Translations under genes and position numbers: made by a program
The notes under the pieces: model-generated
What the model was told of the DNA's origin: nothing
Databases searched by the model: none
The model's input: only the letters and a program-made list of their open reading frames with translations
NCBI RefSeq assembly: GCF_005576615.1
Contig: NZ_CP040330.1
Span: 2,170,001 to 2,234,000 of the forward strand
Reading direction: 5' to 3'
From: Natrinema versiforme
GTDB taxonomy: Archaea > Halobacteriota > Halobacteria > Halobacteriales > Natrialbaceae
Length of the DNA: 64,000 nucleotides
Shown: piece after piece, positions 1-64,000 of the stretch
Layout of the letters: the number at the start of each line of letters is the position of its first letter
Numbering within the stretch: position 1 is the stretch's first letter

Positions 1-1160
1 GTTAGGTCCGACAGCGCGCTCGAATCGGCGGCTTCGGTGGCCCGCGTTCGAGCCCCCGACACGAGTTCGCGAACGCGCTCGAGTCGGGCGGTGACGGCTC
101 CGTCGGCGGGACCGCCGGCGAGTTCGAACGACCGATCGATCGATGGTTGGACCCCGCCGTTCGACCGCGGATTCGCCCGCTCCGATCCGGCGAACAGCTC
201 CTCGAGTCGCGCCGGGACGAGCGGCGTCTCGGAGGCGGTCATCGAGAGGGTGACCACGAGCGCGAGTATCGAGACGACGACGACGCCCGGCCCCTGAAAG
301 AGGATGTACGTGTTCTCGCCGCCGAACCAGTAGATCGCCCACAGTCGCTTCGAGAAACCAAAGAGGAGGACGGCGAGCCAGAGTCGCAGCGGATTGGGAC
401 GGGTTCCACGGCGCTCGAGGAGCGCGATGCCGAGGACGAAGCCGATGAAGAGCCCGAGCGCGTGGCCCTGAATGGCGATGCCGGCCCACGAGGGTGCAGA
501 CGGCGGGCTTGGCTGTGCGGTGTAGACGTTGATCGGCTCCCGAAGCGCGTAATAGAGCCGCAAAAGCACGCTCTGGACGCCGAGCGTGCCGACGATCGTG
601 ACGATCGGATAGTGGACGACGGCGAAGCCGGCGAGGGCGAAGACGACGCCCGAGAAGCCGATCACGGGGCCGAGGGAGAAGAGACTGGTCGCCAGCCCGA
701 CGGCGACGACGGCCAGCGGAAAGAGCACGAACGCCCGCAGCCGCGGATTCGTCCGCCACGAGTCGGGCCGCTCGGGGTCCCGGTCGTCCGGGTAGTGGCT
801 CCACGCGAACTCGACGAGCGGTGCGACGACGACCGTCCCGGCCAGATTCCCGAGGAGATGGCTCAGCCCAGCGTGGGAGAACGCCGCCGTGGCCATCCCC
901 AGCGGATAGAAGTACGACCAGCTGCGGTAGGGGATCGTCACCGGATCGGATATGTCCGCGATACCGTCCTGGACGAACAGATAGACACAGACCACGAACG
1001 CGATCACGATCAGCGACCCCCACGGGACCCCGTACACGAGCCGCGACTCGAGTACGTCGCGCCAGCGTCGGGTCGGCCGGTGAACCCGTCTGACGACCGC
1101 GATCGACCCCACCAGCGCCGCGGCGACGACGACCGTCAGCAGGGCCGCAAGCGAGAGCAT
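1..1160 (-). CDS. rhomboid family intramembrane serine protease, C-terminus cut off by window edge
   Basis: The reading frame is open from ATG 1160 to base 1 (at least 386 residues), so the C-terminus is missing. Translation shows several membrane segments and the rhomboid signature: a His-rich segment ([11 protein letters not shown]), the catalytic serine motif GFSG in the following membrane segment, and a later His in [11 protein letters not shown]. Rhomboids cleave membrane-protein substrates within the bilayer. After the last hydrophobic stretch there is a polar tail of about 70 residues up to the edge, longer than a minimal rhomboid; its role is unknown. A TATA-like element at 1183-1189 fits leaderless transcription from ATG 1160. 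Divergent from rpoL. Confidence 0.85.
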
Positions 1161-1182
1161 GTCCCGTGGTTCGAACGGCGGC

Positions 1183-1189
1183 GTATAGT
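1183..1189 (-). promoter_or_regulatory. TATA box of the rhomboid gene
   Basis: CACTATACG on the minus strand is centred about 26 nt upstream of ATG 1160, the usual place for a leaderless haloarchaeal transcript. Confidence 0.5.
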
Positions 1190-1262
1190 GATTTGCCTTC
1201 GCATGCGGTCCTCGAGCGGCGGCTTCGAAAGGTACAAGCAGCCGACGAACGGACTGCGTGAC

Positions 1263-1544
1263 ATGGAACTGCGGGTCACCGAGAGCACCGAGGACGAACT
1301 CTCGATCGAAATCGCCGGCGAGGATCACACATTCATGAACGTGCTCAAGGGCGCGCTGCTCGAGCACGACGACGTGAGCGCAGCGACCTACGACGTCAAT
1401 CCCGAACAGTCGGGCGGCCAGACCGAGCCGATCCTGACGATCAAGACCGAGGGCGCGGACCCCCTCGAGTGTCTCGAGGAAGCCGCCGTCGCGGTCCGCG
1501 AGAAGGCGAACTCCTTCCGGGACGCGTTCGAGGCGGCCGCATAA
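1263..1544 (+). CDS. rpoL: DNA-directed RNA polymerase subunit L (Rpo11)
   Basis: The protein has 93 residues, the normal length for archaeal Rpo11, which pairs with Rpo3 (subunit D) in the alpha-like assembly platform of RNA polymerase. The diagnostic stretch is [24 protein letters not shown], cited here by position (residues 21-44), followed by the typical [17 protein letters not shown] region. The same frame is open far upstream, but only ATG 1263 starts where the family starts. A TATA-like sequence at about 1228-1238 suggests a leaderless message. Confidence 0.95.
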
Positions 1545-1586
1545 GACGCCGACGCGGCCGGCGGTCGATCGCAGCGCTCTCGATCG

Positions 1587-1594
1587 TTCTTTTT
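1587..1594 (+). terminator. T-rich terminator after rpoL
   Basis: TTCTTTTT lies 43 nt after the rpoL stop codon. Archaeal transcription commonly ends at such T-runs. No strong hairpin is needed or seen. Confidence 0.4.
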
Positions 1595-1707
1595 CCGCTC
1601 GTTGCTCGGGTCACGTTTCGGTTCGGTCACGTCTTACAGCGAGATAACGAGCTGTCGTCACCGACGAACTGCGACGCCGAAACGATGCATCAGCCGACTG
1701 TCATCGA

Positions 1708-2577
1708 TCAGCACGCCGCGTAGACGGTGTAGACATCCCCGTTCGGCGCGACGTGAACGTCGACACCTTCGGCGTCGAACCCGGTCCGCATATCGTCGCC
1801 GTACTGCGAGAGCAACGCCGAAGCGATGTCCTCGGCGAGTCCCGATTCGTCGGCGTAGTCGTCAACCGAGATGGCCGTGAGGACCGTCGGTACGCCGTGT
1901 ACCGGGGCCTCGCAGTCGTGATCGAACTCGTCGGCGCTCGCTCCATCCGGATTTCTGTCCTCGAAGTCGCGCACGACGAGCCTGCGGTTCTCGGACTCCG
2001 CGTACGCCGCCAGTCCGTCGTCGTACGTCCGCCGGTCCGCGGGCTCTCGTTCTTCCTCGAGCCGGTCGTGGACCGCTCGGTCCACGGCCTCGAGATCGAG
2101 TCCGGACGCCTCGGAGCCCTGTCCCGGCGCGTCGGGCGGACCGATCCCCGGCAGGATCGTTGGTGAGACGATCCCCGTCGCGAACAGCGCGACGATCACG
2201 CCGATGACGACGAAGATCGGCAGGTAGGGCTTTGCGACCTCGAACCAGCTCGGCGTGTCCAGATCGCGTTCCAGCCCCTCGTAGGTCTGCTCGACCCGCT
2301 CGAGGTCGGGGTTGCCACAGCGAGAACAGGGCGGGGTGTTCCGGACGTGTTCCCGCCCGCAGTTGGGACAGGCCCAGACGTAGTCGGGCCCCGTTTCGAC
2401 GGTCCCGGAGGGGATCGGCTCGCGATCCGCATCGGGAGCGCCGTCGCTCCCGGGCCCGGATCCGTTCTCCTCGTCGACGCGGACGACCGCCTTCTCGAAC
2501 GAGTTATGGCCGCAGTCGTCACAGGGCGGGTCGTTCTCCGCGTGCGGTTTGCCACACCGCGTACACCGCCAGTTCAC
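1708..2577 (-). CDS. membrane protein with two zinc ribbons and a degenerate CAP-like domain (paralogue 1)
   Basis: The protein has 289 residues. The GTG start at 2577 was chosen over an ATG 29 codons upstream because the neighbouring paralogue starts at the same zinc-ribbon position and a TATA-like CTTATCC sits 25-32 nt upstream. The order is: zinc ribbon (CTRCGKPH with a partner CDDCGH), acidic linker, second zinc ribbon (CPNCGREH with CSRCGN), one membrane segment near residues 125-145, then about 130 residues. This last part recalls the CAP/SCP1 fold: an early helix like HDRLEEER and the end motif DVYTVYAAC. The His/Glu residues of active CAP domains were not found. Function unknown. Tandem paralogue of the next gene. 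Confidence 0.75.
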   Translation of the reverse strand: MNWRCTRCGKPHAENDPPCDDCGHNSFEKAVVRVDEENGSGPGSDGAPDADREPIPSGTVETGPDYVWACPNCGREHVRNTPPCSRCGNPDLERVEQTYEGLERDLDTPSWFEVAKPYLPIFVVIGVIVALFATGIVSPTILPGIGPPDAPGQGSEASGLDLEAVDRAVHDRLEEEREPADRRTYDDGLAAYAESENRRLVVRDFEDRNPDGASADEFDHDCEAPVHGVPTVLTAISVDDYADESGLAEDIASALLSQYGDDMRTGFDAEGVDVHVAPNGDVYTVYAAC

Positions 2578-2601
2578 TGATAGAAGAGCACGACCGCGGA
2601 G

Positions 2602-2609
2602 GGATAAGC
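2602..2609 (-). promoter_or_regulatory. TATA box of zinc-ribbon paralogue 1
   Basis: GCTTATCC on the minus strand, 25-32 nt upstream of GTG 2577. It supports the GTG start and a leaderless transcript. Confidence 0.5.
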
Positions 2610-2714
2610 GTATTGGACGGTCGAACACGTCGGTCCGCGAGTCACCGGTCTCACTCGACGGCATCGTTTCAGTCGGACCCTCCCCTCAGAGGACGTTCGA
2701 TCGAAACGGCCCGA

Positions 2715-3539
2715 TCAGCACGTCGCGTAGAACACGTAGATCGAGCCGTCGACGGCGTGGAGATCGATCCCCTCGCCGTCGTATCCGGACCCAGTGACGC
2801 CGTCGCCCGAGCGCATGAAATCGACGACGCCGTCGGCGAGCGCGGCTTCGTCATCGTAGTTCGCCGTCGACAGGGCGGCCGGTAGCTGGCCTTCCTCGAG
2901 CGTGCCGCGACAGTCGATCCCGAAGTCCCGTAGCGATACCGCCTCGACCCTGGCATCCTCGTACTCGATCGCAACGTACGCGCGATTGTGGTACTCCGCG
3001 TACGCTGCGAGGCCGTCGTCGTACGTCCGCGAGTCGGCGCGCTCGTCCTCGAGGCGGTCGTGGATCAACTCCTCAGTCCGTTCGAGGTCGATCCCCGCCG
3101 CCTCGGTTCCGTCACCGGGCGCATCGGGCGGATCCGGCGTGAAAATCCCGTTTATCATCGTCGGTGAGACGATCCCGGTGGCGAACAGCGCGCCGATCAG
3201 GACGACGACGGCGACCACGGGCAGGTACGGTTTGGCGACTCCCAGCCAGCCCGGCGCGTCGAGATCCCGATCGACATCGTCGTAGGTCTGTTCGGTCTTC
3301 TCGAGAGTCGGGTTGCCACAGCGCGAGCACGGCGGATTGTGCTTGACGTGCTCGCGGCCGCAGTCCGAACAGGTCCAGACGTAGCTCGTTCCGGTATCGA
3401 TCGTGCCGGCCGACGCGTCCGTCGACTCGGCGTCCCCCTCGCGGACGACCGCCTTCTCGAATGCGTTGTGGCCGCAGTCGTCACAGGGCGGATCGTCTTC
3501 CGCGTGCGGTTTCCCACACCACGTGCATCGCCACTCCAT
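2715..3539 (-). CDS. membrane protein with two zinc ribbons and a degenerate CAP-like domain (paralogue 2)
   Basis: The protein has 274 residues and the same layout as paralogue 1: zinc ribbon at residues 4-25 (CTWCGKPH, CDDCGH), second zinc ribbon (CSDCGREH, CSRCGN), one membrane segment, then a CAP-like outer domain ending in IYVFYATC. The N-terminal 30 residues are nearly identical between the two copies while the outer domain has diverged. This suggests a tandem duplication with faster change in the exported part. A strong TATA box (3563-3571) lies 24-32 nt before ATG 3539. Function unknown; a sensor or regulator of the cell surface is a guess. Confidence 0.78.
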   Translation of the reverse strand: MEWRCTWCGKPHAEDDPPCDDCGHNAFEKAVVREGDAESTDASAGTIDTGTSYVWTCSDCGREHVKHNPPCSRCGNPTLEKTEQTYDDVDRDLDAPGWLGVAKPYLPVVAVVVLIGALFATGIVSPTMINGIFTPDPPDAPGDGTEAAGIDLERTEELIHDRLEDERADSRTYDDGLAAYAEYHNRAYVAIEYEDARVEAVSLRDFGIDCRGTLEEGQLPAALSTANYDDEAALADGVVDFMRSGDGVTGSGYDGEGIDLHAVDGSIYVFYATC

Positions 3540-3562
3540 TAATAGCCGAAGGAAACTGGGTG

Positions 3563-3571
3563 TATATAAAT
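3563..3571 (-). promoter_or_regulatory. TATA box of zinc-ribbon paralogue 2
   Basis: ATTTATATA on the minus strand, 24-32 nt before ATG 3539, in an AT-rich patch. Strong match to the haloarchaeal TATA box. Confidence 0.65.
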
Positions 3572-3620
3572 ATAGTGGACCGTGTACGAAAGCGACGGAT
3601 AGCGGTCGAATCGGCCGCTG

Positions 3621-4436
3621 TCAGAGACGAACGGGAACGTCGCGCTCGTCGAGGTAGGCCTTCGTCTCCTCGATCGAGTACTCGTCGAAGTGGAAGATCG
3701 AGGCCGCGAGGCCGGCGTCGGCACCGGCGTCGGTGAACACGTCGTACATGTCCTCGGGACCGCCACAGCCAGAGGAGGCGATGACCGGCGTATCGACGGC
3801 GTCGCAGACGGCTTCCGTCAGGGGGAGGTCGTAGCCGTCTTTGGTGCCGTCCTTGTCGATCGAGTTGACGAAGAGTTCGCCCGCGCCGCGGGACTCGGCC
3901 TCTCGAGCCCACTCGAGGACGTCGATGCCGGTCCCCTCGCGGCCGCCCTTTTTCGTACACTCGAACCAGCAGGACTCGCCGTCGATTTCGACATAGTTCT
4001 CGCCCTGCTCGTCGAAGCGTCGTCTCGCGTCGACGCTGATGACGATACACTGGTTACCGAAGGCTTTCGCGCCCTCGTTGATCAGTTCGGGGCGCTCGAG
4101 CGCGCCGGTGGTGATCGAGACCTTGTCCGCGCCGGCGCGCAGGGTCTCTTTGATGTCCTCGGTAGTGCGGATGCCGCCGCCGACCGTGAGGGGGATGAAG
4201 ACCTCGTCGGCGACGCGCTCGACGACGTCGAGCATCGTCTCGCGGCCCTCCGCGGAGGCGGTGATGTCGAGGAAGACGAACTCGTCCGCGCCGGACTCGT
4301 TGTAGGCCTTGGCCATCTCGACCGGATCGCCGGTGTACTTCAGATCCTCGAAGTTGACGCCGGTGTAGACCGCCGGGTTCCCGTCCTCGTCGAGATCCAC
4401 GTCGATACACGGGATGACTCGCTTGGTCAATACCAT
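3621..4436 (-). CDS. hisF: imidazole glycerol phosphate synthase, cyclase subunit
   Basis: The protein has 271 residues. HisF is the (beta/alpha)8 cyclase that uses ammonia from HisH to turn PRFAR into imidazole glycerol phosphate and AICAR in histidine synthesis. Family motifs are plain: [10 protein letters not shown] at the N-terminus with the first catalytic Asp, LTVGGGIRT at the first phosphate site, VISVDARR with the second catalytic Asp, [10 protein letters not shown], and IASSGCG at the second phosphate site. It stands alone; hisH and other his genes are not in the window. An inverted repeat covers its promoter (4441-4473). Confidence 0.96.
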
Positions 4437-4440
4437 GTGG

Positions 4441-4473
4441 TTACTACCGCACAGTTCGCACTGGGGGTAGTAA
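4441..4473 (-). promoter_or_regulatory. inverted repeat over the hisF promoter
   Basis: TTACTACC at 4441-4448 and its exact complement GGTAGTAA at 4466-4473 are separated by 17 nt (centres 25 bp apart). The distal arm merges with the TATA-like sequence of hisF. It could be an operator or a chance repeat; no regulator is known from the sequence. Confidence 0.35.
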
Positions 4474-4576
4474 AGGGGTCTGGATCGTGTTCGCGAGCCG
4501 AGACGACCCGACGCCGGCGCTCGAGTCGACGATCCGTGTAGGTGTTCTTAAGTGATCGAACCGAGAACGAGCACGT

Positions 4577-4765
4577 ATGGCAGACGACACTGAAACCCCC
4601 GAGGGTGACGACACGGGAGCCGATGTCGGGCACGATCTCGACGCCGAGCGAACGACCGCACCGATGAGCGATTACTCGTCGCGAGCCGTGTTGATCGGCG
4701 CTCTCGTCGCGCTGATCGGCGCGGTGGTTGCGTTCGGAATTCCGTTGCTCGCGGTCGGGATATAA
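4577..4765 (+). CDS. small single-pass membrane protein, unknown function
   Basis: The protein has 62 residues: an acidic N-terminal half (about 28 residues) followed by one hydrophobic helix, VLIGALVALIGAVVAFGIPL, at the C-terminus. Small proteins of this design are common in haloarchaea. TTCTTAAG is placed about 27-32 nt upstream, consistent with a leaderless start. Its stop abuts the end of the convergent ribbon-helix-helix gene (1 nt between them). Confidence 0.7.
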   Translation: MADDTETPEGDDTGADVGHDLDAERTTAPMSDYSSRAVLIGALVALIGAVVAFGIPLLAVGI

Positions 4766-4766
4766 G

Positions 4767-4997
4767 CTAGAAGACGTACTCGTCGTCGTGGCCCATCATG
4801 CCGTCGTCTTCGAAGCCGGTCCCGCCGGTTCCTGCTCCCTCCTCTTCGTCGGAGGGTCCACTGGTCTTGTAGGCCTTGATGCCCGTCGAAAGGAGGTCCT
4901 CGATCGCCTCCTCGCGGTTGACGAACTCGCCGCGTTCGACCATCTGGGCGATCTGCATCTCGAGGTGCTCCGGTATGGTGATCTCTACTTTCGGCAT
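4767..4997 (-). CDS. ribbon-helix-helix domain protein (CopG/Arc type)
   Basis: The protein has 76 residues. It begins with a beta-strand pattern MPKVEITIPEHL followed by two helices (EMQIAQMVERGEFVNREEAI), the standard RHH DNA-binding fold; such proteins bind DNA as dimers. The last 30 residues are acidic and Gly-rich. TATA-like ACCTAAAT at 5021-5028 fits a leaderless start. The target is unknown. Confidence 0.75.
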   Translation of the reverse strand: MPKVEITIPEHLEMQIAQMVERGEFVNREEAIEDLLSTGIKAYKTSGPSDEEEGAGTGGTGFEDDGMMGHDDEYVF

Positions 4998-5020
4998 CTG
5001 ATTCGGCTTTCGGCGAGGGG

Positions 5021-5028
5021 GTATTTAG
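5021..5028 (-). promoter_or_regulatory. TATA box of the RHH gene
   Basis: CTAAATAC on the minus strand, 24-31 nt upstream of ATG 4997. Confidence 0.5.
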
Positions 5029-5151
5029 GTTTGACGGGGACTGACAGCGGCCGGAACGAAGCATGCACTCGTCGAACGGGTAGGCGGCTCGAGCGAGGTC
5101 GAAGCCGTCGCGGGAACCATGTGCGGATGAGAAGTCGGCGACGCGGGTCGC

Positions 5152-5451
5152 TTAGCGGTTACCCATCATCGAGTCGAACGCGTTCTTCAGCTTCGTCCCG
5201 GGCTGGGTCAGTGTGTCGAGTTGCTGGCGCATCTTGCGCTGGTTGAAGTAACTCGCGAACGCCAGGATAGTCGGCGGCCAGAGGCCGATGAACGCGCCGA
5301 GCTGGCGCTCCCCGCGCATGAAGAAGTAGTATAGCGAAAGGCCGACCGCTGCGGCCGACGCGATGAACGCAGGCCCCATCGCCTGTTCACCGACTTCTTC
5401 CGCTGCCTGTCCGGACATCTCTCGTTCCGTTATCTGTTGTCTGCTCGCCAT
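5152..5451 (-). CDS. small membrane protein, unknown function
   Basis: The protein has 99 residues. Two hydrophobic segments (about residues 27-46 and 50-68) are followed by a basic/amphipathic tail, a two-helix hairpin design. ATG 5451 fits a CTTAGTAC TATA-like element at 5477-5484; a second Met at residue 12 is an alternative start. No recognised family. Confidence 0.6.
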   Translation of the reverse strand: MASRQQITEREMSGQAAEEVGEQAMGPAFIASAAAVGLSLYYFFMRGERQLGAFIGLWPPTILAFASYFNQRKMRQQLDTLTQPGTKLKNAFDSMMGNR

Positions 5452-5754
5452 GCACTGATTTCTCTCGGCGAGACTGTACTAAGGGATGGCGAGGGTTTCG
5501 CGAGAAACCCCCGAGTAGTGCCAACCAACGGACTGTTTCGATCAGTTTCGAACCCGTTCTCGTCAGCCCAATTCGGGGTTAGTCGAGGGCCGGCCGCGCG
5601 TTCGTCGCAACGGTTCGGATCGAGGGGCCGAATCGGCGCGGTTTTCGCTGGACCGACGCCGCGAGTGTCCGCGTCGAGCGGCGACCGTCTGCGGAACCGG
5701 TCGAGAGTAGGGCCGATGCGTCACACCTACATCCGTCGGGACGTACCCACGGAC
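5452..5754 (+). other. intergenic stretch, 303 bases
   Basis: It holds the promoter of the minus-strand gene ending at 5451 (TATA-like at 5477-5484) and a short hairpin at 5494-5511 (GGGTTTC, loop GCGA, GAAACCC) with no T-run after it. No convincing gene is visible. Confidence 0.4.
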
Positions 5755-6351
5755 ATGGACGCGACGGACGTTACGGACCTCTATCAGGAGTTCGGCGACG
5801 AGCGACTGCCACCCGGACAGCGCGAGACGTCCGCGTTTCCCGTCCTCTCGAAGAGCGGGACGCCCGACTGGGACCCCGAGACGTGGGAGTTCACCGTCAC
5901 CGGTGCGGTCGACGAGGAACTCTCCTTCTCGTGGGACGAGTTCCGGGACCTGCCGAGTGTCACCCAGCGACAGGACTTTCACTGCGTGACCGGCTGGAGC
6001 AAGTTCGACTGTACGTTTACCGGGGTGTCGTTCCCCGAACTCGCCGAGCGGGCCGGCGTTCACGATGATGCGGTCCACGTCATGTTCTCCGCGATGGACG
6101 ACTACACGACGGACCTGCCGCTCGAGGACTGCATGCGCGATGAGGTCCTGTTCACGTGGGAATTCGACGGCGAGTCGCTCCCGGACGACCACGGCGGCCC
6201 GCTCCGGGTAGTCACGCCCCACAGGTACGCCTACAAGGGCGCGAAGTGGGTCGACGGCGTCGAGTTTCTCACCGAGTCCCAGCGGGGCTACTGGGAGCGA
6301 CGGGGGTACTCCCAGACCGCGGACCCGTGGCAGGAAGAGCGGTACAGTTAG
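5755..6351 (+). CDS. sulfite-oxidase/YedY-like molybdopterin-binding oxidoreductase, small cytoplasmic form
   Basis: The protein has 198 residues and matches the molybdopterin-binding fold of sulfite oxidase and MsrP/YedY. Motifs are FHCVTGWSKFDCTFTG (residues about 76-91), whose first Cys is the expected Mo ligand, then VMFSAMDDYTTDLPLEDC and GGPLRVVTPHRYAYKGAKW. It lacks the dimerisation domain and any signal peptide, so it probably acts in the cytoplasm. The substrate is not predictable. ATG 5755 fits the family start; ATG 5716 in the same frame would add 13 residues. Confidence 0.8.
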   Translation: MDATDVTDLYQEFGDERLPPGQRETSAFPVLSKSGTPDWDPETWEFTVTGAVDEELSFSWDEFRDLPSVTQRQDFHCVTGWSKFDCTFTGVSFPELAERAGVHDDAVHVMFSAMDDYTTDLPLEDCMRDEVLFTWEFDGESLPDDHGGPLRVVTPHRYAYKGAKWVDGVEFLTESQRGYWERRGYSQTADPWQEERYS

Positions 6352-6401
6352 TGCTCGGTGAATAGTTAGGCTGAAGGCGAGGCGGTCCTGACCTGTGGTC
6401 G

Positions 6402-7745
6402 ATGGATCGATCGTCGGGCGATGGTCGACTGGCGGGTGGGACGGATCCGGCTGGGGAGGCTGACGGCCTCGTGAGCCGGAGCCGCGAACTCGAGGACGTC
6501 TCTTTCAGCGCGATACTCGACGGCAGCGCCGAGTCCCGCGTCCAGTGGGCCACACCCGACGGTCTCGAACTCGTCGGTCGGGGCGTCGCTGCGCGGGTTA
6601 CCGCGGCCGGCACCGACCGATTCGATCGAATTCGAACGCAAGCGAGGCGCGCGTTCGACGGACTCGCACACGACGGCCCCGAGGCGGCCCGGCCGCGCGC
6701 CGTCGGCGGCGTGTCGTTTCACGACGGCCACGAGCCGGACCCGCCGTGGACCGGGTTCGACGCGGCCTCCTTTGTCGTCCCGCAAGTACTCGTCACTCGA
6801 ACCGACGACGGGACGTGGCTGACGGCCGTCGGGAACCGGGCCGACGAGGCCGACGACCGCCTCGAGCGCTGGCACGAGCGCCTGCGGGACCTGCCGGCGA
6901 TGCGACCGAGCGGCTCGACGCCCGGCGTCGCCGCGACCCGGCGGACGACCTCGCAGGCCGACTGGACGACACAGGTCGAGACCGCCCTCGAGCGGATCGC
7001 CGACGGAACGCTGACGAAAGTCGTCCTCGCACAGGCGCTTTCCGTCGAACTCGAGGGGCCGATCGACGTACCCGCGACGGTCGAGCGACTGCGCCGCCGG
7101 TACCCGAACTGTTACCGGTTTCTGGTCGGCCACGGGATCGGCGGCACGTTCTTCGGCGCGCCGCCCGAGCGGCTGGTTTCGAAACGCGGCGACCGCGTCG
7201 AGACGGAGGCACTCGCCGGCTCGGTCCCCCGCGGCGAGACGCCGGCCGAAGACGAGGAACACGTCGAACGGATGCGTGCCGACGCGAAGTTCCAGCACGA
7301 ACACGGGCTCGTCGCGGACGCGATCAGCGACCAACTCGAGCCCCTCGCGCGCGAACTCACCGTCCGCGAGCAGACGATCCGCCGGCTGGCGACGATCCAG
7401 CACCTCCGGACGCCGATCGAAGCGAGACTCGAGGGGGATCGACACGTCCTCGAACTCGTCGAGGCGTTACATCCCACCCCCGCAGTGGGCGGCGTTCCGC
7501 CGGACGCGGCCTGGGAGACGATTCGCGAGACGGAGCCCTTCGAGCGGGGCTGGTACGCCGCGCCCGTCGGCTGGTTCGACGCCGACGGTGACGGCGAATT
7601 CGCGGTCGCGCTCCGCTCGGGCGTCGCGGCCGACGGGACCGTGACGCTCTTCGCCGGCAACGGGATCGTCGCCGACAGCGATCCCGACGAAGAGTGGCCG
7701 GAGGTAGAACTGAAGTTCCGACCGATCCTCGATGAACTGCGATAA
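6402..7745 (+). CDS. menF: isochorismate synthase
   Basis: The protein has 447 residues. It converts chorismate to isochorismate, the first step of the classical menaquinone route. The chorismate-binding domain fills the C-terminal 260 residues: KVVLAQALSVEL near residue 207, FLVGHGIGGTFFGAPPERLV, ETEALAGSVPRGETPAED, LHPTPAVGGVPPD, and AGNGIVADSDPDEEW at the end. This pattern is that of the MenF/EntC group rather than TrpE. It lies 8 nt before menD, so the two are surely co-transcribed. The first 30 residues are polar and weakly conserved, so the start is somewhat uncertain. Confidence 0.93.
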   Translation: MDRSSGDGRLAGGTDPAGEADGLVSRSRELEDVSFSAILDGSAESRVQWATPDGLELVGRGVAARVTAAGTDRFDRIRTQARRAFDGLAHDGPEAARPRAVGGVSFHDGHEPDPPWTGFDAASFVVPQVLVTRTDDGTWLTAVGNRADEADDRLERWHERLRDLPAMRPSGSTPGVAATRRTTSQADWTTQVETALERIADGTLTKVVLAQALSVELEGPIDVPATVERLRRRYPNCYRFLVGHGIGGTFFGAPPERLVSKRGDRVETEALAGSVPRGETPAEDEEHVERMRADAKFQHEHGLVADAISDQLEPLARELTVREQTIRRLATIQHLRTPIEARLEGDRHVLELVEALHPTPAVGGVPPDAAWETIRETEPFERGWYAAPVGWFDADGDGEFAVALRSGVAADGTVTLFAGNGIVADSDPDEEWPEVELKFRPILDELR

Positions 7746-7753
7746 CACCTGAG

Positions 7754-9628
7754 ATGAGCGCACCGAACCGCGCGACCCTGTGGGGTCGTATCCTCGTCGA
7801 CGAACTCGCGGCGGGCGGCCTCGAGGCCGTCTGTCTCGCGCCCGGGAGCCGATCGACGCCGCTGACGGTCGCGTTCGCCGAGCACCCGGACATCGACGTC
7901 TACTCGCATTTAGACGAGCGCTCGGCGGCCTACTTCGCGCTCGGTCGCGCCCGCCGGACCGGCGAGCCGACGGCGCTGGTCTGTACCTCGGGGACCGCGG
8001 CGGCGAACTTCCATCCCGCCGTGATGGAGGCCGATCAGGCCCGCGTCCCGCTGCTGGTTCTCACCGCCGACCGGCCGTCGGAGTTGCGCGACAGCGGCGC
8101 GAACCAGACCGTCGATCAGGTCAAACTCTACGGCGACGCAGTCCGGTGGGACGCCGAGCTACCCGATCCCGAACCCGACGAGCGGAAGGTGCGGAGTCTC
8201 CGGACGACCGCGGCTCGAGCGCTCTCGGAAACGACCGGGATTCCACCCGGTCCCGTCCACCTCAACTGTCCGTTTCGCAAGCCCCTCGAGCCGCTCGAGG
8301 TGCCCGGCGACGTGCCCGACTCGTTCGCCGAGACGGTGGCCGGGCGGGGACGCGACGGCCCGTTCGTCGAAACCACTGGTGGGACGCAGACGCTCGCAGC
8401 GGACGACCACCGACGGCTACTGGGTGCGCTCGAGGCCGCCGATCGGCCGCTGATCGTCGCGGGACCCGCCGATCCGACGGCGCTCGCCGACCTCGAGCCC
8501 GCGGCCGTGACCGACCTCGCGGATCGACTCGGCGCGCCGATCCTCGCGGACCCGCTTTCGGGGCTGCGGTTCGGCCCGCACGTCGAGCGCGAGGACGAAA
8601 CCGAGAGCGACGGCGAGGGCGGCGACGGGAACAGGAACGGAGAATCGCGTTCGATCTACGGCGGCTACGACACCTACGTTGAGGAGCTTCCGCCGCCGGA
8701 CGCGGTCCTCCGATTCGGGGCCTCGCCGACGTCGAAACCGCTTCGCCACTGGCTCCGCGACGCCGACGCCCGACAGTTCCTCGTCGATCCCGCGGGCGCG
8801 TGGCGCGAGGCAACGTTCACCGCGACGGATCTGCTCGCGGCGGAACCCGGCGCCGTCGTCGACGGACTGCTCGAGGCGCTCGGCGACGCAGACAGCGACC
8901 CCGGAGCCGACCGGACCGACGCCGAGTGGCAGGCCCAATTCGATGCGGCCGAACGCCGACACTGGGAAATCCGCGACGAGGCGCTGTCTCCCGATGCGCT
9001 CGAGTCGGAGCCGTTCGAGGGTGCGATCCTCGCATCGGTGCTCTCGAACGCGCCGGACCCGGCGACCGTCTTCGTCTCGAACAGCATGCCGATCCGGGAT
9101 ACCGACCGATTCGCCCGGCCTCGAGCCGCCGATCTGACCGTGCTCGCGAACCGCGGCGCCAGCGGTATCGACGGCATCGTGAGCACGGCGCTCGGGGCCG
9201 GCAGCGCGGCCGACGAGCCGCTGGTGCTCGCGACCGGCGACCTGTCCCTCTATCACGATTCGAACGGCCTGCTCGCGGTCGACCGGTGCGACGTCGACGC
9301 CACGATCGTGTTGCTGGACAACGACGGCGGCGGCATCTTCCACAAACTCCCGATCGAGGCGTTCGACCCGCCGTTTACCGACCAGTTCAAGACGCCCCAC
9401 GGCCTCGAGTTCGAGGATCTCGCCGACGTATACGACATCGAGTTCGAGCGTGTGACCCCCGCGAACTTCGCGGCCGCCTACCGCCGATCGCTCGAGGCGG
9501 CGGGAACGCAACTCATCGCCATTGAGTTCGATTCCGAAGCGAACCACCGGCGGCGCGACGCACTCGCGGAGCGCGTGCAAACCGCGGTCGCGAGCGACCT
9601 CGGAACGGCGGGCGACGGAGCGGACTAA
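7754..9628 (+). CDS. menD: 2-succinyl-5-enolpyruvyl-6-hydroxy-3-cyclohexene-1-carboxylate synthase
   Basis: The protein has 624 residues and is thiamine-diphosphate dependent. It joins isochorismate and 2-oxoglutarate to form SEPHCHC. Motifs: LAPGSRSTPLTVAFAEH and DERSAAYFALG in the N-terminal Pyr domain, TSGTAAANFHPAVMEA, then the PP domain with GDLSLYHDSNGLL and DNDGGGIFHKLPI for ThDP/Mg binding. A Glu/Asp/Gly-rich insert near residues 277-300 is longer than in bacterial MenD and looks like a halophilic loop. Second gene of menFD. Confidence 0.95.
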   Translation: MSAPNRATLWGRILVDELAAGGLEAVCLAPGSRSTPLTVAFAEHPDIDVYSHLDERSAAYFALGRARRTGEPTALVCTSGTAAANFHPAVMEADQARVPLLVLTADRPSELRDSGANQTVDQVKLYGDAVRWDAELPDPEPDERKVRSLRTTAARALSETTGIPPGPVHLNCPFRKPLEPLEVPGDVPDSFAETVAGRGRDGPFVETTGGTQTLAADDHRRLLGALEAADRPLIVAGPADPTALADLEPAAVTDLADRLGAPILADPLSGLRFGPHVEREDETESDGEGGDGNRNGESRSIYGGYDTYVEELPPPDAVLRFGASPTSKPLRHWLRDADARQFLVDPAGAWREATFTATDLLAAEPGAVVDGLLEALGDADSDPGADRTDAEWQAQFDAAERRHWEIRDEALSPDALESEPFEGAILASVLSNAPDPATVFVSNSMPIRDTDRFARPRAADLTVLANRGASGIDGIVSTALGAGSAADEPLVLATGDLSLYHDSNGLLAVDRCDVDATIVLLDNDGGGIFHKLPIEAFDPPFTDQFKTPHGLEFEDLADVYDIEFERVTPANFAAAYRRSLEAAGTQLIAIEFDSEANHRRRDALAERVQTAVASDLGTAGDGAD

Positions 9629-9662
9629 CCTCGAGTCGGAATTCTATTCACGGCGAGCGATG

Positions 9663-10724
9663 TTACGGCCGCAGTAGCCACCAGAGCGCGACGGCGTAGC
9701 CGAACGGAATCCACGCAAATCCGAGCGCGAGCAATCCGAACAGGGAGAGCGGATCGACGAACGACGACCACGCCATGCCGACCGGAAAGAAAACGCTCCA
9801 GCCGCCAAAGGCCGCGGCCGCGATTCGGGGCATCGTCAGCAGGTAGCCGACCAGCGCGAGCGTACAGGCGGCGATGATCGCGTTGACCGGCAGCGAAAAC
9901 AGCGGCGTGAGGCTCGCGGCGACGAACAGCGGATACAGCAACGCGACGGCACCGACCGACACCGCCGTCGTCCGATCGAGCGCCGGCCCCTCCCACTCGA
10001 GGTCGACCTCGCCGTCCCAATCGTGGACCGAATACTCCGCCTCTTCTGTGTCCTGCGTGTCTTCGGCCTCTCCCGGTGCTGTGGCAGTTGTCCCGCTCGA
10101 GGGGCTGGGATCGCCGCTCTCGAACGGCCAGTCCCCGGCCGCTCGTTGCTTCGCACGTTGGCGGCGTCGCTCGGACCGTTGCCGAGCGTGATGGCTCTCC
10201 TCCCGATCGGTGCGGTCGGCCCCGGTCTGCGTGCTATCGGAGTCGGTTCGCACCCGTTCGGCCCACTCGCTCGGCCCTCGAGCGTTCGCGTTCGTCCGCT
10301 TGCCGTCGGTCTCCGACGACTCGCTCGCCGCTCCGGACGATTCCGCGGACCCCGTCGATGACGTTTCCGTCCCCGCCGCCGTTGTCTCCCCGCTGGCTGA
10401 TGTCTGCCGCGTCGTTCGGCGAGTTTCCGAATCCGACTGCGCTGATTCACCGCCCTCGTGGCTCGAGCCGTCGCTATCGCGAGTTCCGTGGCCTCGGGCG
10501 AGTCCGACGTACGACTCGTGGCCGAGCCGATCGTAGCGGGCGCGTTCGGTTCCGTCGGTAAGCACCGACTTCGCGGTCGTCACCCGCTGGAACTGCTCGG
10601 CCGCGTCGGGGTCGTCGGAGTGATCCGGATGCGTCTCGAGGACGCGCTCCCGATAGGCCGACTCGATCTCGTCTCGAGTGGCCTCCGGATCGACCTCGAG
10701 GACGTCGTAGTACGTCTCGCCCAT
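9663..10724 (-). CDS. J-domain protein with C-terminal membrane segments
   Basis: The protein has 353 residues. Residues 1-70 form a J domain with the HPD tripeptide at 32-34, which activates Hsp70/DnaK ATPase. It lacks the Gly/Phe and zinc-finger regions of DnaJ. About 160 polar, Ser/Thr/Glu-rich residues follow, then three or four hydrophobic segments in the last 100 residues. It may recruit DnaK to the membrane. It sits on the opposite strand between menD and menB. TATA-like GATTTTTTAG at 10748-10757 fits ATG 10724. Confidence 0.82.
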   Translation of the reverse strand: MGETYYDVLEVDPEATRDEIESAYRERVLETHPDHSDDPDAAEQFQRVTTAKSVLTDGTERARYDRLGHESYVGLARGHGTRDSDGSSHEGGESAQSDSETRRTTRQTSASGETTAAGTETSSTGSAESSGAASESSETDGKRTNANARGPSEWAERVRTDSDSTQTGADRTDREESHHARQRSERRRQRAKQRAAGDWPFESGDPSPSSGTTATAPGEAEDTQDTEEAEYSVHDWDGEVDLEWEGPALDRTTAVSVGAVALLYPLFVAASLTPLFSLPVNAIIAACTLALVGYLLTMPRIAAAAFGGWSVFFPVGMAWSSFVDPLSLFGLLALGFAWIPFGYAVALWWLLRP

Positions 10725-10747
10725 CGACTTCGGAGTCGAACGGCCGG

Positions 10748-10757
10748 CTAAAAAATC
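10748..10757 (-). promoter_or_regulatory. TATA box of the J-domain gene
   Basis: GATTTTTTAG on the minus strand, 24-33 nt upstream of ATG 10724. Confidence 0.5.
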
Positions 10758-11167
10758 AATCGGCTTAGATGATCGTCGTGGTGGCTGGCTGGAAAGCGAA
10801 CGCAGCGTTTCGTTGCGTCGTCTCTCGGACTGATAGATCGTATAGCGCTATATCAAATACGGGGCGGGTCTGAGACGGAGTGTTACTTCTCTAGTGTCGA
10901 TATCGGACCAGTAGGCATCTGAAAGCGGTTATCCTGGTTCGTGAACGGTGCGCCGTGCCGTCTCGACCTCAGCGCTCGATCGAAACGCGACTCGAGGCCG
11001 GGGCCCGACCGCCTCGGTCACCGTGACGCTATTCGAACCGCTGTGCAGCGATCGGACGAGTTTGCTATACGCTTCTCATGACTGGTATGGTACGAATAGG
11101 ACGTCACGACATTCAATAATAGATCTATTATAAGAATCTATGACTGATACACCGGCAGTGACGGGTG
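10758..11167 (+). other. intergenic stretch, 410 bases
   Basis: No convincing gene is present on either strand. The composition is more AT-rich than its flanks toward 11080-11145, where a perfect 16-bp palindrome lies just before the next gene. It is the longest gene-free stretch in the window. Confidence 0.5.
11116..11131 (+). promoter_or_regulatory. 16-bp perfect palindrome over the promoter of the beta-helix gene
   Basis: ATAATAGATCTATTAT reads the same on both strands. It ends inside the TATA-like stretch TATTATAAG (11127-11135), about 35-40 nt before ATG 11168. A dimeric regulator bound here would compete with TBP. Candidate operator. Confidence 0.5.
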
Positions 11168-12523
11168 ATGTCCAACGACACCACCGTCACCAGCGGCCAG
11201 CGGTTCGGACAGTCGACGCGCCGGACGTTCCTCGGCGGCCTCGGAGCGACCGCCGGAATCAGCGCGCTGACCGGGCTCGGCGAAGCGCGAGGACGCGGCG
11301 GTGACACGCTCTCGAGTGCGAGCTACTACGTCGTCCGCAGCGACGGCCGCGGACCGAACGGCAACGGGGCGAAGGGCCGCGGCGGGTGGAACCGTGGTCC
11401 GGGACGCAGTCGCAACGAGGGCGGCGCCGGCTACCTCGTCCTCGAGGCCGCGTCCGGCCGCGTCGCGTTCTCGACCGAGGGCACCGCGGAGGCGGCGTTC
11501 CAGTACGCCTTCGACGACCTCGCCTCGAGCGGCGGCACCGTCGTCGCGGGCGGTGGGGACTTCCAGTTCGGCGGCCCGGCTACGATCGGCGACGACACGG
11601 CGCTGGTCGGCCAGCAGGGAACGCGGTTCGTCGTCGCCGGTGGGGAAGACGGGACGACGAGCGACGAACCATCGGGTCACGACTTGCTCCGTGCCCGCGG
11701 CGACGACGTGACGATCGCCAACGTCGAGTTCGATGCGAACGGAACGCAACTCGACAACCATGCCATCCAGGCCGACGACTGTGACGGTCTGCTGGTAGCG
11801 AACAACCGCACCGTCGACGGCTTCCAGATGGCGATCTCGTTCTCTCGGTGTACGAACGTACAGATCGTCGGCAACGAGGTGCTCGATCCCAACTGGTACG
11901 GCATCACCGCCCGAGCCGCGCCGACCGGAAGCGACCGGGATCTGCGCCGTTCGGACAACGTCGTCGTCGCACGGAACTACGTCGCCGGCGTGACCTACAA
12001 CAACATCGCTACCTACAACGTCAGCAACTTCTCGGTCTACGGCAACGTCGTCGTCGACGGCGGCCACAGCCTCATCGCCTGTTCGCCCGCCCAGCAGGGC
12101 GCGATCGTCGGGAACGTCTGTCGCGACCTCGAGGAGTACGCCCCCGACCCCGGCGGCGAGGCGGGCATCGAGATCGAGTACAAGGAGACCCACGTCCGCG
12201 AGGAAATCGCCGGCACGCCGCTGGCGCGCTCGTCCGATATCACGATCTCCGGCAATCAGGTGGATAACTGTCCGGTCGGCGTGCTCGCTCGCACCGTCCC
12301 GGCCGACAGCGACGACGAGGCCGCCCGGGGGACGGCGCATCCGTACAGTTTCACCGTGACCGGGAACGCGATCAGCGACGCCGCTGACGCCGGGATTCGG
12401 ATCCGATCGGGCGAGGCAGGCGTCGTTGCAACGAACACTGTTCGAAACAGTCCCGCGCCGATCGAGATCGACGAGCGCTACGCCGTCGACATTCAGCAGG
12501 GACTGAACGCGACTCGAGAGTGA
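11168..12523 (+). CDS. Tat-exported right-handed beta-helix protein
   Basis: The protein has 451 residues. A twin-arginine signal (STRRTFLGGLGATAGISAL, Arg18-Arg19) marks export in folded form, the main route in haloarchaea. Residues 150-440 carry repeating strands such as VTIANVEFDANG, LLVANNRTVDGF, VQIVGNEVLD, ITISGNQVDN and FTVTGNAIS, the pattern of parallel beta-helix proteins (pectate-lyase/NosD-like). Substrate unknown; a polysaccharide-active or surface role is likely. Gly/Asn/Arg-rich linker at about 55-90. A GTG codon immediately before the chosen ATG is an equal alternative. Confidence 0.8.
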   Translation: MSNDTTVTSGQRFGQSTRRTFLGGLGATAGISALTGLGEARGRGGDTLSSASYYVVRSDGRGPNGNGAKGRGGWNRGPGRSRNEGGAGYLVLEAASGRVAFSTEGTAEAAFQYAFDDLASSGGTVVAGGGDFQFGGPATIGDDTALVGQQGTRFVVAGGEDGTTSDEPSGHDLLRARGDDVTIANVEFDANGTQLDNHAIQADDCDGLLVANNRTVDGFQMAISFSRCTNVQIVGNEVLDPNWYGITARAAPTGSDRDLRRSDNVVVARNYVAGVTYNNIATYNVSNFSVYGNVVVDGGHSLIACSPAQQGAIVGNVCRDLEEYAPDPGGEAGIEIEYKETHVREEIAGTPLARSSDITISGNQVDNCPVGVLARTVPADSDDEAARGTAHPYSFTVTGNAISDAADAGIRIRSGEAGVVATNTVRNSPAPIEIDERYAVDIQQGLNATRE

Positions 12524-12701
12524 GAACGGTCGGATCGGTCCCGACTCGAGATCCTACGCCACTCGCTGCGTTACTCCGCCGGGCCGGCTCGACAGGCGAA
12601 GACGCCACCGTCCTACCGCGGACGCGGGATCGGAGCGCCCATTCGAATCACTCGAGCGTGACGCGAACCTATTTCACGGGCCGCGGACCAACGTCGACCC
12701 A

Positions 12702-13595
12702 ATGGTTTCGGAACTGTTCGACCCCGAGCGCTGGGAGCCGGTCGCGGACCTGAACGACGAGTTCAGCGACATCACCTACCACCGCGCGGTCGACTCCGGC
12801 ACGGTTCGGATCGCGTTCGATCGGCCCGACGTTCGCAACGCCTTCCGGCCGGGGACCGTCGACGAGCTGTACGACGCGCTCGACCACGCCAAGCGCCAGA
12901 CCGACGTGGGCTGTATCCTGCTGACCGGGAACGGGCCGTCCTCGAAAGACGACGGCTGGGCCTTCTGTTCCGGCGGCGATCAGACGATCCGCGGTGAGGA
13001 CGGCTACCAGTACGAGGGCGACGAAGAGCGAGCATCGGAACAGGGGCGGCTACACATTCTCGAGGTGCAGCGTCTGATTCGGCACATCCCGAAGGTCGTC
13101 GTCGCCGTGGTGCCGGGCTGGGCCGTCGGCGGCGGCCACTCGCTGCACGTCGTCTGCGATCTCACCATCGCGAGCGAGGACCACGCCAAGTTCCTCCAGA
13201 CCGATCCCGACGTGGCGAGCTACGACGCCGGCTTCGGCTCGGCCTACCTCGCCAAACAGATCGGCCAGAAGAAGGCCCGCGAGGTGTTCTTCCTCGGGAA
13301 GACCTACTCGGCGGAGGAAGCCGCCGACATGGGCATGGTCAACGAGGCGGTCCCACACGAGGAACTCGAGGAAACCGCCCTCGAGTGGGGCGAGCGCATC
13401 AATGCCAAGAGCCCGACGGCGATGCGGATGCTCAAGTACGCGTTCAACATGACCGACGACGGGATGGTCGGCCAGCAGGTCTTCGCCGGCGAGGCGACGC
13501 GACTGGGCTACATGACCGACGAAGCGGCGGAGGGACGGGACGCCTTCGTCGAGGGCCGCGAGCCCGACTTCGACGACTTCCCGTGGCACTACTGA
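12702..13595 (+). CDS. menB: 1,4-dihydroxy-2-naphthoyl-CoA synthase
   Basis: The protein has 297 residues, a crotonase-fold enzyme that closes the second ring of the naphthoquinone from o-succinylbenzoyl-CoA. It shows the MenB hallmarks: FDRPDVRNAFRP, WAFCSGGDQ at the oxyanion region, AVVPGWAVGGGHSLH, TDPDVASYDAGFGSAYLAKQIG with the conserved Ser-Tyr-Asp, and the MenB-specific C-terminus ending FDDFPWHY. It lies 1.4 kb before menA, so the pathway genes are close but not one unbroken operon. Confidence 0.95.
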   Translation: MVSELFDPERWEPVADLNDEFSDITYHRAVDSGTVRIAFDRPDVRNAFRPGTVDELYDALDHAKRQTDVGCILLTGNGPSSKDDGWAFCSGGDQTIRGEDGYQYEGDEERASEQGRLHILEVQRLIRHIPKVVVAVVPGWAVGGGHSLHVVCDLTIASEDHAKFLQTDPDVASYDAGFGSAYLAKQIGQKKAREVFFLGKTYSAEEAADMGMVNEAVPHEELEETALEWGERINAKSPTAMRMLKYAFNMTDDGMVGQQVFAGEATRLGYMTDEAAEGRDAFVEGREPDFDDFPWHY

Positions 13596-13629
13596 GCGAC
13601 TGAGTGATACTGACTCGAGTGACTCGACC

Positions 13630-14838
13630 ATGAATCGTCGAACGGTCCTCCGACGGGCGGTCCCGATTTCGGCCGCGCTCACCGCCGGCTGTGCGGCTCC
13701 GGGTAGCGAGCCCGACGGTCGGAACGAGAGCGGCGACCGCGAAAACGGGGGCTATAGCGACGATGATGTCACGGGCACCGCACCGATCCCGATGCTCGAG
13801 GACCCGCCGGAGGCGGTCTACCTCCCCGGACACCGGAAGTCGATGCGAGCGCTCGAGCCGGTCGAAGCCGGCGACTACCTGCTGGCACCGATGCTGTCCT
13901 ACCCGCATCCGTTCTGGGTCGTCACCGGAACCGACCGCCGACTGGTCGAACCCGAGTCCGGTCGCGGCGTCCATCTCATGCTCGTCTGCTGGGATCGGGA
14001 GACGAAAACGGTCCTGCCGGGCACTGCTGAACCGACGGTAACCATCACGAAGGGTGATGAGCAGGTCACATCACGGCCGCTGTGGCCCATGCTCTCCCAG
14101 GAGATGGGGCTGCACTTCGGCGACAACGTCTCCCTGCCAGCCGACGGAACCTACTCCGTCACCGTCGACCTGCCGCCGCTGCCGACCCGTCGAACCGGCT
14201 CCCTCGAGGGCCGGTTCACCGACGGCGGGACCGCGGCGTTCGAGTTCACCTACGACGAGGCCTTTCGCGAGGATGTCGTCGACGGCATCGAACTGCTCGA
14301 TCGGGAGCGGTGGGGCGAGCGGGGCGCGCTCGAGCCGATGACCGGCGGCAGCGACGGAGGGATGGACGGGATGGGAGCCGACATTCCGTACTCCGCGCTC
14401 CCGCCGGCCGACGACTATCCCGGAACGCGGTTGGTCGATCCGAACGCGGACACCGAGGCGTCCGCTGACGAACTCCCCAGAAGCGGCGATGCGGCCTTCG
14501 TGGTCACGCTGCTCGAGTCCGGCTCACGGCTCGCCGACGGCGACGGTCGGTACCTGCTCGTCTCGCTGCGGACGCCGTACAACCGCGTGCCGCTGACCAA
14601 TACCTCGCTGCGCGCCGGTATCGAGCGCGACGGTGAGCCGGTCGGCGACGGCCCGGTCGAACTCGTCCAGACGCTCGACGGCGAGTTGGGGCTGCACTAC
14701 GGGCGCTCGCTCGCCGATATCCGAGCCGGTGACTCAGTGCGGATCGAGATCGAATCGCCCCCGCAGACGGCGCGCCATCAGGGGTACGAAACGGCGTTTT
14801 TCGAGATGGATGCACTCGAGCTATCCGTTCCCGACTAA
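13630..14838 (+). CDS. lipoprotein with two P19/Tp34-like domains, possible iron-related
   Basis: The protein has 402 residues. The N-terminus MNRRTVLRRAV...LTAGC gives a Tat-type signal with a lipobox Cys at 21, so it is a surface lipoprotein. Residues about 50-210 and 245-400 resemble each other and the P19/Tp34 periplasmic iron-binding family, for example MGLHFGDNVSLPADGTYSVTV and LGLHYGRSLADIRAGDSVRI. A Met/Gly-rich patch (GGSDGGMDGMGAD) links the two. Metal binding is inferred, not shown. It lies 34 nt after menB but has no evident role in quinone synthesis. Confidence 0.65.
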   Translation: MNRRTVLRRAVPISAALTAGCAAPGSEPDGRNESGDRENGGYSDDDVTGTAPIPMLEDPPEAVYLPGHRKSMRALEPVEAGDYLLAPMLSYPHPFWVVTGTDRRLVEPESGRGVHLMLVCWDRETKTVLPGTAEPTVTITKGDEQVTSRPLWPMLSQEMGLHFGDNVSLPADGTYSVTVDLPPLPTRRTGSLEGRFTDGGTAAFEFTYDEAFREDVVDGIELLDRERWGERGALEPMTGGSDGGMDGMGADIPYSALPPADDYPGTRLVDPNADTEASADELPRSGDAAFVVTLLESGSRLADGDGRYLLVSLRTPYNRVPLTNTSLRAGIERDGEPVGDGPVELVQTLDGELGLHYGRSLADIRAGDSVRIEIESPPQTARHQGYETAFFEMDALELSVPD

Positions 14839-14905
14839 TCGTTCGCTCGCGGGTGGCGACTCGCAATGCCAACGTTGACACTCTCTCGAGTGGGACACTC
14901 GAGCC

Positions 14906-15850
14906 ATGAGTTCGGCCGAGGTCGAGATATCACGGACGAAGGCGTGGCTGATGGCGGCCCGCCCCCAGACCTTGCCCGCGGCTGCGGCCCCGATCATCGT
15001 GGGGACGGGACTCGCAGCCACTGAGGGCGTGTTCGCGCCGCTGCCGGCGGTGATGGCGTTCGTCGGGTCGGCGCTGATACAGATCGGGACGAATTTCGCG
15101 AACGACTATTACGACGCGATCAAGGGTGCGGACACCGAGGACCGCGAGGGCTTTACCCGCGTCACCCAGTCGGGGCTCATCTCCCCCGAACAGGTCAAGC
15201 TCGCGACCCTCGTGACGTTCGGGCTGGCGATCCTCACCGGGACGTATCTGGTCTACGTCGGGGGACTTCCGATCCTCGTCGTCGGGCTCGTGAGCGTCTT
15301 CTGCGGGTGGGCCTACACCGGCGGCCCCTATCCGCTGGGCTATCACGGACTCGGGGATCTCTTCGTGTTCGTCTTCTTCGGCCTCGTCGCGGTGACGGGA
15401 ACGTACTACGTACAAGCCGCGGCCGTCCTCGCGGAGCCGCTGGCGACGACGATTCCGGCGGGAACGGTCACGCGCGAAGCGGTCGTCGCGAGCCTGCCCG
15501 TCGCCGGCATCTCGACGGCGATCCTCGTCGTGAACAACGTCCGCGATCTGGAGACCGACGCCGAGACCGGCAAACGGACCCTCGCGGTCCGACTGGGGTA
15601 CCGGTGGAGCCGCCTCGAGTACGCGGCCATGCTCGCGCTCGCCTACGTCGTCCCGGTCTGGTTCTGGCTCGGTTCGGGGTTCGGCCCGGGCGTGCTGTTG
15701 CCGCTCGCCACGCTGCCCTACGCTGCGATGGTCGCGAAGACCGTTTGTACGCGAACCGACGGCGAAGCGCTCAACCCGGCCCTCGAGGGGACCGGCAAAC
15801 TGCTCGCGATGTACGCGATCACGTTCGCCGGAGGACTGGTGGTGCTATGA
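14906..15850 (+). CDS. menA: 1,4-dihydroxy-2-naphthoate polyprenyltransferase
   Basis: The protein has 314 residues, a UbiA-family membrane enzyme that attaches the polyprenyl tail to DHNA to give demethylmenaquinone. The first Asp motif is [20 protein letters not shown] and the second [22 protein letters not shown], with about eight membrane helices. The N-terminal [22 protein letters not shown] is the typical MenA entry. The stop codon overlaps the menC start by ATGA. Confidence 0.94.
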
Positions 15851-16938
15851 CCCCAAACGACGACCTCGCGCTCGAGTACCGCCCCTTTTCGCTCGACCTC
15901 GCCGAGCCGTTCGAGACGGCGGGCGAAACGATCGATTCCCGGGACGGGTTTCTCGTTCGGCTGGTCGACGAGGGAAGTGACGCGTCCGACGCCGGCGACG
16001 AACCCGCCGTCGGCTACGGCGAGGCGACGCCGCTGCCGGGCTGGACCGAATCCCGCGAGGACTGCGAGCAGGCCCTCGAGCGCGCACGGGAGGCGATTCG
16101 AACTGACGGACCGAGCGAGGCCCTCGAGACGGTCGACCGGCAGGTCGCGGCCCGGCACGCGCTGTCGCTCGCCCTCGCGGATCTACAGGCCACCCGCGAC
16201 TCGACGCCGCTCTATCGCTATCTCGGGCAGGGGCCGATGGTCGGCCGCGTTCCCGTCAACGCGACGATCGGCGACGGCTCGCCGGCCGAGACCGCGACCG
16301 AGGCCCGCGAGGCCGTCGACCGCGGATTCGACTGCTGCAAGCTGAAAGTCGGCCTCCGGAGCGTCGAGGAAGACATCGAGCGCGTCCGCCGGGTGCGCGA
16401 CAGCGTCGGCGAGACCACGGAACTGCGGGCCGACGCGAACGAGGCGTGGACCTACGAGGAGGCCGAATCGGCCCTCGAGGCCTTCGGGGAACTCGGCGTT
16501 TCGATCCTCGAACAGCCGCTTCCAGCGGGCGCGCTCGAGGGCCACGCCGACCTCCGAGCGGGGGACCACGGGGTCTCGATCGCCCTCGACGAGGGGCTGC
16601 TCGAGCACGGCGTCGATTCGATCTGCGAGGCCGACGCGGCGGACGTGGTCGTCCTGAAACCGATGGCGCTGGGCGGCATCGACGTCGCGCGCAAGGTCGC
16701 GGCGTGGCTGACGGAACTCGATATCACGCCGCTGGTGACGACGACCATCGACGGGGTCGTCGCGCGGACTGGCGCGGTCCACCTCGCGGCGGCGATTCCC
16801 GACGTGCCCGCCTGCGGGCTCGCGACCGGCGAACTGCTCGCGACGGATCTGGGACGGGACCCCGTCTTGCTCGAGAAGGGGTCGGCGGTCGTCCCCCAAG
16901 CGAAGGGACTCGGCGTGCAGGGTGTCTGGAAGCCATGA
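15847..16938 (+). CDS. menC: o-succinylbenzoate synthase
   Basis: The protein has 363 residues, an enolase-superfamily enzyme that dehydrates SHCHC to o-succinylbenzoate. The ATG at 15847 overlaps the menA stop; the frame is open far upstream but the protein starts here. Motifs: GYGEATPLPGWTE, CCKLKVG with the catalytic Lys, LRADANEAW and ILEQPLPAG for metal ligands, IALDEGL, then VVLKPMALGG with the second Lys. Overlaps menE by ATGA. Confidence 0.93.
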   Translation: MTPNDDLALEYRPFSLDLAEPFETAGETIDSRDGFLVRLVDEGSDASDAGDEPAVGYGEATPLPGWTESREDCEQALERAREAIRTDGPSEALETVDRQVAARHALSLALADLQATRDSTPLYRYLGQGPMVGRVPVNATIGDGSPAETATEAREAVDRGFDCCKLKVGLRSVEEDIERVRRVRDSVGETTELRADANEAWTYEEAESALEAFGELGVSILEQPLPAGALEGHADLRAGDHGVSIALDEGLLEHGVDSICEADAADVVVLKPMALGGIDVARKVAAWLTELDITPLVTTTIDGVVARTGAVHLAAAIPDVPACGLATGELLATDLGRDPVLLEKGSAVVPQAKGLGVQGVWKP

Positions 16939-18563
16939 CGGGCGAGCCCGTCGACTGGCCGACGCGCGATCCGGTCGCCCACCGCGTGGCGGCGACGCCC
17001 CAGCGGACGGCCCTGATCGACATCGAAACCGGAGCGGCGTGGAGTTTCCGCGAGTTCGATCGCCGCGTCGACCGCGCCGCCTCCGGGCTGATCACCGCGA
17101 CCGCGGAAAGCGATCGCGACCGGATCGGCGTTCTCATGGACACCAGACCCGCCTTCGCGACCTTGTTTTTCGCCGCGATGCGGACCGGGGCGACCGCGGT
17201 CCCGCTGAACGTCCGCGAGACGGCCGGCGAACTCGCGTCGAAGGTCGACCGGACCGATCTCGCCGCGATCGTCTGTGAGGAGAGCACCGAAGAGATCGCA
17301 CTCGAGATCGCGGCCGACTCCGCGGTCGCCGTGCGCTCGGTCGACGACCCGAATGCCGATCGGACGGAGCCGCTGATTCCGTCGGAGAGGAACGGCGGAT
17401 CCGGTCCTGCCGTCGTCCTCGAGTCCGAATCCGCGCCTGAACCACAGGCCGAGCAAGAATCGCGGTCCATCGAGCCGGTTGCCCTCGAGCGCGAGGACAC
17501 CCAACTGATCATGTTCACGTCGGGGACCTCCGGCGAGCCGAAGGCCGTCAGGCTGACCGTCGGCAACCTCGTCGCGAGCGCGACCGCCTCGGCGTTCCGG
17601 CTGGGGGTCGATCCGAACGACCGGTGGCTGTGCTGTCTCCCGATGTATCACATGGGCGGACTGGCACCCGTCATCCGGTCGGTGCTGTACGGCACCACCG
17701 TCGTGATCCAGCGGGAGTTCGGGCCGGAGACGACCGCACACGCGCTCGCAGCGTACGACGCGACCGGCGTCTCACTCGTCCCGACGATGTGCAAGCGGCT
17801 GCTCGACGCCGGCTGGGAGCCGACCGACGCGCTGCGGTTCGTCCTGCTTGGCGGCGCGCCCGCGTCGGACGACCTGCTCGAGCGCTGTCGCGACGCGGGC
17901 GTTCCGGTCCATCCGACCTACGGCATGACCGAGACCGCGTCCCAAATCGCGACGGCGACGCCCGCGGAGACCGGCACGCACGAGGGGACCGTCGGACAGC
18001 CGCTGCTCTGTACCGACGTCGCCGTCCTCGAGGACGGCGAGCCGGTCGCGCCCGGAGAGCCGGGCGACCTCGTCGTCTCGGGGCCGACGGTGACGCCGGG
18101 CTATCTCGACGAGGAGACGACTGCGGCGGCGTTCGACGAGCGCGGACTCCACACCGGCGATATCGGCTACAGAGATCGGGACGGCCGGCTGTGGATCCTC
18201 AACCGCCGCAGCGACCGCATCGTCACCGGCGGCGAGAACGTCGACCCCGGCGAAGTCGTCGCGGCTCTCAGATCGCACCCTCGCGTCGACGCGGCCGCGG
18301 TCGTCGGGCTGGCAGACGAGGAGTGGGGGGAACGGGTCGCGGCGCTCGTCGTCCCCGACCCGGAGACGAACGCGGGCGACGATGGCTCGCTCGAGCCCCG
18401 ATCCCTGCGCGCCCACTGCGACGACCGCCTCGCCGGATTCAAATGTCCGAAGACGATCGGCATCACCGACGCGCTCCCCCGGACGGCCTCGGGGACCGTC
18501 GACCGGGACGCGGTCCGGCAGCGGCTGCTCGAGGACGGAACGGACGTGACCGAATCGACGTAG
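16935..18563 (+). CDS. menE: o-succinylbenzoate-CoA ligase
   Basis: The protein has 542 residues, an ANL-superfamily acyl-CoA synthetase. The P-loop-like motif MFTSGTSGEPKAVRLT lies near residue 190, PTYGMTET further on, then LHTGDIGYRDRDGRLWIL and RIVTGGENVDPGEVV, and PRTASGTVDR with the C-terminal Lys region. An insert rich in Glu/Ser/Pro (about residues 150-180) is longer than in bacterial MenE. Last gene of menACE, coupled by a 4-nt overlap. The frame is also open well upstream, but start 16935 matches the family. Confidence 0.92.
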   Translation: MTGEPVDWPTRDPVAHRVAATPQRTALIDIETGAAWSFREFDRRVDRAASGLITATAESDRDRIGVLMDTRPAFATLFFAAMRTGATAVPLNVRETAGELASKVDRTDLAAIVCEESTEEIALEIAADSAVAVRSVDDPNADRTEPLIPSERNGGSGPAVVLESESAPEPQAEQESRSIEPVALEREDTQLIMFTSGTSGEPKAVRLTVGNLVASATASAFRLGVDPNDRWLCCLPMYHMGGLAPVIRSVLYGTTVVIQREFGPETTAHALAAYDATGVSLVPTMCKRLLDAGWEPTDALRFVLLGGAPASDDLLERCRDAGVPVHPTYGMTETASQIATATPAETGTHEGTVGQPLLCTDVAVLEDGEPVAPGEPGDLVVSGPTVTPGYLDEETTAAAFDERGLHTGDIGYRDRDGRLWILNRRSDRIVTGGENVDPGEVVAALRSHPRVDAAAVVGLADEEWGERVAALVVPDPETNAGDDGSLEPRSLRAHCDDRLAGFKCPKTIGITDALPRTASGTVDRDAVRQRLLEDGTDVTEST

Positions 18564-18604
18564 TTTCGGCTGTTCTCCGCCCCACAGACTGCCGCCGGAC
18601 TCGG

Positions 18605-18612
18605 AGTTAAGG
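18605..18612 (+). promoter_or_regulatory. TATA box of the NRDE gene
   Basis: AGTTAAGG, 24-31 nt before GTG 18636. It supports a leaderless GTG start. Confidence 0.5.
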
Positions 18613-18635
18613 CGCTGGCACCCCTACCGCGAGCC

Positions 18636-19475
18636 GTGTGTACGCTCACGCTCGCTTGGCGGGTCTTCGAGGACGCACCGGTCGCGGTCGCCGCAAACCG
18701 TGACGAGGCGCTCGAGCGCGAGTCGAGGCCGCCCGCCGTCTACGACGACGATCCGGTGATCGTCGCGCCCCGCGACGCCGAGGCCGGCGGGACGTGGATC
18801 GGCTACAACGAGTTCGGCGTTGTCGTCGGCATCACGAACAAGTGGACCGACGCCGATCTCGCCGGCGAGCGCTCTCGCGGACTGCTCGTCGCCGACGCCC
18901 TCGCAGCCAGATCCGCGGCGGACGCGAAGTCGATCGTCGAGGACGCCACCGCGGCCGACGAGTACGGCGGCTTCTACCTCGTCGTCGCCGACGCGACCGA
19001 GGCGTTCTGCTACCAGTGGGACGGCGACCTCGCCCTGACCGAGTTCGATCCGGGGGTCCACGTCGTCGTCAACGTCGCCGTCGACGACGATGTCGACGCA
19101 CCCTCGATCCGCCCGGATGCGAGCCGCGAGCAGGCGGCCAACGCTCGAGCGGTTCGAGAGACGCTCGCCGTCGAATCGGGAGAGACGGCCGCGGACTGGC
19201 TCGAGCGCGCCGCCGGCGTCCTCGGCGATCACGAGTACGGCGTCTGCATCCACCGGGACGGATTCGGAACTCGATCGTCGTCGCTGATCGCGCTCGGCCA
19301 CGAGACGACGCGCTACGCCTACGCGCCGGGACCACCCTGTCGGACGCGTTACGAGGACGTCGACCTCCCCGACCTCGACGATCCGGGCACCGCCGCCGGT
19401 GTCGATACCGAGCGCCGCACCGGGGAGGCCGACGACGGCGACGACCCGTCGCTCGAGGGGGAAGGGCACATTTAA
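18636..19475 (+). CDS. NRDE-family (TANGO2-like) protein
   Basis: The protein has 279 residues. Starting from GTG 18636 it begins MCTLTL with Cys at position 2, the expected Ntn-type residue of this family, followed by AANRDE that gives the NRDE name, then APRDAEAGGTWIGYNEFGVVVGITN. The eukaryotic relative TANGO2 is linked to haem/lipid handling; the archaeal role is unknown. Only the GTG start leaves Cys2 exposed, which argues for it. C-terminal 40 residues are acidic and poorly conserved. Confidence 0.85.
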   Translation: MCTLTLAWRVFEDAPVAVAANRDEALERESRPPAVYDDDPVIVAPRDAEAGGTWIGYNEFGVVVGITNKWTDADLAGERSRGLLVADALAARSAADAKSIVEDATAADEYGGFYLVVADATEAFCYQWDGDLALTEFDPGVHVVVNVAVDDDVDAPSIRPDASREQAANARAVRETLAVESGETAADWLERAAGVLGDHEYGVCIHRDGFGTRSSSLIALGHETTRYAYAPGPPCRTRYEDVDLPDLDDPGTAAGVDTERRTGEADDGDDPSLEGEGHI

Positions 19476-19476
19476 G
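19471..19476 (+). promoter_or_regulatory. TATA box of the leader ORF and winged-helix gene
   Basis: TTTAAG at 19471-19476 is 25-30 nt before ATG 19501, not before the GTG of the regulator, so a leaderless transcript would begin at the 16-codon ORF. Confidence 0.5.
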
Positions 19477-19500
19477 CGGCTCGCTCACTCTGTTGTGGAT

Positions 19501-19551
19501 ATGGACGCACTCCTGCCAGTAGCGACGCACACGGCGAGGTGGTCACCGTGA
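19501..19551 (+). CDS. 16-residue leader ORF coupled to the winged-helix regulator
   Basis: ATG 19501 lies at the expected transcription start for the TATA box at 19471-19476. It reads MDALLPVATHTARWSP and stops with TGA at 19549-19551, overlapping the GTG start of the next gene (GTGA at 19548-19551). The layout suggests leaderless initiation on the small ORF and re-initiation on the regulator. It may be only a device for translation; whether the peptide exists is unknown. Confidence 0.45.
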   Translation: MDALLPVATHTARWSP

Positions 19552-19898
19552 GCGTTTCCGCGGCCGAAGCCGAACTCACCGAGGACGAACGGGCCGGCCT
19601 CGAACTCGTTCGTGAGTCCGGCGGCATTCACCAGAGCGACTTCTGGAAGGAACTGGACGTCTCCTCGCGGAAGGGAAGCCGGATCGTCGAGTCGCTCGTC
19701 GAGAAGGAACTCGTCGATCGCGAGGACACCGTCTACGACGGGCACAACACCTACTACATCACGCCGACCGCCCGCGATCTGGATTTCACCCTCCTGATGG
19801 CCGGTGACATGCTCTCGCCCTTTATCGGCGAGGAAGAGGTCGATCCCAACAGCGACGCCTTCTCGCAGTGGATCATGAACCTCGCCTACGAGGAGTAA
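19548..19898 (+). CDS. winged-helix DNA-binding protein
   Basis: The protein has 116 residues from GTG 19548; GTG 19539 in the same frame is an alternative. The core (residues about 10-85) reads as a winged helix: LTEDERAGLELVRESGGI, then SDFWKELDVSSRKGSRIVESLVEKELVDRE as helix-turn-helix, and a wing with the strand TYYITPT. The C-terminal 30 residues are acidic. Close relatives are widespread in haloarchaea as general regulators, but the target is not visible here. Confidence 0.78.
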   Translation: MSVSAAEAELTEDERAGLELVRESGGIHQSDFWKELDVSSRKGSRIVESLVEKELVDREDTVYDGHNTYYITPTARDLDFTLLMAGDMLSPFIGEEEVDPNSDAFSQWIMNLAYEE

Positions 19899-19970
19899 CG
19901 ACAGTTCTCAGGTCCGATCCGGTCGATCGGTCCCCGAAACACGCCGTTTTCAGATAACAAACCGCCGGAG

Positions 19971-20384
19971 CTACTCGTACAGATCGAATCGCTCGATGAG
20001 AACGAACGGGTCGCGTTCGCGGTTGTAATGGGGAACGTCGCCGTCGAGGGCTTCGATGAGACGACGGTGGACTTCGCGTGCGGCCCGCCCTTCGTCGGGC
20101 TCTAAGTGGTGCTGGCCGCGCATATCGGTCCAGAACCCGCCGTCGAGCCAGAGCAGCGTCTCGTCGTTGGTCTGGTAGACGACCTCTCCCTGTTCGGTCA
20201 GCCCGTCGATCGCGAGCTGGCGGCCGGAGAGCTGTGCGCGAGCGAGGACGGCGATGAGTTGGCGACGCGAGACGGGTGCGGACAGCGCGACGTCGTCGAC
20301 GGTCTCGCCGAAATACGCCTCGACGAGGTCGCATGCCCGCGAGAATTCGTCGAACTCGACTTCGTGATCCTGTGTGAGGTTCAT
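19971..20384 (-). CDS. hypothetical haloarchaeal protein
   Basis: The protein has 137 residues, soluble and acidic, with no signal or membrane segment. The start ATG 20384 was chosen because the TATA box at 20434-20440 puts transcription start near 20407, downstream of the longer frame's ATG at 20426. The N-terminal half looks helical (FDEFSRACDLVEAYFGE); the C-terminal half has DETLLWLDGGFWTDMRGQHHLEPDE and ends ERFDLYE. I do not recognise a family. Confidence 0.65.
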   Translation of the reverse strand: MNLTQDHEVEFDEFSRACDLVEAYFGETVDDVALSAPVSRRQLIAVLARAQLSGRQLAIDGLTEQGEVVYQTNDETLLWLDGGFWTDMRGQHHLEPDEGRAAREVHRRLIEALDGDVPHYNRERDPFVLIERFDLYE

Positions 20385-20433
20385 GACATTCGATCCGAAT
20401 GATTCGTTCGGTACCACTACTATCACGAAATGG

Positions 20434-20440
20434 TATAAAA
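20434..20440 (-). promoter_or_regulatory. TATA box deciding the start of the gene at 19971-20384
   Basis: TTTTATA on the minus strand in an AT-rich stretch. Transcription would start about 20407, giving a leader of about 20 nt to ATG 20384. Confidence 0.55.
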
Positions 20441-20507
20441 GTTTATCCGTTATGTGTGTGCGGCGGCACCATCGACCGCACCTGGCCCGCCTCGAGGTCG
20501 GCGGCGG

Positions 20508-21776
20508 TTAGGCGAGCGCGCTCGCAGCCTGGATCAGCTGCTCTTCGCCGAAGGCGGGGCCGACGAGTTGGAGGCCGACGGGAAGGCCACCGGTCTCGCC
20601 CGCCGGAACCGAGATGGCCGGCAGATCCGCGAGATTCACGGGGACGGTGTTCGCGTCGGCGAGGTACAACTGGAGCGGATCGTCCAGGCTCTCGCCGAGT
20701 TCGAACGGCGGCACCGGCATCGTGGGACTCGCGAGCACGTCGGCCTCCGAGAGCGCCTCGTCGAAGTCCTGTTTGACCCACGCACGAGCGTCCTGTGCCT
20801 TCTTGTAGTACTTGTCGTGATACCCCGCCGAGAGCGCGTACGTCCCCAGCAGGATCCGTCGCTTGACCTCGTCGCCGAAGCCCTCTTCGCGGGCCGTCGC
20901 GAAGGCCTCGTTCCAGTTGCCGTCGTAGCCGCCGGAGCGGCCGTATCGAACCCCGTCGAACCGCGCGAGGTTCGAGGACGCTTCGGACATCGCGATCACG
21001 TAGTAGGCCTCGACGGCGTGTTCGACCGATGGCAGGCTAACTTCGTGATACTCCGCGCCGCGGTCCTCCAACTCGCCGATGGCGTCCCAGAACGTCTCGA
21101 CGACGCCCTCGTCGGCCCCCTCGAGTAGCTCCGTGGGAACGCCGATACTGAGCCCGTCGACGTCGCCGGTGGCGGCGTCGGCGTAGCTCGCATCGTCGCC
21201 CTCGCTGCGGGTGGTCGCGTCCCGGTCGTCGCTGCCGGCGATCACGTCGAGCAGCGAGGCGGCGTCCTCGACGGTCTCGCCGAAGGGACCGATCTGCTCT
21301 AAGCTGTTGCCGTAGGCAACGAGGCCGTACCGCGAGACCAGCCCGTACGTGGGCTTGATACCGACGACGCCGCAGAAGGCGGCGGGACAGCGGACCGAAC
21401 CGCCGGTGTCGGAGCCGAGCGCGAGGTCGGCCTCGCCGGCGGCGACCGCGGCTGCGGAGCCGCCCGAGGAGCCGCCGGGGACGTGGCCCGGTGCGGCGGG
21501 GTTGTCCGTCTCGCCGAAGTACGACGTTTCGGTGGTCGTCCCCATCCCGAACTCGTCCATGTTGGCCTTGCCGACGATGGTCGCGCCGGCGTCTTTCAGG
21601 CGGGAAACGACCGTCGCGTCGTAGGGCGGGACGTAGTCCTCGAGCATCCGCGAGCCGCAGGTCGTCCGGACGCCGGCCGTCGAGATGTTGTCCTTGACCG
21701 CGACCGTTTTGCCGGCGAGCGGGCCGTCCTCGCTGCCGTCGATCCGCTCCTCGGTAATGAAGATGTTCTCGGACAT
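20508..21776 (-). CDS. gatA: glutamyl-tRNA(Gln)/aspartyl-tRNA(Asn) amidotransferase subunit A
   Basis: The protein has 422 residues, an amidase-signature enzyme. It releases ammonia from glutamine for the amidation of mischarged tRNA in the GatCAB complex. The Ser-cisSer-Lys catalytic set is visible: Lys28 in GKTVAVKDN, the Ser-rich GGSSGGSAAAVAAG, and the nucleophile Ser in DTGGSVRCPAAFCG. ATG 21776 lies 2 nt after the gatC stop, so the pair is translationally close. The frame is open well upstream but that part is gatC in another frame. gatB is not in the window. Confidence 0.95.
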   Translation of the reverse strand: MSENIFITEERIDGSEDGPLAGKTVAVKDNISTAGVRTTCGSRMLEDYVPPYDATVVSRLKDAGATIVGKANMDEFGMGTTTETSYFGETDNPAAPGHVPGGSSGGSAAAVAAGEADLALGSDTGGSVRCPAAFCGVVGIKPTYGLVSRYGLVAYGNSLEQIGPFGETVEDAASLLDVIAGSDDRDATTRSEGDDASYADAATGDVDGLSIGVPTELLEGADEGVVETFWDAIGELEDRGAEYHEVSLPSVEHAVEAYYVIAMSEASSNLARFDGVRYGRSGGYDGNWNEAFATAREEGFGDEVKRRILLGTYALSAGYHDKYYKKAQDARAWVKQDFDEALSEADVLASPTMPVPPFELGESLDDPLQLYLADANTVPVNLADLPAISVPAGETGGLPVGLQLVGPAFGEEQLIQAASALA

Positions 21777-21778
21777 GG

Positions 21779-22057
21779 TTACGAGACGTTCGGCCCCTTG
21801 AAGTAGCCGTCCTCGGTCTCTGGTGCGTTTCGAAGCGCCTCCTCGCTGTCGAGCGAGGCCCGTTCCTCGTCCGGTCGCATCACGTTCGCGAGGTCGGCGT
21901 CGCGGTCGACTTCCGGCACCTCGTCTAGCGTCTCGAAGTACTCGAGGATGTCCGCGAACTGCCCGGTGAACCGGTCGACCTCGTCGTCTGCGAGGTCGAC
22001 GCGAGCCAGCTCCGCGACGTGGCGGACCTCCTCGGGACTGACGGCGTCGTCGCTCAT
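21779..22057 (-). CDS. gatC: aspartyl/glutamyl-tRNA amidotransferase subunit C
   Basis: The protein has 92 residues, the normal size. GatC is a helical belt that clamps GatA to GatB. Motifs: VSPEEVRHVAELARVDLADDEVDRF at residues about 6-30 and the C-terminal VMRPDEE...RNAPETEDGYFKGPNVS. ATG 22057 fits the family start; a Met four residues upstream is possible. First gene of gatCA, with a TATA-like CTTACTC about 25-32 nt upstream. Confidence 0.93.
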   Translation of the reverse strand: MSDDAVSPEEVRHVAELARVDLADDEVDRFTGQFADILEYFETLDEVPEVDRDADLANVMRPDEERASLDSEEALRNAPETEDGYFKGPNVS

Positions 22058-22310
22058 ACGTGTTCGCACCGGCCTCCAGAGAGTAAGGGTTTCGATACCG
22101 CCGGCGCGATCGCGGCCGTGTGCTCGTCTGTCGGCCCTCGCTTCGTTCCCGCCGCTGTACGCACCACATCGCGTTGGCTACGCGCGATCGTCGGCCACTC
22201 GGGGCGAGTCGAGGTGACGATCCGAGTCTCCTCACGAGTCGCTCGAGGCCAAGGACGAAGCCACGGGCCGACTCCGCCGTCAAACCGCACGCCGAGCCGC
22301 TGGCTCAATA

Positions 22311-22342
22311 CCGTATTACCGATTTCTAACACGGTATTACCG
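22311..22342 (+). promoter_or_regulatory. paired direct repeats, 21 bp apart
   Basis: CCGTATTACCG at 22311-22321 and CGGTATTACCG at 22332-22342 are 21 bp apart start to start, two DNA turns. The site ends 24 bp before the TATA box of the zinc-finger gene. It could bind an activator as two molecules side by side. Confidence 0.45.
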
Positions 22343-22366
22343 GGACGATAGCTCGAGTGCAATCGG

Positions 22367-22374
22367 TATAATAA
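22367..22374 (+). promoter_or_regulatory. TATA box of the 41-residue zinc-finger gene
   Basis: TATAATAA, 38-45 nt before ATG 22412, which would give a leader of about 10-15 nt. Confidence 0.5.
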
Positions 22375-22411
22375 CTGTATACTCAAGCCCGATGATGGCG
22401 ATCGACCCAGT

Positions 22412-22537
22412 ATGGACTGCGATAACTGCGACGCCGACGAGGTCGCGTACACGTTAACGACCTACGTCGAGCCGGACGGACAGGACGACGTCGAACTCCA
22501 CTTCTGTTCGACCGACTGTCTCGACGTCTGGACCTAA
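22412..22537 (+). CDS. 41-residue zinc-finger protein
   Basis: The frame ATG 22412 to TAA 22537 encodes MDCDNCDADEVAYTLTTYVE and then a second half ending HFCSTDCLDVWT. Two CxxC-like pairs (CDNC, CSTDC) give a four-Cys zinc site. Such tiny zinc-finger proteins are numerous in haloarchaea and several are regulators, but this one has no known role. The paired Cys motifs and its own promoter elements support it despite its size. Confidence 0.65.
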   Translation: MDCDNCDADEVAYTLTTYVEPDGQDDVELHFCSTDCLDVWT

Positions 22538-22880
22538 CGGCACGCAGGCACTGTTCGGATAACGCAGCCGACGAGTCACACGTTGAGACCGGGCAGCAGC
22601 CGGCGTCGCCGTTCGGTGTCGCGTCCGGACCGCACTCGAGCGCTCCCGAGCCGTTCGGACCAGCAGGTATCAGACGGTTCCGACCGAGAAAAGGAGCCGA
22701 CGCGGGCGGGCGATTCCCGCTCACGGATCTTCGTCGTAGACGTCTCGAGTCGAGCCCCGTCTGAGACGGTTTCCGGCCGTTCACCGATGGCTCGGAACTC
22801 GTTTGTCGACCGCTCGAGGCCGGACGCTGACGATGGCTCCCTCCCAATCGATATGGCGGTTCGCAGTGCAGGAAGCGACG
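22538..22880 (+). other. intergenic stretch, 343 bases
   Basis: I see no supported gene, repeat or RNA here. ATG 22833 near its end is an alternative, in-frame start of the next gene that would lengthen it by 16 residues. Confidence 0.4.
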
Positions 22881-23822
22881 ATGCAATCGAACGAGCCATC
22901 GACGGTACCGAGGACGGAACTCGAGTCCGTCGTTCCGCCGACGATCGACGCGGAGTCGACGGTTCGGACAGCCGACGGAGTCGAGTTACACGCCGTCGTC
23001 GCCGGTGACGAAGCCGATCCGCTAGTCGTCTTGCTCCACGGCTTTCCCGAGTTCTGGTACGGCTGGCGGGCCCAGATCGCGCCGCTCGTCGAGGCCGGCT
23101 ACCGAGTGCTCGTGCCCGACCAGCGCGGGTACAATCTGAGCGAGAAGCCGAACGGCGTCCGGGCGTACCGAACCCGCGAACTGTCGGCGGACATCGCCGA
23201 CCTGATCGCGACCGAGGGACGCGAGACTGCCCACGTCGTCGGCCACGACTGGGGCGGGATGGTCGCGTGGGACCTCGCGCGCAGATATCCCGAGACGGTC
23301 GATCGGCTCGCCGTCGTCAACGCGCCCCATCCGACCGCCTATCGCCGGCAGCTCCGCTCGAACCCCGAACAGCTGCGCCGGAGCTGGTACGCGATGGGAT
23401 TTCAGCTCCCGCGGCTGCCCGAACTCGCCTGTCGGTACGACGACTACCGCCTACTCGAGCGAGCGCTTCGAGGCACGGCCGCGCCGGGGACGTTCAGCGA
23501 CGCCGATCTGGACCGTTACCGGCGCGCGTGGGATCGAGACGGGGCGCTCACGGGAATGCTCAACTGGTATCGAGCGGCCGCACGGCATCCGTCGAGTCCG
23601 CCGACGGAGCGGGTCGACGCGCCGACGCTCGTCGTCTGGGGCGAGGACGACGCGGCGCTCGTCCCCGAACTGGCGATCGACAGCACGGGATTCTGTCGGG
23701 AGAGCCGCCTCGAGTTACTCCCGGAGACGAGCCATTGGGTGCCCCACGAAGCAGCCGAGAACGTGACGGCCCTGCTTCGCGAGCACCTCGCGGAGGGAGC
23801 GGCGGTCAGTCCCGCCAGATGA
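22881..23822 (+). CDS. alpha/beta hydrolase, epoxide-hydrolase-like
   Basis: The protein has 313 residues. The oxyanion motif is LLHGFPEFWYGW, the nucleophile elbow GHDWGGMVAW carries an Asp, as in epoxide hydrolases and haloalkane dehalogenases, the acid is in WGEDDAALV and the catalytic His in ETSHWVPHEA. The combination HGFPE with Asp nucleophile favours soluble epoxide hydrolase. ATG 22881 was chosen over 22833 and 22803, as the extra residues do not resemble the family. Its last 17 nt overlap the convergent DUF2249 gene. Confidence 0.85.
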   Translation: MQSNEPSTVPRTELESVVPPTIDAESTVRTADGVELHAVVAGDEADPLVVLLHGFPEFWYGWRAQIAPLVEAGYRVLVPDQRGYNLSEKPNGVRAYRTRELSADIADLIATEGRETAHVVGHDWGGMVAWDLARRYPETVDRLAVVNAPHPTAYRRQLRSNPEQLRRSWYAMGFQLPRLPELACRYDDYRLLERALRGTAAPGTFSDADLDRYRRAWDRDGALTGMLNWYRAAARHPSSPPTERVDAPTLVVWGEDDAALVPELAIDSTGFCRESRLELLPETSHWVPHEAAENVTALLREHLAEGAAVSPAR

Positions 23823-24069
23823 CCGTCACGACTTCGTCCTCGAGTTCGGCGGTCTCGTACGCGTAGCCACGATCCTCGAGTTTCGGGTAGAGAAACTGGG
23901 GGACGCGGTCGTTGCGCTGGATCAGGACCGTCTCGTCGGGCAGCTCGACGAGTCGCTCGAGGGTCTGTTGGAGCGGGTTCGGCGGGCCGAGCGACCGCAC
24001 GTCGAGGGTCTCCTGTGGTCGATCGCTCGGTGCGTCGGTGCGGTCGACGACGGTAGTGGGTGAGGGCAT
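23806..24069 (-). CDS. DUF2249 domain protein 1
   Basis: The protein has 87 residues. After a polar 20-residue lead it has the DUF2249 core: LDVRSLGPPNPLQQTLERLVELPDETVLIQ...VPQFLYPKLEDRGYAYE...VVTVIW. The strand-helix-strand plan resembles TusA-type proteins, but there is no Cys at the position of the TusA sulfur carrier. DUF2249 proteins often lie near denitrification genes in haloarchaea; the molecular role is unknown. One of three paralogues in a row, each with its own CGAA-N4-TTCG type site; here the site (24108-24119) is the least perfect. Confidence 0.8.
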   Translation of the reverse strand: MPSPTTVVDRTDAPSDRPQETLDVRSLGPPNPLQQTLERLVELPDETVLIQRNDRVPQFLYPKLEDRGYAYETAELEDEVVTVIWRD

Positions 24070-24107
24070 ACGTGCCGGTTCGATCGCCCGATAGCTATCT
24101 TTCGTCC

Positions 24108-24119
24108 CGTACGTGTTCG
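24108..24119 (-). promoter_or_regulatory. putative regulator site upstream of DUF2249 gene 1
   Basis: CGTACGTGTTCG, a weaker copy of the CGAA-N4-TTCG repeat (left arm degenerate), 38 nt from ATG 24069, the same spacing as the other three sites in this cluster. Confidence 0.4.
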
Positions 24120-24204
24120 GCCGCGATGTGGTTCTGTGGAAACCAACGGTCGAGACGGTTCTGTGAAAACCGACGGGGTCGATACCGTCGATTGTGACGC
24201 CCCG

Positions 24205-24438
24205 CTATGCCTCTACTTTCGGGAACGTGGCGACGAACTCGTCGGGGGCGACCCGTTCGACCTCGTAGCCGTCAGCGTCGAAGCTGTCGACCTCGGCCTC
24301 GAACTCGTAGAACAGCGGCTTGGGTTCGTGGTCGTTGACGATCGTCAGCGACTCGCCCGGCTCGAGGGCGTCGAACGCGTCGTGGATTTTCGGATGGCGG
24401 TTCACCGGCGGAACGTCCCTGACATCGAGTCGCGTCAT
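24205..24438 (-). CDS. DUF2249 domain protein 2
   Basis: The protein has 77 residues, the shortest form, nearly all domain: LDVRDVPPVNRHPKIHDAFDALEPGESLTIVNDHEPKPLFYEFE, described here as residues 4-47, then a second strand pair VERVAPDEFVATF. The GESLTIVNDH strand matches the LEPGE-LLIIADD strand of TusA, again without a catalytic Cys. A perfect CGAATATGTTCG lies 40 nt upstream of ATG 24438. No good TATA box is seen, which fits activator-dependent transcription. Confidence 0.82.
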   Translation of the reverse strand: MTRLDVRDVPPVNRHPKIHDAFDALEPGESLTIVNDHEPKPLFYEFEAEVDSFDADGYEVERVAPDEFVATFPKVEA

Positions 24439-24478
24439 GCGAGTCGTACTCGGGACGAGCGATGCATCGACGTTTGCG

Positions 24479-24490
24479 CGAATATGTTCG
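24479..24490 (-). promoter_or_regulatory. CGAA-N4-TTCG site upstream of DUF2249 gene 2
   Basis: CGAATATGTTCG, perfect arms, 40 nt from ATG 24438. Identical to the site at 25751-25762. Confidence 0.65.
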
Positions 24491-24507
24491 GGTAGCGATT
24501 CGGTCGG

Positions 24508-24735
24508 TTACGCGTGTTCGATGAGTACGTGCCAGACGCCGCCGTCGCGTTCCTCGCTCTCGTAAGCGAACCCGCGGTCTTCGAGCACCTCGTAGAGCGG
24601 CTCCGGCTCGAAGGGAGCGATCAGCCGCAGTCGTTGTTCCGCCTCGAGTTTCTCGAGTGCGGCCGTGATATCGTCGAACGGCGGGCCGTCGATCTCTCTG
24701 ACGTCCAGCGTTCGTTCTGTGGATTCGGTTGCCAT
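24508..24735 (-). CDS. DUF2249 domain protein 3
   Basis: The protein has 75 residues with the same core: RTLDVREIDGPPFDDITAALEKLEAEQRLRLIAPFEPEPLYEVLEDRGFAYE (residues 8-59) and a C-terminal strand VWHVLIEH. It belongs to the same subgroup as protein 1 (EDRGFAYE against EDRGYAYE), while protein 2 is more distant. Divergent from the Bat-type regulator; 135 nt separate the two start codons and hold two CGAA-N4-TTCG sites, one at the correct distance from each gene. Confidence 0.82.
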   Translation of the reverse strand: MATESTERTLDVREIDGPPFDDITAALEKLEAEQRLRLIAPFEPEPLYEVLEDRGFAYESEERDGGVWHVLIEHA

Positions 24736-24774
24736 CGGTCTCGCGTTCGAGTCGCGACCGGTTGGTCGTTCGTC

Positions 24775-24786
24775 CGAACGTGTTCG
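24775..24786 (-). promoter_or_regulatory. CGAA-N4-TTCG site upstream of DUF2249 gene 3
   Basis: CGAACGTGTTCG, perfect arms, 39 nt from ATG 24735. Confidence 0.62.
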
Positions 24787-24820
24787 TCGCTATCGATCTT
24801 CCCGCTCGGCAGGAATTCGC

Positions 24821-24832
24821 CGAACATATTCG
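24821..24832 (+). promoter_or_regulatory. CGAA-N4-TTCG site upstream of the Bat-type regulator
   Basis: CGAACATATTCG is the exact reverse complement of the sites at 24479 and 25751. It is 38 nt from ATG 24871, with the TATA box 24843-24850 between. It suggests autoregulation. Confidence 0.65.
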
Positions 24833-24842
24833 TAACCACCGG

Positions 24843-24850
24843 CATATAGA
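24843..24850 (+). promoter_or_regulatory. TATA box of the Bat-type regulator
   Basis: CATATAGA, 21-28 nt before ATG 24871, ten bases downstream of the inverted repeat. Confidence 0.55.
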
Positions 24851-24870
24851 TTCGAGCGGAACACGTTCGT

Positions 24871-25545
24871 ATGGCTCAAGCCACACTCACTCTCACGTTG
24901 CCCGAGGAGGTCTGGATACAGCAGCTTTCGACGGACTACCCCGAGTCGACCTTCCGGGTCCTCGCGGCCGTCCCCGGCGCCGACTCCGGCTTCGCGCTCG
25001 TCCGCATCGCCGGTCCCGCCGTCCCCGAGGTGATCGAGGGCATGGAGGAGCATCCGCAACTCACCGAACTCACGCTCGCCCAGTGGAGCGACAACGAGGC
25101 GACGGTCCACTTCGAGACGACCGCCCCGCTCCTGTTGTTCTCCTCTCGAGAGTCGGGGATGCCGATCGAGCTCCCGGTCGAGATTCAGGACGGCGAGGCG
25201 ACGATCGACGTGACCGGCTCCCGGGAGCGGCTGGCCGAACTCGCCGAACAGCTCGAGCACTTCGGCCTGCAGTACCGGATCGAACACGTCCGCGAGCGAC
25301 TCCACGAGAGCCAACTGCTTTCCGAACGCCAGCTCGAGGTGATCGTCGCGGCCGTCGACGAGGGATACTACGACACCCCGCGGCGCTCGTCGCTGACCGA
25401 ACTGGCCGACCACCTCGACATCGCCAAGTCGACCTGTAGCGAGACGCTCCACCGGGCCGAGGAGGCGATCATCAAGCGGTTCGTCGAGGACCTGCCGAGC
25501 GTCGACAGCGAGGAGCCGCTCGAGGAGGAACTCGCGAGCACGTAG
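24871..25545 (+). CDS. Bat-type helix-turn-helix regulator (NarO/DmsR-like family)
   Basis: The protein has 224 residues. The C-terminal 60 residues are the HTH of the bacterio-opsin activator family: LSERQLEVIVAAVDEGYYDTPRRSS followed by LTELADHLDIAKSTCSETLHRAEEAI. The N-terminal 150 residues are two beta-rich halves without a Cys cluster; the only Cys is in the HTH, unlike NarO, whose N-terminal cysteines sense oxygen. It lies between the three DUF2249 genes and the Fe-S operon and has its own copy of the shared inverted repeat, so it is the likely regulator of the set (inference). Confidence 0.85.
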   Translation: MAQATLTLTLPEEVWIQQLSTDYPESTFRVLAAVPGADSGFALVRIAGPAVPEVIEGMEEHPQLTELTLAQWSDNEATVHFETTAPLLLFSSRESGMPIELPVEIQDGEATIDVTGSRERLAELAEQLEHFGLQYRIEHVRERLHESQLLSERQLEVIVAAVDEGYYDTPRRSSLTELADHLDIAKSTCSETLHRAEEAIIKRFVEDLPSVDSEEPLEEELAST

Positions 25546-25645
25546 ATAGGGGCACGTCGGTGTGGTGAGAGTCGAGTCTCTCGGGATCGCTCGCCGATCG
25601 AGCACGTGTCCCGTGACGGCGGGCCGTTCGATTACAACGAGTCTC

Positions 25646-25650
25646 TTTTT
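25646..25650 (+). terminator. T-run after the Bat-type regulator
   Basis: CTCTTTTTC, about 100 nt after the regulator's stop. Possible archaeal terminator. Confidence 0.3.
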
Positions 25651-25750
25651 CTCCCGACCGCGGTCCGAAAACTGAGGGGGTTCAGCCCTCCGTCGCCCGG
25701 CTCGAGCCCGGTTCGCTGTCGATCCCATCTCGCGCCCTGTCTTAAAACAG

Positions 25751-25762
25751 CGAATATGTTCG
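25751..25762 (+). promoter_or_regulatory. CGAA-N4-TTCG site upstream of the Fe-S/NrfD operon
   Basis: CGAATATGTTCG, identical to the site of DUF2249 gene 2, but 154 nt before ATG 25917. TTTTAAG just left of it could serve as a TATA box on the minus strand; no clear plus-strand TATA follows within 15 nt. Confidence 0.5.
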
Positions 25763-25916
25763 CATCGATTCTCACGCGCTGGAAATCGACTCGATACTTC
25801 ATCCGAGTACGGTTGTGAGACGGGGAACGAGGAGCAACAAATGAACGATTTGAAGTGCATGCTTTCGAGTACAACCAGCATGACACCAGCGTCATATTCA
25901 GAGGTGTTCTGATCTA

Positions 25917-27527
25917 ATGAGTACGGACGATGAATCATTCCACCCGCTCGGCGAAGAGTGGGAGGACGAACTCGAGACGATGCTCGACGATACCGAGTAC
26001 GACAGCGACCTCGGTATGGAGATGGCCCAGGACGCGATGCGGGTCACGAAGGGCGAACTCTCCGAGTCCGAATTCCACGAGCGCTATCACGAGGACGTGA
26101 TGGAGGAGTTCGGCGAGGACGAACGCCCGACCAAGGAAGCCTACGAGGCGGCACAGGAGGAGGCGAAAGGAACCGCCTCCAACATGCTCGATGCCTTCGA
26201 CGGCGACGGCGGCGAGACCCGCCGCGAGACGATGAAGAAGATGGGCGTCGGCGCGGCGGCCGTCGGAGTGGGTGCCTTCGGTGCCACCCACGACCCACCC
26301 GAACAGAGCCTCAGCGCCGCTGAAGGCGGCCACTCGGAGACCACCGAACACAGCGACACCCAGTGGGGGATGACGATCGACCTCGAACGCTGTGACGGCT
26401 GTCTCTCCTGTATGACTGCCTGTACCCAGGAAAACAGCCTCGATCAGGGGGTCAACTGGATGTACGTCATGGCATTCGAGGACGAACTCACGTCTTCTTC
26501 GTCCCCGCAACCCGACGTAGTCGGTGGCAAATCCGACTTCAACATGCTCGTGCGACCGTGCCAGCACTGTACGGACGCTCCCTGTGAGAAGGTCTGTCCG
26601 ACGACGGCCCGTCACACCCGCGACAAGGACGGCCTCGTCCTGACCGACTACGACGTCTGTATCGGCTGCCGGTACTGTCAGGTCGCCTGTCCCTACGGGG
26701 TCAACTACTTCCAGTGGGACGAGCCCGATACGGACTACAGCGAACTCGACGAGAGTCACACGATGGGCGAGTACGAGCACGGCGAGCGCTGGGTCGACAG
26801 CCGTGCGCCCCGCGGAACGATGAGCAAGTGTACGATGTGTCCGTCCCACCAGGACGGGAAACGGGGCGACGAAAAGGTCGGTACGTCCGCGTGTGAGGAG
26901 GTCTGCCCGCCCAACGCGATCCAGTTCGGGAACGTCAAGGACGAAAAGAGCGATCCCTCCCAGCACCGCGAGCACCCGATCAAGAGCCGGGCCGTCATCG
27001 ACGTCGAACGCGACGTGCCCTCGCCCGACACGCTCGACGAGAACCTCAGCGAGGACGACGACCTCGCGTCCGCGACCGAGGCCGTCGAGGACCTCACCAC
27101 CGAACTCGTCAGCATCATGAAGGCGATCGAGATCGTCAGTCGGGACACCGAGACCGATCCGGGCGAGGAGGAGAACAATACGATCCTCCAGAAACAGGAG
27201 ACGATCCTCGAGGTGCTCGAGACGCTCGAAAGCTACGTCGACCTCGAGAGCGAGGACGTCCTCGCCGAACTACAGCTCGGCTCGGGCGAATCCGACGACG
27301 CGATGGTCCGACTCCAGCAGTTCGCCGGCAACCCCAGCGCGAAGTTCAAGCTGCTCGAGGACATCGGGACGAACCCGAACATCACCTACCTCGGTCAGGA
27401 ACCCGGACCGGAGGCCGAACAGGTCGAGGGGCCGACCAAGTACGAGGACGTAGGAGACCTCGTCGACAAGCGACAAGACATCCTCGACGAAGGGACCGTC
27501 GGCCGCGTTGACGGGGTGTCGTTATGA
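25917..27527 (+). CDS. four-cluster [4Fe-4S] electron-transfer subunit (PsrB/NrfC/DmsB type)
   Basis: The protein has 536 residues, about twice the family norm. Four Cys groups give four clusters: C159/162/165/169, C215/218/223/227, C248/251/254/258 and C305/308/326/330. Residues 1-100 are an acidic helical extension, then an RR-containing hydrophobic segment TRRETMKKMGVGAAAVGVGA (101-120) that looks like an internal Tat signal. Residues 350-510 are an added helical region. It should carry electrons between an NrfD quinone subunit and a partner. It overlaps the next gene by 4 nt. No molybdopterin catalytic gene is adjacent. Confidence 0.88.
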   Translation: MSTDDESFHPLGEEWEDELETMLDDTEYDSDLGMEMAQDAMRVTKGELSESEFHERYHEDVMEEFGEDERPTKEAYEAAQEEAKGTASNMLDAFDGDGGETRRETMKKMGVGAAAVGVGAFGATHDPPEQSLSAAEGGHSETTEHSDTQWGMTIDLERCDGCLSCMTACTQENSLDQGVNWMYVMAFEDELTSSSSPQPDVVGGKSDFNMLVRPCQHCTDAPCEKVCPTTARHTRDKDGLVLTDYDVCIGCRYCQVACPYGVNYFQWDEPDTDYSELDESHTMGEYEHGERWVDSRAPRGTMSKCTMCPSHQDGKRGDEKVGTSACEEVCPPNAIQFGNVKDEKSDPSQHREHPIKSRAVIDVERDVPSPDTLDENLSEDDDLASATEAVEDLTTELVSIMKAIEIVSRDTETDPGEEENNTILQKQETILEVLETLESYVDLESEDVLAELQLGSGESDDAMVRLQQFAGNPSAKFKLLEDIGTNPNITYLGQEPGPEAEQVEGPTKYEDVGDLVDKRQDILDEGTVGRVDGVSL

Positions 27528-28912
27528 GCACGAAGATGCCGTCCGAGGAGGACATCCTCCGGCCGATCAACACGCTCACGACGAAGTACTTCATCATGTA
27601 CGGCGCTGCGGCCCTCGGCCTCGTGGCCTTCCTCGTGGCCTGGGCCTACCAGCTCCAGCAAGGGCTGATCGTCACCGGCCTCGGCGACTGGGGCTCCGGT
27701 GGCGGTTCGACCTGGGGGCTGTACATCGGCGCGTTCATCTGGTGGGTCGGCGTCGCCCACGGCGGCATCATCCTCTCGGCCGCCGTCCGCCTGCTCGGCA
27801 TGGATCGGTACCTGCCGATCGCCCGTATCGCGGAGATGACGACGATCGGCGGCCTCTCGGCCGCCGGCTTCTACATCCTGGTCCACATGGGCCGGCCAGA
27901 CCGGATGGTCACGAGCGTCATCGGTCACTACCACATCACGGTCAACAACTCGCCGCTGGTATGGGACGTGACGGTCATTACGGCCTACTTCGTGCTGTCG
28001 GCGACCTACCTCGGCCTGACGCTGCGCTACGACGTCGCTCGGCTGCGCGATCAGCTCCCGTCGTACGCCCCGAAGATCGGTAGCTTTCAGCTTCCGGACC
28101 TCTACGGGCTGATCTACGGCACGCTGACGATCGGCTACACCAAGAAGGAAGACAAGATCATCGATCGGATGGTCTGGTGGCTCGCGGCCGCGGTCATCAT
28201 CATGGCACCGCTCCTGCTCCACGGCGGCGTGATTCCGTGGCTGTTCTCGGTGCTCCCGGCGATGCCCGCGTGGACCGGCGCGATTCAGGGACCGATGTTC
28301 CTGAGCATCGCGCTGATGTCGGCGATCAGCGGCGTGATTATCATCTCCTACGCCTTCCGTCGCGCCTACGGATGGGATCACATCATCACCGACGACATCT
28401 TCCGCGGGCTGCTCCTGTGGCTCGGGTTCTTCTCCCTGCTGTTCCTCTGGTTCCAGCTCCAAACGATCCTCAACGGTTCGTTCCTCGGACCGCTCGACCA
28501 GGCACACGCGACCGAAGCGAAGATCTCCAACCCCATCTACCGCGTCGCGATGGGGATGGTGTTCGCCACGCTCGTGTACATCTTCGTGCAGGGAATCCGC
28601 CCGGCGCTGTTCAGCAAGAAGCGGGCGCTCATCGCCAGCGTTGCGGTCCTCACCGCGACGCTGACCGAGAAGGTCCTGTTCGTCGTCGAGGGGTTCATGG
28701 ACCCGCACTTCAACATCTACGAAGCGGTTCCCGGGGAGTACTTCCCGAGCGCGATCGAGTGGCTGTCGCTCGTCGGCACGGCCGCCTTGGTTGCACTTTT
28801 ATTCCTCAATCTCTCGAAGCTCGTTCCGGTGGTCGAACTCCACGCGGTCGAACACCTGCGCGGCGACCACGAGCACAGTGAGGAAGCGACCGAACCCGAG
28901 GTGGAAGCATGA
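27524..28912 (+). CDS. NrfD/PsrC-type quinone-reactive membrane subunit
   Basis: The protein has 462 residues with about ten hydrophobic helices. Typical features are the GGSTWGLYIGAFIWWVGVAHGGIILSAAVRLL block (residues about 61-92) and VHMGRPDR. NrfD proteins bind (mena)quinol in the membrane and pass electrons to the four-cluster Fe-S partner, here encoded just upstream with an ATGA overlap. Loops near residues 196-217 (KEDKIIDRMVWW) are charged. It ends with an acidic tail and overlaps the next gene by 4 nt. Confidence 0.9.
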   Translation: MSTKMPSEEDILRPINTLTTKYFIMYGAAALGLVAFLVAWAYQLQQGLIVTGLGDWGSGGGSTWGLYIGAFIWWVGVAHGGIILSAAVRLLGMDRYLPIARIAEMTTIGGLSAAGFYILVHMGRPDRMVTSVIGHYHITVNNSPLVWDVTVITAYFVLSATYLGLTLRYDVARLRDQLPSYAPKIGSFQLPDLYGLIYGTLTIGYTKKEDKIIDRMVWWLAAAVIIMAPLLLHGGVIPWLFSVLPAMPAWTGAIQGPMFLSIALMSAISGVIIISYAFRRAYGWDHIITDDIFRGLLLWLGFFSLLFLWFQLQTILNGSFLGPLDQAHATEAKISNPIYRVAMGMVFATLVYIFVQGIRPALFSKKRALIASVAVLTATLTEKVLFVVEGFMDPHFNIYEAVPGEYFPSAIEWLSLVGTAALVALLFLNLSKLVPVVELHAVEHLRGDHEHSEEATEPEVEA

Positions 28913-29220
28913 ACTCAGCACTGACAACGATCCCGGCGGAACTCCTGTACCACGGTTACGACGGTACTGCCGGCTTCACCGGCTTCGCCAACGAGGGGAC
29001 CTACATCATCTTCGCCGTCATCCTGGTCCCGGTCTACATCATGCTCGCGGCGTGGTTCCTCGGCGAACCCCGCGACACGAAGACCGGACTGACCGGCGTG
29101 AGCTACCTCGTCGGCCTCACGACGTCGATGTGGGTCGGTATGTTCGTTCTGACCGTCCTGATCGGCATCGTGTTCTACGGCGGCCCGCCGGAACCGTTCA
29201 GCAGCGTCGGTCCGCCGTAA
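28909..29220 (+). CDS. small membrane protein of the Fe-S/NrfD operon
   Basis: The protein has 103 residues with two clear hydrophobic helices (about residues 30-53 and 66-92) and an N-terminal Gly/Tyr-rich lead. It overlaps the NrfD gene by ATGA, so it is made with it and probably is a small subunit of the complex. No family is recognised. Confidence 0.72.
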   Translation: MNSALTTIPAELLYHGYDGTAGFTGFANEGTYIIFAVILVPVYIMLAAWFLGEPRDTKTGLTGVSYLVGLTTSMWVGMFVLTVLIGIVFYGGPPEPFSSVGPP

Positions 29221-29254
29221 CCGTCGCTCGAATCGCATCCGAACACCGGTTCCA

Positions 29255-29260
29255 TTTTTT
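29255..29260 (+). terminator. T-run terminator after the Fe-S/NrfD operon
   Basis: TTTTTT 35 nt after the last stop, before the separately started Mrp gene. Confidence 0.45.
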
Positions 29261-29359
29261 CATAGCGGACACAGCAGGCCCGTCAGTGCCATCGCTCGAG
29301 TCCCGAACCATCACACGTATCCCGTTCCGACCCCTCCGTTCGGCTAGCACAGAGTCACT

Positions 29360-30451
29360 ATGAGTATCACAGAACACGAACTCGAAATCAAACTCGAGGC
29401 AGTCGAAGACCCGGACCTCGGCGAGGACATCATCTCGCTGGGACTGGTCAACGACCTCACGATCGACGACGAGACGGCCCGGATCTCGGTCGCGTTTAAC
29501 GCGCCGTATGCCCCCTCCGAACTGGAACTGGGCAACCGGATCCGTGATGTCGTCGAAGAGGCGGGTCTCGAGGCCGACCTGCGAGCGCACGTCGGCGAGG
29601 ACCACGGCTTCGACGAGGAGGTACTCCCGCAGGTTCGCAACGTCATCGCCGTCTCCTCCGGGAAGGGTGGCGTCGGCAAAACGACGGTTGCGGCCAACCT
29701 CGCGGCCGGACTCGAGAAACGCGGCGCGATGGTCGGCCTGCTCGACGCCGACATCCACGGGCCGAACGTGCCCCAGATCCTGCCGCCCGAGAGCGATCCG
29801 GGCGTGACGCCGAACGAGGAGATCGTGCCGCCCCGCTCGGACGGCGTCCGTCTCATCAGCATGGGGATGATGATGGAAGACGACGACGATCCCGCCATCC
29901 TCCGGGGTCCGATGGTCAACAAGTTCATGGTGAAGTTCCTCGAGGGCGTCGAGTGGGGTCGACTTGACTACCTCATCGTCGACCTGCCGCCGGGAACTGG
30001 CGACGCGACGCTGAACCTGCTCCAGTCGATGCCGGTGACCGGATCGGTCGTCGTCACGACGCCACAGGAGATGGCGCTCGACGACACCCGAAAGGGAATC
30101 CAGATGTTCAACAAACACGACACGCCGGTGCTGGGCGTCGTCGAGAACATGAGCTCCTTCATCTGCCCGTCCTGTGGCGACCAGCACGGGCTGTTCGGAA
30201 CCGGCGGCGCGGACACCATCGTCGACAAGTACGATGTCCCGCTGCTCGGGCGCATCCCGATCCACCCCGACTTCGGTGCCGACGGCAGCGAAGGGGCGCT
30301 CGTCAAGGACGACGACAGCGAAGTCCAAGGTCACCTCGAGGACGTCGTCGGCGAAGTCGCCGACCGGATCGGCGAGCAGAACCGCCGCAAAGTCTCGGAG
30401 AACGTCACGTACGAACCGCAGAACAAGCTGCCGACCGAGACCGAGGACTGA
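29360..30451 (+). CDS. Mrp/ApbC-type P-loop iron-sulfur carrier
   Basis: The protein has 363 residues. Residues 1-85 form an MIP18/DUF59 domain; then the deviant Walker A VSSGKGGVGKTT (about 97-108), GLLDADIHGPNVP, the DLPPGTGDATL motif, and the cluster-binding CPSC in MSSFICPSCGDQ. These proteins hold and deliver [4Fe-4S] clusters. It lies 140 nt after the Fe-S/NrfD operon, so a role in loading its four-cluster subunit is reasonable, but such carriers also serve other targets. Confidence 0.92.
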   Translation: MSITEHELEIKLEAVEDPDLGEDIISLGLVNDLTIDDETARISVAFNAPYAPSELELGNRIRDVVEEAGLEADLRAHVGEDHGFDEEVLPQVRNVIAVSSGKGGVGKTTVAANLAAGLEKRGAMVGLLDADIHGPNVPQILPPESDPGVTPNEEIVPPRSDGVRLISMGMMMEDDDDPAILRGPMVNKFMVKFLEGVEWGRLDYLIVDLPPGTGDATLNLLQSMPVTGSVVVTTPQEMALDDTRKGIQMFNKHDTPVLGVVENMSSFICPSCGDQHGLFGTGGADTIVDKYDVPLLGRIPIHPDFGADGSEGALVKDDDSEVQGHLEDVVGEVADRIGEQNRRKVSENVTYEPQNKLPTETED

Positions 30452-30563
30452 GTCGGCACATCGCGGCAGTGCGGAGCAGCGAGCCGTTCTCTCTTCTACT
30501 GCGATCTCGACGGTTCGAGGCGGGCCGCGCCGGTCGCTCGCGTTCGCCCGTCTCTCCCCCGCC

Positions 30564-30570
30564 GTTTTAG
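30564..30570 (+). promoter_or_regulatory. TATA box of the cupin gene
   Basis: GTTTTAG, 24-30 nt before ATG 30594. It supports that start over longer versions of the frame. Confidence 0.5.
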
Positions 30571-30593
30571 TTCCGCCCGTCGAATCGGACGAT

Positions 30594-30920
30594 ATGCTCG
30601 ACGCATACGCCGATTCGATCGCCGACCTCGAGCCGGGAGACGGCGAGGTCGTGACCGCGGAACTGGTCGTCACCGACGATGTCCTCGTGAAGGCTTTCGC
30701 CCTCGGGCCGGGCGCGGAACTCGAGGCGCACGAACACGCCGAGAGCACGAACGTCTTCCACGTGCTCGAGGGGACGGTGACCGTGATACGGGGCGAGGAA
30801 AGCGAACAGGTCGACGCGCCCGGCGTCGTCCATCACGAGCGCGGCGTCGACCACGGTGCGAGAAACGAGACCGACGAGACGGTGGTCTTCACGGCGAGTC
30901 TCTGCCCGCTGCCGTCGTGA
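30594..30920 (+). CDS. small cupin-domain protein
   Basis: The protein has 108 residues, a single cupin barrel. Motif 1 is GAELEAHEHAESTNVFHVLEGTVTV and motif 2 GVVHHERGVDHGARNET; His residues in both suit a metal site. ATG 30594 is set by a TATA box at 30564-30570. The substrate is unknown. It is convergent with the asparagine-synthetase-like gene (15 nt between stops). Confidence 0.85.
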   Translation: MLDAYADSIADLEPGDGEVVTAELVVTDDVLVKAFALGPGAELEAHEHAESTNVFHVLEGTVTVIRGEESEQVDAPGVVHHERGVDHGARNETDETVVFTASLCPLPS

Positions 30921-30935
30921 GGAACGGCCGGGAAA

Positions 30936-32069
30936 TCACGCGGTCGGGTCGGTATCGCGGTCCTCGAGCAGCGACGCGACGTACTTCGTGACGTGGTCGT
31001 CCATCCGTCGCTTGTAGCCGGCCTGCCGAGCAAGCCGGTCGAGTTCACGGGCGACGAGGCTGCCGTACTGGACCGCCTTCTTATCCCGTGTTGCGACCTC
31101 GTCGGGGAGATACCGCGATGCGACCCGGCGGAAGCCGCGCTTCCGTTCGTCCGCGTCGGCCAGCAGGTCGTCGGGCAGTCGAAGCGCAGCCTCGACCACG
31201 GTGTCGTGAAGGAACGGCGCGACCGGCTCCAGCCCCGTCGCCTCGATCGTCAGCACGTCCCGCGGCAGCTGATCGGGCAGACTTCGGAGCTGTTCGCGGA
31301 CGGCCCCGCGGACCGTCTCGGCGTCGACCCGGTGGTCGAGCCTGACGACCTTCTCGTAGCCGCCGAACAGTTCGTCGGCTCCCTGCCCGACGGCGAGGGC
31401 GTCGAAGCCGTCCGCGGCGACGCGTTCGCCGACCAAATACAGCGGAAGCGCGATCTGGATATCCATCGCGTTCGTGCGGCCGGTCGCCCGTGCCACCTCG
31501 GGAACGGCGCGCTCGAGGTCGGCCGGCTCGAGGTCGACGACGGTCAGGTCGCGGCCCATCGCGTCGGCGGCCGTGCGCGCGGCCTCGACGTCGTGGCTGT
31601 CGGGAAAGCCGACGACGTACAAGGGGGCGTCCAGCAGTTCGGCGACCAGTGCGGAGTCGACGCCGCCGGAGAAGGCGACGGCGATCTCGCGGTCGTCGTC
31701 GCGGACGGCGTCGGTCGCCATTTGGATCGCACCCTCGAGCGCCTCGAGCGCAGCGTCGCCCTCGAGCGGGTCGGGATCCGGCAGTGCCCAGCCCGATTCG
31801 GGATCGGGCAGCGGGCCGTCGGCGGGCGCGGCCGCACCGGCCGGGAAGAGCGTCGGCTCCTCGAGTGCGGTCGGCTCGAAGGCCCATACTGGGTCGCCGC
31901 CAGTCTCGGAAGCGCCGTCGACAAACAGCGGGACGCGGCCGAGCACGTCGCGAACGAGGCGGCCGTCGACCGCTCCCGCGAAGCCGGCCGATCCCGGGAA
32001 CGGGTCGTCGTCCTCGAGCGCGGTACGAACCGTCGTCGGGTCGGCACCGCGGAGCGTCGGCTCGGTCAT
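30936..32069 (-). CDS. asparagine-synthetase-like protein without catalytic glutaminase Cys
   Basis: The protein has 377 residues. The C-terminal two thirds are an AsnB-type synthetase domain with the PP-loop SGGVDS (134-139), VVGFPDSHDVEAARTAADAMG, and GQGADELFGGYEKV. The N-terminal 130 residues keep a trace of the glutaminase domain (FAGAVDGRLVRDVLGRVPLFV) but the nucleophilic Cys that must be residue 2 is absent. So it would need free ammonia or amidates a different acceptor. ATG 32069 overlaps the stop of the PHP gene (ATGA), so the two are coupled. Confidence 0.82.
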   Translation of the reverse strand: MTEPTLRGADPTTVRTALEDDDPFPGSAGFAGAVDGRLVRDVLGRVPLFVDGASETGGDPVWAFEPTALEEPTLFPAGAAAPADGPLPDPESGWALPDPDPLEGDAALEALEGAIQMATDAVRDDDREIAVAFSGGVDSALVAELLDAPLYVVGFPDSHDVEAARTAADAMGRDLTVVDLEPADLERAVPEVARATGRTNAMDIQIALPLYLVGERVAADGFDALAVGQGADELFGGYEKVVRLDHRVDAETVRGAVREQLRSLPDQLPRDVLTIEATGLEPVAPFLHDTVVEAALRLPDDLLADADERKRGFRRVASRYLPDEVATRDKKAVQYGSLVARELDRLARQAGYKRRMDDHVTKYVASLLEDRDTDPTA

Positions 32070-32749
32070 TGGAAGAGTTTCAAAACGTGGCTCAGTCGTC
32101 GCGTGACGCCGCCGGCGAACTGCTGGATGCTGATCCGCCACGGCGTTCGCTTTCCTTCGACGGTCGTTCGACCGTCCGCGATGGCCGCGAGGATCGCCTC
32201 GACGGAGCGCTCGTCGGCGTCGACGCGGGTGACCGCCTGCCCGACCATCTCGCTGATGTGGGCGTCGCTACCGGCGGTCATCGGCAGATCTCGCGACCGG
32301 GCGTAGCGTTCGGCCTGTCGGTTGGCTCGCCCGGTGAACAGCCGGGAGTTGTAGACCTCGATCGCGTCGCCCAGCGCGAGTTGCTCGCGGGAGATGCGGG
32401 CCATCACGCCGTGGCGCGACTCCTGAAACGGGTGGGGGACGACGGCCAGCCCGCCCTGCTCGTGGATCGCCTCGAGCGTCGATTCGAAGGAGAGGCCGGG
32501 CGGAACGGCTTCCTCGAGGCCCAACCCGAGCACGTGGCCCGCCTTGCTCGAGATCTCCATGCCCGGGATTCCGACCAGTCCGTAGTCGGCGGCACGCTCG
32601 GCGGCCTCGAGGCTCGCGTCGATTTCGTCGTGGTCCGTCACTGCGATCGCGTCGAGACCGACGGCTTCGGCCTGCTCCAGGATGAGCTCGACCGGGTCGC
32701 GGCCGTCGTAGGACAGCGACGAGTGCGTGTGAAGTTCGACCGACAGCAC
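32066..32749 (-). CDS. PHP-domain metal-dependent phosphoesterase
   Basis: The protein has 227 residues. The four PHP metal motifs are visible: VELHTHSSLSYDG, AVTDHDEI, VVPHPFQESRHG, and TAGSDAH. Relatives hydrolyse small phosphate esters or nucleotides; the substrate is not known. It begins at GTG 32749 (MLSVELHTH); GTG 32755 would add two residues. First gene of a two-gene operon with the asparagine-synthetase-like protein and divergent from purL. Confidence 0.85.
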   Translation of the reverse strand: MLSVELHTHSSLSYDGRDPVELILEQAEAVGLDAIAVTDHDEIDASLEAAERAADYGLVGIPGMEISSKAGHVLGLGLEEAVPPGLSFESTLEAIHEQGGLAVVPHPFQESRHGVMARISREQLALGDAIEVYNSRLFTGRANRQAERYARSRDLPMTAGSDAHISEMVGQAVTRVDADERSVEAILAAIADGRTTVEGKRTPWRISIQQFAGGVTRRLSHVLKLFQ

Positions 32750-32879
32750 GAGCACACGTTTAGGCGGCCTGATCAAAAGCGACTCGGTCCGCGACTCGAC
32801 GGTCGCGCGACCGTCCGATGGTATCCACGAACGTGCATATAGAAACCCATTTACCGACCGACTTTCACCACCTAGATGA

Positions 32880-35012
32880 ATGAGTCTTGCCGATTCGGAC
32901 CGCGAACTCGTCGTTTCCGAGCTGGGGCGGGAACCGACTCGAGCGGAGGTGGCGCTGTTCGAGAACCTCTGGAGCGAGCACTGCGCGTACCGCTCCTCGC
33001 GACCGCTGCTGTCGGCGTTCGACAGCGAGGGCGAGCAGGTCGTCGTCGGGCCGGGCGACGACGCGGCGGTCGTCGCGTTGGACGACGAGACGTACATCAC
33101 GCTGGGCATCGAGAGCCACAACCACCCCTCCTACGTCGACCCGTTCGACGGCGCGGCGACCGGCGTCGGCGGCATCGTCCGGGATACCCTCTCGATGGGT
33201 GCTTACCCCATCGCGCTCGCGGACTCGCTGTACTTCGGCGAGTTCGACGACGACCACTCGCAGTACCTCTTCGAGGGGGTCGTCGAGGGGATCAGCCACT
33301 ACGGGAACTGTATCGGCGTGCCGACGGTCGCCGGTAGCGTCGATTTCCACCCCGATTACGAGGGCAATCCGCTGGTCAACGTCGCTTGCGTCGGCCTGAC
33401 CGACGACGAGCGACTCGTTACCGCCGAAGCCCAAGAACCGGGGAACAAGCTCGTGCTCGTCGGCAACGGCACGGGTCGGGACGGACTCGGCGGCGCGAGC
33501 TTCGCCAGCGAGGACCTCGCGGAGGACGCCGAGACCGAGGACCGACCCGCGGTGCAGGTCGGCGACCCCTACTCGGAGAAGCTGCTCATCGAGGCCAACG
33601 AAGCGCTCGTCGACGAGACCCTGATCGAGTCCGCTCGCGACCTCGGTGCCGCCGGCCTCGGCGGTGCCTCGAGCGAACTGGTCGCCAAGGGCGGCCTCGG
33701 CGCCGACATCGAACTCGAGCGGGTCCACCAGCGCGAGCCGAACATGAACGCGCTGGAGATCCTGCTCGCCGAATCGCAGGAGCGGATGTGTTACGAGGTC
33801 GCACCCGAGAACGTCGACCGCGTGCGCGAGATCGCCGAGCGGTTCGACCTCGGCTGCTCGGTCATCGGCGAAGTCACCGACGGCAACTACACCTGCACGT
33901 TCGAGGGCGAAACCGTCGTCGACGTCGATGCCTACTTCCTCGGCGAGGGCGCGCCGATGAACGATCTCGCGTCCGAGGAACCGGCACAGCCGGAAACGGA
34001 CCGCCCCGAGGTCGGCCTCGAGGCGGCCTTCGACGCCGTCGTCTCGAGTCCGAGCACCGCCTCGAAGCGGTGGGTCTACCGGCAGTACGACCACGAGGTC
34101 GGCGTGCGGACGAGCGTCGGGCCGGGCGACGACGCCGCCATTATTGCGGTCCGTGAAGCCCAGCAGGGACTCGCGATTTCGTCGGGTGCCGCGCCGAACT
34201 GGACCGACGCCGCACCCTACGAGGGGGCCCGCGCGATCGCGCTCGAGAACGCGACGAACATCGCGGCCAAGGGCGCGACGCCGCTGGCCGCGGTCGACTG
34301 TCTCAACGGCGGCAACCCCGAGAAACCGGACGTGTACGGCGGCTTCACGGGCATCGTCGACGGACTCGCGGAAATGTGCGAGACGCTGTCGACGCCGGTC
34401 GTCGGCGGCAATGTCTCGCTGTACAACGACTCCGTCGCGGGACCCATCCCGCCGACGCCGACGCTGGCGATGGTCGGCGCCAAGGACGGCTACGACGCGC
34501 CGCCGCTGTCGGTCGAGTCCGCGGGCGACCTGCTTCTCGTCGGCGACCTCGGCCTCGAGGCCGGCGATACTCGCCTCGGCGGCTCCGAGTACCTCGCGCA
34601 GTTCGGCGGCAGCGACCGGTTCCCCGACCTGCCCGACGACCCCGCAGGCCTGATCGAGGCGCTGGCCGCGGTCGCCGATGCGGACTCGACGCTCGCGGTC
34701 CACGACATCAGCCACGGCGGACTCGCCGTCGCCCTCGCCGAAATGGTCACCGAGGACGCCGGCCTCGAGGTGTCGATCCCGAGCGAGGACCCCGCGGGCG
34801 CGCTGTTCGGCGAACAGCCGGGTCGCGCGCTGATCCAGACCGAGTCCGTCGAGGCAGTTCGCGAGGCGTTCGACGGCGTCGCGCCCGTCGTCGAACTCGG
34901 CGCTGCGACCGACGACGGGACGCTCGCAGTCGAGATCGGCGACCGAACGATCGAGACCGACGCGGCCGCGATCCGCGAGCGACGCGCGACGATCGAACGG
35001 GAACTCGAGTGA
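32880..35012 (+). CDS. purL: phosphoribosylformylglycinamidine synthase subunit II
   Basis: The protein has 710 residues, the small type of PurL that works with PurS and PurQ in the fourth step of purine synthesis. Motifs: [61 protein letters not shown], and in the second half [11 protein letters not shown] and NVSLYN. purS and purQ are not in the window. ATG 32880 matches the family; transcription should start close to it. Confidence 0.96.
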
Positions 35013-35182
35013 CGACCGCACCGGCGCGACCAATTGAGTCGGATCCGAGTTCCATTCTCGAGAATTTGCCACGGAAAAGCGGTAATATCCGTCACCACTG
35101 CCACGTTCGCCGTCTATTGTCCGACATATTGATATACAATCGCCGCGAGTAGTCCAACGAACCAACAGTTTCGGAGGCTCCG

Positions 35183-35770
35183 ATGACTACCGACACCCCA
35201 TCCGTCCTGATCGTCGAAGACGAACCCGACCTCGCGAACCTCTATACCGCGTGGCTCGAGGAGGAGTGTACCGTCGAGAGGGCCGCCGACGGGGCCGACG
35301 CGCTGGCGGCGATCGACGACTCGATCGACGTCGTCCTCCTCGACCGGCGGATGCCGGGGCTCTCGGGGTCGACCGTCCTCGAGACGATTCGGGACCGAGG
35401 CCTCGAGTGCCGGGTCGCGATGGTGACGGCGGTCGAGCCCGACTTCGAGATCATCGAGATGGGGTTCGACGACTACCTGGTCAAACCCGTTTCGCAGGAC
35501 GAACTGGTCGGCGTTATCGATCAACTGCTGCTCCGGACGACCTACGACGAGCAGCTCCGGGAGTTCTTCGCGCTCGCCTCGAAGAAGGCGCTACTGGACG
35601 ATCAGAAGAACGAGGCCGAACGCCGCTCGAGTCAGGAGTACGCCGAACTCAGAGACCGGCTGGCAGTCCGCCGGGTCGAGGTCGACGACACGATGCAGGA
35701 GCTCTTGGCCCGGGACGGCTACCGCCAACTCTGTCGCGATATTGCGAGCGACTCCGTCGTCCGGGAGTGA
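35183..35770 (+). CDS. response regulator with HalX domain
   Basis: The protein has 195 residues. Residues 8-120 are a receiver domain: VLIVEDEPDL acidic pocket, VVLLDRRMPGLSG with the phospho-acceptor Asp, and DYLVKPVS with the conserved Lys. Residues 125-190 are the haloarchaeal HalX helix (LREFFALASKKALLDDQKNE). No DNA-binding domain, so output may be by protein contact. A GGAGG ribosome site at about 35172 and a TATA-like GATATAC at 35131-35137 give a short leader. No intact kinase is next to it. Confidence 0.9.
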   Translation: MTTDTPSVLIVEDEPDLANLYTAWLEEECTVERAADGADALAAIDDSIDVVLLDRRMPGLSGSTVLETIRDRGLECRVAMVTAVEPDFEIIEMGFDDYLVKPVSQDELVGVIDQLLLRTTYDEQLREFFALASKKALLDDQKNEAERRSSQEYAELRDRLAVRRVEVDDTMQELLARDGYRQLCRDIASDSVVRE

Positions 35771-35839
35771 CGGCGTTGTACCTCCTCGAGTCCACAATCG
35801 TCTCGTGCGTTCAGTAGGGACACCGACGAAAGAGCACAC

Positions 35840-36520
35840 ATGACACAACCGAATCGGACCGACGACGCCGTCAAGGACCTCGTCCGACAGCACTGGAACG
35901 ACCGCGCCGCGACGTTCGACGACGCGAGCCATCACGGCATCCACACTGACGAACAGCGCGAGCGGTGGCTGTCGGTTCTCCGCGAGTGGACCGGTGACGA
36001 CCCCCTGCGAGCCCTCGACGTCGGCTGTGGGACCGGCGTCGTGTCGCTGCTGCTGGCGGAACTTGGCCACGACGTTACCGGCGTGGACTTCGCCCCGGAG
36101 ATGCTCGAGCGTGCACGGACGAAAGCTGAACGGGCCGACCGCTCGGTTGCCTTCCACCGTGGGGACGCGGAGTCGCTCGCGGTTCCCGACGACGCCGTCG
36201 AACTGCTCACGGCCCGCCACCTCACCTGGACGCTTCCGAACCCCAGTACGGCGATCGACGAGTGGCAGCGCGTCGTCGAACCGGGCGGCGACATCCTCCT
36301 GATCGAGGGGTACTGGGACCACGACGAGCCGTGGGACGAGTACGAGGCAATCCACGACGAGTTGCCGATGTACGACGGCCGCCCGCCCGCCGACCTCCGC
36401 GAGTTCCTCGCGCGGAACGGCCTGACGGAGATCGAGCACGAACCGCTGTCGGACCCGGCGCTGTGGGGCCGAGAGCCCCACCACGAGTATTACGTCATGA
36501 CCGGAACGGTCCCCCGCTAA
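35840..36520 (+). CDS. class I SAM-dependent methyltransferase
   Basis: The protein has 226 residues. The SAM motif I is ALDVGCGTGVVSLLLAELGHDVTGVDFAPEML near residue 55-86, followed by GDAESLAVPDDAVELLTARHLTWTLPNP and an EPGGDILLIEGYW strand. The fold is that of the UbiE/methyltransferase-11 group. The substrate is open; it could be a quinone or small molecule, but nothing ties it to the menaquinone genes 17 kb away. Confidence 0.85.
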   Translation: MTQPNRTDDAVKDLVRQHWNDRAATFDDASHHGIHTDEQRERWLSVLREWTGDDPLRALDVGCGTGVVSLLLAELGHDVTGVDFAPEMLERARTKAERADRSVAFHRGDAESLAVPDDAVELLTARHLTWTLPNPSTAIDEWQRVVEPGGDILLIEGYWDHDEPWDEYEAIHDELPMYDGRPPADLREFLARNGLTEIEHEPLSDPALWGREPHHEYYVMTGTVPR

Positions 36521-36552
36521 GCAGTCCGCCTCGCTCTTCTCGTCCCGGCCGC

Positions 36553-38415
36553 CTACTCGAGGCGGCGCTCGAGGGTCGTCACGTCCCGAATCTCGATCCG
36601 GGTCCCGCCGTTCGCGCCGTTGGAGACGGTACACTCCCAGTCGTGGGCTTCGGCGATGGCCCGGACGAGAGCGAGGCCGAGCCCGTCGATCGCGGTGTCG
36701 TCGTCGTGGGTCGGATCGAGCACGCGGTCGTGTGCGTTCGGGGGGATTTCCGCGGCGTCGTCGAGGAGGAAAAAGCCGCGACTGCCGCCGTCCTCGAACC
36801 CGACGAGGCCGATCTGAATCGTCACGTTCACGTCGCCGTCGGCCCGCGCGACGGCGCTGTCGAAGGCCGTCTCGAGGAGGTGGACGAAGCGGTCGGGATC
36901 GGCTCGGAGCGCGGCCGAACCGTCGACGATGACGCTGTCCGCGTCGAGGCGTGACTCGCTGACGGCGTCGGTGATCGCCGACTCGAGGCGGAGCCGACTG
37001 CGGGTACCGACGGCCGAGGCGTTCCGGGCGAACTCCCGGACGTCGTCGACGAGGCCCTCGGCGCGGTCGAGCGTCGTTTCGACGGTGTCCTCGGCCAGCG
37101 GGAACTCCCACTCGTCGGCCGTGTCGTCCTCGAGCGCGTCGGCGACGGCCGTGAGTTGGTCTTTCAGATCGGTCGAGAGCACGTCTGCGACGGCCTCGAG
37201 GCGCTCGGTCTGGCGCTCGAGTTCGGCGGTTCGATCCCGGAGGACCCGTTCCCGATCGGCTCGGTCGAGGGCGGCCCGCGTGTTCTCGACGAGCGTCGAG
37301 ATGAGGTCGACGTCGGTCTCGTCGAATCGGTCGGGGTCGAGCGCGCCCGTCATGAGGACGCCGTGGGTGCCGATCGGGGCGATGATCTCCGACCGGAGCG
37401 GCGTGTCCGGATTGTAGAGTTCGCCGACGGTCTCGAGGTCGTCGAACCGTTCGACCTCGCCGGCCTCGAAGACGTCCCAGACGAGGCCTTCGCCGGGGTT
37501 AAACCGCGGCAGGCCGCCGAACTCGTCGTGTGCGCCGGCGGTCCCGGCCACGGGCTCGAGATAGCCCTGTTCCTCCTCGAGCAGCCAGACGCCGCTGATC
37601 GGGAGGTCGAGCAGGTCGCCGCCGGCGTGGACCGAGATCGCACAGATCTCTTCCGGATCGTCGGACTCGAGGAGCCAGCGGGTGATCTCGTGGAGCGACG
37701 TGACGACGCGATCGTACTCGTGTTGATCGGTGATATCGCGAACGACGGCGGCGACGGTCGCGGTGTCGTCCTCGATCGGGACGAACCGGAACTCGCCCAT
37801 CCGGTCGTCGCCGTCCGGACCGGTGTAGGGGAGTTCGAGTTGCCGGCGATCCGCGTTGCCGACATCGACGTCGGTGATCGCCTGCCCGATATCGACGGCG
37901 TGCTGGTCGTCGATGCCCGCTAGTTCGGTCAGAGTTTCGACGTGCTCGCCGTCCAGTGCCGACCGATCCGCCCCGAGGAGGGTTTCGGTCGCGCCGTTGA
38001 TCGCGACGATTTCGCGGTTGCGATCGAGCGTGATGACGGCGTCCCGGATCGCCTCGACGACGGCGGCGTGTTGGGCCACCGTCGTCTCCTGTGCCCGCCG
38101 CTCGGTAACGTCGCGCATGTACACGGACAGTCCGGTCGTCGACGGATAGGCCCGCGCTTCGAACCAGGTCTCGAGGTGCGTGTGATAAATCTCGAAGGAG
38201 ACCGGGACCTGTTCGTCCATCGCGCGGTGGAATCCGTCCGGAAACTGCGTCTCGACGGTCTGGGGGAACTCGTCCCACATGACCCGTCCGATCAGGTCCT
38301 CGCGGGAGCGCTTGAGCAGCGTTTCGGCCCGCTCGTTGAGATACGTGAACCGAAAGCCGGTATCGAGTGCGAAAAAGGCGTCCGTCACCCGGTCGACGAT
38401 CGGCACGGATCGCAT
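36553..38415 (-). CDS. PAS-PAS-GAF sensor kinase-like protein lacking the phospho-acceptor histidine
   Basis: The protein has 620 residues: PAS (about 1-105), PAS (118-235), GAF (240-385), then a kinase region. Where haloarchaeal kinases have SHDLRNPL, this protein reads STDLKDQL (414-421), so the His is replaced by Thr415. The N-box position has FDSAVARA and the glycine loop reads DDAAEIPP rather than DxGxGIP; the last G-box GLGLALVRAIAEAHDW is intact. It is probably a pseudokinase or a sensor that acts by binding. ATG 38415 fits the PAS start; a frame 20 codons longer exists. Confidence 0.85.
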   Translation of the reverse strand: MRSVPIVDRVTDAFFALDTGFRFTYLNERAETLLKRSREDLIGRVMWDEFPQTVETQFPDGFHRAMDEQVPVSFEIYHTHLETWFEARAYPSTTGLSVYMRDVTERRAQETTVAQHAAVVEAIRDAVITLDRNREIVAINGATETLLGADRSALDGEHVETLTELAGIDDQHAVDIGQAITDVDVGNADRRQLELPYTGPDGDDRMGEFRFVPIEDDTATVAAVVRDITDQHEYDRVVTSLHEITRWLLESDDPEEICAISVHAGGDLLDLPISGVWLLEEEQGYLEPVAGTAGAHDEFGGLPRFNPGEGLVWDVFEAGEVERFDDLETVGELYNPDTPLRSEIIAPIGTHGVLMTGALDPDRFDETDVDLISTLVENTRAALDRADRERVLRDRTAELERQTERLEAVADVLSTDLKDQLTAVADALEDDTADEWEFPLAEDTVETTLDRAEGLVDDVREFARNASAVGTRSRLRLESAITDAVSESRLDADSVIVDGSAALRADPDRFVHLLETAFDSAVARADGDVNVTIQIGLVGFEDGGSRGFFLLDDAAEIPPNAHDRVLDPTHDDDTAIDGLGLALVRAIAEAHDWECTVSNGANGGTRIEIRDVTTLERRLE

Positions 38416-38652
38416 GGTCACGACTCGCCACCCCCGTCGGACGACGGATTCGTCCCCCCTTCGCGTCCGAGGCAATCGCCTCTCGCGGCCGTTGACATCA
38501 TCGACAGACAGTCAGCACATAGTTTGTGAAACCCCTATTTGAGTGTCGTGGCCGAGCGATGGCGTGTCTCTCAGTAACATGGTTCGCCGCCCGGTCGCGA
38601 ATCCCGTCCGTCATCCCGAACCGAATGGACTCCCCGCGAGCCGCCGACCTGC

Positions 38653-39885
38653 TCAAAACCGGTCTCCGAGAAAGACCGTCGTTTCGGGAAACAGCGTCGA
38701 CATCGTCTCGAGCGACGACGCGTCCGTCGTCTCGAGTCGCCCCGTTCGCTCGAGAGCGGCCGCGGACTGGAACCCGACGACGAGCTGGGAGAGCGCGCCG
38801 ATATCGAGGCGAACGTCGGCGGACGACTGCAGAGTCTCGTGATCGCGCAGTCGGCGACAGTCGGCGCGACCGTCCGAGACCGCGAGGCGGAACGTGCCGT
38901 CGTTCCACTCGGCGAGCGGGTCCTCGACGGCGATCGTCACGGTCGCGTCGCGGTCGGGGTAGGCGACTGCGGACAGCGTCTCCGCGATGTCGACGACGCG
39001 GACCATCGGCCCGTCCGCGACGGTCGTCTCGATCTGGTCCGGCTCTCGAGCGATCGCACGAAGCGGCACGTCGTCGGCCACGCGGAGGCGAACGCGCTGA
39101 ACCTGTGACTCGTGATCGTAGCAAAAGGACAGCAGCGCCAGCACGGCGTCGTGATCGATGGCGGCGAGTTCGGAGACGACCATCGTCCGATCGCCGTCCG
39201 TCCCGTCCATCGTGTAGACGAGATATCCTCGTACCTGCCCGTTGCGCTCGTACGCGTAGACGAAGGGGTCCCGCTCGGAGCCGGCGAAGACGCGGTGTCG
39301 CCACCACTCCTCGTCGCGCTCGAGGGCGAGCGAGTACCGGTCGGCGTACGTCTCGTAGGCCGGTTCGAGCGCCTCGTACTCGTCGGCCTCGAGTCGGCGG
39401 AACGACCCCGCGTCCCGATCGACGGCGTCGGACGCGACCGAGAGCACGCTCGGTTCGCACTCGTGAGTGACGAGCCGAGTGCAGGTATCCCAGCCGTACT
39501 GCCGGTAGAACCGATACCGGAACGGCCACAGGACCGAGAACCGCACGTCGTGGTCGCGATACTCGGCGAGCGACCGGGCGAGCAACTGCCGGACGTAGCC
39601 GCGACGGCGGTACTCGGGCGGGGTCGCGACCGACGCCAGCCCGGCGGTTCGATGGACATCGCCCCGGACGCGCGACTCGAGCCAGTAGTGCCGACAGACG
39701 CTGCGCGGCTTTGCGTCGTCAGCCGCCCCGTCCTCGTACACGCCGCGCCGGGAGCCGAGGGTGTCCCGCGGCGTTTCGTGGTCCGCGGGATCGTACGCCG
39801 GAACCCCTTCCTCGGGCCGGAACGCGTAGCTGCGATACTCGTGGAACACGTCCCGTTCGTCCGGAATGGGACGATAGTCGACCAT
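38653..39885 (-). CDS. Eis-like GNAT acetyltransferase
   Basis: The protein has 410 residues. The first 150 form a GNAT domain with the acetyl-CoA motif VATPPEYRRRGYVRQLLARSLAEYRDHD; a second GNAT-like half and a C-terminal SCP2-like region (ECS) follow, the plan of Eis family enzymes (typical length about 400). Eis proteins acetylate amines; the natural substrate here is unknown. It is monocistronic, and its stop lies 237 nt from the start of the kinase-like gene. Confidence 0.82.
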   Translation of the reverse strand: MVDYRPIPDERDVFHEYRSYAFRPEEGVPAYDPADHETPRDTLGSRRGVYEDGAADDAKPRSVCRHYWLESRVRGDVHRTAGLASVATPPEYRRRGYVRQLLARSLAEYRDHDVRFSVLWPFRYRFYRQYGWDTCTRLVTHECEPSVLSVASDAVDRDAGSFRRLEADEYEALEPAYETYADRYSLALERDEEWWRHRVFAGSERDPFVYAYERNGQVRGYLVYTMDGTDGDRTMVVSELAAIDHDAVLALLSFCYDHESQVQRVRLRVADDVPLRAIAREPDQIETTVADGPMVRVVDIAETLSAVAYPDRDATVTIAVEDPLAEWNDGTFRLAVSDGRADCRRLRDHETLQSSADVRLDIGALSQLVVGFQSAAALERTGRLETTDASSLETMSTLFPETTVFLGDRF

Positions 39886-39939
39886 ACTACGGAGAGCGCG
39901 GGCGACCGAGAAAAACTGTTCGTGATATCGTCGTCGGCC

Positions 39940-41097
39940 TCAGACGTGTTCTTCGACGAAGGCCTCGATCCGGTTCAGCGCCTTCCGCAGGTCCTCGAGC
40001 CCGGTCGCGTAGGAGATCCGCAGGTGACCCTCGCCGCCGTCGCCGAAGACGTCGCCGGGGACGACCGCGACGCCCTGCTCGCGCAGGACCTCCTCGGCGA
40101 ACTCCTCGGCGGTAAAGCCCTCGGGAACCTCGGGGAAGCAGTAGAACGCGCCCTTGGCCTCGAAGACGTCCAGCCCGATCTCGCGGAATCGCGAGAGGAC
40201 GAACTGCCGGCGGCGATCGTACTGATCGACCATCTCTTGGACCTCGTTCGCACAGGAGTCGAGCGCCTCGAGGGCGGCGTGTTGGGCCGTCGTCGGCGCG
40301 GACAGCATCGTATACTGGTGGATCTTGTTCATCGCGCCGATGGCGTCGGCGGGACCGAGGGCGTAGCCAAGTCGGAGGCCGGTCATCGCGTGGGCCTTCG
40401 AGAAGCCGTTGAAGACGATGGTGCGCTCACGCATCCCCTCGAAGCTCGCGATCGATGTGTGCTCGCCGTCGTACGTTAGCTCCGCGTAGATCTCGTCCGA
40501 GAGGACCGTCAGATCGTGCTCGCGGGCGAACTCGGCGACTGGCTCGAGGTCTTCGGCGGGCATGATCGCGCCCGTCGGGTTGTTGGGATAACAGAGGACC
40601 AGCATGTCCGCGTCGGCCGCGCCGGCCGCCTCGAGGCCCTCGACGGTGAGTCGGAAGTCGTCCTCCTCCCTCGTCGGGACCGGTAGCACCTCGCCGCCGG
40701 CGAAGATGACGCCGGGTTCGTAGGAGATGTACGACGGCTGGGCGATCGCGACCGTGTCGCCGGGGTCGACGAACGCCCGGAAGGCCAGATCGACCGCCTC
40801 GCTCGCGCCGGCGGTGACGAGGATCTCCTCGTCGGGGTCGTAGCCAAGTTCGAACCGGTCGGCGACGTAGTCCGCGATCGCCTCGCGGAGTTCGCGCTTG
40901 CCCCGGTTGGCCGTATAGGAGGTCTTTCCCTGCTCTAAAGAGGTGATCGCCGCGTCGCGGGCCGCCCACGGCGTGGCGAAGTCGGGTTCGCCGACGCCGA
41001 GCGAGATGACCTCGTCGCGTTCCTCGGCGATCTCGAAGAAGCGGCGAATGCCCGAGGGCGGCACCGTTCGCACGCGGTCTGACAGTTCGAACGTCAT
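39940..41097 (-). CDS. class I/II pyridoxal-phosphate aminotransferase
   Basis: The protein has 385 residues, an aspartate-aminotransferase-type fold I enzyme. Motifs: ISLGVGEPDFATP, YTANRGKRELREAIADY, the cofactor Asn in YPNNPTGAI, DEIYAELTYDG, the catalytic Lys in FNGFSKAHAMTGLRLGY, and RISYATG. The exact amino acid is uncertain; aspartate, alanine or aromatic substrates are all possible. It lies 2 nt after the Lrp gene's stop codon, so the two form an operon and the regulator probably controls it. Confidence 0.93.
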   Translation of the reverse strand: MTFELSDRVRTVPPSGIRRFFEIAEERDEVISLGVGEPDFATPWAARDAAITSLEQGKTSYTANRGKRELREAIADYVADRFELGYDPDEEILVTAGASEAVDLAFRAFVDPGDTVAIAQPSYISYEPGVIFAGGEVLPVPTREEDDFRLTVEGLEAAGAADADMLVLCYPNNPTGAIMPAEDLEPVAEFAREHDLTVLSDEIYAELTYDGEHTSIASFEGMRERTIVFNGFSKAHAMTGLRLGYALGPADAIGAMNKIHQYTMLSAPTTAQHAALEALDSCANEVQEMVDQYDRRRQFVLSRFREIGLDVFEAKGAFYCFPEVPEGFTAEEFAEEVLREQGVAVVPGDVFGDGGEGHLRISYATGLEDLRKALNRIEAFVEEHV

Positions 41098-41099
41098 GG

Positions 41100-41585
41100 T
41101 CAGGGTGAGAACGAGAGGCGGTCGTCGCCCTCGCCGTCGCCGAGTTCGATCCCGTTCTCCTTGTAGGAGGTCATCACGTAGTGGGTGACCGTCTGGGTGA
41201 TCTCGGGAACCGGCGCGACCTTCTCGCTGATGAACTGCGAGACCTCGCGGATGGAGTCGCCCTCGACCTCCATATCGAAGTCGTAATCGCCGCTGATCAG
41301 CCGCAGGGCTTTGACCTGCGGGAACCGTGCGAGGCGCTCCGCGATATCGTCGTAGCCCGTCTCGCGGTCGAGCGTGACGTTCAACTCGACCTCGGCTCGG
41401 ACGCGTTCGTCTTCCAGTTTGTCCCAGTCGACGACCGCCTGGTACCCCCGGACGACGCCCGCTGCCTCGAGCTCCTCGATGGTCGCCTCGACCTCGGCTT
41501 CCTCGAGGTCGGTCATTCGCGCGATATCCGCCGCGGAGTAGCGCGCGTTCTCACGAAGCAACTCGAGCACCTCGCGTTCGCTCAT
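41100..41585 (-). CDS. Lrp/AsnC-family transcription regulator
   Basis: The protein has 161 residues. An N-terminal HTH (LLRENARYSAADIARMTDLEEAEVEATIEELEAAGVVRGY) is followed by the RAM ligand domain (VRAEVELNVTLDRE ... VKALRLISGDYDFDMEVEGDS). Lrp proteins sense amino acids. It starts at ATG 41585 and precedes the aminotransferase, suggesting feedback on amino-acid metabolism. Confidence 0.93.
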   Translation of the reverse strand: MSEREVLELLRENARYSAADIARMTDLEEAEVEATIEELEAAGVVRGYQAVVDWDKLEDERVRAEVELNVTLDRETGYDDIAERLARFPQVKALRLISGDYDFDMEVEGDSIREVSQFISEKVAPVPEITQTVTHYVMTSYKENGIELGDGEGDDRLSFSP

Positions 41586-41709
41586 ATGCACCCTCATCGC
41601 AGGGTGGGCAAAAAGGCGTTGCTACTCGCCGTCGATTTCGACGCTGGTCGGAACCTCGCGGGAGAACGGCTGCAGAGACACTGAATAGACGCCTCCCGGA
41701 ACCACTGTT

Positions 41710-41823
41710 CTAATGCAGCGACGACTCACAGCGCGGACAGATTCGCGACTGCATCGGCACGCGTCGATTGCAATTGGGGCAGGTAATCTCTTCCTCGAGC
41801 TGGAACCAATGCGGGCGAGCCAT
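41710..41823 (-). CDS. 37-residue zinc-ribbon protein
   Basis: ATG 41823 to TAG 41710 encodes MARPHWFQLEEEITCPNCNR and then RVPMQSRICPRCESSLH. Two CPxC motifs (CPNC, CPRC) form one zinc ribbon. Proteins of this kind are conserved and numerous in haloarchaea. A strong TATA box (41854-41862) lies about 31-39 nt upstream. Function unknown. Confidence 0.72.
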   Translation of the reverse strand: MARPHWFQLEEEITCPNCNRRVPMQSRICPRCESSLH

Positions 41824-41853
41824 TGTAACCGCTCCGAGGGTTCCACGTCCGCC

Positions 41854-41862
41854 GTATAATAC
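41854..41862 (-). promoter_or_regulatory. TATA box of the 37-residue zinc-ribbon gene
   Basis: GTATTATAC on the minus strand, giving a short leader of about 5-10 nt before ATG 41823. Confidence 0.5.
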
Positions 41863-41960
41863 TCACTGCAAGAAATAGTGACTGTGACTACGGCATGTTA
41901 GTCATGCGTTCTGACATTCGTCCGATGGACCGCTTTCGAACGCGTGCGCTGCACTGAGAA

Positions 41961-42602
41961 TTATCGGTAATTCTTGAACAGCAGCGCTCGCACGTCGTCT
42001 TTCGTCTGGACCTGTTCGGTCGATCCGTCGGGGAGTTCGACGGTGTACCGGTAGTCCGCTGAGTCCGATTCGTCCCACTTGTCGTCGTGGGTCTCGAGCA
42101 GGCTCATCATCTCGTCTAACATATCGTCGTCGTCGGCCGAGCCGTCACCGTCGCCGCCGTCGTCGCTGTCGTCGTCTGCGGTCCCGTCGGCTCTGTCGTC
42201 GGCGTCCGATTCGCCGTCGGATTCCGCTTTGTCGTCCGCCTCGTCTTCGCTCGAGCCGTCGTCCACCCCGTCAGACTCGGAATCGGGGTCGTCGGCCTCC
42301 TCGTCGAGAACCTCGTCGGCCGCCGGAGCCTCGCCTTCGACGTAGGAGACCTCCTCGAGTTCGTGGGGATCGTTGTCGCCCTCGATCGCGGCCCCGACGG
42401 ACGCGGCGACATCGTCGGTCGCCGAGGAGTCGAACTCGCCGTCGATGTCGATCTCGATGTCCTCGTCGAGGTTGTCGATCAGGAACTGGACGGCGTCCCG
42501 TTCGCGGACGAAGCCGTACTTGCCGACGACCGAGTCGGAGATTTCCTCGCGGAGGTGCTGGATGAACGCGTACTGTTCGTCGGTGACCTCGAGCGTCTTC
42601 AT
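41961..42602 (-). CDS. hypothetical protein with long acidic linker
   Basis: The protein has 213 residues. Residues 1-52 (MKTLEVTDEQYAFIQHLREE ... DAVQFLIDNLDED) resemble a ribbon-helix-helix-like beta-alpha-alpha unit. Residues 80-165 are almost all Asp/Glu/Ser and presumably disordered. The last 45 residues form a small beta unit YRYTVELPDGSTEQVQTKDDVRALLFKNYR, given as residues 184-213. Possibly a DNA- or protein-binding adaptor; unknown. Confidence 0.65.
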   Translation of the reverse strand: MKTLEVTDEQYAFIQHLREEISDSVVGKYGFVRERDAVQFLIDNLDEDIEIDIDGEFDSSATDDVAASVGAAIEGDNDPHELEEVSYVEGEAPAADEVLDEEADDPDSESDGVDDGSSEDEADDKAESDGESDADDRADGTADDDSDDGGDGDGSADDDDMLDEMMSLLETHDDKWDESDSADYRYTVELPDGSTEQVQTKDDVRALLFKNYR

Positions 42603-42718
42603 ACCCAGTCGATGCGGCCGGGGGTACTAATATGTAAGTCGTCGCGGTCGTCTCTGACTCGAGCGAGGCGACTGCCCCGAACGTGATCATTAAGGACGAA
42701 CGACTCGAAGTATCCGAT

Positions 42719-43330
42719 ATGGTTCTCCAAGAGTCCGAGTCGGAACTCGAGGCCGGCGACGCCGCGCCGGCGTTCGAACTCGAGGGCGTCGACGGCGAGA
42801 CGTACACGCTCGAGAGCTTCGCCGACGACGAGGCGCTGCTGGTCGTGTTCACGTGTAACCACTGCCCGTACGCGCAGGCGAAGTTCGACCTGCTGAACGA
42901 GTTGGCCGAGGAGTACGACGACGTGTCGGTTGTCGGAATCAACTCGAACGACGCCGAGGAGTACCCCGAAGATTCGTTCGAGAAAATGCGGGAGTTCGTC
43001 GACGACGGGAACGTCCAGTACGACGCCTACCTCCGGGACGAGAGTCAGACCGTCGCCCGCGAGTACGGCGCTGTCTGTACGCCGGATCCGTTCCTCTTCG
43101 AGAACAGCGCGGCGCGTGGCACCGCGGATAGTCGAGCGGCCGAGCCGCGAGAGGACGGCGGGGAGTTCCGACTGGCCTACCACGGCCGACTCGACGATGC
43201 CCCCAACCCCGACGACGAGCCGAGCCGGTTCGAGATCCGCGAAGCGATCGACGCCGTCCTGGCCGGCGAAGACATCGACCTCGAGTGGCAGCCCTCCCGT
43301 GGCTGTTCGATCAAGTGGAAAGACGAGTAA
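42719..43330 (+). CDS. thioredoxin-fold peroxiredoxin-like protein
   Basis: The protein has 203 residues, AhpC/TSA-like redoxin fold: LEAGDAAPAFELEGVDGETYTL entry, then VVFTCNHCPYAQAKFDLLNEL with a CxxC, followed by VVGINSND and AREYGAVCTPDPFLFE. A cis-Pro strand with TPDPF suits thiol-redox activity. The end CSIKWK is typical of this subgroup. ATG 42719 was chosen; an upstream in-frame start at 42683 adds residues not in the family. Confidence 0.85.
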   Translation: MVLQESESELEAGDAAPAFELEGVDGETYTLESFADDEALLVVFTCNHCPYAQAKFDLLNELAEEYDDVSVVGINSNDAEEYPEDSFEKMREFVDDGNVQYDAYLRDESQTVAREYGAVCTPDPFLFENSAARGTADSRAAEPREDGGEFRLAYHGRLDDAPNPDDEPSRFEIREAIDAVLAGEDIDLEWQPSRGCSIKWKDE

Positions 43331-43423
43331 TCCGCTTTCACTTGCCGTTTTAGATCGGCTGGCCCAGAAATTAGGTCGTTCAGCCCCAGACTTTAGTCGC
43401 CCGCCGGTGTGGAAGACAGCGGT

Positions 43424-44212
43424 ATGAGTCAGGAACCGCGCGGTAACGCGCTCCGCGAGACGCTCGAGAACGACGAGGTCGCGCTGGGCGTCCTCGAGAA
43501 CACGTACAACCCGGCGGTCGTCGAACTCTACGCGGCCCTCGGCGCGGACTTCGTCTGGATCGACCTCGAGCACGGCGGGCCGAGCCCGCGGGACGCGGAG
43601 ACGCTGGAATCGCTCCTGCGGGCGGCCGACGGCACCGACACGGAGCTACTGGTGCGCGTGCCCGACACCGATCCGTCGCTGGTTCGGAAGGTGCTGGACG
43701 CGGGCGTTCGGAACGTGTTCCTTCCGCGGGTCGGCAGCAGCGAGGAACTCGAGGCCGCAGTCCGAGCGGGCCGGTTCGAGTACGACGGCGAGCCCGGCCG
43801 GCGCGGGATGGCGAATCCGCGCGCGAGCCGCTGGGGACTCACCGACGACTACGCGACGAGCGAAGACGATTCCGTCGTCGTCGGCGTCACGATAGAGACC
43901 GCGTCGGCGCTCGACGACCTCGAGTCGATCCTCGACGTTCCCGAACTCGGGTTCGTCTTCATCGGCCCGCTGGATCTCTCGGTCTCGCTCGGCCATCCTG
44001 GCGAAGTCGACCATCCCGAGGTCGAGGAAGCCGTCGAGACGATTCGGTCGGCGGCCGTCGACGCGGGCGTACCGGTCGGCGGGCTCGGATTCGGGATGGA
44101 CGATGTCAACGAGAAAGCGCGGAACGGCTACCAGTTGCTGAACATCGGGACGACGACCGGCGCGTTACAGTCCTCGGTCACCGGCTGGCTGGACGACTAC
44201 GACGGCCGCTAA
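43424..44212 (+). CDS. HpcH/HpaI-family aldolase
   Basis: The protein has 262 residues, a class II aldolase fold for 2-oxo-acid compounds. Motifs: FVWIDLEHGGPS with metal-near acid residues, VRVPDTDPSLVRKVLDAGVRNVFLPRV, IETASALDDLESIL, and FIGPLDLSVSLGHPG. Members cleave or form 4-hydroxy-2-oxo acids. ATG 43424 is supported by TTTAG about 30 nt upstream. The physiological substrate is unknown. Confidence 0.87.
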   Translation: MSQEPRGNALRETLENDEVALGVLENTYNPAVVELYAALGADFVWIDLEHGGPSPRDAETLESLLRAADGTDTELLVRVPDTDPSLVRKVLDAGVRNVFLPRVGSSEELEAAVRAGRFEYDGEPGRRGMANPRASRWGLTDDYATSEDDSVVVGVTIETASALDDLESILDVPELGFVFIGPLDLSVSLGHPGEVDHPEVEEAVETIRSAAVDAGVPVGGLGFGMDDVNEKARNGYQLLNIGTTTGALQSSVTGWLDDYDGR

Positions 44213-44339
44213 CCGACCCTAATCGGCCCGCGGCGTCTCTCAAGGATCGTTCAGCCGACGAGACCGACTGACAGCGATCGGGCGGTTGCAACTGCCGGGG
44301 TGGCCCTCAAATACGCCGACTCGCTACCATCGACGCCGA

Positions 44340-45500
44340 ATGTCCCGTCTCCTCTCGAGTCCCTTTCCGCTTCGAGCGCCCCTCCGACCGGAGCCGATCC
44401 CGTGGCTGCAAGAGACCTATCTGTCGTCGTTCGAGGCGCAGGTGGTCGCGACCCTGCTGGTCGTCGCGCTGCTCCCCGTCGGGATCAGGGGTGCCTCGTC
44501 CGTCCGTTCGATCGTCCGTCGTCGCAACGGCAGGCAACTCGCCGAGGCGAGCGCCGTCCTCGTGCTCGCGATCGTCGTAGTCCTCTCCGTCTACACGTTC
44601 AGCGTGATCTGGCAGGTTACCTACGTGCTCAGGGTCACCCTCGAGACGATGCTGATCGACCGGTGGCTCGCTGCCCAGCAACTGATCAGCGCCGGGGTGG
44701 TCGTCACCGCCTACCTCGCGATCAGGTTCGTCAACCGATCGATCGACAAGTTGGCCCAGACGAACGCGCTCACCAAACACCAGAGCGAGGTCGCCTATCA
44801 CGTCACGGATATCGGGATCGTCGCCTTCGCCGGGACCGTCTTGCTCACCCTCTGGGGGATCGACCTGACTAACATCTTCATCGGCGCGGGCGCGATCACG
44901 GCGGTCGTCGCCCTGACGGCTCGGGAAACGCTGACGGCCATGCTCGCCGGATTCATCCTGCTGTTCTCGCGGCCGTTCGCCGTCGGCGACTGGATCGAGG
45001 TCGACGAGACGACCGGCATCGTCACCGATGTCACCATCTTCACGACCAAGATCCAGACGTTCGGCGACAAGCACGTCCTCGTCCCCAACGATCAGGTCAC
45101 GAACAGTCCGCTGACGAACTACTCGAAGAACGACCAGCTCCGGATCGACGTCGACGTCGGCGTCGACTACACCGACGACCTCGAGGACGCCAGATCGGCT
45201 ATCGTCGACGCCGTCGGCGACCTCGAGGAGATCAAGAACGCGCCCAACCCGCAGGTGATCGCGAAGCGGTTCGACGAGTCGGCGGTGGTCCTCGAGTGTC
45301 GCGTCTGGATCGGCGATCCGACGATGCGACGCAAGCTCGACGCCCAGACGGCGATGATCGAAGCGATCATGGACGCGTTCGACCGCGAGGGGATCACGAT
45401 CCCCTACCCCCAACGGGTCCACGCCGCTCGCGACGAGCCCGGGTTTCGGGTGAGCGGCCCGAATCCCGAAGAGACGGGGATCAGGACAGTCAACGACTGA
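44340..45500 (+). CDS. small-conductance mechanosensitive channel (MscS family)
   Basis: The protein has 386 residues. Four or five membrane helices precede the MscS core: the pore-lining helix GAGAITAVVALTARETLTAMLAGFILLFSRPFAVGDWIEV (about residues 181-220), then the beta domain FTTKIQTFGDKHVLVPNDQVTNSPLTNYS. It should act as a pressure-release valve during osmotic downshock. ATG 44340 fits the family; the frame has an earlier Met at 44286. Confidence 0.9.
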   Translation: MSRLLSSPFPLRAPLRPEPIPWLQETYLSSFEAQVVATLLVVALLPVGIRGASSVRSIVRRRNGRQLAEASAVLVLAIVVVLSVYTFSVIWQVTYVLRVTLETMLIDRWLAAQQLISAGVVVTAYLAIRFVNRSIDKLAQTNALTKHQSEVAYHVTDIGIVAFAGTVLLTLWGIDLTNIFIGAGAITAVVALTARETLTAMLAGFILLFSRPFAVGDWIEVDETTGIVTDVTIFTTKIQTFGDKHVLVPNDQVTNSPLTNYSKNDQLRIDVDVGVDYTDDLEDARSAIVDAVGDLEEIKNAPNPQVIAKRFDESAVVLECRVWIGDPTMRRKLDAQTAMIEAIMDAFDREGITIPYPQRVHAARDEPGFRVSGPNPEETGIRTVND

Positions 45501-45533
45501 GCGGGCGGCACCCGCCGCAGTCGGCTGCGGTGA

Positions 45534-46652
45534 CTACCGCTGGACCGCGCGACGGTACTGGATCGGCCACTCCTTCGCGGCCGCCTCGGGATCGCGCTCG
45601 AGGTCGCCGGCCGCGCGCAGCCCGAAGTACGGATCGCGGAGGAACTCCCGACCGACGAGGACGAGGTCGGCCCGGCCGTTCCGGACCAGCGCGTCGGCCT
45701 GTTCGGGTTCAGTGACGCCGCCGACCGCGCCGACGGCGATATCGGCACCTTTCCGAACCTGCTCGGCCAGCGGCACCTGGAAGTTCGGCCCAGCCGGGGG
45801 AGCCTGTTCGGGGTGGAGCCCGCCCGAACTGACGTCGACCAGATCGACGCCCAGTTCGGCGAGGTCGTCGGCCAGTCGCACCGACTGCTCAATGTCCCAC
45901 GAGTCGCGGTCGTCGAGCCAGTCCGTCCCGGAAATACGGACGAACACCGGCTTGCCGTCCGGCCAGACCTCGCGGACGGCCGCGACCACTTCGCGGACCA
46001 GTCGGGTCCGGTTCTCGAAGCTGCCGCCGTAGTCGTCCTCGCGGGTGTTCGTGACCGGCGAGAGGAACTCGTGGAGCAGGTAGCCGTGTGCCGCGTGGAC
46101 CTCGGCGATCTCGAAGCCGGCCTCGAGCGAGCGCTCGGCCGCGGCGCGGTAGGCGTCGATCACGCCCTGAATGTCCTCGGCGTCGGCCTTCCGCATCGCC
46201 GGCCGGTCGCCGTCGAACGGCGGATAGGCATCCGGCGACGGCGAGAGGACTTCCCAGCCCGACGCGCCGTCGGGGTCGGTCTCGTCTGGGCCGATCGGGA
46301 GGTTGCCATCCCACGGGCGCTTCTTGCTGGCCTTGTGGCCCGCGTGGGCGAGCTGGATTCCCGGCACCCCGCCCTGCTCGCGGACGAACTCGGTGATCGG
46401 CTCGAGCGCGGCCGCGTGCTCGTCGCTCCAGATGCCGAGGTCGTGGGGCGTGATCCGTCCCTCGGGGGAGACGGCGGTCGCTTCGGTCATGACGATGCCG
46501 GCCCCGCCGACGGCCCGGCTCCCGAGGTGGACGCGGTGCCACTCAGTCGGCAGCCCGTCGGGGTCACAGGAGTACTGACACATCGGCGAGACGGCGATTC
46601 GGTTCGGTGCCTCGAGATCGCCCACCGACAGCGGAGAGAGTACGTCGGTCAT
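45534..46652 (-). CDS. old-yellow-enzyme family NADH:flavin oxidoreductase (YqjM-like)
   Basis: The protein has 372 residues, an FMN-dependent ene-reductase. Motifs: NRIAVSPMCQYSCDPDGLPTEWH (residues 17-39), with the Cys of the YqjM subgroup, GIQLAHAGHK with substrate-binding His, EVHAAHGYLLHEFLSP, and NTREDDYGGSFENRTRL. It reduces activated C=C bonds; the natural substrate is unknown. Divergent from the BtpA gene. Confidence 0.9.
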   Translation of the reverse strand: MTDVLSPLSVGDLEAPNRIAVSPMCQYSCDPDGLPTEWHRVHLGSRAVGGAGIVMTEATAVSPEGRITPHDLGIWSDEHAAALEPITEFVREQGGVPGIQLAHAGHKASKKRPWDGNLPIGPDETDPDGASGWEVLSPSPDAYPPFDGDRPAMRKADAEDIQGVIDAYRAAAERSLEAGFEIAEVHAAHGYLLHEFLSPVTNTREDDYGGSFENRTRLVREVVAAVREVWPDGKPVFVRISGTDWLDDRDSWDIEQSVRLADDLAELGVDLVDVSSGGLHPEQAPPAGPNFQVPLAEQVRKGADIAVGAVGGVTEPEQADALVRNGRADLVLVGREFLRDPYFGLRAAGDLERDPEAAAKEWPIQYRRAVQR

Positions 46653-46759
46653 CGACAGACCGTAGTCACGGCGTTGGGAAAACGACCGCGGACGGGGATG
46701 GCATTGCCGCCTACTGTGGTGCCGCGTCGCAGACCGCATCCGCGGCGGTCCCACGACCA

Positions 46760-46767
46760 CTTATCCC
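46760..46767 (+). promoter_or_regulatory. TATA box of the BtpA-family gene
   Basis: CTTATCCC, 22-29 nt before ATG 46789, the same core as at 2602-2609. Confidence 0.5.
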
Positions 46768-46788
46768 GATCGCGGGCGGAGAGCCGGT

Positions 46789-47667
46789 ATGACCGCCTCG
46801 AGTCCGTTCGATGCAAGCCCGCCCGTTTCGGCCCTGTTCGAGACTGACTGCCCAGTCATCGGCATGGTTCACCTCCCGCCGCTGCCCGGCGCACCGGGGT
46901 TCGGTGAGGGGGACGAGAACGAAGACGGCCGCGAAGCCGTCCGCACCCGCGCGCTCGAGGACGCCGCCCGACTCGAGGCGGGCGGGATCGACGGCATCAT
47001 CCTCGAGAACTTCGGCGACGCGCCGTTCTATCCCGAGGACGTGCCGAAACACGTCGTCGCGGAGATGACCGCTCTCGCGACGGCGCTGACGGATGCCGTC
47101 GACGTACCGGTCGGGGTCAACGTGCTTCGCAACGACGCCGCCGCGGCGCTGTCGGTCGCCGCGGCCGCCGCTGCCGACTTCGTCCGCGTCAACGTCCACG
47201 TCGGCAGCGCCGCGACCGATCAGGGGGTCCTCGAGGGCCGCGCCCACGAGACGCTCCGGTTGCGCGAGCGACTCGAGGCCGACGTCGCGATCCTCGCGGA
47301 CGTCCACGTCAAGCACGCGACGCCGATCGGCGAGACCGAGATCGGACGCGCAGCCCTCGAGACGGTCGAGCGGGGCGGGGCCGACGGCGTCATCGTCTCC
47401 GGCCCCGGAACCGGCGCGGAGACGCCGATCGCGAACATCGAGCGCGTCGCCGAGACGCTTGACGGTCCCGACGGCGACCGCGCGCCGGTGTTCGTCGGCA
47501 GCGGCGTGACGAGCGAAACGGTCGCCGACTGTCTCGAGGCGGGCGCGGACGGCGTCATCGTCGGCACCGCGCTCAAACGCGGTGGCGAGACGACGAACCC
47601 CGTCTCGCGGGAGCGCGTCGAGAGACTCGTGGCGTCCGCTCGAGCGGCCGGCTCGAGCGACGACTGA
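46789..47667 (+). CDS. BtpA/SgcQ family TIM-barrel protein
   Basis: The protein has 292 residues. VIGMVHLPPLPGAP is the BtpA family opening, followed by GGIDGIILENFGDAPF, VPVGVNVLRNDAAAALSVA, FVRVNVHVG and VFVGSGVTSETVADCLEAGADGVIVGTALK (residues about 224-253), a phosphate-binding TIM-barrel end. BtpA is needed for photosystem I stability in cyanobacteria; archaeal members are thought to be sugar- or nucleotide-phosphate enzymes, but the reaction is unknown. Confidence 0.88.
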   Translation: MTASSPFDASPPVSALFETDCPVIGMVHLPPLPGAPGFGEGDENEDGREAVRTRALEDAARLEAGGIDGIILENFGDAPFYPEDVPKHVVAEMTALATALTDAVDVPVGVNVLRNDAAAALSVAAAAAADFVRVNVHVGSAATDQGVLEGRAHETLRLRERLEADVAILADVHVKHATPIGETEIGRAALETVERGGADGVIVSGPGTGAETPIANIERVAETLDGPDGDRAPVFVGSGVTSETVADCLEAGADGVIVGTALKRGGETTNPVSRERVERLVASARAAGSSDD

Positions 47668-47684
47668 ATCCGGTCGCCGGCGAA

Positions 47685-48923
47685 TCAGAGACCCAGCATC
47701 AACGGCCCGATCAGTACGCCCATCAGGTGGACCCGTCGGCACCGCAATCGGACCGGGACCAGTCCGATCGCGGTCGCTGCGGCGAAAATCGCGACGCCGA
47801 GCGGGCCGGTAAACAGGTACGAGAGGACGAGCAGCAGGGCGAGAACGGCGGCCGAAATCTTCCAGTAGGTGAGCCGACCGACCAACTCGAGATAGGCGTC
47901 CCCAACGACGATCACGAGCGCGAAGCCGAGCAGGCCCGCGAGGACCACGCCCGCGAGCAGGATCGGTAACTCGAGCGGCGCGGCCGTTTCCTCGAAGGCG
48001 ACCAACACGCCGGTTCGGGGCTGGCCGAGGGCGACCAGCGCGAACAGCGCGAAGATGGTGTTCGCCGTGTCGACGCCGCTGGTCGCGACGATGTAGCCGC
48101 GGTCGCTGGCTCCGTCGGGGACGACCGCCAGCACCGCGACGGCGGCGATGGCCGCCGAAATCCCCGGGATGTAGCCGACCACGGCACCTGCGAGCGCGCC
48201 GGCGACCGCCGTCGTCCCGACGAACCGTCGAGACGTCGTGACCTCCTCACCGTCCTGTGGCGGAATACCGCTCCCGCGAATCGCGTCGATCAGCACTGGC
48301 GCACCGAAGAGTCCGGCGAAAAGAGGGGCGAGGGTGCCGCCCGCCTCGAGCGGGGCGTCCACCGAGAGATCGAGCGTGAGTGCGCCGAGGCCGGTCGCGA
48401 GCGCGAACGAGCACAGCCCGCCGAACCGGCCGCGCCACGTGGGCTCCGAGGCGACCAAGGCGACCGCGACCATCGCGAGAACGAGCGACAGGTGCGCCCG
48501 AATCGTCGGATAGGCGGCCGTCACGGCTCGAGTCACGGGGACGGCGAGCGGGACCGCCGCAAGCACGGCGAGGATACTGCCGAGCGCGGAGAGCCGGATC
48601 GCTTCGGAGCCCCGCCCCTCGAGGACCAGCCGGTGGCCCGGCAGTGCGGTGATCGCCATCTCGGCGTCGGGCACCCCGAGCGCCATCGCTGGGACCGCGT
48701 TCAGGAAGGTGTGGACGACGCCCGCGGCGAGCATCGCACAGCCGACGAACAGCGGCGGGCCCGGAACCGACGGCGCGGCCCCCGCGAGCAGGAACGCGAA
48801 GTTGTTGGCGTGGAGCCCCGGAACGAGCCCGCTACAGCCGCCAAGCAGCGAACCGGCGAGCACCCACGCGAGGAGTTGCAGTGTCAGCGCCGGCTCGGTG
48901 ACGACCTCGACTGAGGCGGGCAT
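47685..48923 (-). CDS. TctA/DUF112-like transporter permease
   Basis: The protein has 412 residues with about ten hydrophobic helices. The N-terminal GSLLGGCSGLVPGLHANNFAFLLAG and central VVGYIPGISAAIAAVAVLAVV are the paired PG-containing motifs of tripartite tricarboxylate transporter permeases (TctA). It is shorter than TctA (about 500) and has no TctB or TctC partner beside it, as in other archaeal forms. The cargo is unknown. Its stop faces the BtpA stop. Confidence 0.82.
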   Translation of the reverse strand: MPASVEVVTEPALTLQLLAWVLAGSLLGGCSGLVPGLHANNFAFLLAGAAPSVPGPPLFVGCAMLAAGVVHTFLNAVPAMALGVPDAEMAITALPGHRLVLEGRGSEAIRLSALGSILAVLAAVPLAVPVTRAVTAAYPTIRAHLSLVLAMVAVALVASEPTWRGRFGGLCSFALATGLGALTLDLSVDAPLEAGGTLAPLFAGLFGAPVLIDAIRGSGIPPQDGEEVTTSRRFVGTTAVAGALAGAVVGYIPGISAAIAAVAVLAVVPDGASDRGYIVATSGVDTANTIFALFALVALGQPRTGVLVAFEETAAPLELPILLAGVVLAGLLGFALVIVVGDAYLELVGRLTYWKISAAVLALLLVLSYLFTGPLGVAIFAAATAIGLVPVRLRCRRVHLMGVLIGPLMLGL

Positions 48924-49082
48924 CGGCGGCTCTGGCCGCGCCCTCGGTTATAGGCTCTCGGATCGGCACTCGCCGATCAAGCCAGCAGCCGGGCTGGTCC
49001 GAGACGGACGGCGTCGCCACTCGCCCTCGAGTCGAAAGAAAAATCGGCGTTGACAGCTCGTCGAAACCGGATCGACGCGACG

Positions 49083-49436
49083 TTATCCGAAGAGTTCGCC
49101 GAGGCCTTCGCCGTCTGCCTCGTCGTCCTCGTCGTCGTCGTCCGTCGTGTCCGGCACGTCGCTGGTCTCTTCGGCTTCCTCGTCGGCTTCGTCGCCGCCT
49201 TCGTCAGCGGCGGCCTCGCCACCCGCGGCACCGCCTGCGGCGGCCCCGCCAGCGGGGACGGCTGCGGCCTCGGAGACTGCCTCGTCGATGTCGACGTCCT
49301 CGAGCGCGGCGACGAGCGCCTTGACTCGGGACTCCTCGACGTCGACGCCGGCGGCGTCGAGCACGTTCGTCAGGTTGTCTTCGTTGATCTCTTCGCCCGA
49401 TTCGTTCAGGATGAGTGCAGCGTATACGTATTCCAT
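49083..49436 (-). CDS. rpl12: ribosomal stalk protein P1/L12
   Basis: The protein has 117 residues, archaeal P1: helical N-terminal dimerisation domain [20 protein letters not shown], Ala/Gly hinge (residues 62-80), acidic tail and the conserved end GLGELFG, which contacts elongation factors. Third gene of the L1-L10-L12 operon, 21 nt after L10. Confidence 0.96.
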
Positions 49437-49457
49437 TGTTGTGTCCTCGTGTAGTCG

Positions 49458-50510
49458 TTATCCGAACATTTCGCCGAGACCGGCCGCGCCATCGCCGTCG
49501 TCTTCGTCGTCATCGTCATCGTCGGCGTCAGCATCGGCGTCTTCGGTCTCAACGTCGTCTTCGGTCTGGTCGTCGGCCGATTCGTCTTCGTCGTCGGCTG
49601 CCGCCGGCTCGGCGGCCGCCGCAACGTCCTGAAGTTCGTCAGGAAGCGCCTCCTCGTCGTCGATCTGGGCAGCGATCGCACGCAGCTGTGCGTCGGCCTT
49701 GCTGACGAGGTCGGGCATGAGGGCTTCGTCCTCGATCGCGGCCTGCAGGCCGAGGCTCTTGGCCTCGCCCGTGGCCTTCGCGACGAGCGTCGGCGCGGTC
49801 GACTCGGTCGGGTAACTCGCGTTGACCGAGAGGTTCCGTCCGCGAGCGGCGGCCGTCGCCACGTCGCTCCGGTAGGCCTCGATGTCGATGTCGAGATCCT
49901 CGGGATCGAAGAGGACGCCGTCGGCGATGACGGCGCGAAGGTCGAGACCGACCTCCTTGGGCTCGATACCGAGTTCGTTGAGGACGTTCGCCAGATCCAC
50001 GGAGACTTCTTCGCCGGCCTCGAGGACCGTCGAGTCTTCCATGACCTGGATCGACCCTTCTTCGATGCGCGCGTTCGCACCGATTCCCTGGAGTTCACCG
50101 ACGAACGGCCCCGGGTCGACACCGGTGTCCCCTTCGGGGATGACGATGTCGTTCGGGGCGACCTCGCCCTCGTTGATCGGGGCGGGGGTCTTCGATGCCT
50201 CGAGTTCCTTGTAGAGCGAGAACGGGTTCTCGTTGGTCGCGATGATCCCGACCTGTCCCCCGATGTGCTCGACGAGGTCGTCGAGTCCGGCTTCCTCGAG
50301 TGCGTGCGTCTGCAGGGTGTTGCGGCTGACGCGCAACACGGCGGTCCCGTACAGGTCGCGGCGCATGTCCTGGAGCTGTTTCGAGGGGATGCCGGCGATG
50401 CCGACGATGCCGACGCTCTCGTAGTCGTCGATGATCTGTGCGAGTTCGTCGACTTCCTCTCGCTTCCACTGGGGAAGGTTCTCGGTTTTGCGTTCAGCCT
50501 GTGCGCTCAT
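49458..50510 (-). CDS. rplP0: ribosomal protein L10/P0
   Basis: The protein has 350 residues. It starts with the rRNA-binding domain ([36 protein letters not shown], residues 15-50), then the archaeal insert, and ends with an acidic stalk tail GLGEMFG shared with P1. It carries the P1 dimers on the ribosome. Its ATG is 1 nt after the L1 stop codon. Confidence 0.96.
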
Positions 50511-50511
50511 A

Positions 50512-51144
50512 TTAGGCTACCTCCACGGACGGGCCCATCGTCGTCTTGACGTAGACGGCGTCGATGTTCTGGGGCCCCTTCTCGAGGTCGGCGTGCAGTC
50601 GACGCAGAATAACGTCGATGTTGTCGCCGATGTTCTCGGCGTCCATGTCTTCGGCGCCGACGAGCGTGTGGAACGTTCGTCGGTCGCCGGAGCGAAGCTG
50701 CACGGTGTTTTTGAGCCGGTTGACGGTTTCGACGACGTCGTCGTCGGGCGCGAGCGGGTCCGGCATCTTCCCTCGGGGACCGAGAATGGTACCGAGGTGC
50801 CGGGCGATGTCTTGCATCATCGCCTCTTCGGCGATGAAGAAGTCCGTCTCGTCGGCCATGTCCTTCGCGTCGTCGTCGTCCAGATCGGCCACGTCGTCCA
50901 CCGAAAGGACCTCGTCCGCCGCCTCTTCGGCGCGGACTGCGGTCTCTCCTTCGGCGATGACGACGATCCGAGTCTCCTGGCCGGTTCCGGCCGGCAGGAC
51001 GATCGACTCGTCAACGCGGTTCGACGGTTCGTTCAGGTCTAAGTCGCGCAGATTAATCGCGAGGTCTACCGTCTCGGTAAAGTTCCGGTCCGGCGAGTCC
51101 TCGAGTGCGCGGGCTACTGCTGTTTCAATATCCGAATCTGCCAT
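50512..51144 (-). CDS. rpl1: ribosomal protein L1
   Basis: The protein has 210 residues. Motifs: [50 protein letters not shown] and [11 protein letters not shown], described as residues 20-51, 117-134 and 176-186. L1 binds the mobile stalk of 23S rRNA and, in several archaea, its own mRNA leader. First gene of the L1-L10-L12 operon; a GGAGGTGA ribosome site lies just before ATG 51144. Confidence 0.96.
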
Positions 51145-51209
51145 CGTTCACCTCCGTAGTACGCAGGGTTTGCTCCTACGGGTCAGTGAAACAGGCGATG
51201 CCTGTCTCC
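51145..51209 (-). promoter_or_regulatory. L1 operon leader, possible L1 autoregulatory site
   Basis: The TATA box at 51232-51240 places the start near 51209 and gives a leader of about 65 nt, unlike the leaderless genes around it. It contains a stem ACAGGC/GCCTGT and a Shine-Dalgarno GGAGGTGA. In Halobacterium the L1-L10-L12 leader was reported to mimic the L1 site on 23S rRNA. The same role here is inferred from position and length. Confidence 0.5.
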
Positions 51210-51231
51210 CTTGGACCAAGTGCCATCCCGA

Positions 51232-51240
51232 ACTTAAACC
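51232..51240 (-). promoter_or_regulatory. TATA box of the L1-L10-L12 operon
   Basis: GGTTTAAGT on the minus strand, about 88-96 nt upstream of ATG 51144. Confidence 0.55.
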
Positions 51241-51383
51241 CGTCGAACTGCCAGTACACTCGTCGCACGGCAGTTCTCACCGTCTCGCTCGGCCAACGCG
51301 GTACTGCGGCAGTCAAGACCGGGATACCGAACTGCTGCGTTCCGCGATAGTCATCGATTAGAGACAGTCCCATCGATCGAAAG

Positions 51384-51392
51384 TTCTATAAT
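51384..51392 (+). promoter_or_regulatory. TATA box of the membrane protein gene between L1 and L11
   Basis: TTCTATAAT, 24-32 nt before ATG 51416. It supports the longer start: the next Met (51443) has a TATA-like sequence only 10 nt away, too close to use. Confidence 0.55.
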
Positions 51393-51415
51393 GCAGGTTC
51401 ATGTAACATAGGTCT

Positions 51416-52021
51416 ATGGGGCCATTAGACTTATATACTATAATGGGGTCGGCGGCGTTCGACTCGGTCGCCACGCTGTCGTCCGGTGGTGGATTCGAGG
51501 CGTATCGCTCGCTCGAGCCGCTCGTTCAAGCGGGGATTCAGTTCGCGGGGACCGTCCTCGTCGCGATGATCGTGCTCGGACTGTGCCAGCGCTCCGGCAC
51601 ACAGGCCGTGACGAAAGCGCGCCGCAGTCCGATCATCTCGATCTGTATCGGGGTGCCGGGCCTGCTCGTCGTCGGCGGCCTCGCGAGCACGGGCTATCTG
51701 ATCGTCGACTCGAGTCTCGGGGCGTTCTTCGGCATTCCGCTGGTGGTTCTCGGGGTGACGGTCCTGCCCGTGACGACGGCGATCGGCTTCGTCGCGATCG
51801 GCCGTACCGTCGCCTCGCGGTTCGGCGACGACCGGTTCAGTGTCGGCATCCTCGTCGGCGCGCTCCTCAGCGGAATCGCCGGACTGTCGCTGCCGGTGAC
51901 CGTCGCCCTCGCCGGTCTCGCCGGCGTGCTCGGCATCGGCGCAAGTCTCCGTGTCGTGTTCGGTGCGGCCGGGACGGCGCGTCCGGACGATCGGACCGTC
52001 CCACCCGCAAACAAGATTTAG
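51416..52021 (+). CDS. multi-pass membrane protein, unknown function
   Basis: The protein has 201 residues with four or five hydrophobic helices (about residues 38-60, 72-100, 102-128 and 142-185) and short loops. It stands alone on the plus strand between the ribosomal L1 operon and L11, which are usually neighbours in haloarchaea. The start at 51416 rests on the TATA box. No family is recognised. Confidence 0.65.
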   Translation: MGPLDLYTIMGSAAFDSVATLSSGGGFEAYRSLEPLVQAGIQFAGTVLVAMIVLGLCQRSGTQAVTKARRSPIISICIGVPGLLVVGGLASTGYLIVDSSLGAFFGIPLVVLGVTVLPVTTAIGFVAIGRTVASRFGDDRFSVGILVGALLSGIAGLSLPVTVALAGLAGVLGIGASLRVVFGAAGTARPDDRTVPPANKI

Positions 52022-52326
52022 CGATCCGGTCGGCCGCGAATCTGCGGTCCGTTCTTGTTCCTTCGACTCCAGCACAGCGCCGCTTTCTCTGTCTCATCGA
52101 CGCTGTCGAACGCCGGTACTCCGACTCGGTCCGTCGAGCGATCGAGAGACGACTCACTCGCGCGTGGACAAGCCAATAGAGAGGGAAACCGGTGATACGT
52201 CTCTTCTAAGACGGAAAATCGAAAGAACGGGTTCTCGCTCGCGTCTCGAGCGCGTCGATTACGCTTCCGCGCCGTCCACGAGGACAACGAAGCGCTCTCT
52301 TCGTTCGCGCTTCGAGCGCTTGCGGC
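52022..52326 (+). other. intergenic stretch between the membrane gene and L11, 305 bases
   Basis: No supported gene. It contains a repeat of the L11 3' end: TTACGCTTCCGC at 52259-52270 and again at 52327-52338 (the L11 stop), with similar bases before each. It may be a partial duplication. Confidence 0.4.
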
Positions 52327-52815
52327 TTACGCTTCCGCTTCAGCCGCAAGCACGTCGTCGTACTCGCCGTCGTCGACTCGCTGCTTGAACTCTCGAGCGT
52401 CGTTGCCTTCGATGGTGACGCCCATCGAGGCGCAGGTGCCGACGACTTCCTTCGCGGCGTTGATCGTGTCGTAGGCGAGCAGGTCGGGGTGTTTCTGCTC
52501 GGCGATCTTCTTGACCTGTTCGACGGAGATGTCCGCGACGAAATCCTTCTGGGGCTCGCCGCTGCCGGTCTCGAAGCCGGCCTCGTCTTTGACCAGTGCC
52601 GCCGTCGGCGGGACACCGACGTCGATCTCGAAGGAGCCGTCGTCCTCGTAGTCGACGGTGACGGGGACTTCGGTCCCGTCGAAGGCTTCGGTCTGATCGT
52701 TGATCTCCTGTACGACAGCTTGCACGTCGACGGGGGTCGGTCCGAGCTCGGGACCGAGCGGTGGGCCAGGGTTGGCCTGGCCACCCGGAACGAGCACTTC
52801 GATGGTTCCAGCCAT
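52327..52815 (-). CDS. rpl11: ribosomal protein L11
   Basis: The protein has 162 residues. The signature is PGGQANPGPPLGPELGP at residues 10-26, then the C-terminal rRNA-binding domain with KKIAEQKHPDLLAYDTINAAKEVVGTCASMGVTIEG. L11 forms the base of the factor-binding stalk. The frame is open upstream, but ATG 52815 is the family start. It is separate from the L1 operon. Confidence 0.96.
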   Translation of the reverse strand: MAGTIEVLVPGGQANPGPPLGPELGPTPVDVQAVVQEINDQTEAFDGTEVPVTVDYEDDGSFEIDVGVPPTAALVKDEAGFETGSGEPQKDFVADISVEQVKKIAEQKHPDLLAYDTINAAKEVVGTCASMGVTIEGNDAREFKQRVDDGEYDDVLAAEAEA

Positions 52816-52906
52816 ACCCGTCACAACCCGTGCGCGAGTTTTAAGGGTTGCTAATTCGGGCAGTCGTCGTCTGTGAGCGACTGACGTACGCTCCCCGCGA
52901 CCGCGA

Positions 52907-53291
52907 TTACTCGACGCTGTCCGCCCGCCAGTCCGCGAACGACTCGAGGACGTCGTCCTCGTCGAAGCGCTCGATACAGGGGACGTCGTAGGGGTGGAGT
53001 TCCCGCACGCGCGCGACGAGGCCGTCGTAGGCGTCGTCGGTCGTCTTCGCGAGTAACACGACTTCGTCGTCGCGGTGAATCTCGCCCTCCCAGCGGTATA
53101 GTAGCTCTTGAAAGTCAATGCACACCCGATCGCAAGATAGCGTTGCGATCGGTGTGTGAATCGTTTCAAGAGCTACTATAGGTCGAGGTCGTCTCGAGTC
53201 GATTGACGCAGGCGGCAAGTCGCTCCTCGACCACTGTCTCGGCGAGTTCGTCGGCCGCGTCGGGCGGCGCTGTCACGTAGACGGTCGGCAT
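52907..53291 (-). pseudogene. cutA: cutA (divalent-cation tolerance protein) broken by a miniature element
   Basis: From ATG 53291 the frame reads MPTVYVTAPPDAADELAETV and on to RLETTSTY, then meets a TGA inside the inserted element after about 41 residues. Past the element the rest of CutA continues in another frame: YRWEGEIHRDDEVVLLAKTT to HPYDVPCIERFD and the end at 52907. Taking out 53099-53178 and one TA rejoins ACC TAC CGC TGG (T-Y-R-W) and restores a normal CutA of about 101 residues. CutA forms trimers with a role in metal tolerance or signalling. Confidence 0.85.
53097..53180. mobile_element. 80-bp MITE with TA target duplication, inserted in cutA
   Basis: The element 53099-53178 has perfect 15-bp terminal inverted repeats TAGTAGCTCTTGAAA and is flanked by TA at 53097-53098 and 53179-53180. 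The arms continue inward as an imperfect repeat (GATCGCAA and TTGCGATC near the middle), so almost the whole element can fold as one hairpin. It has no gene and would need a transposase from elsewhere; TA duplication points to an IS630/Tc1-mariner type source, which is an inference. Confidence 0.85.
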
Positions 53292-53346
53292 GGAAGCCGC
53301 TACGCTCGTTCGGGGGAAAAGGACTGCTCTCGGCGACGGGCGGCGA

Positions 53347-53538
53347 TCAGCTGTCCGTCTCGCCGACGGGCGTGAAGGTGCCGGTGATGTCCCACTCGTG
53401 AATGCAGTGTGGATTGCCGACCTGTTTCTCGCCGTCGTCGCGGGCGATTTGCCAGGCCTCGAGGTTTTCGTCCCACTGTTCGCCTCGACCGCACGCTTCG
53501 CATACTCTCGCGGTCGGTTTTCGTACCTGTGCGCTCAT
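53347..53538 (-). CDS. small zinc-finger protein with HEWDITGTF end
   Basis: The protein has 63 residues. It has a Cys pair CEACGRG, a later CIHEW, and ends HEWDITGTFTPVGE, a tail I associate with a conserved haloarchaeal family. Zinc binding by two or three Cys and His is likely. ATG 53538 is set by a TATA box 24-31 nt upstream. Function unknown. Confidence 0.7.
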   Translation of the reverse strand: MSAQVRKPTARVCEACGRGEQWDENLEAWQIARDDGEKQVGNPHCIHEWDITGTFTPVGETDS

Positions 53539-53561
53539 TACCCAACCGTGAGAACTCGACA

Positions 53562-53569
53562 CATATAAC
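53562..53569 (-). promoter_or_regulatory. TATA box of the HEWDITGTF protein gene
   Basis: GTTATATG on the minus strand, 24-31 nt upstream of ATG 53538. Confidence 0.5.
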
Positions 53570-53664
53570 GGTATTCGTGTGCGGCGAGTGCCGCCCCGCA
53601 GTTCGGGGACGAACCGGGTCTGAAAGCCGGGGTCGTTCGCGCGCCGATGCGTGGGAGCGGCCGA

Positions 53665-55176
53665 TCAGTAGACGGCCGCTTTGATCTCCTCGCGGAGTTG
53701 GTCGAACTGCTCGAGGTAGTCGCGGCGTTCGGCGCGCAGCTCTGCGAGCGCGTCGTCGTAATCGTCGACATGGTCGGGGACGTAGTAGTCCTCGATGTCG
53801 AGTCCCGGGACGGAGTCGGGGATCGTCAACCCCATCTGCTCGTCGTGGCTCCACTCGATGGTGCCGCGGGCGGCCTCGGTGAGGATCGTCACGGACTCGG
53901 TGACGCCGATATCTTTCGATTGCTCGCCGAGGTACCCCGTATTGATCACATAACAGTCGGCGTCGAGGATGTCGATGAGTTCGTGGAAGATGTTCCCTTC
54001 CTCGCCCTCGGGACCGATGATGAAGGGGTTCGTGCCGACGACGCGGATCGACTCGCCGGCCCGCGACGGGTCGCCCGCGCTGGTCTCGATCGACTCGCCC
54101 AGCATGAACGCGACGGCGGCCTGCTCCTCGTCGAGTTTGGCCACCGGCGGCATCAGCGGGTTTCGGGTGATGAAGAAGACCTGATCCAGCCGGTCGAGGT
54201 CGATCTCCTCGTCGGCGCTCTCGAGTTCGTCGCGCCGGATGATCGCCCGGGAGTTCGAGGTGTAGCGGTCCTCGTCGAAGTGGACGGTGCCGTCGTCGTC
54301 GACCGCGACGTTCTCGAGGATCGCCGACTCGGTGGTCGCGGCCTCGTAGAGTTCCGGCTGCTCGTCCTCGTCGAGGCCGATCGTCTTGATGAACAGCCCC
54401 TCGCCCTCGCTGCCGGCGACGGAGCCGTCCGAGAGGAGGCCACAGACGTCGTCCTGCAACATCGCGGCGTCTTCGGGCTCCTCGAGCCAGCAGCCGTGGG
54501 AGGTCAGGGTCGATTTGCCGGTCGCGGAGAGGCCCATGAACACCTGTCCGACGGTCTGGAGTTCGCCGTCAGCGTCGCGGACGCGGACCCGTTTGCTGCC
54601 CGCGTGAAGCCCGAGGCCGCCCTGCTGTTTGATCCGGTACATGTACAGCCGGAGGAACGACTTCTTGGCTTCGCCGATGTAGTCCGTTCCGAGGACGGTC
54701 GTCACGCCGGTGTCGGGCCGGACGCGGATCGCGGTTTCGTCGTAGTCGGGCAGGTGGACGGTGTAGAGATCGGGGTCTCGTCCGTCGGTCGGCTCGAACA
54801 GACTCGCCCACGCGTAGGCGATTCGAGCGTGCTCGACGGGGACGAACAGGCGACAACAGAACGCCGCCTCCGAATGACGCCCCATCAGTCGATCGACGCA
54901 GAGCATCTCGCGGTCGCCCGCGATGTCGAGCGCGTCGTCAACGAGTTCGTGATCGCGGTCGGTAAAGTCGTCGTCGACGGCGTTTTTCGTCAGGTCCGCG
55001 CTCCGCGAGCGGACCTCGCTGACGTACGACGCCGATCCGAACTCGGTCGTCGTCTCGGCGGGCTCGGCGAACTCGCGCAGTTCCTCGAGCGACGGATTGT
55101 ACCGAACGTTCGACGCTGTGGTCGGATCCGGAAGCTGTCGGACCAGCGGACGGGACTCCGTCCCGGTTTCAGACAT
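53665..55176 (-). CDS. pckA: phosphoenolpyruvate carboxykinase (ATP)
   Basis: The protein has 503 residues. It turns oxaloacetate and ATP into PEP, the entry step to gluconeogenesis. The kinase P-loop is VFMGLSATGKSTLTSH, followed by the second metal region DDVCGLLSDGS, GEGLFIKTIGL and RNPLMPPVAKL; VLGTDYIGEAKKSFLR carries the active-site Lys pair. It is shorter than bacterial ATP-type enzymes (about 530). ATG 55176 is clear. Divergent from the coiled-coil gene with 295 nt between them. Confidence 0.94.
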   Translation of the reverse strand: MSETGTESRPLVRQLPDPTTASNVRYNPSLEELREFAEPAETTTEFGSASYVSEVRSRSADLTKNAVDDDFTDRDHELVDDALDIAGDREMLCVDRLMGRHSEAAFCCRLFVPVEHARIAYAWASLFEPTDGRDPDLYTVHLPDYDETAIRVRPDTGVTTVLGTDYIGEAKKSFLRLYMYRIKQQGGLGLHAGSKRVRVRDADGELQTVGQVFMGLSATGKSTLTSHGCWLEEPEDAAMLQDDVCGLLSDGSVAGSEGEGLFIKTIGLDEDEQPELYEAATTESAILENVAVDDDGTVHFDEDRYTSNSRAIIRRDELESADEEIDLDRLDQVFFITRNPLMPPVAKLDEEQAAVAFMLGESIETSAGDPSRAGESIRVVGTNPFIIGPEGEEGNIFHELIDILDADCYVINTGYLGEQSKDIGVTESVTILTEAARGTIEWSHDEQMGLTIPDSVPGLDIEDYYVPDHVDDYDDALAELRAERRDYLEQFDQLREEIKAAVY

Positions 55177-55471
55177 ACACGTGACCCACCACTGCCCTGA
55201 TGTATAAACATGGAGGATTTTGCTCGTCGTGTGTCACGACCTACCAGCGACGTAATGAGATATGGCGTTTCATACGCTGTATAGGGTCCGAGTAACAGTT
55301 TCATTATCCCTCAAAAACAGTCAAAGTTCAGAGGAGTATGGAATAGGTACTCGGGTGAGAAATAATTCTATCGGAGGGTGCTGGGAGCGGACCGACACCG
55401 GGTGCGGACCGATTTTCACATCTGGTACTGTGGGGCGAACTTCCAAGAGGGCGGTTCGAGTTGCCGAGGAC

Positions 55472-58400
55472 ATGGATTACGGTCTCGATATCGGACCGGA
55501 GGCGATCCGGGCCGTCACCGACGCGGGCGACGGCTCGACGATCGAATCGGTCCCGCCGGTCGCGATACCGGTCGACGACGCGGCGCTCTCGGGGGAGGGC
55601 CACACGATCGAGGAGGACGGAACGACGTACGCGGTCGGCTCGGACGCTCGAGCGGCCGCTGAGGAAGCGGCGGAAACGCCCAGATCGCTGTTCGAGAACG
55701 GGGTACTCGCGACGGGGACGACACCGTCCGCGACGGCGGTCTTGGACGCGCTCATTGACGACATCCTGTCGGACGCGACGGATGGCCGACTCTGTTACAC
55801 GACGCCGGGCCCGTTCGCCGACGCGTCGGCGTCGACCGACGCCCACCGCGAGGCCGTCGAGTCGGCCCTCGCCGACCGTGGGGTCGATGCGACGCCGATC
55901 AGTAAAGGGTTCGCCGTCGTCTACGACCAACTCGCGGCCGACAACTACACCGGCCTCGGCATCTGTCTCGAGTCCCAGACGACGAGCGCCGCGCTCGCGT
56001 ACTACGGCGTTCCGGCGATGGCCGTTTCGATCCCGAAGGGCCGCGAGTGGATCGTCGAGCGCGCGGCGAGCGACACCGGTCACGCCCCGTCGCAGGTCGC
56101 CGGCGTGCTCGAGGAGTTCACGCTCGACCCGGACGCGGCCGCGGGCGGGATCGAGAGCGCGCTCGCGGCGGCCTACGACGACCTGCTCGCCGCGTTGATC
56201 GACGCGATCCGGGACGAGGCCGACGAGAGCGACGTCCAACAGGGGCTGTCCGTCCCGATCGCGATCGCCGGCGAGGGCGCGATCGAGGGCGTCGAGTACC
56301 TGATCGGCGGTCGGTTCGACGCGGCGACGCTCCCGTTCTCGGTCCGGGGTGTACGACTCGCGGACGGCCCCGCGACGAGCGCTGCCACCGGCGCGCTCGC
56401 GGCGGCTCGAGACGATGTCGAGGCCGATGTGACGATCACCCGGTCAGCCGCAGGTTCCGAAAGCGACGCCGACGGCACCAACGAACCCTCGAGCGCGGAC
56501 GAGGCGGCCCCGGCGAGCGGGGCGACCGAATTCGCGTTCGACGACGGATCGGCCGCCGACCGGGCGACCGAGCGCACCGACGACGCCATCGACCAGTTGT
56601 TCGACCGGCTCGCGAACCGCGACGCCGAGATCGAGTCCGTCCGCGAGGACCTCGAGGCCCTGTTCGACGACCTCGAGTACATCGAGGAACGAACGGCCGC
56701 GGCCGAAACGGTCGACGAACTCGACGAGCGCCTCGAGTCGTTCGCAGACGACCTGACCGATCTCGAGGCCGAGAGCGAAACCCACGCGAGCGACGACGCG
56801 GTCGACGACCTCGGTGACGATCTCGAGGATCTCGACGACGACCTCGGGGAGCTCTCGGAGTCGCTCGCGGCGCTAACGGACGAGGTGGGCGATCTCGACG
56901 CCGAACTCGAGGCCGTCGAGACCGCCGCGGCCGACGAGCGAGGGGCCCTCGACGAGCGGCTCACAGACGCGACGGCCGACCTCGAGACCGTCGCCGAGCG
57001 GACGGATGCGGTCGAAGACGGGCTCGACGCCGTCCGGACGGACCTCGACGAGATTCGGACGACTCTCACCGATCTCGAGGAGACCGCCGCGACCGAAGCG
57101 GCCCTCGAGGAGGTGACCGACCGCGTCTCCGAACTGACCGGCGACCTCGACGATCTCGAAGCGGCCGTCGATCGCGCCGAAACGCGAATCGACGGCGTCT
57201 CCGGCCGACTCGAGGAACTGAGCACGCGGATCGACAGCGTGTCCGGCCGGCTCGAGGAGCAATCCGAGCGGACCGACGCCCGGTTCGACGCGGTCGAATC
57301 GACCGTCGACGAGGAGATCGCGGCCGTCGATGACGAACTGGAGACCGTCCGCGAGACGGTAGACGACCGCGCTGCGGCCCTCGAGGCCGTTCGGGACGTG
57401 ATCGACGACCTCGAGGAAACGGCAGCGGACGACGAGCGAGTCGATGGGATCAGCGACGATCTAACGGACCTCGAGGCGGCGGTGTCGGACCTCGACGATT
57501 CGATCGCGGGCGTCTCGGAAATGCTGGATGACCTCGAGTCGCGGACGGCCGCCGTGGAGACCGTCGACGGACTGGCGGCCGATCTCGAGGACACCGACGA
57601 GGACCTCGACTCCCTCGAGTCGGAGCTAGGGTCACTCGAGGAAACGCTCGAGCAGCGACTCGACGAGACGGCCGCGGACCTCGAGAGTCGGATCGAGACC
57701 GTGACGGACGCGATCGACGACGATCTCGCGGGACTCGAGGCGACCGTCGAACGGCTCGAGGACGAAACGGTCGCAGGCGACGAACTCGACGAGGTGTACG
57801 ACTCGCTTGCCGACGCGACCGACGAGATCGATGCGGTGGCCGCGTCCGTGGATACCGTTGCGACGGACCTCGAGGCCGTCGCGGACGAGGTGGACGACCT
57901 CGACGACGCGCTCGAGGCGGAAGTGAGCGAGATCCGGACGGCCCTCGATGACCGGGTGAGCGACGTTCGATCGACGGTCTCCGAGGATGTCGACGAGGTC
58001 GAGGAAACCGTTTCCGGCCGGATTGATGACGTGGAGGCGACGCTCGACAAGCGCGTGACGACGGCCCGAACGACGCTCGAGGACGATATCGAGACCCTCC
58101 AAGCCGACCTCGAGCGCGAGACTGAATCGCTCACCGAGACGGTCTCGGAGACCGGCGACCGAGCCGCCGACAACGACCGGCGGCTGGACGAACACGACGA
58201 CCGGTTCGAGGCGGTCACGTCGACGCTCGAGGCCGTCGAAACCGATATCGACGGCGTGAGCGACGACCTCGCGACGCTCGCGGATCGGGTCGACGAGGCC
58301 GCCGAAATCGCCGACACAGCCGCGAGTGACGAGGACCTCGTGGCGATCGAGGACGACGTCTCGGGACTCGCCGATCGCCTCGAGTCGCTTCGAACGGATC

Positions 58401-58861
58401 ACGACGACCTCGCTGGGGCCGTCGACTCGCTCCCCGACGACTCGGCGATCGAGACGCTCGATAGCGACGTCCGGACCCTCGACGGCGAGGTCCAGACGCT
58501 CCGTGGCGACGTACAGGCGGCCGATGACGATATCGACTCGATGGACGAGCGCGTGACGACGGTCGCCGAGCAGCTTTCGGGGCTCGAGCAGCAGATCGAG
58601 GCGATCGAGAATCGAGTCGACGATGTCGAGGATGGGGCGGAACAAGCCGAAGAACTCGAGGCGATCCGGGCAGACCTCGAGGCCGTTCGGGCGGACGCAA
58701 CCGCCGAGCCGTCGCTTCCGCAGGCGGTCGTCGCGGGCGGTGGCGGCGCGGGCGTCGTGGCCGGAAGCGTCGCCGCGCTCGCGGGCGATGTGGTGATCGG
58801 TGGCAGCGCGGCCCTCGTTGGCCTCGTGCTGCTCGGAGTCACAGTGGTGCTCGCTCGCTGA
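55472..58861 (+). CDS. actin/Hsp70-like head, long coiled coil and C-terminal membrane anchor in one protein
   Basis: The protein has 1129 residues. Residues 1-315 follow the actin/MreB fold: phosphate-1 strand DYGLDIGPEAIRAV (2-15), connecting motif PISKGFAVVYDQL (142-154), the phosphate-2 position GLGICLESQTTSAAL (161-175) where DxGxxT is degenerate, and an adenosine-type PIAIAGEGAIEGVEYLIGG (262-280). Residues about 365-1075 are acidic heptad-like helix, followed by two short hydrophobic segments near 1083-1128. ATG 55472 was chosen as the head begins there; the frame is open to 55262. Function unknown; a membrane-tethered cytoskeletal or chromosome-linked scaffold is possible. Confidence 0.78.
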   Translation: MDYGLDIGPEAIRAVTDAGDGSTIESVPPVAIPVDDAALSGEGHTIEEDGTTYAVGSDARAAAEEAAETPRSLFENGVLATGTTPSATAVLDALIDDILSDATDGRLCYTTPGPFADASASTDAHREAVESALADRGVDATPISKGFAVVYDQLAADNYTGLGICLESQTTSAALAYYGVPAMAVSIPKGREWIVERAASDTGHAPSQVAGVLEEFTLDPDAAAGGIESALAAAYDDLLAALIDAIRDEADESDVQQGLSVPIAIAGEGAIEGVEYLIGGRFDAATLPFSVRGVRLADGPATSAATGALAAARDDVEADVTITRSAAGSESDADGTNEPSSADEAAPASGATEFAFDDGSAADRATERTDDAIDQLFDRLANRDAEIESVREDLEALFDDLEYIEERTAAAETVDELDERLESFADDLTDLEAESETHASDDAVDDLGDDLEDLDDDLGELSESLAALTDEVGDLDAELEAVETAAADERGALDERLTDATADLETVAERTDAVEDGLDAVRTDLDEIRTTLTDLEETAATEAALEEVTDRVSELTGDLDDLEAAVDRAETRIDGVSGRLEELSTRIDSVSGRLEEQSERTDARFDAVESTVDEEIAAVDDELETVRETVDDRAAALEAVRDVIDDLEETAADDERVDGISDDLTDLEAAVSDLDDSIAGVSEMLDDLESRTAAVETVDGLAADLEDTDEDLDSLESELGSLEETLEQRLDETAADLESRIETVTDAIDDDLAGLEATVERLEDETVAGDELDEVYDSLADATDEIDAVAASVDTVATDLEAVADEVDDLDDALEAEVSEIRTALDDRVSDVRSTVSEDVDEVEETVSGRIDDVEATLDKRVTTARTTLEDDIETLQADLERETESLTETVSETGDRAADNDRRLDEHDDRFEAVTSTLEAVETDIDGVSDDLATLADRVDEAAEIADTAASDEDLVAIEDDVSGLADRLESLRTDHDDLAGAVDSLPDDSAIETLDSDVRTLDGEVQTLRGDVQAADDDIDSMDERVTTVAEQLSGLEQQIEAIENRVDDVEDGAEQAEELEAIRADLEAVRADATAEPSLPQAVVAGGGGAGVVAGSVAALAGDVVIGGSAALVGLVLLGVTVVLAR

Positions 58862-58956
58862 GTCACTGCGGTCTGGTACGACCTCGCCCGGGGTGCTGGC
58901 GGAACGGCGCGACCGCTCGAGGGAGCGGCTACTGGTGTGGCCGATTCCGGAGGCCG

Positions 58957-59088
58957 TTAGTCGCGGACCAACTCGGCGTTTCGCATCTCGCCCCCACACT
59001 GCTGACAGGTGCTGAGGAGGGCGTCCCCGACGGTCTCCCGCCGCCCGCACTGGACGCAGACGTACTCGCGTCGCTCCTCGAGTGTCAT
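58957..59088 (-). CDS. 43-residue rubrerythrin-type zinc ribbon protein
   Basis: ATG 59088 to TAA 58957 encodes MTLEERREYVCVQCGRRETV and GDALLSTCQQCGGEMRNAEL ending VRD. CVQC and CQQC make a single zinc ribbon like the rubredoxin part of rubrerythrin. GTTAAC (59113-59118) is about 25-30 nt upstream and the 12-bp palindrome ACTCTCGAGAGT (59099-59110) lies between it and the start. Role unknown. Confidence 0.7.
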   Translation of the reverse strand: MTLEERREYVCVQCGRRETVGDALLSTCQQCGGEMRNAELVRD

Positions 59089-59098
59089 ATGATACCAT

Positions 59099-59110
59099 AC
59101 TCTCGAGAGT
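59099..59110 (-). promoter_or_regulatory. 12-bp palindrome between TATA box and start of the zinc ribbon gene
   Basis: ACTCTCGAGAGT, a perfect palindrome between GTTAAC (59113-59118) and ATG 59088. Possible operator at the transcription start; CTCGAG is common in this genome, so chance is not excluded. Confidence 0.3.
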
Positions 59111-59209
59111 GTGTTAACTCTTTGCATGGTTGTTCACAGGATTCCGTCGCAGCGGGGTGGCGTCGTGGCGAGGGGTACGGCTACGCGGTAAATCGCCGCC
59201 CCAGCGGGA

Positions 59210-60436
59210 TCACTCTCGTTCGGAAAGCAGGAGCAGGCCGGCGAGGAGCGTGGCACCGACGATGGCCGACGCGAGCAGCCAGAACGCGGCCCTGAAGCCG
59301 GCGGTTTCCGAGAGCGCGCCGACGATCGCGGGCGCGATCGCGCCGGCACCCATCAACAGCGTGCGGACGACGCCCAGTCCCCCGCCGGCGACATCGTCCG
59401 GGATGGCGGACATCAGGTACGCGCCCCTGACGGGCCGGAAGCCGTGCGAGCCGATCCCGACGGCGACGAGCAGTCCGCCGAGTAGGACCGGGTCGCTCGT
59501 CCCGGTCAGCGAAACGAACGCGACCAGCGCGACCGATGCGAACCCGAGCGTCGCGACGATGATAGGCAGTCGCCCCACCCGGTCGCTGAGGTTGCCGGTC
59601 ACCAGCTGTACCAGACTCGCGAGGAAGAGGCTACTGTAGAGCAGGCTCGCGGTCGCCGTCGTGAGCCCCGCTTCCGCGGTGAGGTATCGCGGCGCGAACG
59701 CGACCAACCCGTTGTAGGTAAACGAGAACAGGATCGTCACCATGGCGAACGTCGAGAACCGCCAATCGCGGAAGAGCGACGCGTACTGTGCGATTCCGCC
59801 GCCGCGCCCGCTCGAGGTCGGTTCGACCCCACTCGATTCGTCCGGGAGTCGGCTGGGAACCCGAACCCGGAACGCCGCCGCGAGCGCCACCCCGACCAGC
59901 CCGCCGCCCAGAAAGAGCAGCCGCCAGCCCGCAACGGGGCCGAGGGCCAGCGACGCGACGCCGACGACGACGGCCGGGGCGACGACGCCGCTGAGCGCGC
60001 CGAACGTGTCCAAGACGCCGAGCGCTCGCCCCGTCCGGGCGGGGTAGGCTCGAGAGAGGAGGCGGACGGCGACGGTCTTGTGCGCGCCGGTGCCGGCTCC
60101 GATCACGAGCATCGCGCCGACGAGGACGACAAAGGGCGAGTCGACGACCAGCGCGAGCGCGGCGGCAGCCGCGACGGCTGCGCCCGCCGTGATGACGGTC
60201 ACCGAGCCGAGCCGGTCTGCGAGCACGCCGGAGGGAAACTGCATAGCCGCGTAGACGAGCAACAGTCCGGAGAACGCGGTACCGAGGACCGCGTCGGAGA
60301 CGCCGTAACTCGCCTGAAACGAGTCGAACAGCGGCGGAAAGGCGTAGCGGAGAAATTTCGCGAGAAACCAGATCGCGGCGGTCAGGACAAGGGCGTCGTA
60401 GCGCGCGAGCCGTCCGGCCGTTCGTCGAACCGACAT
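59210..60436 (-). CDS. major facilitator superfamily transporter
   Basis: The protein has 408 residues with twelve hydrophobic helices. The loop 2-3 signature appears as PSGVLADRLGSVTVI and repeats in the second half as NLSDRVGRLPIIVA; a long cytoplasmic loop holds SRLPDESSGVEPTSSGRGGG. Substrate unknown; drug or metabolite export is usual for this type. ATG 60436 was chosen: the first helix starts soon after, and the longer frame adds a Cys/Pro-rich lead unlike the family. Confidence 0.85.
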   Translation of the reverse strand: MSVRRTAGRLARYDALVLTAAIWFLAKFLRYAFPPLFDSFQASYGVSDAVLGTAFSGLLLVYAAMQFPSGVLADRLGSVTVITAGAAVAAAAALALVVDSPFVVLVGAMLVIGAGTGAHKTVAVRLLSRAYPARTGRALGVLDTFGALSGVVAPAVVVGVASLALGPVAGWRLLFLGGGLVGVALAAAFRVRVPSRLPDESSGVEPTSSGRGGGIAQYASLFRDWRFSTFAMVTILFSFTYNGLVAFAPRYLTAEAGLTTATASLLYSSLFLASLVQLVTGNLSDRVGRLPIIVATLGFASVALVAFVSLTGTSDPVLLGGLLVAVGIGSHGFRPVRGAYLMSAIPDDVAGGGLGVVRTLLMGAGAIAPAIVGALSETAGFRAAFWLLASAIVGATLLAGLLLLSERE

Positions 60437-60620
60437 TCGTTCGGTCCGTGGGTCGCGACCGGACGACCGAGTATCCACCGATCCCGTCTCCGTCCGCCGG
60501 TAGCAGACGCAGGGAAAGCAATCGGGTCCGTGGGTCAACGGGCGCGGTGGTACGGTGGCACAGTCAGGCGGCGACCGAGGGTAACACAACGCGGAAGGCC
60601 GAGCGGTCCGGAGCGGTCGT

Positions 60621-61217
60621 ATGGGATTTCACACGTATCCCGTCGACCGCGCCGACGCCCTCGAGGACCCGTCTCGCTACCGGTACTGTTCCCGCGAGGA
60701 ACTACTCGAGATGCTCGAGCCGGCGGCGGACGGCGTCGTAGCGGACCTCGGCTCCGGGACGGGGTTCTACGCGGACGACGTCGCCCCGTTCGTCGACACC
60801 CTGTACGCGGTGGACGTGCAGTCGGCGATGCACGACCGCTATCGGGAGAAAGGCGTCCCCGACGCCGTCGAGTTCGTCACGGCCGAGGTGTCGTCGCTAC
60901 CGGTCGACGATGGACAACTCGACGGCGCGTACTCGACGATGACTCACCACGAGTACGCGCCGCAGACGACCGACGACGCGGAGAGGGCTCCGGCCGCCGA
61001 GACCGACGGCGCGCTCGCCGAACTCGCGCGGGTCGTCCGGCCCGGTGGCCGACTGGTCACGGTCGACTGGTCCGCCGACGGCGAGTCGGCAGCCGGCCCG
61101 CCGCTCGAGGAGCGGTTCGACCTCGCGACGGCGACGGCCCGGCTCGAGTCAGTCGGCTTCGATATCGAATTCGCCCGCGAGCGGCCGGAAACGTTCGCGG
61201 TCGTCGCGACTCGGTGA
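60621..61217 (+). CDS. class I SAM-dependent methyltransferase
   Basis: The protein has 198 residues. Motif I is VADLGSGTGFYADDVAPFVDTLYAVDV (about 39-65); then FVTAEVSSLPVDDGQLDGAYSTMTHHEY and a VRPGGRLVTVDW strand. It begins MGFHTYPVDRADALEDPSRYRYCSREEL, a lead shared by a haloarchaeal subgroup. Substrate unknown. Divergent from the MFS gene. Confidence 0.83.
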   Translation: MGFHTYPVDRADALEDPSRYRYCSREELLEMLEPAADGVVADLGSGTGFYADDVAPFVDTLYAVDVQSAMHDRYREKGVPDAVEFVTAEVSSLPVDDGQLDGAYSTMTHHEYAPQTTDDAERAPAAETDGALAELARVVRPGGRLVTVDWSADGESAAGPPLEERFDLATATARLESVGFDIEFARERPETFAVVATR

Positions 61218-61343
61218 ACTCACCCGACGACAGGTAGTGTACGAATGTCCAGTATTTAATCGAATATGGCTACTTATTGTTGTATGAATAGTCAGGTTTG
61301 GCTCTCCGTAACGCTTTTTCGCGATGCTGGCCCAATGTGTGAT

Positions 61344-61484
61344 ATGGTGTACCAAGATCCGTACACGCCCGAGCAGTCGTACTACGAGTGTCTGGACTGT
61401 GGCCACAGGGAGCGAGCGGAGTCCCTCGAGTCCTGTCCCGACTGCGGCGGTCGAACGCGGAACATCGCGGTCCCTCGAGAATAA
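61344..61484 (+). CDS. 46-residue rubrerythrin-type zinc ribbon protein
   Basis: From ATG 61344 it reads MVYQDPYTPEQSYYECLDCG and then HRERAESLESCPDCGGRTRN ending IAVPRE. CLDC and CPDC form one zinc ribbon. The DPYTPEQSYYEC lead and the RNIAVPRE end are familiar from a conserved haloarchaeal family. ATG 61335 (three residues longer) is possible; the promoter is not clear enough to decide. Confidence 0.7.
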   Translation: MVYQDPYTPEQSYYECLDCGHRERAESLESCPDCGGRTRNIAVPRE

Positions 61485-61529
61485 CGCTCCGTCGTGCGGT
61501 CGCCCGCACGACCCGCCGATAGCTACCGA

Positions 61530-62000
61530 TCAGTCGAAATCGGGCAGGTCCTCGGGCGGTTCGTACTGGGCCTCCCAGTCGACGTACTCCTCTTTGAGCG
61601 TGACCGAGACGATCTGGCCGAACTCGGTGAGTTCGGCGTTGATCGAGGAGACCGTCCCCCACGTGTCGAGGTCGGGGTGGTACTCGCGAGCCTGCCAGTC
61701 CTCCGGGATGCCGGGCGCGTGGTAGCCGACGCGATCGGCAAAATCGTCCCAGAAAAAGTCGAAGCCGGCGAAGAGATCAAGGTCGCGAGCGATCCCGTAC
61801 TCGTTTTCCTCGAGGTCCGTGTCGTCTCGCCACTCGTCGAACGCTTCCGCCCACGCGCCCTCCTCGAGGAACGCCTGTAGCTCCTCGCGGCGGTAGTCGA
61901 TCTCCTCGGCACCGTCGGCGCTGACGGTCGCGTCCTCGTACTCGTTCGGGTCGACGAACTCCAGCTCCGGCGGCTCGGGGGGTTCGACCTCGAGTGTCAT
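61530..62000 (-). CDS. haloarchaeal acidic protein of unknown function, copy A
   Basis: The protein has 156 residues, very acidic, no signal or membrane segment. Residues 40-110 (REELQAFLEEGAWAEAFDEW ... VGYHAPGIP) match copy B at 63448-63894, so the two are paralogues. The C-terminal part, with VSSINAELTEFGQIVSVTL, also matches. Start ATG 62000 fits the other copy. The two copies flank the M20 peptidase gene on the same strand. Confidence 0.7.
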   Translation of the reverse strand: MTLEVEPPEPPELEFVDPNEYEDATVSADGAEEIDYRREELQAFLEEGAWAEAFDEWRDDTDLEENEYGIARDLDLFAGFDFFWDDFADRVGYHAPGIPEDWQAREYHPDLDTWGTVSSINAELTEFGQIVSVTLKEEYVDWEAQYEPPEDLPDFD

Positions 62001-62069
62001 GGTCGGTCGTAGGTCGGGTTCCCGGATAAGAATTCCCACCTCGCAGCGGGCAGTGCCGGGCAGTACCGG

Positions 62070-63335
62070 TCAGTCGCCACGTACCCGCGCAATCTCGAAG
62101 GGGAGCCGAGCGTAGACGAGCGCGTTCCGGCGGAGCTTGTCGACGGTCGTGTACTCGTCGACCGCGTGTGCCGTCCCGGTTCCGGTCGCGAATTCGACGG
62201 TCGGCACCCCGTTGTCCCGGAAGACCTGCGCGTCGCCGCTCCCGGTCGCGAACCGCCGGTACACCGGCGTCGGGAGGACGTCCTCGGCGACGGACGTCAC
62301 CGCCCGGACGATTGCGGACTCGGGGGCCGTGTACGAGCCCGCCTTGCTCGTGACGTTCGCGAGCGTCGCGCCGTCTCGCTCCGCGAGGCAGTCCCGGATC
62401 AGCGACACGATCGCCGCGGCGTCGACCGACGGCAACGCGCGAACGTCGAGCGTGGCCTCGGCGCTCGAGGGAACGGTGTTGACCGCGTTGCCGCCGCTGA
62501 ACGTGCCGAGGTTGACCGTCGGGGAACGAAACAGGGCCGTCGCGGTCTCTCGATCGAGGTGGGTCGCGTAGTACTCGATGCTCTCCTCGAGGATCGCCTC
62601 GTCGATGCCGTCGGTCGGCGCGTCGAACCGCCGCAGCCGCCGCCGACACGTCTCGACCAGTTCGTAGAGGGCGTCGATCGCGTTCTCGCCGAACATCGGC
62701 CGCGAGCCGTGGGCCGCGCGGCCCTCGTACCTGATCGTGGGCCAGACGTATCCCCGGTCGCCGACCGCGATCGAGTTGCTCTCGCGTCGGCCGGTCGCTT
62801 CGCCGATGACGCAGGCGTCGGGGGACAGTCGATCGCTTCGTAACCGCGTGCTGAGCCCGACCTCGCCGCCGACTTCCTCGTCGCTCACGAGGGCGAACTG
62901 GAGGGTGACTGGCGGCTCGGTGTCGGTCCGATCGTACGCGCGGGCGACCTGAATCATCGAGCCGATGGCCCCCTTCATATCCGTCGCGCCTCGACCGTAC
63001 AGTCGATCTCCCTCGATCTGACCGAGCGGGTCGGACTCCCACTCCGCCTCGCGAAACGGAACCGTATCGAGGTGGCCGTTGTACAGGAGCGTGAAGTCGC
63101 GTTCGCCCGGCAGCGTCGCGACGAGGTTCGGTTTCATCGGGTCGACGGCGAACCGCTCGCAGTCGAAGCCGAGCGACGCGAACTCGTCTTCGAGCCACTC
63201 GGCGAGCGTCCGCGTGTTCCCCGGTGGGTTACTGGTGTCCGCGCCTACGAGCCGACGGGTCGTTTCGAGCAGTTCTCGGGGGTGCTCCTCGAGAGACGCA
63301 CACACCCGACCGACGCGGTCTCGCTCGTCGTCCAT
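62070..63335 (-). CDS. M20-family peptidase/deacylase (ArgE/DapE-like)
   Basis: The protein has 421 residues. Zinc motifs are LYNGHLDTVPF, GRGATDMKGAIGSM with bridging Asp, SDEEVGGEVG with the catalytic Glu, VIGEATG and, at the end, EFATGTGTAHAVDEYT. Dimerisation domain in the middle with GRAAHGSRP. Members hydrolyse N-acyl amino acids or dipeptides; substrate not certain. ATG 63335 fits the family. Confidence 0.9.
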   Translation of the reverse strand: MDDERDRVGRVCASLEEHPRELLETTRRLVGADTSNPPGNTRTLAEWLEDEFASLGFDCERFAVDPMKPNLVATLPGERDFTLLYNGHLDTVPFREAEWESDPLGQIEGDRLYGRGATDMKGAIGSMIQVARAYDRTDTEPPVTLQFALVSDEEVGGEVGLSTRLRSDRLSPDACVIGEATGRRESNSIAVGDRGYVWPTIRYEGRAAHGSRPMFGENAIDALYELVETCRRRLRRFDAPTDGIDEAILEESIEYYATHLDRETATALFRSPTVNLGTFSGGNAVNTVPSSAEATLDVRALPSVDAAAIVSLIRDCLAERDGATLANVTSKAGSYTAPESAIVRAVTSVAEDVLPTPVYRRFATGSGDAQVFRDNGVPTVEFATGTGTAHAVDEYTTVDKLRRNALVYARLPFEIARVRGD

Positions 63336-63447
63336 GTCGGCTCGCTTCGACGGTCGGCGACTAAATCCTCGTCCCGGAGCCTGCGTGGCACCGCGATCGG
63401 GGCGGAGTCGCCACCGCTCGGTCACCGGAGGCGTCGGGTCGCCGCGC

Positions 63448-63894
63448 TCACTCCCACGAATAGCCGAACTCGTTCCCGTCGCTATCGATGTAGTCGCTCT
63501 CGAGTACGTCGCTGACGATCCGGCCGAGCGAGTCCAGTTCCTCCTCGATGTCCTCGATATCGTTGTCGTCGAGGTCGGTGGCCCCCTCCGCGTCCGTCGG
63601 AACCGGCGGCGACCGGTAGCCGACGTCCGACGCGGACTGGTTCCAGTAGAAATCGAACAACTCGAGCAAGCCGAGTTCGCGGACGGTCCGAAACTCGCCG
63701 TCGGTCAGGTAGGTGTCCGCGGCCCACTCCTCGAAGGCGTCCTCCCACGCGCCCGCTTCCAGCAGCCCGGCCAGTTCCTCGCGACGGGCCTCGTCGCCCG
63801 TCCACTCCTCGGGCTCGTCGACGGCGTCGTAGTCGCTCGGGTTCTGCGGTCCGTGGAGCGTCGGCGGGTCTGGAATCTCGACATCGAGTGACAT
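63448..63894 (-). CDS. haloarchaeal acidic protein of unknown function, copy B
   Basis: The protein has 148 residues. It shares with copy A the run REELAGLLEAGAWEDAFEEW, LFDFYWNQSASDVGYRSPPVP and a C-terminal IEEELDSLGRIVSDVLESDYID. No known domain. It probably arose with copy A by duplication around the peptidase gene. The last 106 bases of the window, beyond its start, contain no supported gene. Confidence 0.7.
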   Translation of the reverse strand: MSLDVEIPDPPTLHGPQNPSDYDAVDEPEEWTGDEARREELAGLLEAGAWEDAFEEWAADTYLTDGEFRTVRELGLLELFDFYWNQSASDVGYRSPPVPTDAEGATDLDDNDIEDIEEELDSLGRIVSDVLESDYIDSDGNEFGYSWE

Positions 63895-64000
63895 ACATTC
63901 TCATTCGGTCGGCAAGGGTATGGGGCTTTCCCGGCGAGAGACCGGTCCGAACTGCCTCGAGCCCTCGAGCGCCAGCGCCGACGGGGACCGAGCGGGGGCG

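Follow-up and report, generated by a model that had tools for sequence, protein, structure and literature searches.

An Fe-S/NrfD operon of haloarchaea as a candidate menaquinol:halocyanin oxidoreductase in genomes lacking cytochrome b

Quinol dehydrogenases built from an Fe-S protein and an NrfD-type membrane subunit are known in several settings. In the dimeric modules NrfCD, PsrBC, QrcCD and DsrOP such a pair is adjoined by a catalytic or haem partner, while in the Psr, Dms and Ttr complexes a molybdopterin catalytic subunit is co-encoded; the Fe-S/NrfD pair has also been described as able to act alone, passing electrons to soluble periplasmic proteins. Alternative complex III (ActABCDEF) contains, besides the NrfD-like ActC, the Fe-S protein ActB with a fused, cofactor-less Mo-like domain, the multihaem ActA, the monohaem ActE, ActD and ActF, and delivers electrons to HiPIP (R. 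marinus) or to the blue-copper protein auracyanin (Chloroflexus). In haloarchaea, Natrialba magadii, Haloterrigena turkmenica and Natronomonas pharaonis have been reported to lack the bc1 complex, and the transfer from quinol to halocyanin was called unresolved (PMC3403918, 2012). A 2021 review (PMC8305020) put the share of haloarchaea without complex III at about one third and again called the electron route to halocyanin unresolved. The module described here is a variant of the known Fe-S/NrfD kind and bears on this published question of haloarchaeal respiration; among open-licence papers we found no earlier claim that it replaces complex III.

The window, i.e. the whole analysed stretch of 64,000 nucleotides from Natrinema versiforme, contains all elements named in an earlier note on this DNA: three DUF2249 genes, a regulator, an overlapping operon for Fe-S, NrfD and small membrane proteins, and a shared palindrome. 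The DUF2249 genes a (23806-24069, 87 aa, Pfam PF10006 E=1e-13), b (24205-24438, 77 aa, E=3.8e-24) and c (24508-24735, 75 aa, E=1.4e-18), all three above the Pfam cut-off, are on the reverse strand. The forward strand carries the gene for an HTH_10 (bacterio-opsin-activator-like) regulator of 224 aa (24871-25545, PF04967 E=4.6e-18), followed by the operon. Its first gene (25917-27527) encodes an Fe-S subunit with a Ferredoxin_N domain, the twin-arginine motif RRETMKKMG, four [4Fe-4S] sites and a C-terminal tail, the second (27524-28912, PF03916 E=2.9e-21) an NrfD/ActC-like quinol-binding membrane subunit, and the third (28909-29220) a small membrane subunit with two predicted transmembrane helices. 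The fourth gene (29360-30451) encodes an Mrp/NBP35-type Fe-S carrier NTPase (PF10609 E=6.6e-89 plus PF01883). Among 40 module loci, picked to span clades and not as a random sample, the small subunit gene is behind NrfD in 40, and the Mrp gene was detected within 2.4 kb of NrfD in 36. The Fe-S/NrfD and NrfD/small-subunit junctions are 4-nt ATGA overlaps, which supports the proposal that the three proteins form one complex, and the 16 cluster cysteines of the Fe-S subunit, arranged in four motifs, agree with the four clusters noted before. The description of the module as free of a catalytic subunit also holds: no molybdopterin or haem gene lies beside it in the window, and a Mo gene is present in only 3 of the 40 loci, which sets it apart from the Psr, Dms and Ttr complexes and from the partnered dimeric modules.

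The shared site CGAAYATRTTCG occurs in the window at 24479, 24821 and 25751, three matches against a chance expectation of 0.01. The palindrome CGAATATGTTCG at 24479-24490 (forward strand, as are the other two) is located upstream of DUF2249 b and is an exact match to the published denitrification motif. The palindrome CGAACATATTCG at 24821-24832 lies between the divergent DUF2249 c and regulator genes, 50 bp 5' of the regulator start, and a further CGAATATGTTCG at 25751-25762 lies 166 bp 5' of the Fe-S gene, with the same spacing in many relatives. All three match CGAAYATDKTYG, the motif published for denitrification genes of Haloferax mediterranei. That regulon, controlled by NarO/DmsR-type regulators, resembles the window locus in its motif, in the HTH_10 class of a bacterio-opsin-activator-like regulator and in its DUF2249 proteins, as far as the relevant passages of the published work go; those passages do not deal with the Fe-S/NrfD module. 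The earlier proposal that a regulatory site ties the module to DUF2249 genes and denitrification is thus upheld, and the window copy is, judging by these sites, predicted to be controlled by a denitrification/low-oxygen-type HTH_10 regulator. Just one more perfect palindrome of the CGAAYATRTTCG type was found in the window genome (L130 6148-8270, G000:C3), flanked on one side by the gene of a second HTH_10 regulator and on the other by that of a membrane-type protein of 451 aa that weakly resembles ccoN/COX1.

Conservation of the five-part neighborhood, which the same note proposed to check, was found for some of the parts, and the refuting condition named there, a neighborhood that is not conserved, does not hold for the core. 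Regulator and module occur together in 29 of the 29 genomes of the genus, a copy of the palindrome in 28 and the nearest DUF2249 gene in 22, these genomes being related and not independent events. In several other families the core consists of the Fe-S, NrfD, small-subunit and Mrp genes, while the regulator and DUF2249 genes are variable; in Natronomonas, Halovenus and genus g34 of family f1 the core is found without both. The Mrp/NBP35 gene is therefore part of the operon that is conserved. The DUF2249 genes lie outside its core, which does not need them because they are absent at many module loci. In the low-GC locus L049 genes were taken as the longest ORFs. Elsewhere we observed single ORFs of about 370-425 aa with at least three tandem DUF2249 domains (e.g. 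G011:C2:647406-648134, with similar ones in G007, G008, G010, G025, G026 and G027), and in two module loci (L038 13487-14965 and L129 3827-5254) a gene for a UbiA-CtaA (haem O/A synthase) fusion located beside nirK or DUF2249 genes.

Both sequence and fold relate the NrfD subunit to alternative complex III. Its four PDB sequence matches and its four best Foldseek matches are all ActC (TM about 0.77-0.79; mean pLDDT of the predicted model 79), and the ActC quinone-site residues His139, Ser164 and Asp169 (PMC8076601) have as aligned counterparts H121, S143 and D148, none of which varies among the 54 module NrfD sequences. The position of ActC Asp253 is taken by an invariant Leu. The features of the NrfD/PsrC family are present, namely an NrfD-type subunit with a quinone-site Ser and acidic/His residues and an adjacent four-cluster Fe-S subunit, and the NCBIfam models for DsrO/DsrP and QrcC match the module far below their cut-offs. 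The Fe-S protein aligns only with the C-terminal Fe-S part of ActB, its own N-terminus being the Ferredoxin_N domain; the predicted model of this subunit was poor (mean pLDDT 59.6) and was left out of our conclusions, and the alignments used for structure prediction exclude rows from plasmid records. At the third cluster the module protein has CIGCRYC where ActB has CIGTRYC, and since the cysteine is kept, four [4Fe-4S] clusters are expected, in contrast to ActB with its one [3Fe-4S]. The module Fe-S subunit also lacks the Mo-like domain, and in the surveyed loci the operon contains no ActA, ActD or ActE and no linked second NrfD (ActF), whereas the Ferredoxin_N domain and the small subunit are extras with respect to alternative complex III.

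All 32 of the module Fe-S proteins that were aligned have the twin arginines R102-R103, and the motif is absent from the three checked relatives encoded beside a molybdopterin subunit. This pattern suggests that the module protein carries its own export signal, while the Mo-partnered relatives may be exported with the Mo subunit. We infer that the motif acts as a signal although it is internal, behind a domain of 100 residues.

To relate the module to complex III, we looked for matches to the NrfD protein (E <= 1e-60) and to the Pfam model of cytochrome b (PF00033) in 391 genomes sampled across the class. Module only was found in 96 genomes, both in 36, cytochrome b only in 256 and neither in 3, counts that depend on the thresholds, the Pfam model and uneven sampling; NrfD of the module is thus present in 96 of the 99 genomes without cytochrome b. 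At the level of genera, the module is present in 22 of 22 that wholly lack cytochrome b, versus 16 of 64 that keep it. Fisher's exact test gives p = 1.6e-56 for genomes and 1.3e-10 for genera, neither phylogeny-corrected, and many counts come from one large clade, so that cytochrome b may have been lost independently only about five times. The distribution is nearly complementary to that of the cytochrome bc complex III (petABD in haloarchaea), and the role, menaquinol to halocyanin, would be alike, whereas the module has no haem, no Rieske protein and an unrelated fold.

Complementarity extends into a single genus: Natronomonas is split into six genomes with the module only, four with cytochrome b only and one with both. 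In the gene tree the NrfD of the sampled "both" Natronomonas belongs to a distinct clade whose seven members all stem from cytochrome-b-positive genomes, some of them with denitrification-type neighbors, while the NrfD proteins of Natronomonas, Halovenus and families f13 and f10 form a group of twelve, all from cytochrome-b-less genomes. Two of the genomes that have neither, G062 and G131, gave no match for COX1, i.e. no haem-copper oxidase; the third, G384, is a draft in 150 contigs, cytochrome b being present in its five sampled congeners. G045 is an exception of another sort, with the module and a halocyanin neighbor, yet without COX1 and cytochrome b, so that in this genome the module must serve a different purpose.

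Near COX1, the window genome (three) and its cytochrome-b-less relatives G035, G081, G152, G321 and G044 encode subunit II proteins in which the CuA motif CxxxCxxxHxxM is complete. CuA oxidases accept electrons from one-electron carriers, so that a quinol:carrier step is required in cytochrome-b-less genomes. Candidate carriers are at hand: the window genome has seven Copper-bind (halocyanin-type) matches, 10 of the 40 module loci have a halocyanin gene no more than 3 kb from NrfD and one more has a cupredoxin-like protein, and in Halostagnicola larsenii (one locus) a HiPIP gene is just upstream of the module, which parallels the acceptors of alternative complex III. No halocyanin gene directly adjoins the module in the window's genus. 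Among the f9 genomes, the Fe-S subunit lacks the first cluster motif in L072 and L122, and in L122 a di-haem CCP/MauG protein beside the module hints at a cytochrome c acceptor.

Taking together gene content, distribution, conserved residues, fold and regulatory sites, we consider it rather probable that the product of the operon is a menaquinol:halocyanin (or HiPIP) oxidoreductase that contains neither Mo nor haem and stands in for complex III. In this enzyme NrfD would bind menaquinol near the outer membrane face, and the Fe-S subunit would be exported via its own twin-arginine signal. Electrons would pass through the four [4Fe-4S] clusters and singly to a lipid-anchored halocyanin, the putative acceptor, and from there to CuA terminal oxidases and, where present, also to denitrification enzymes such as NirK; loading of the Fe-S clusters would fall to the Mrp/NBP35 protein. 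The earlier suggestion that menaquinol electrons are fed to a partner encoded elsewhere keeps its quinol-oxidising direction and its distant partner, while the partner itself is re-read as a blue-copper carrier in a complex III role rather than the missing reductase of an orphan anchor, because the distribution is complementary to that of cytochrome b, halocyanin or HiPIP genes are adjacent and ActC is the closest relative. By comparison with the NrfCD-like pairs and their dedicated partners, the acceptor would be a general blue-copper carrier. The broader claim, to which we give an even chance, is that this is a third kind of complex III, consisting solely of an Fe-S protein and an ActC-like, possibly proton-translocating subunit, with no haem, Rieske centre or Mo-like domain, and that it took the place of cytochrome bc on several occasions among haloarchaea. 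Named genes are now available for the published gap in nearly every sampled complex-III-less genome, which makes the question directly testable. If true, the proposal would show the form of a minimal quinol:cupredoxin oxidoreductase and suggest a route by which alternative complex III could have been built up from its quinol core or stripped down to it.

The regulatory sites invite a narrower role, in which menaquinol is oxidised solely for halocyanin-fed NirK (and Nor/Nos) within the DUF2249/HTH_10 regulon. Apart from the palindrome, it draws on the clustering of nirK, DUF2249 genes and the module in Halomontanus, G006, G032 and G141 (all but G032 with halocyanin also near), and on NrfD clade I, confined in the sampled tree to cytochrome-b-positive genomes. 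We regard it as unlikely and reject NirK as the sole beneficiary, for nirK is missing from 10 of the 29 genus genomes that carry the module, many nirK genomes of other families lack the module, and the link to the absence of cytochrome b is left unexplained. Because of these ten genomes, and because Natronomonas, Halovenus, genus g34 and others have no DUF2249 gene or regulator at the module, its tie to denitrification is secondary.

Alternatively, the terminal oxidases could be fed directly by menaquinol, as proposed for complex-III-less natronoarchaea (PMC6176080), complex III being unneeded and the module unrelated. The distribution of the module would then be a coincidence, and both the CuA-type subunit II proteins of the cytochrome-b-less genomes and the seven halocyanin-type matches of the window genome speak against this solution, which seems quite unlikely to us. 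It is also quite unlikely, in our opinion, that the module is above all a quinol anchor for a distant molybdoenzyme, e.g. the type II nitrate/perchlorate-like reductase encoded at a distance of about 75-80 kb, although the nar cluster region of the window genome has no Rieske motif or cytochrome b, NarH lies near the module in G280, and G050 has consecutive genes for a type II Mo enzyme, TorD, Fe-S, NrfD, small subunit and Mrp, and therefore the module can also serve a Mo enzyme. The rarity of Mo genes in the module loci, the twin-arginine motif, unlike in the checked Mo-partnered relatives, and the way the module tracks the absence of cytochrome b all argue against such an anchor.

The proposed menaquinol:halocyanin oxidoreductase has paralogs. 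Most cytochrome-b-less genomes of the family have additional, unlinked genes for an NrfD (70% identical) and an Fe-S protein (57%), and these lack the palindrome; in the window genome these are NrfD2 (G000:C2:190638) and Fe-S2 (G000:C2:1826048), unlinked to each other and to the window copy. In Natrinema the Fe-S2/NrfD2 pair may be constitutive, with a housekeeping role, and the window copy induced, and it could be the split pair that truly substitutes for complex III there. The only copy in G035 and in most of g34 is one syntenic with the window, so that a genome can have the window type alone. Nearly every cytochrome-b-less genome of the family has kept Fe-S2/NrfD2. The type II molybdoenzyme cluster of the window genome (L063, G000:C2:2270000-2289999) encodes a Mo subunit, an Fe-S subunit, TorD, an ethylbenzene-dehydrogenase-type cytochrome b, a HEAT protein and an Mrp-DUF2249 fusion, and no NarB/NarC-like genes were seen in it. 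We also found a second, more distant type of NrfD (about 43-45% identical), accompanied by a Mo subunit in L079 (8528-13493) and apparently without one in L053 (7380-9961).

Follow-up and report, generated by a model that had tools for sequence, protein, structure and literature searches.

A long volactin paralogue with degenerate active-site residues, a coiled-coil rod, and a predicted membrane anchor in Natrinema versiforme

What could a protein do that carries an actin-type head at one end, two hydrophobic segments at the other, and a long acidic coiled coil between them? Such a protein is encoded in the window analyzed here, a 64-kb stretch of the Natrinema versiforme genome, and we refer to it as the long form, to distinguish it from the short volactin of the same genome. 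The described haloarchaeal actins are volactin (PMC10869688) and salactin (PMC10746226), of which volactin governs the shape of Haloferax cells and their tissue-like development; the passages of the published work that bear on this do not explain how its filaments are joined to the membrane. A paralogue of volactin that is conserved, catalytically dead, and anchored in the membrane would be a candidate for that connection. Work in H. volcanii would miss it, since volactin is the only actin homologue identified there (PMC7617734).

Architecture and family of the long form

We place the start of the gene at the Met codon at 55472 because orthologues align from that Met; the reading frame stays open upstream to 55262, nearly all orthologues begin at this same residue, and the stop codon lies at 58859-58861. 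The initial annotation, made from the sequence alone, had read an actin/Hsp70-type head, a long acidic coiled coil, and two C-terminal hydrophobic segments in this order, and both its coordinates and its layout are correct (Table 1). It had also called the arrangement unfamiliar among cytoskeletal proteins; we likewise found no matching architecture, and no description of a long, membrane-anchored volactin, in the literature searched (open-access papers only). Large antisense open reading frames run at 56173-58317 and 57632-59098, and such frames are expected opposite GC-rich coding sequence.

Table 1. Positions of the long-form gene, its parts, its neighbors, and related volactin loci (window positions unless a contig or locus is named)
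Feature	Position	Strand	Basis
Long form, complete gene (1129 aa) for a pseudo-actin head of volactin type, a coiled coil, and a predicted membrane anchor	55472..58861	+	ORF
Head, residues 1-316, actin fold, PF25216	55472..56419	+	Pfam; AlphaFold2; PDB matches
Linker, residues 317-360, low complexity, Ser/Ala/Asp/Glu-rich	56420..56551	+	Sequence
Acidic coiled coil, residues 361-1075 (715 aa)	56552..58696	+	Periodicity vs shuffles
Hairpin hydrophobic segment 1, residues 1085-1104	58724..58783	+	Sequence; conserved in orthologues
Hairpin hydrophobic segment 2, residues 1107-1127	58790..58852	+	Sequence; orthologue hydropathy peak usually 2.2-3.0
Lys145, replacing catalytic Glu (volA E152, MamK E143)	55904..55906	+	MamK alignment; column counts
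Degenerate phosphate-2 loop, residues 165-172, CLESQTTS vs SFGAGMTN in volactin	55964..55987	+	Column counts
PEPCK_ATP (PEP carboxykinase-like) gene, upstream	53665-55176	-	
MFS_1 transporter (MFS-like) gene, downstream	59210-60589	-	
DUF7139 and short volactin gene pair, same genome	L002:343-1266 and 1363-2394	+	
Short volactin copies of genome G106	C3:353944, C5:9952, C4:12424-13352		
Viral volactin loci	L180-L263		

The head matches the Pfam family Volactin (PF25216) with residues 1-312, covering the whole profile (1-321 of 321) at 405-410 bits against a curated cut-off of 35 bits; volactin, which the initial annotation listed for comparison, is the named family of this head. Neither MreB/Mbl (PF06723, Pfam) nor Hsp70/DnaK (Pfam and NCBIfam) gave a match to the head up to an E value of 1, and the genome has a separate DnaK at C2:1933810. 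With four sequences in the alignment, AlphaFold2 gave a pLDDT of 41.6; repetition with 62 sequences gave a pLDDT of 92.5 and a pTM of 0.91. Among solved structures, this model is closest to MamK (Z 27.5 over 287 residues), followed by BeeR (26.2), MreB (~25), and actin (~24), and in Foldseek searches it also matches FtsA structures at lower rank. Neither the single head sequence nor a 16-row profile of long-form heads matched an actin among PDB sequences, while a wider volactin profile recovered MamK (E 1.5e-8), MreB (1.4e-4), and FtsA (6e-4). Profile and predicted structure thus narrow the originally suggested actin/Hsp70-type head to an actin fold; structure prediction had been named in advance as the main test of that suggestion, which survives it, the model of residues 1-316 being of the actin type.

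The coiled-coil region contains a single Pro in 715 residues and is 35% Asp plus Glu, and its Leu, Ile, Val, Met, and Phe residues recur with a period of 3.5 residues at a power of 4.4, whereas 500 shuffles reached no more than 1.47. A reach of about 0.1 micrometre, as estimated earlier, is arithmetically correct (715 x 0.149 nm), provided that the coil forms one unbroken helix. The rod has no conserved length, varying from about 160 to 880 residues among long forms, and complete long forms span 575-1295 residues in total; this freedom to vary argues against a ruler-like function and for a spacer. A hydrophobic C-terminal end is present in every orthologue except L068 and L035, both of which are cut by contig ends, and the two segments are predicted to insert into the membrane as a hairpin. 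No separate coiled-coil/anchor protein sharing this tail was found in the N. versiforme genome. Matches of the coiled coil to SMC, Rad50, ASRP, apolipoprotein, and baculovirus proteins reflect generic coiled-coil similarity and were discarded.

Active-site residues and selection on the head

Active-site positions were assigned by HMMER alignment to MamK, in which volA E152 corresponds to MamK E143 and volA S172 to MamK D161; when either MamK residue is replaced, ATPase activity or the turnover of filaments is lost (PMC5059902). All short volactins (58/58) and all viral volactins (58/58) in the alignments have the catalytic Glu in its column, and none of the long forms (0/54) does; these instead carry Lys (21), Arg (15), Thr (10), Ser (3), Gln (2), Pro (2), or Ala (1). 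Both glycines of the SFGAG motif are invariant in short volactins (the second in 58/58), while Natrialbaceae long forms keep the first in 21/49 and the second, Gly169, in 3/49.

The initial annotation had predicted a non-hydrolyzing head from its degenerate phosphate-2 loop. This degeneracy is real, but the loop of volactin is itself unusual, with Ser in place of Asp. The phosphate-2 Asp that the MamK ATPase needs is Ser in volactins and Asn in salactin-like proteins, and volactin and salactin are both described as dynamic in published work, volactin in vivo (PMC10869688). Since volactin is already dynamic with Ser for Asp, the lost Glu is the stronger sign, and its absence from every long form strengthens the original prediction. 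Based on these residue losses, the long-form head appears to be a catalytically dead pseudo-ATPase, which should not cycle with ATP because it lacks the catalytic Glu along with most glycines that bind phosphate.

Comparison of N. versiforme with seven congeners gave dN/dS values of 0.23-0.38 for the head, 0.32-0.65 for linker plus coil, and 0.17-0.42 for the tail, and in each pair the head had a lower ratio than the coiled coil. Judged by its own ratios, the head is under constraint and is no decaying remnant.

Distribution, pairing with short volactin, and gene neighborhood

The short volactin of the same genome (C2:2166202-2167164, 461 bits) is 36% identical to the long-form head; the long-form gene lies ~59 kb from volA and shares no operon with it. 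Across Natrialbaceae, the long form is present in 86/121 genomes, all of which have two or more matches, the additional one being read as short volactin; a single match, read as short volactin alone, occurs in 34/121, one genome has no match, and in none (0/121) does the long form stand alone. Because 120/121 of these genomes carry volactin, co-occurrence within the family says little, and because ~29% of them lack the long form, volactin evidently works without it. Outside Natrialbaceae, frames of 780-909 residues with a head ~30% identical, a coiled coil, and a hydrophobic end occur in families f10 (two genomes) and f7 (three genomes), and all five genomes also carry short volactin. Two quick trees place the long form on one side of a single branch (support 99 and 97), which is compatible with a single origin, and in the short-volactin tree f7 and f10 group near Natrialbaceae. 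Genome G106 (family f3, g33) has two equal-scoring short volactins on separate contigs and a third that is apparently split.

The PEP carboxykinase-like neighbor of the long form has homologues at about 22 of the loci compared, and the MFS-like neighbor at about 26. Their recurrence in many Natrialbaceae indicates that the locus is old and supports orthology; it implies no functional link. Directly upstream of the short volactin, ~3.6 kb before the window, is a gene for a DUF7139 protein (PF23600) with hydrophobic segments, which is a possible membrane partner. Elsewhere in the window, an M20-type peptidase gene (62070-63425, -) is flanked by genes for two paralogous small acidic proteins (61530-62039, -, and 63448-63894, -), 41% identical and without a Pfam match.

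Volactin relatives are also encoded by viruses. A search with profile A4 found them in 316 IMG/VR stretches on >300 viral contigs, many over 100 kb, and the huge uncultured phage records LR745208.1 and LR756511.1 in GenBank hold one homologue each. Four viral volactins tested against PF25216 scored 212-306 bits, and the viral proteins retain all volactin active-site motifs; two that were tested against PHROG families had no match at E 1e-3. In viral contig L181, volactin (2899-3987, +) has tail and neck proteins among its neighbors, and one 297 kb viral contig has two volactin copies (L197 and L216). No long form was found on viral contigs.

Possible roles and comparison with known systems

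We propose, tentatively and at close to an even chance, that the long form is a pseudo-actin tether: it would attach to volactin filaments by binding, capping, or anchoring them and would fasten them to the membrane. The C-terminal hydrophobic hairpin would be seated in the cell membrane, and the acidic coiled coil, which probably joins two or more copies into an oligomer, would hold the heads up to about 100 nm into the cytoplasm. The head would keep its actin fold without ATP cycling and, through a putative contact with volactin, would bind or cap volactin filaments or enter them as an inert subunit. A dynamic volactin filament could thereby be coupled to the membrane, much as FtsA couples FtsZ. 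A filament-membrane link is the leading idea because of the systematic pairing with short volactin; a dead head, a variable rod, and a conserved anchor, always beside an active volactin, together suggest a linker. It is more doubtful whether haloarchaea evolved once a dedicated pseudo-actin whose filament-binding head, long spacer, and anchor link their own actin filaments to the membrane. We know of no domain of life in which filament anchoring is solved by a single protein of this head-spacer-anchor design.

These proposals assume a head that does not turn over nucleotide. That it retains activity as a nucleotide switch or ATPase, by some changed mechanism, seems highly improbable. In favor of such activity, phosphate-1 Asp6 is retained in 47/49 Natrialbaceae long forms and one Gly of the adenosine-loop GG in 49/49 (the second being a gap in 49/49), and volactin itself, as noted above, is dynamic in vivo without the phosphate-2 Asp; on the other hand, the catalytic Glu is gone in 54/54, Gly169 is nearly lost, and an acidic residue at 167 occurs almost only with Lys or Arg at 145 (22/23 cases; Fisher p 6e-5, a statistic that ignores phylogeny). 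The 145-167 pair ranks 243 among 25,930 column pairs for covariation, a hint that the two side chains may form a salt bridge within the phosphate site.

Other readings dispense with volactin as the partner of the head. Heads that retain the actin fold under constraint, many of them gathered at the membrane by their anchors, might polymerize with one another and form a static filament or patch attached to the membrane, much like an FtsA or bactofilin self-scaffold, and MamK without hydrolysis does give static filaments (PMC5059902). We regard this as unlikely; a self-scaffold has no need of strict pairing with volactin, though it is compatible with it. Alternatively, the coiled coil and anchor could be the working part, serving as a tether for DNA, the envelope, or another protein, or as a mechanical rod, with the head docking to a partner other than volactin. 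Most of the length is indeed coiled coil, generically similar to SMC and Rad50 coils, and an effect on DNA partitioning is known for another haloarchaeal actin, salactin (PMC10746226). The rod, however, is more variable than the head, both in length and in sequence, the SMC similarity is generic, and no DNA-binding domain was found in the long form, so that we think a rod- or tether-centered function quite unlikely.

Whichever role applies, the long form is a variant within the known volactin family, with its anatomy and the loss of its active-site residues established. Salactin of Halobacterium salinarum shares the actin fold of the long-form head and belongs to a separate family, salactin-like proteins falling below the PF25216 cut-off with a partial profile match where the long-form head scores 410 bits; unlike the long form, those examined keep the catalytic Glu, and salactin is described with a disordered tail at its N terminus and lacks both a coiled-coil rod and an anchor (PMC10746226). 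Volactin (VolA, HVO_2015, Haloferax volcanii) belongs to PF25216, as does the long-form head over its full length. Soluble and about 340-370 aa long, it forms dynamic filaments and has intact Glu, SFGAG, and GGT motifs, whereas the long form lacks these motifs and adds a coiled coil and an anchor. MamK and MreB, the closest solved folds, are both active ATPases, and MreB meets the membrane by an amphipathic helix or loop without a long coiled coil. Arcadin-4/Rkd-4 and the haloarchaeal SMC-like proteins Sph and ASRP are long archaeal coiled coils with generic profile similarity to the rod and no actin head, and arcadin-4 is a separate protein alongside crenactin. The principle would be that of FtsA, in which a protein with an actin fold holds a dynamic filament at the membrane. 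FtsA binds ATP and contains a 1C domain; its partner is a tubulin homologue and its anchor is short and amphipathic, whereas the long-form C-terminus is a hydrophobic hairpin. If the long form is a linker, it would add to FtsA a second, independent example in which an actin fold serves to link filaments to the membrane.
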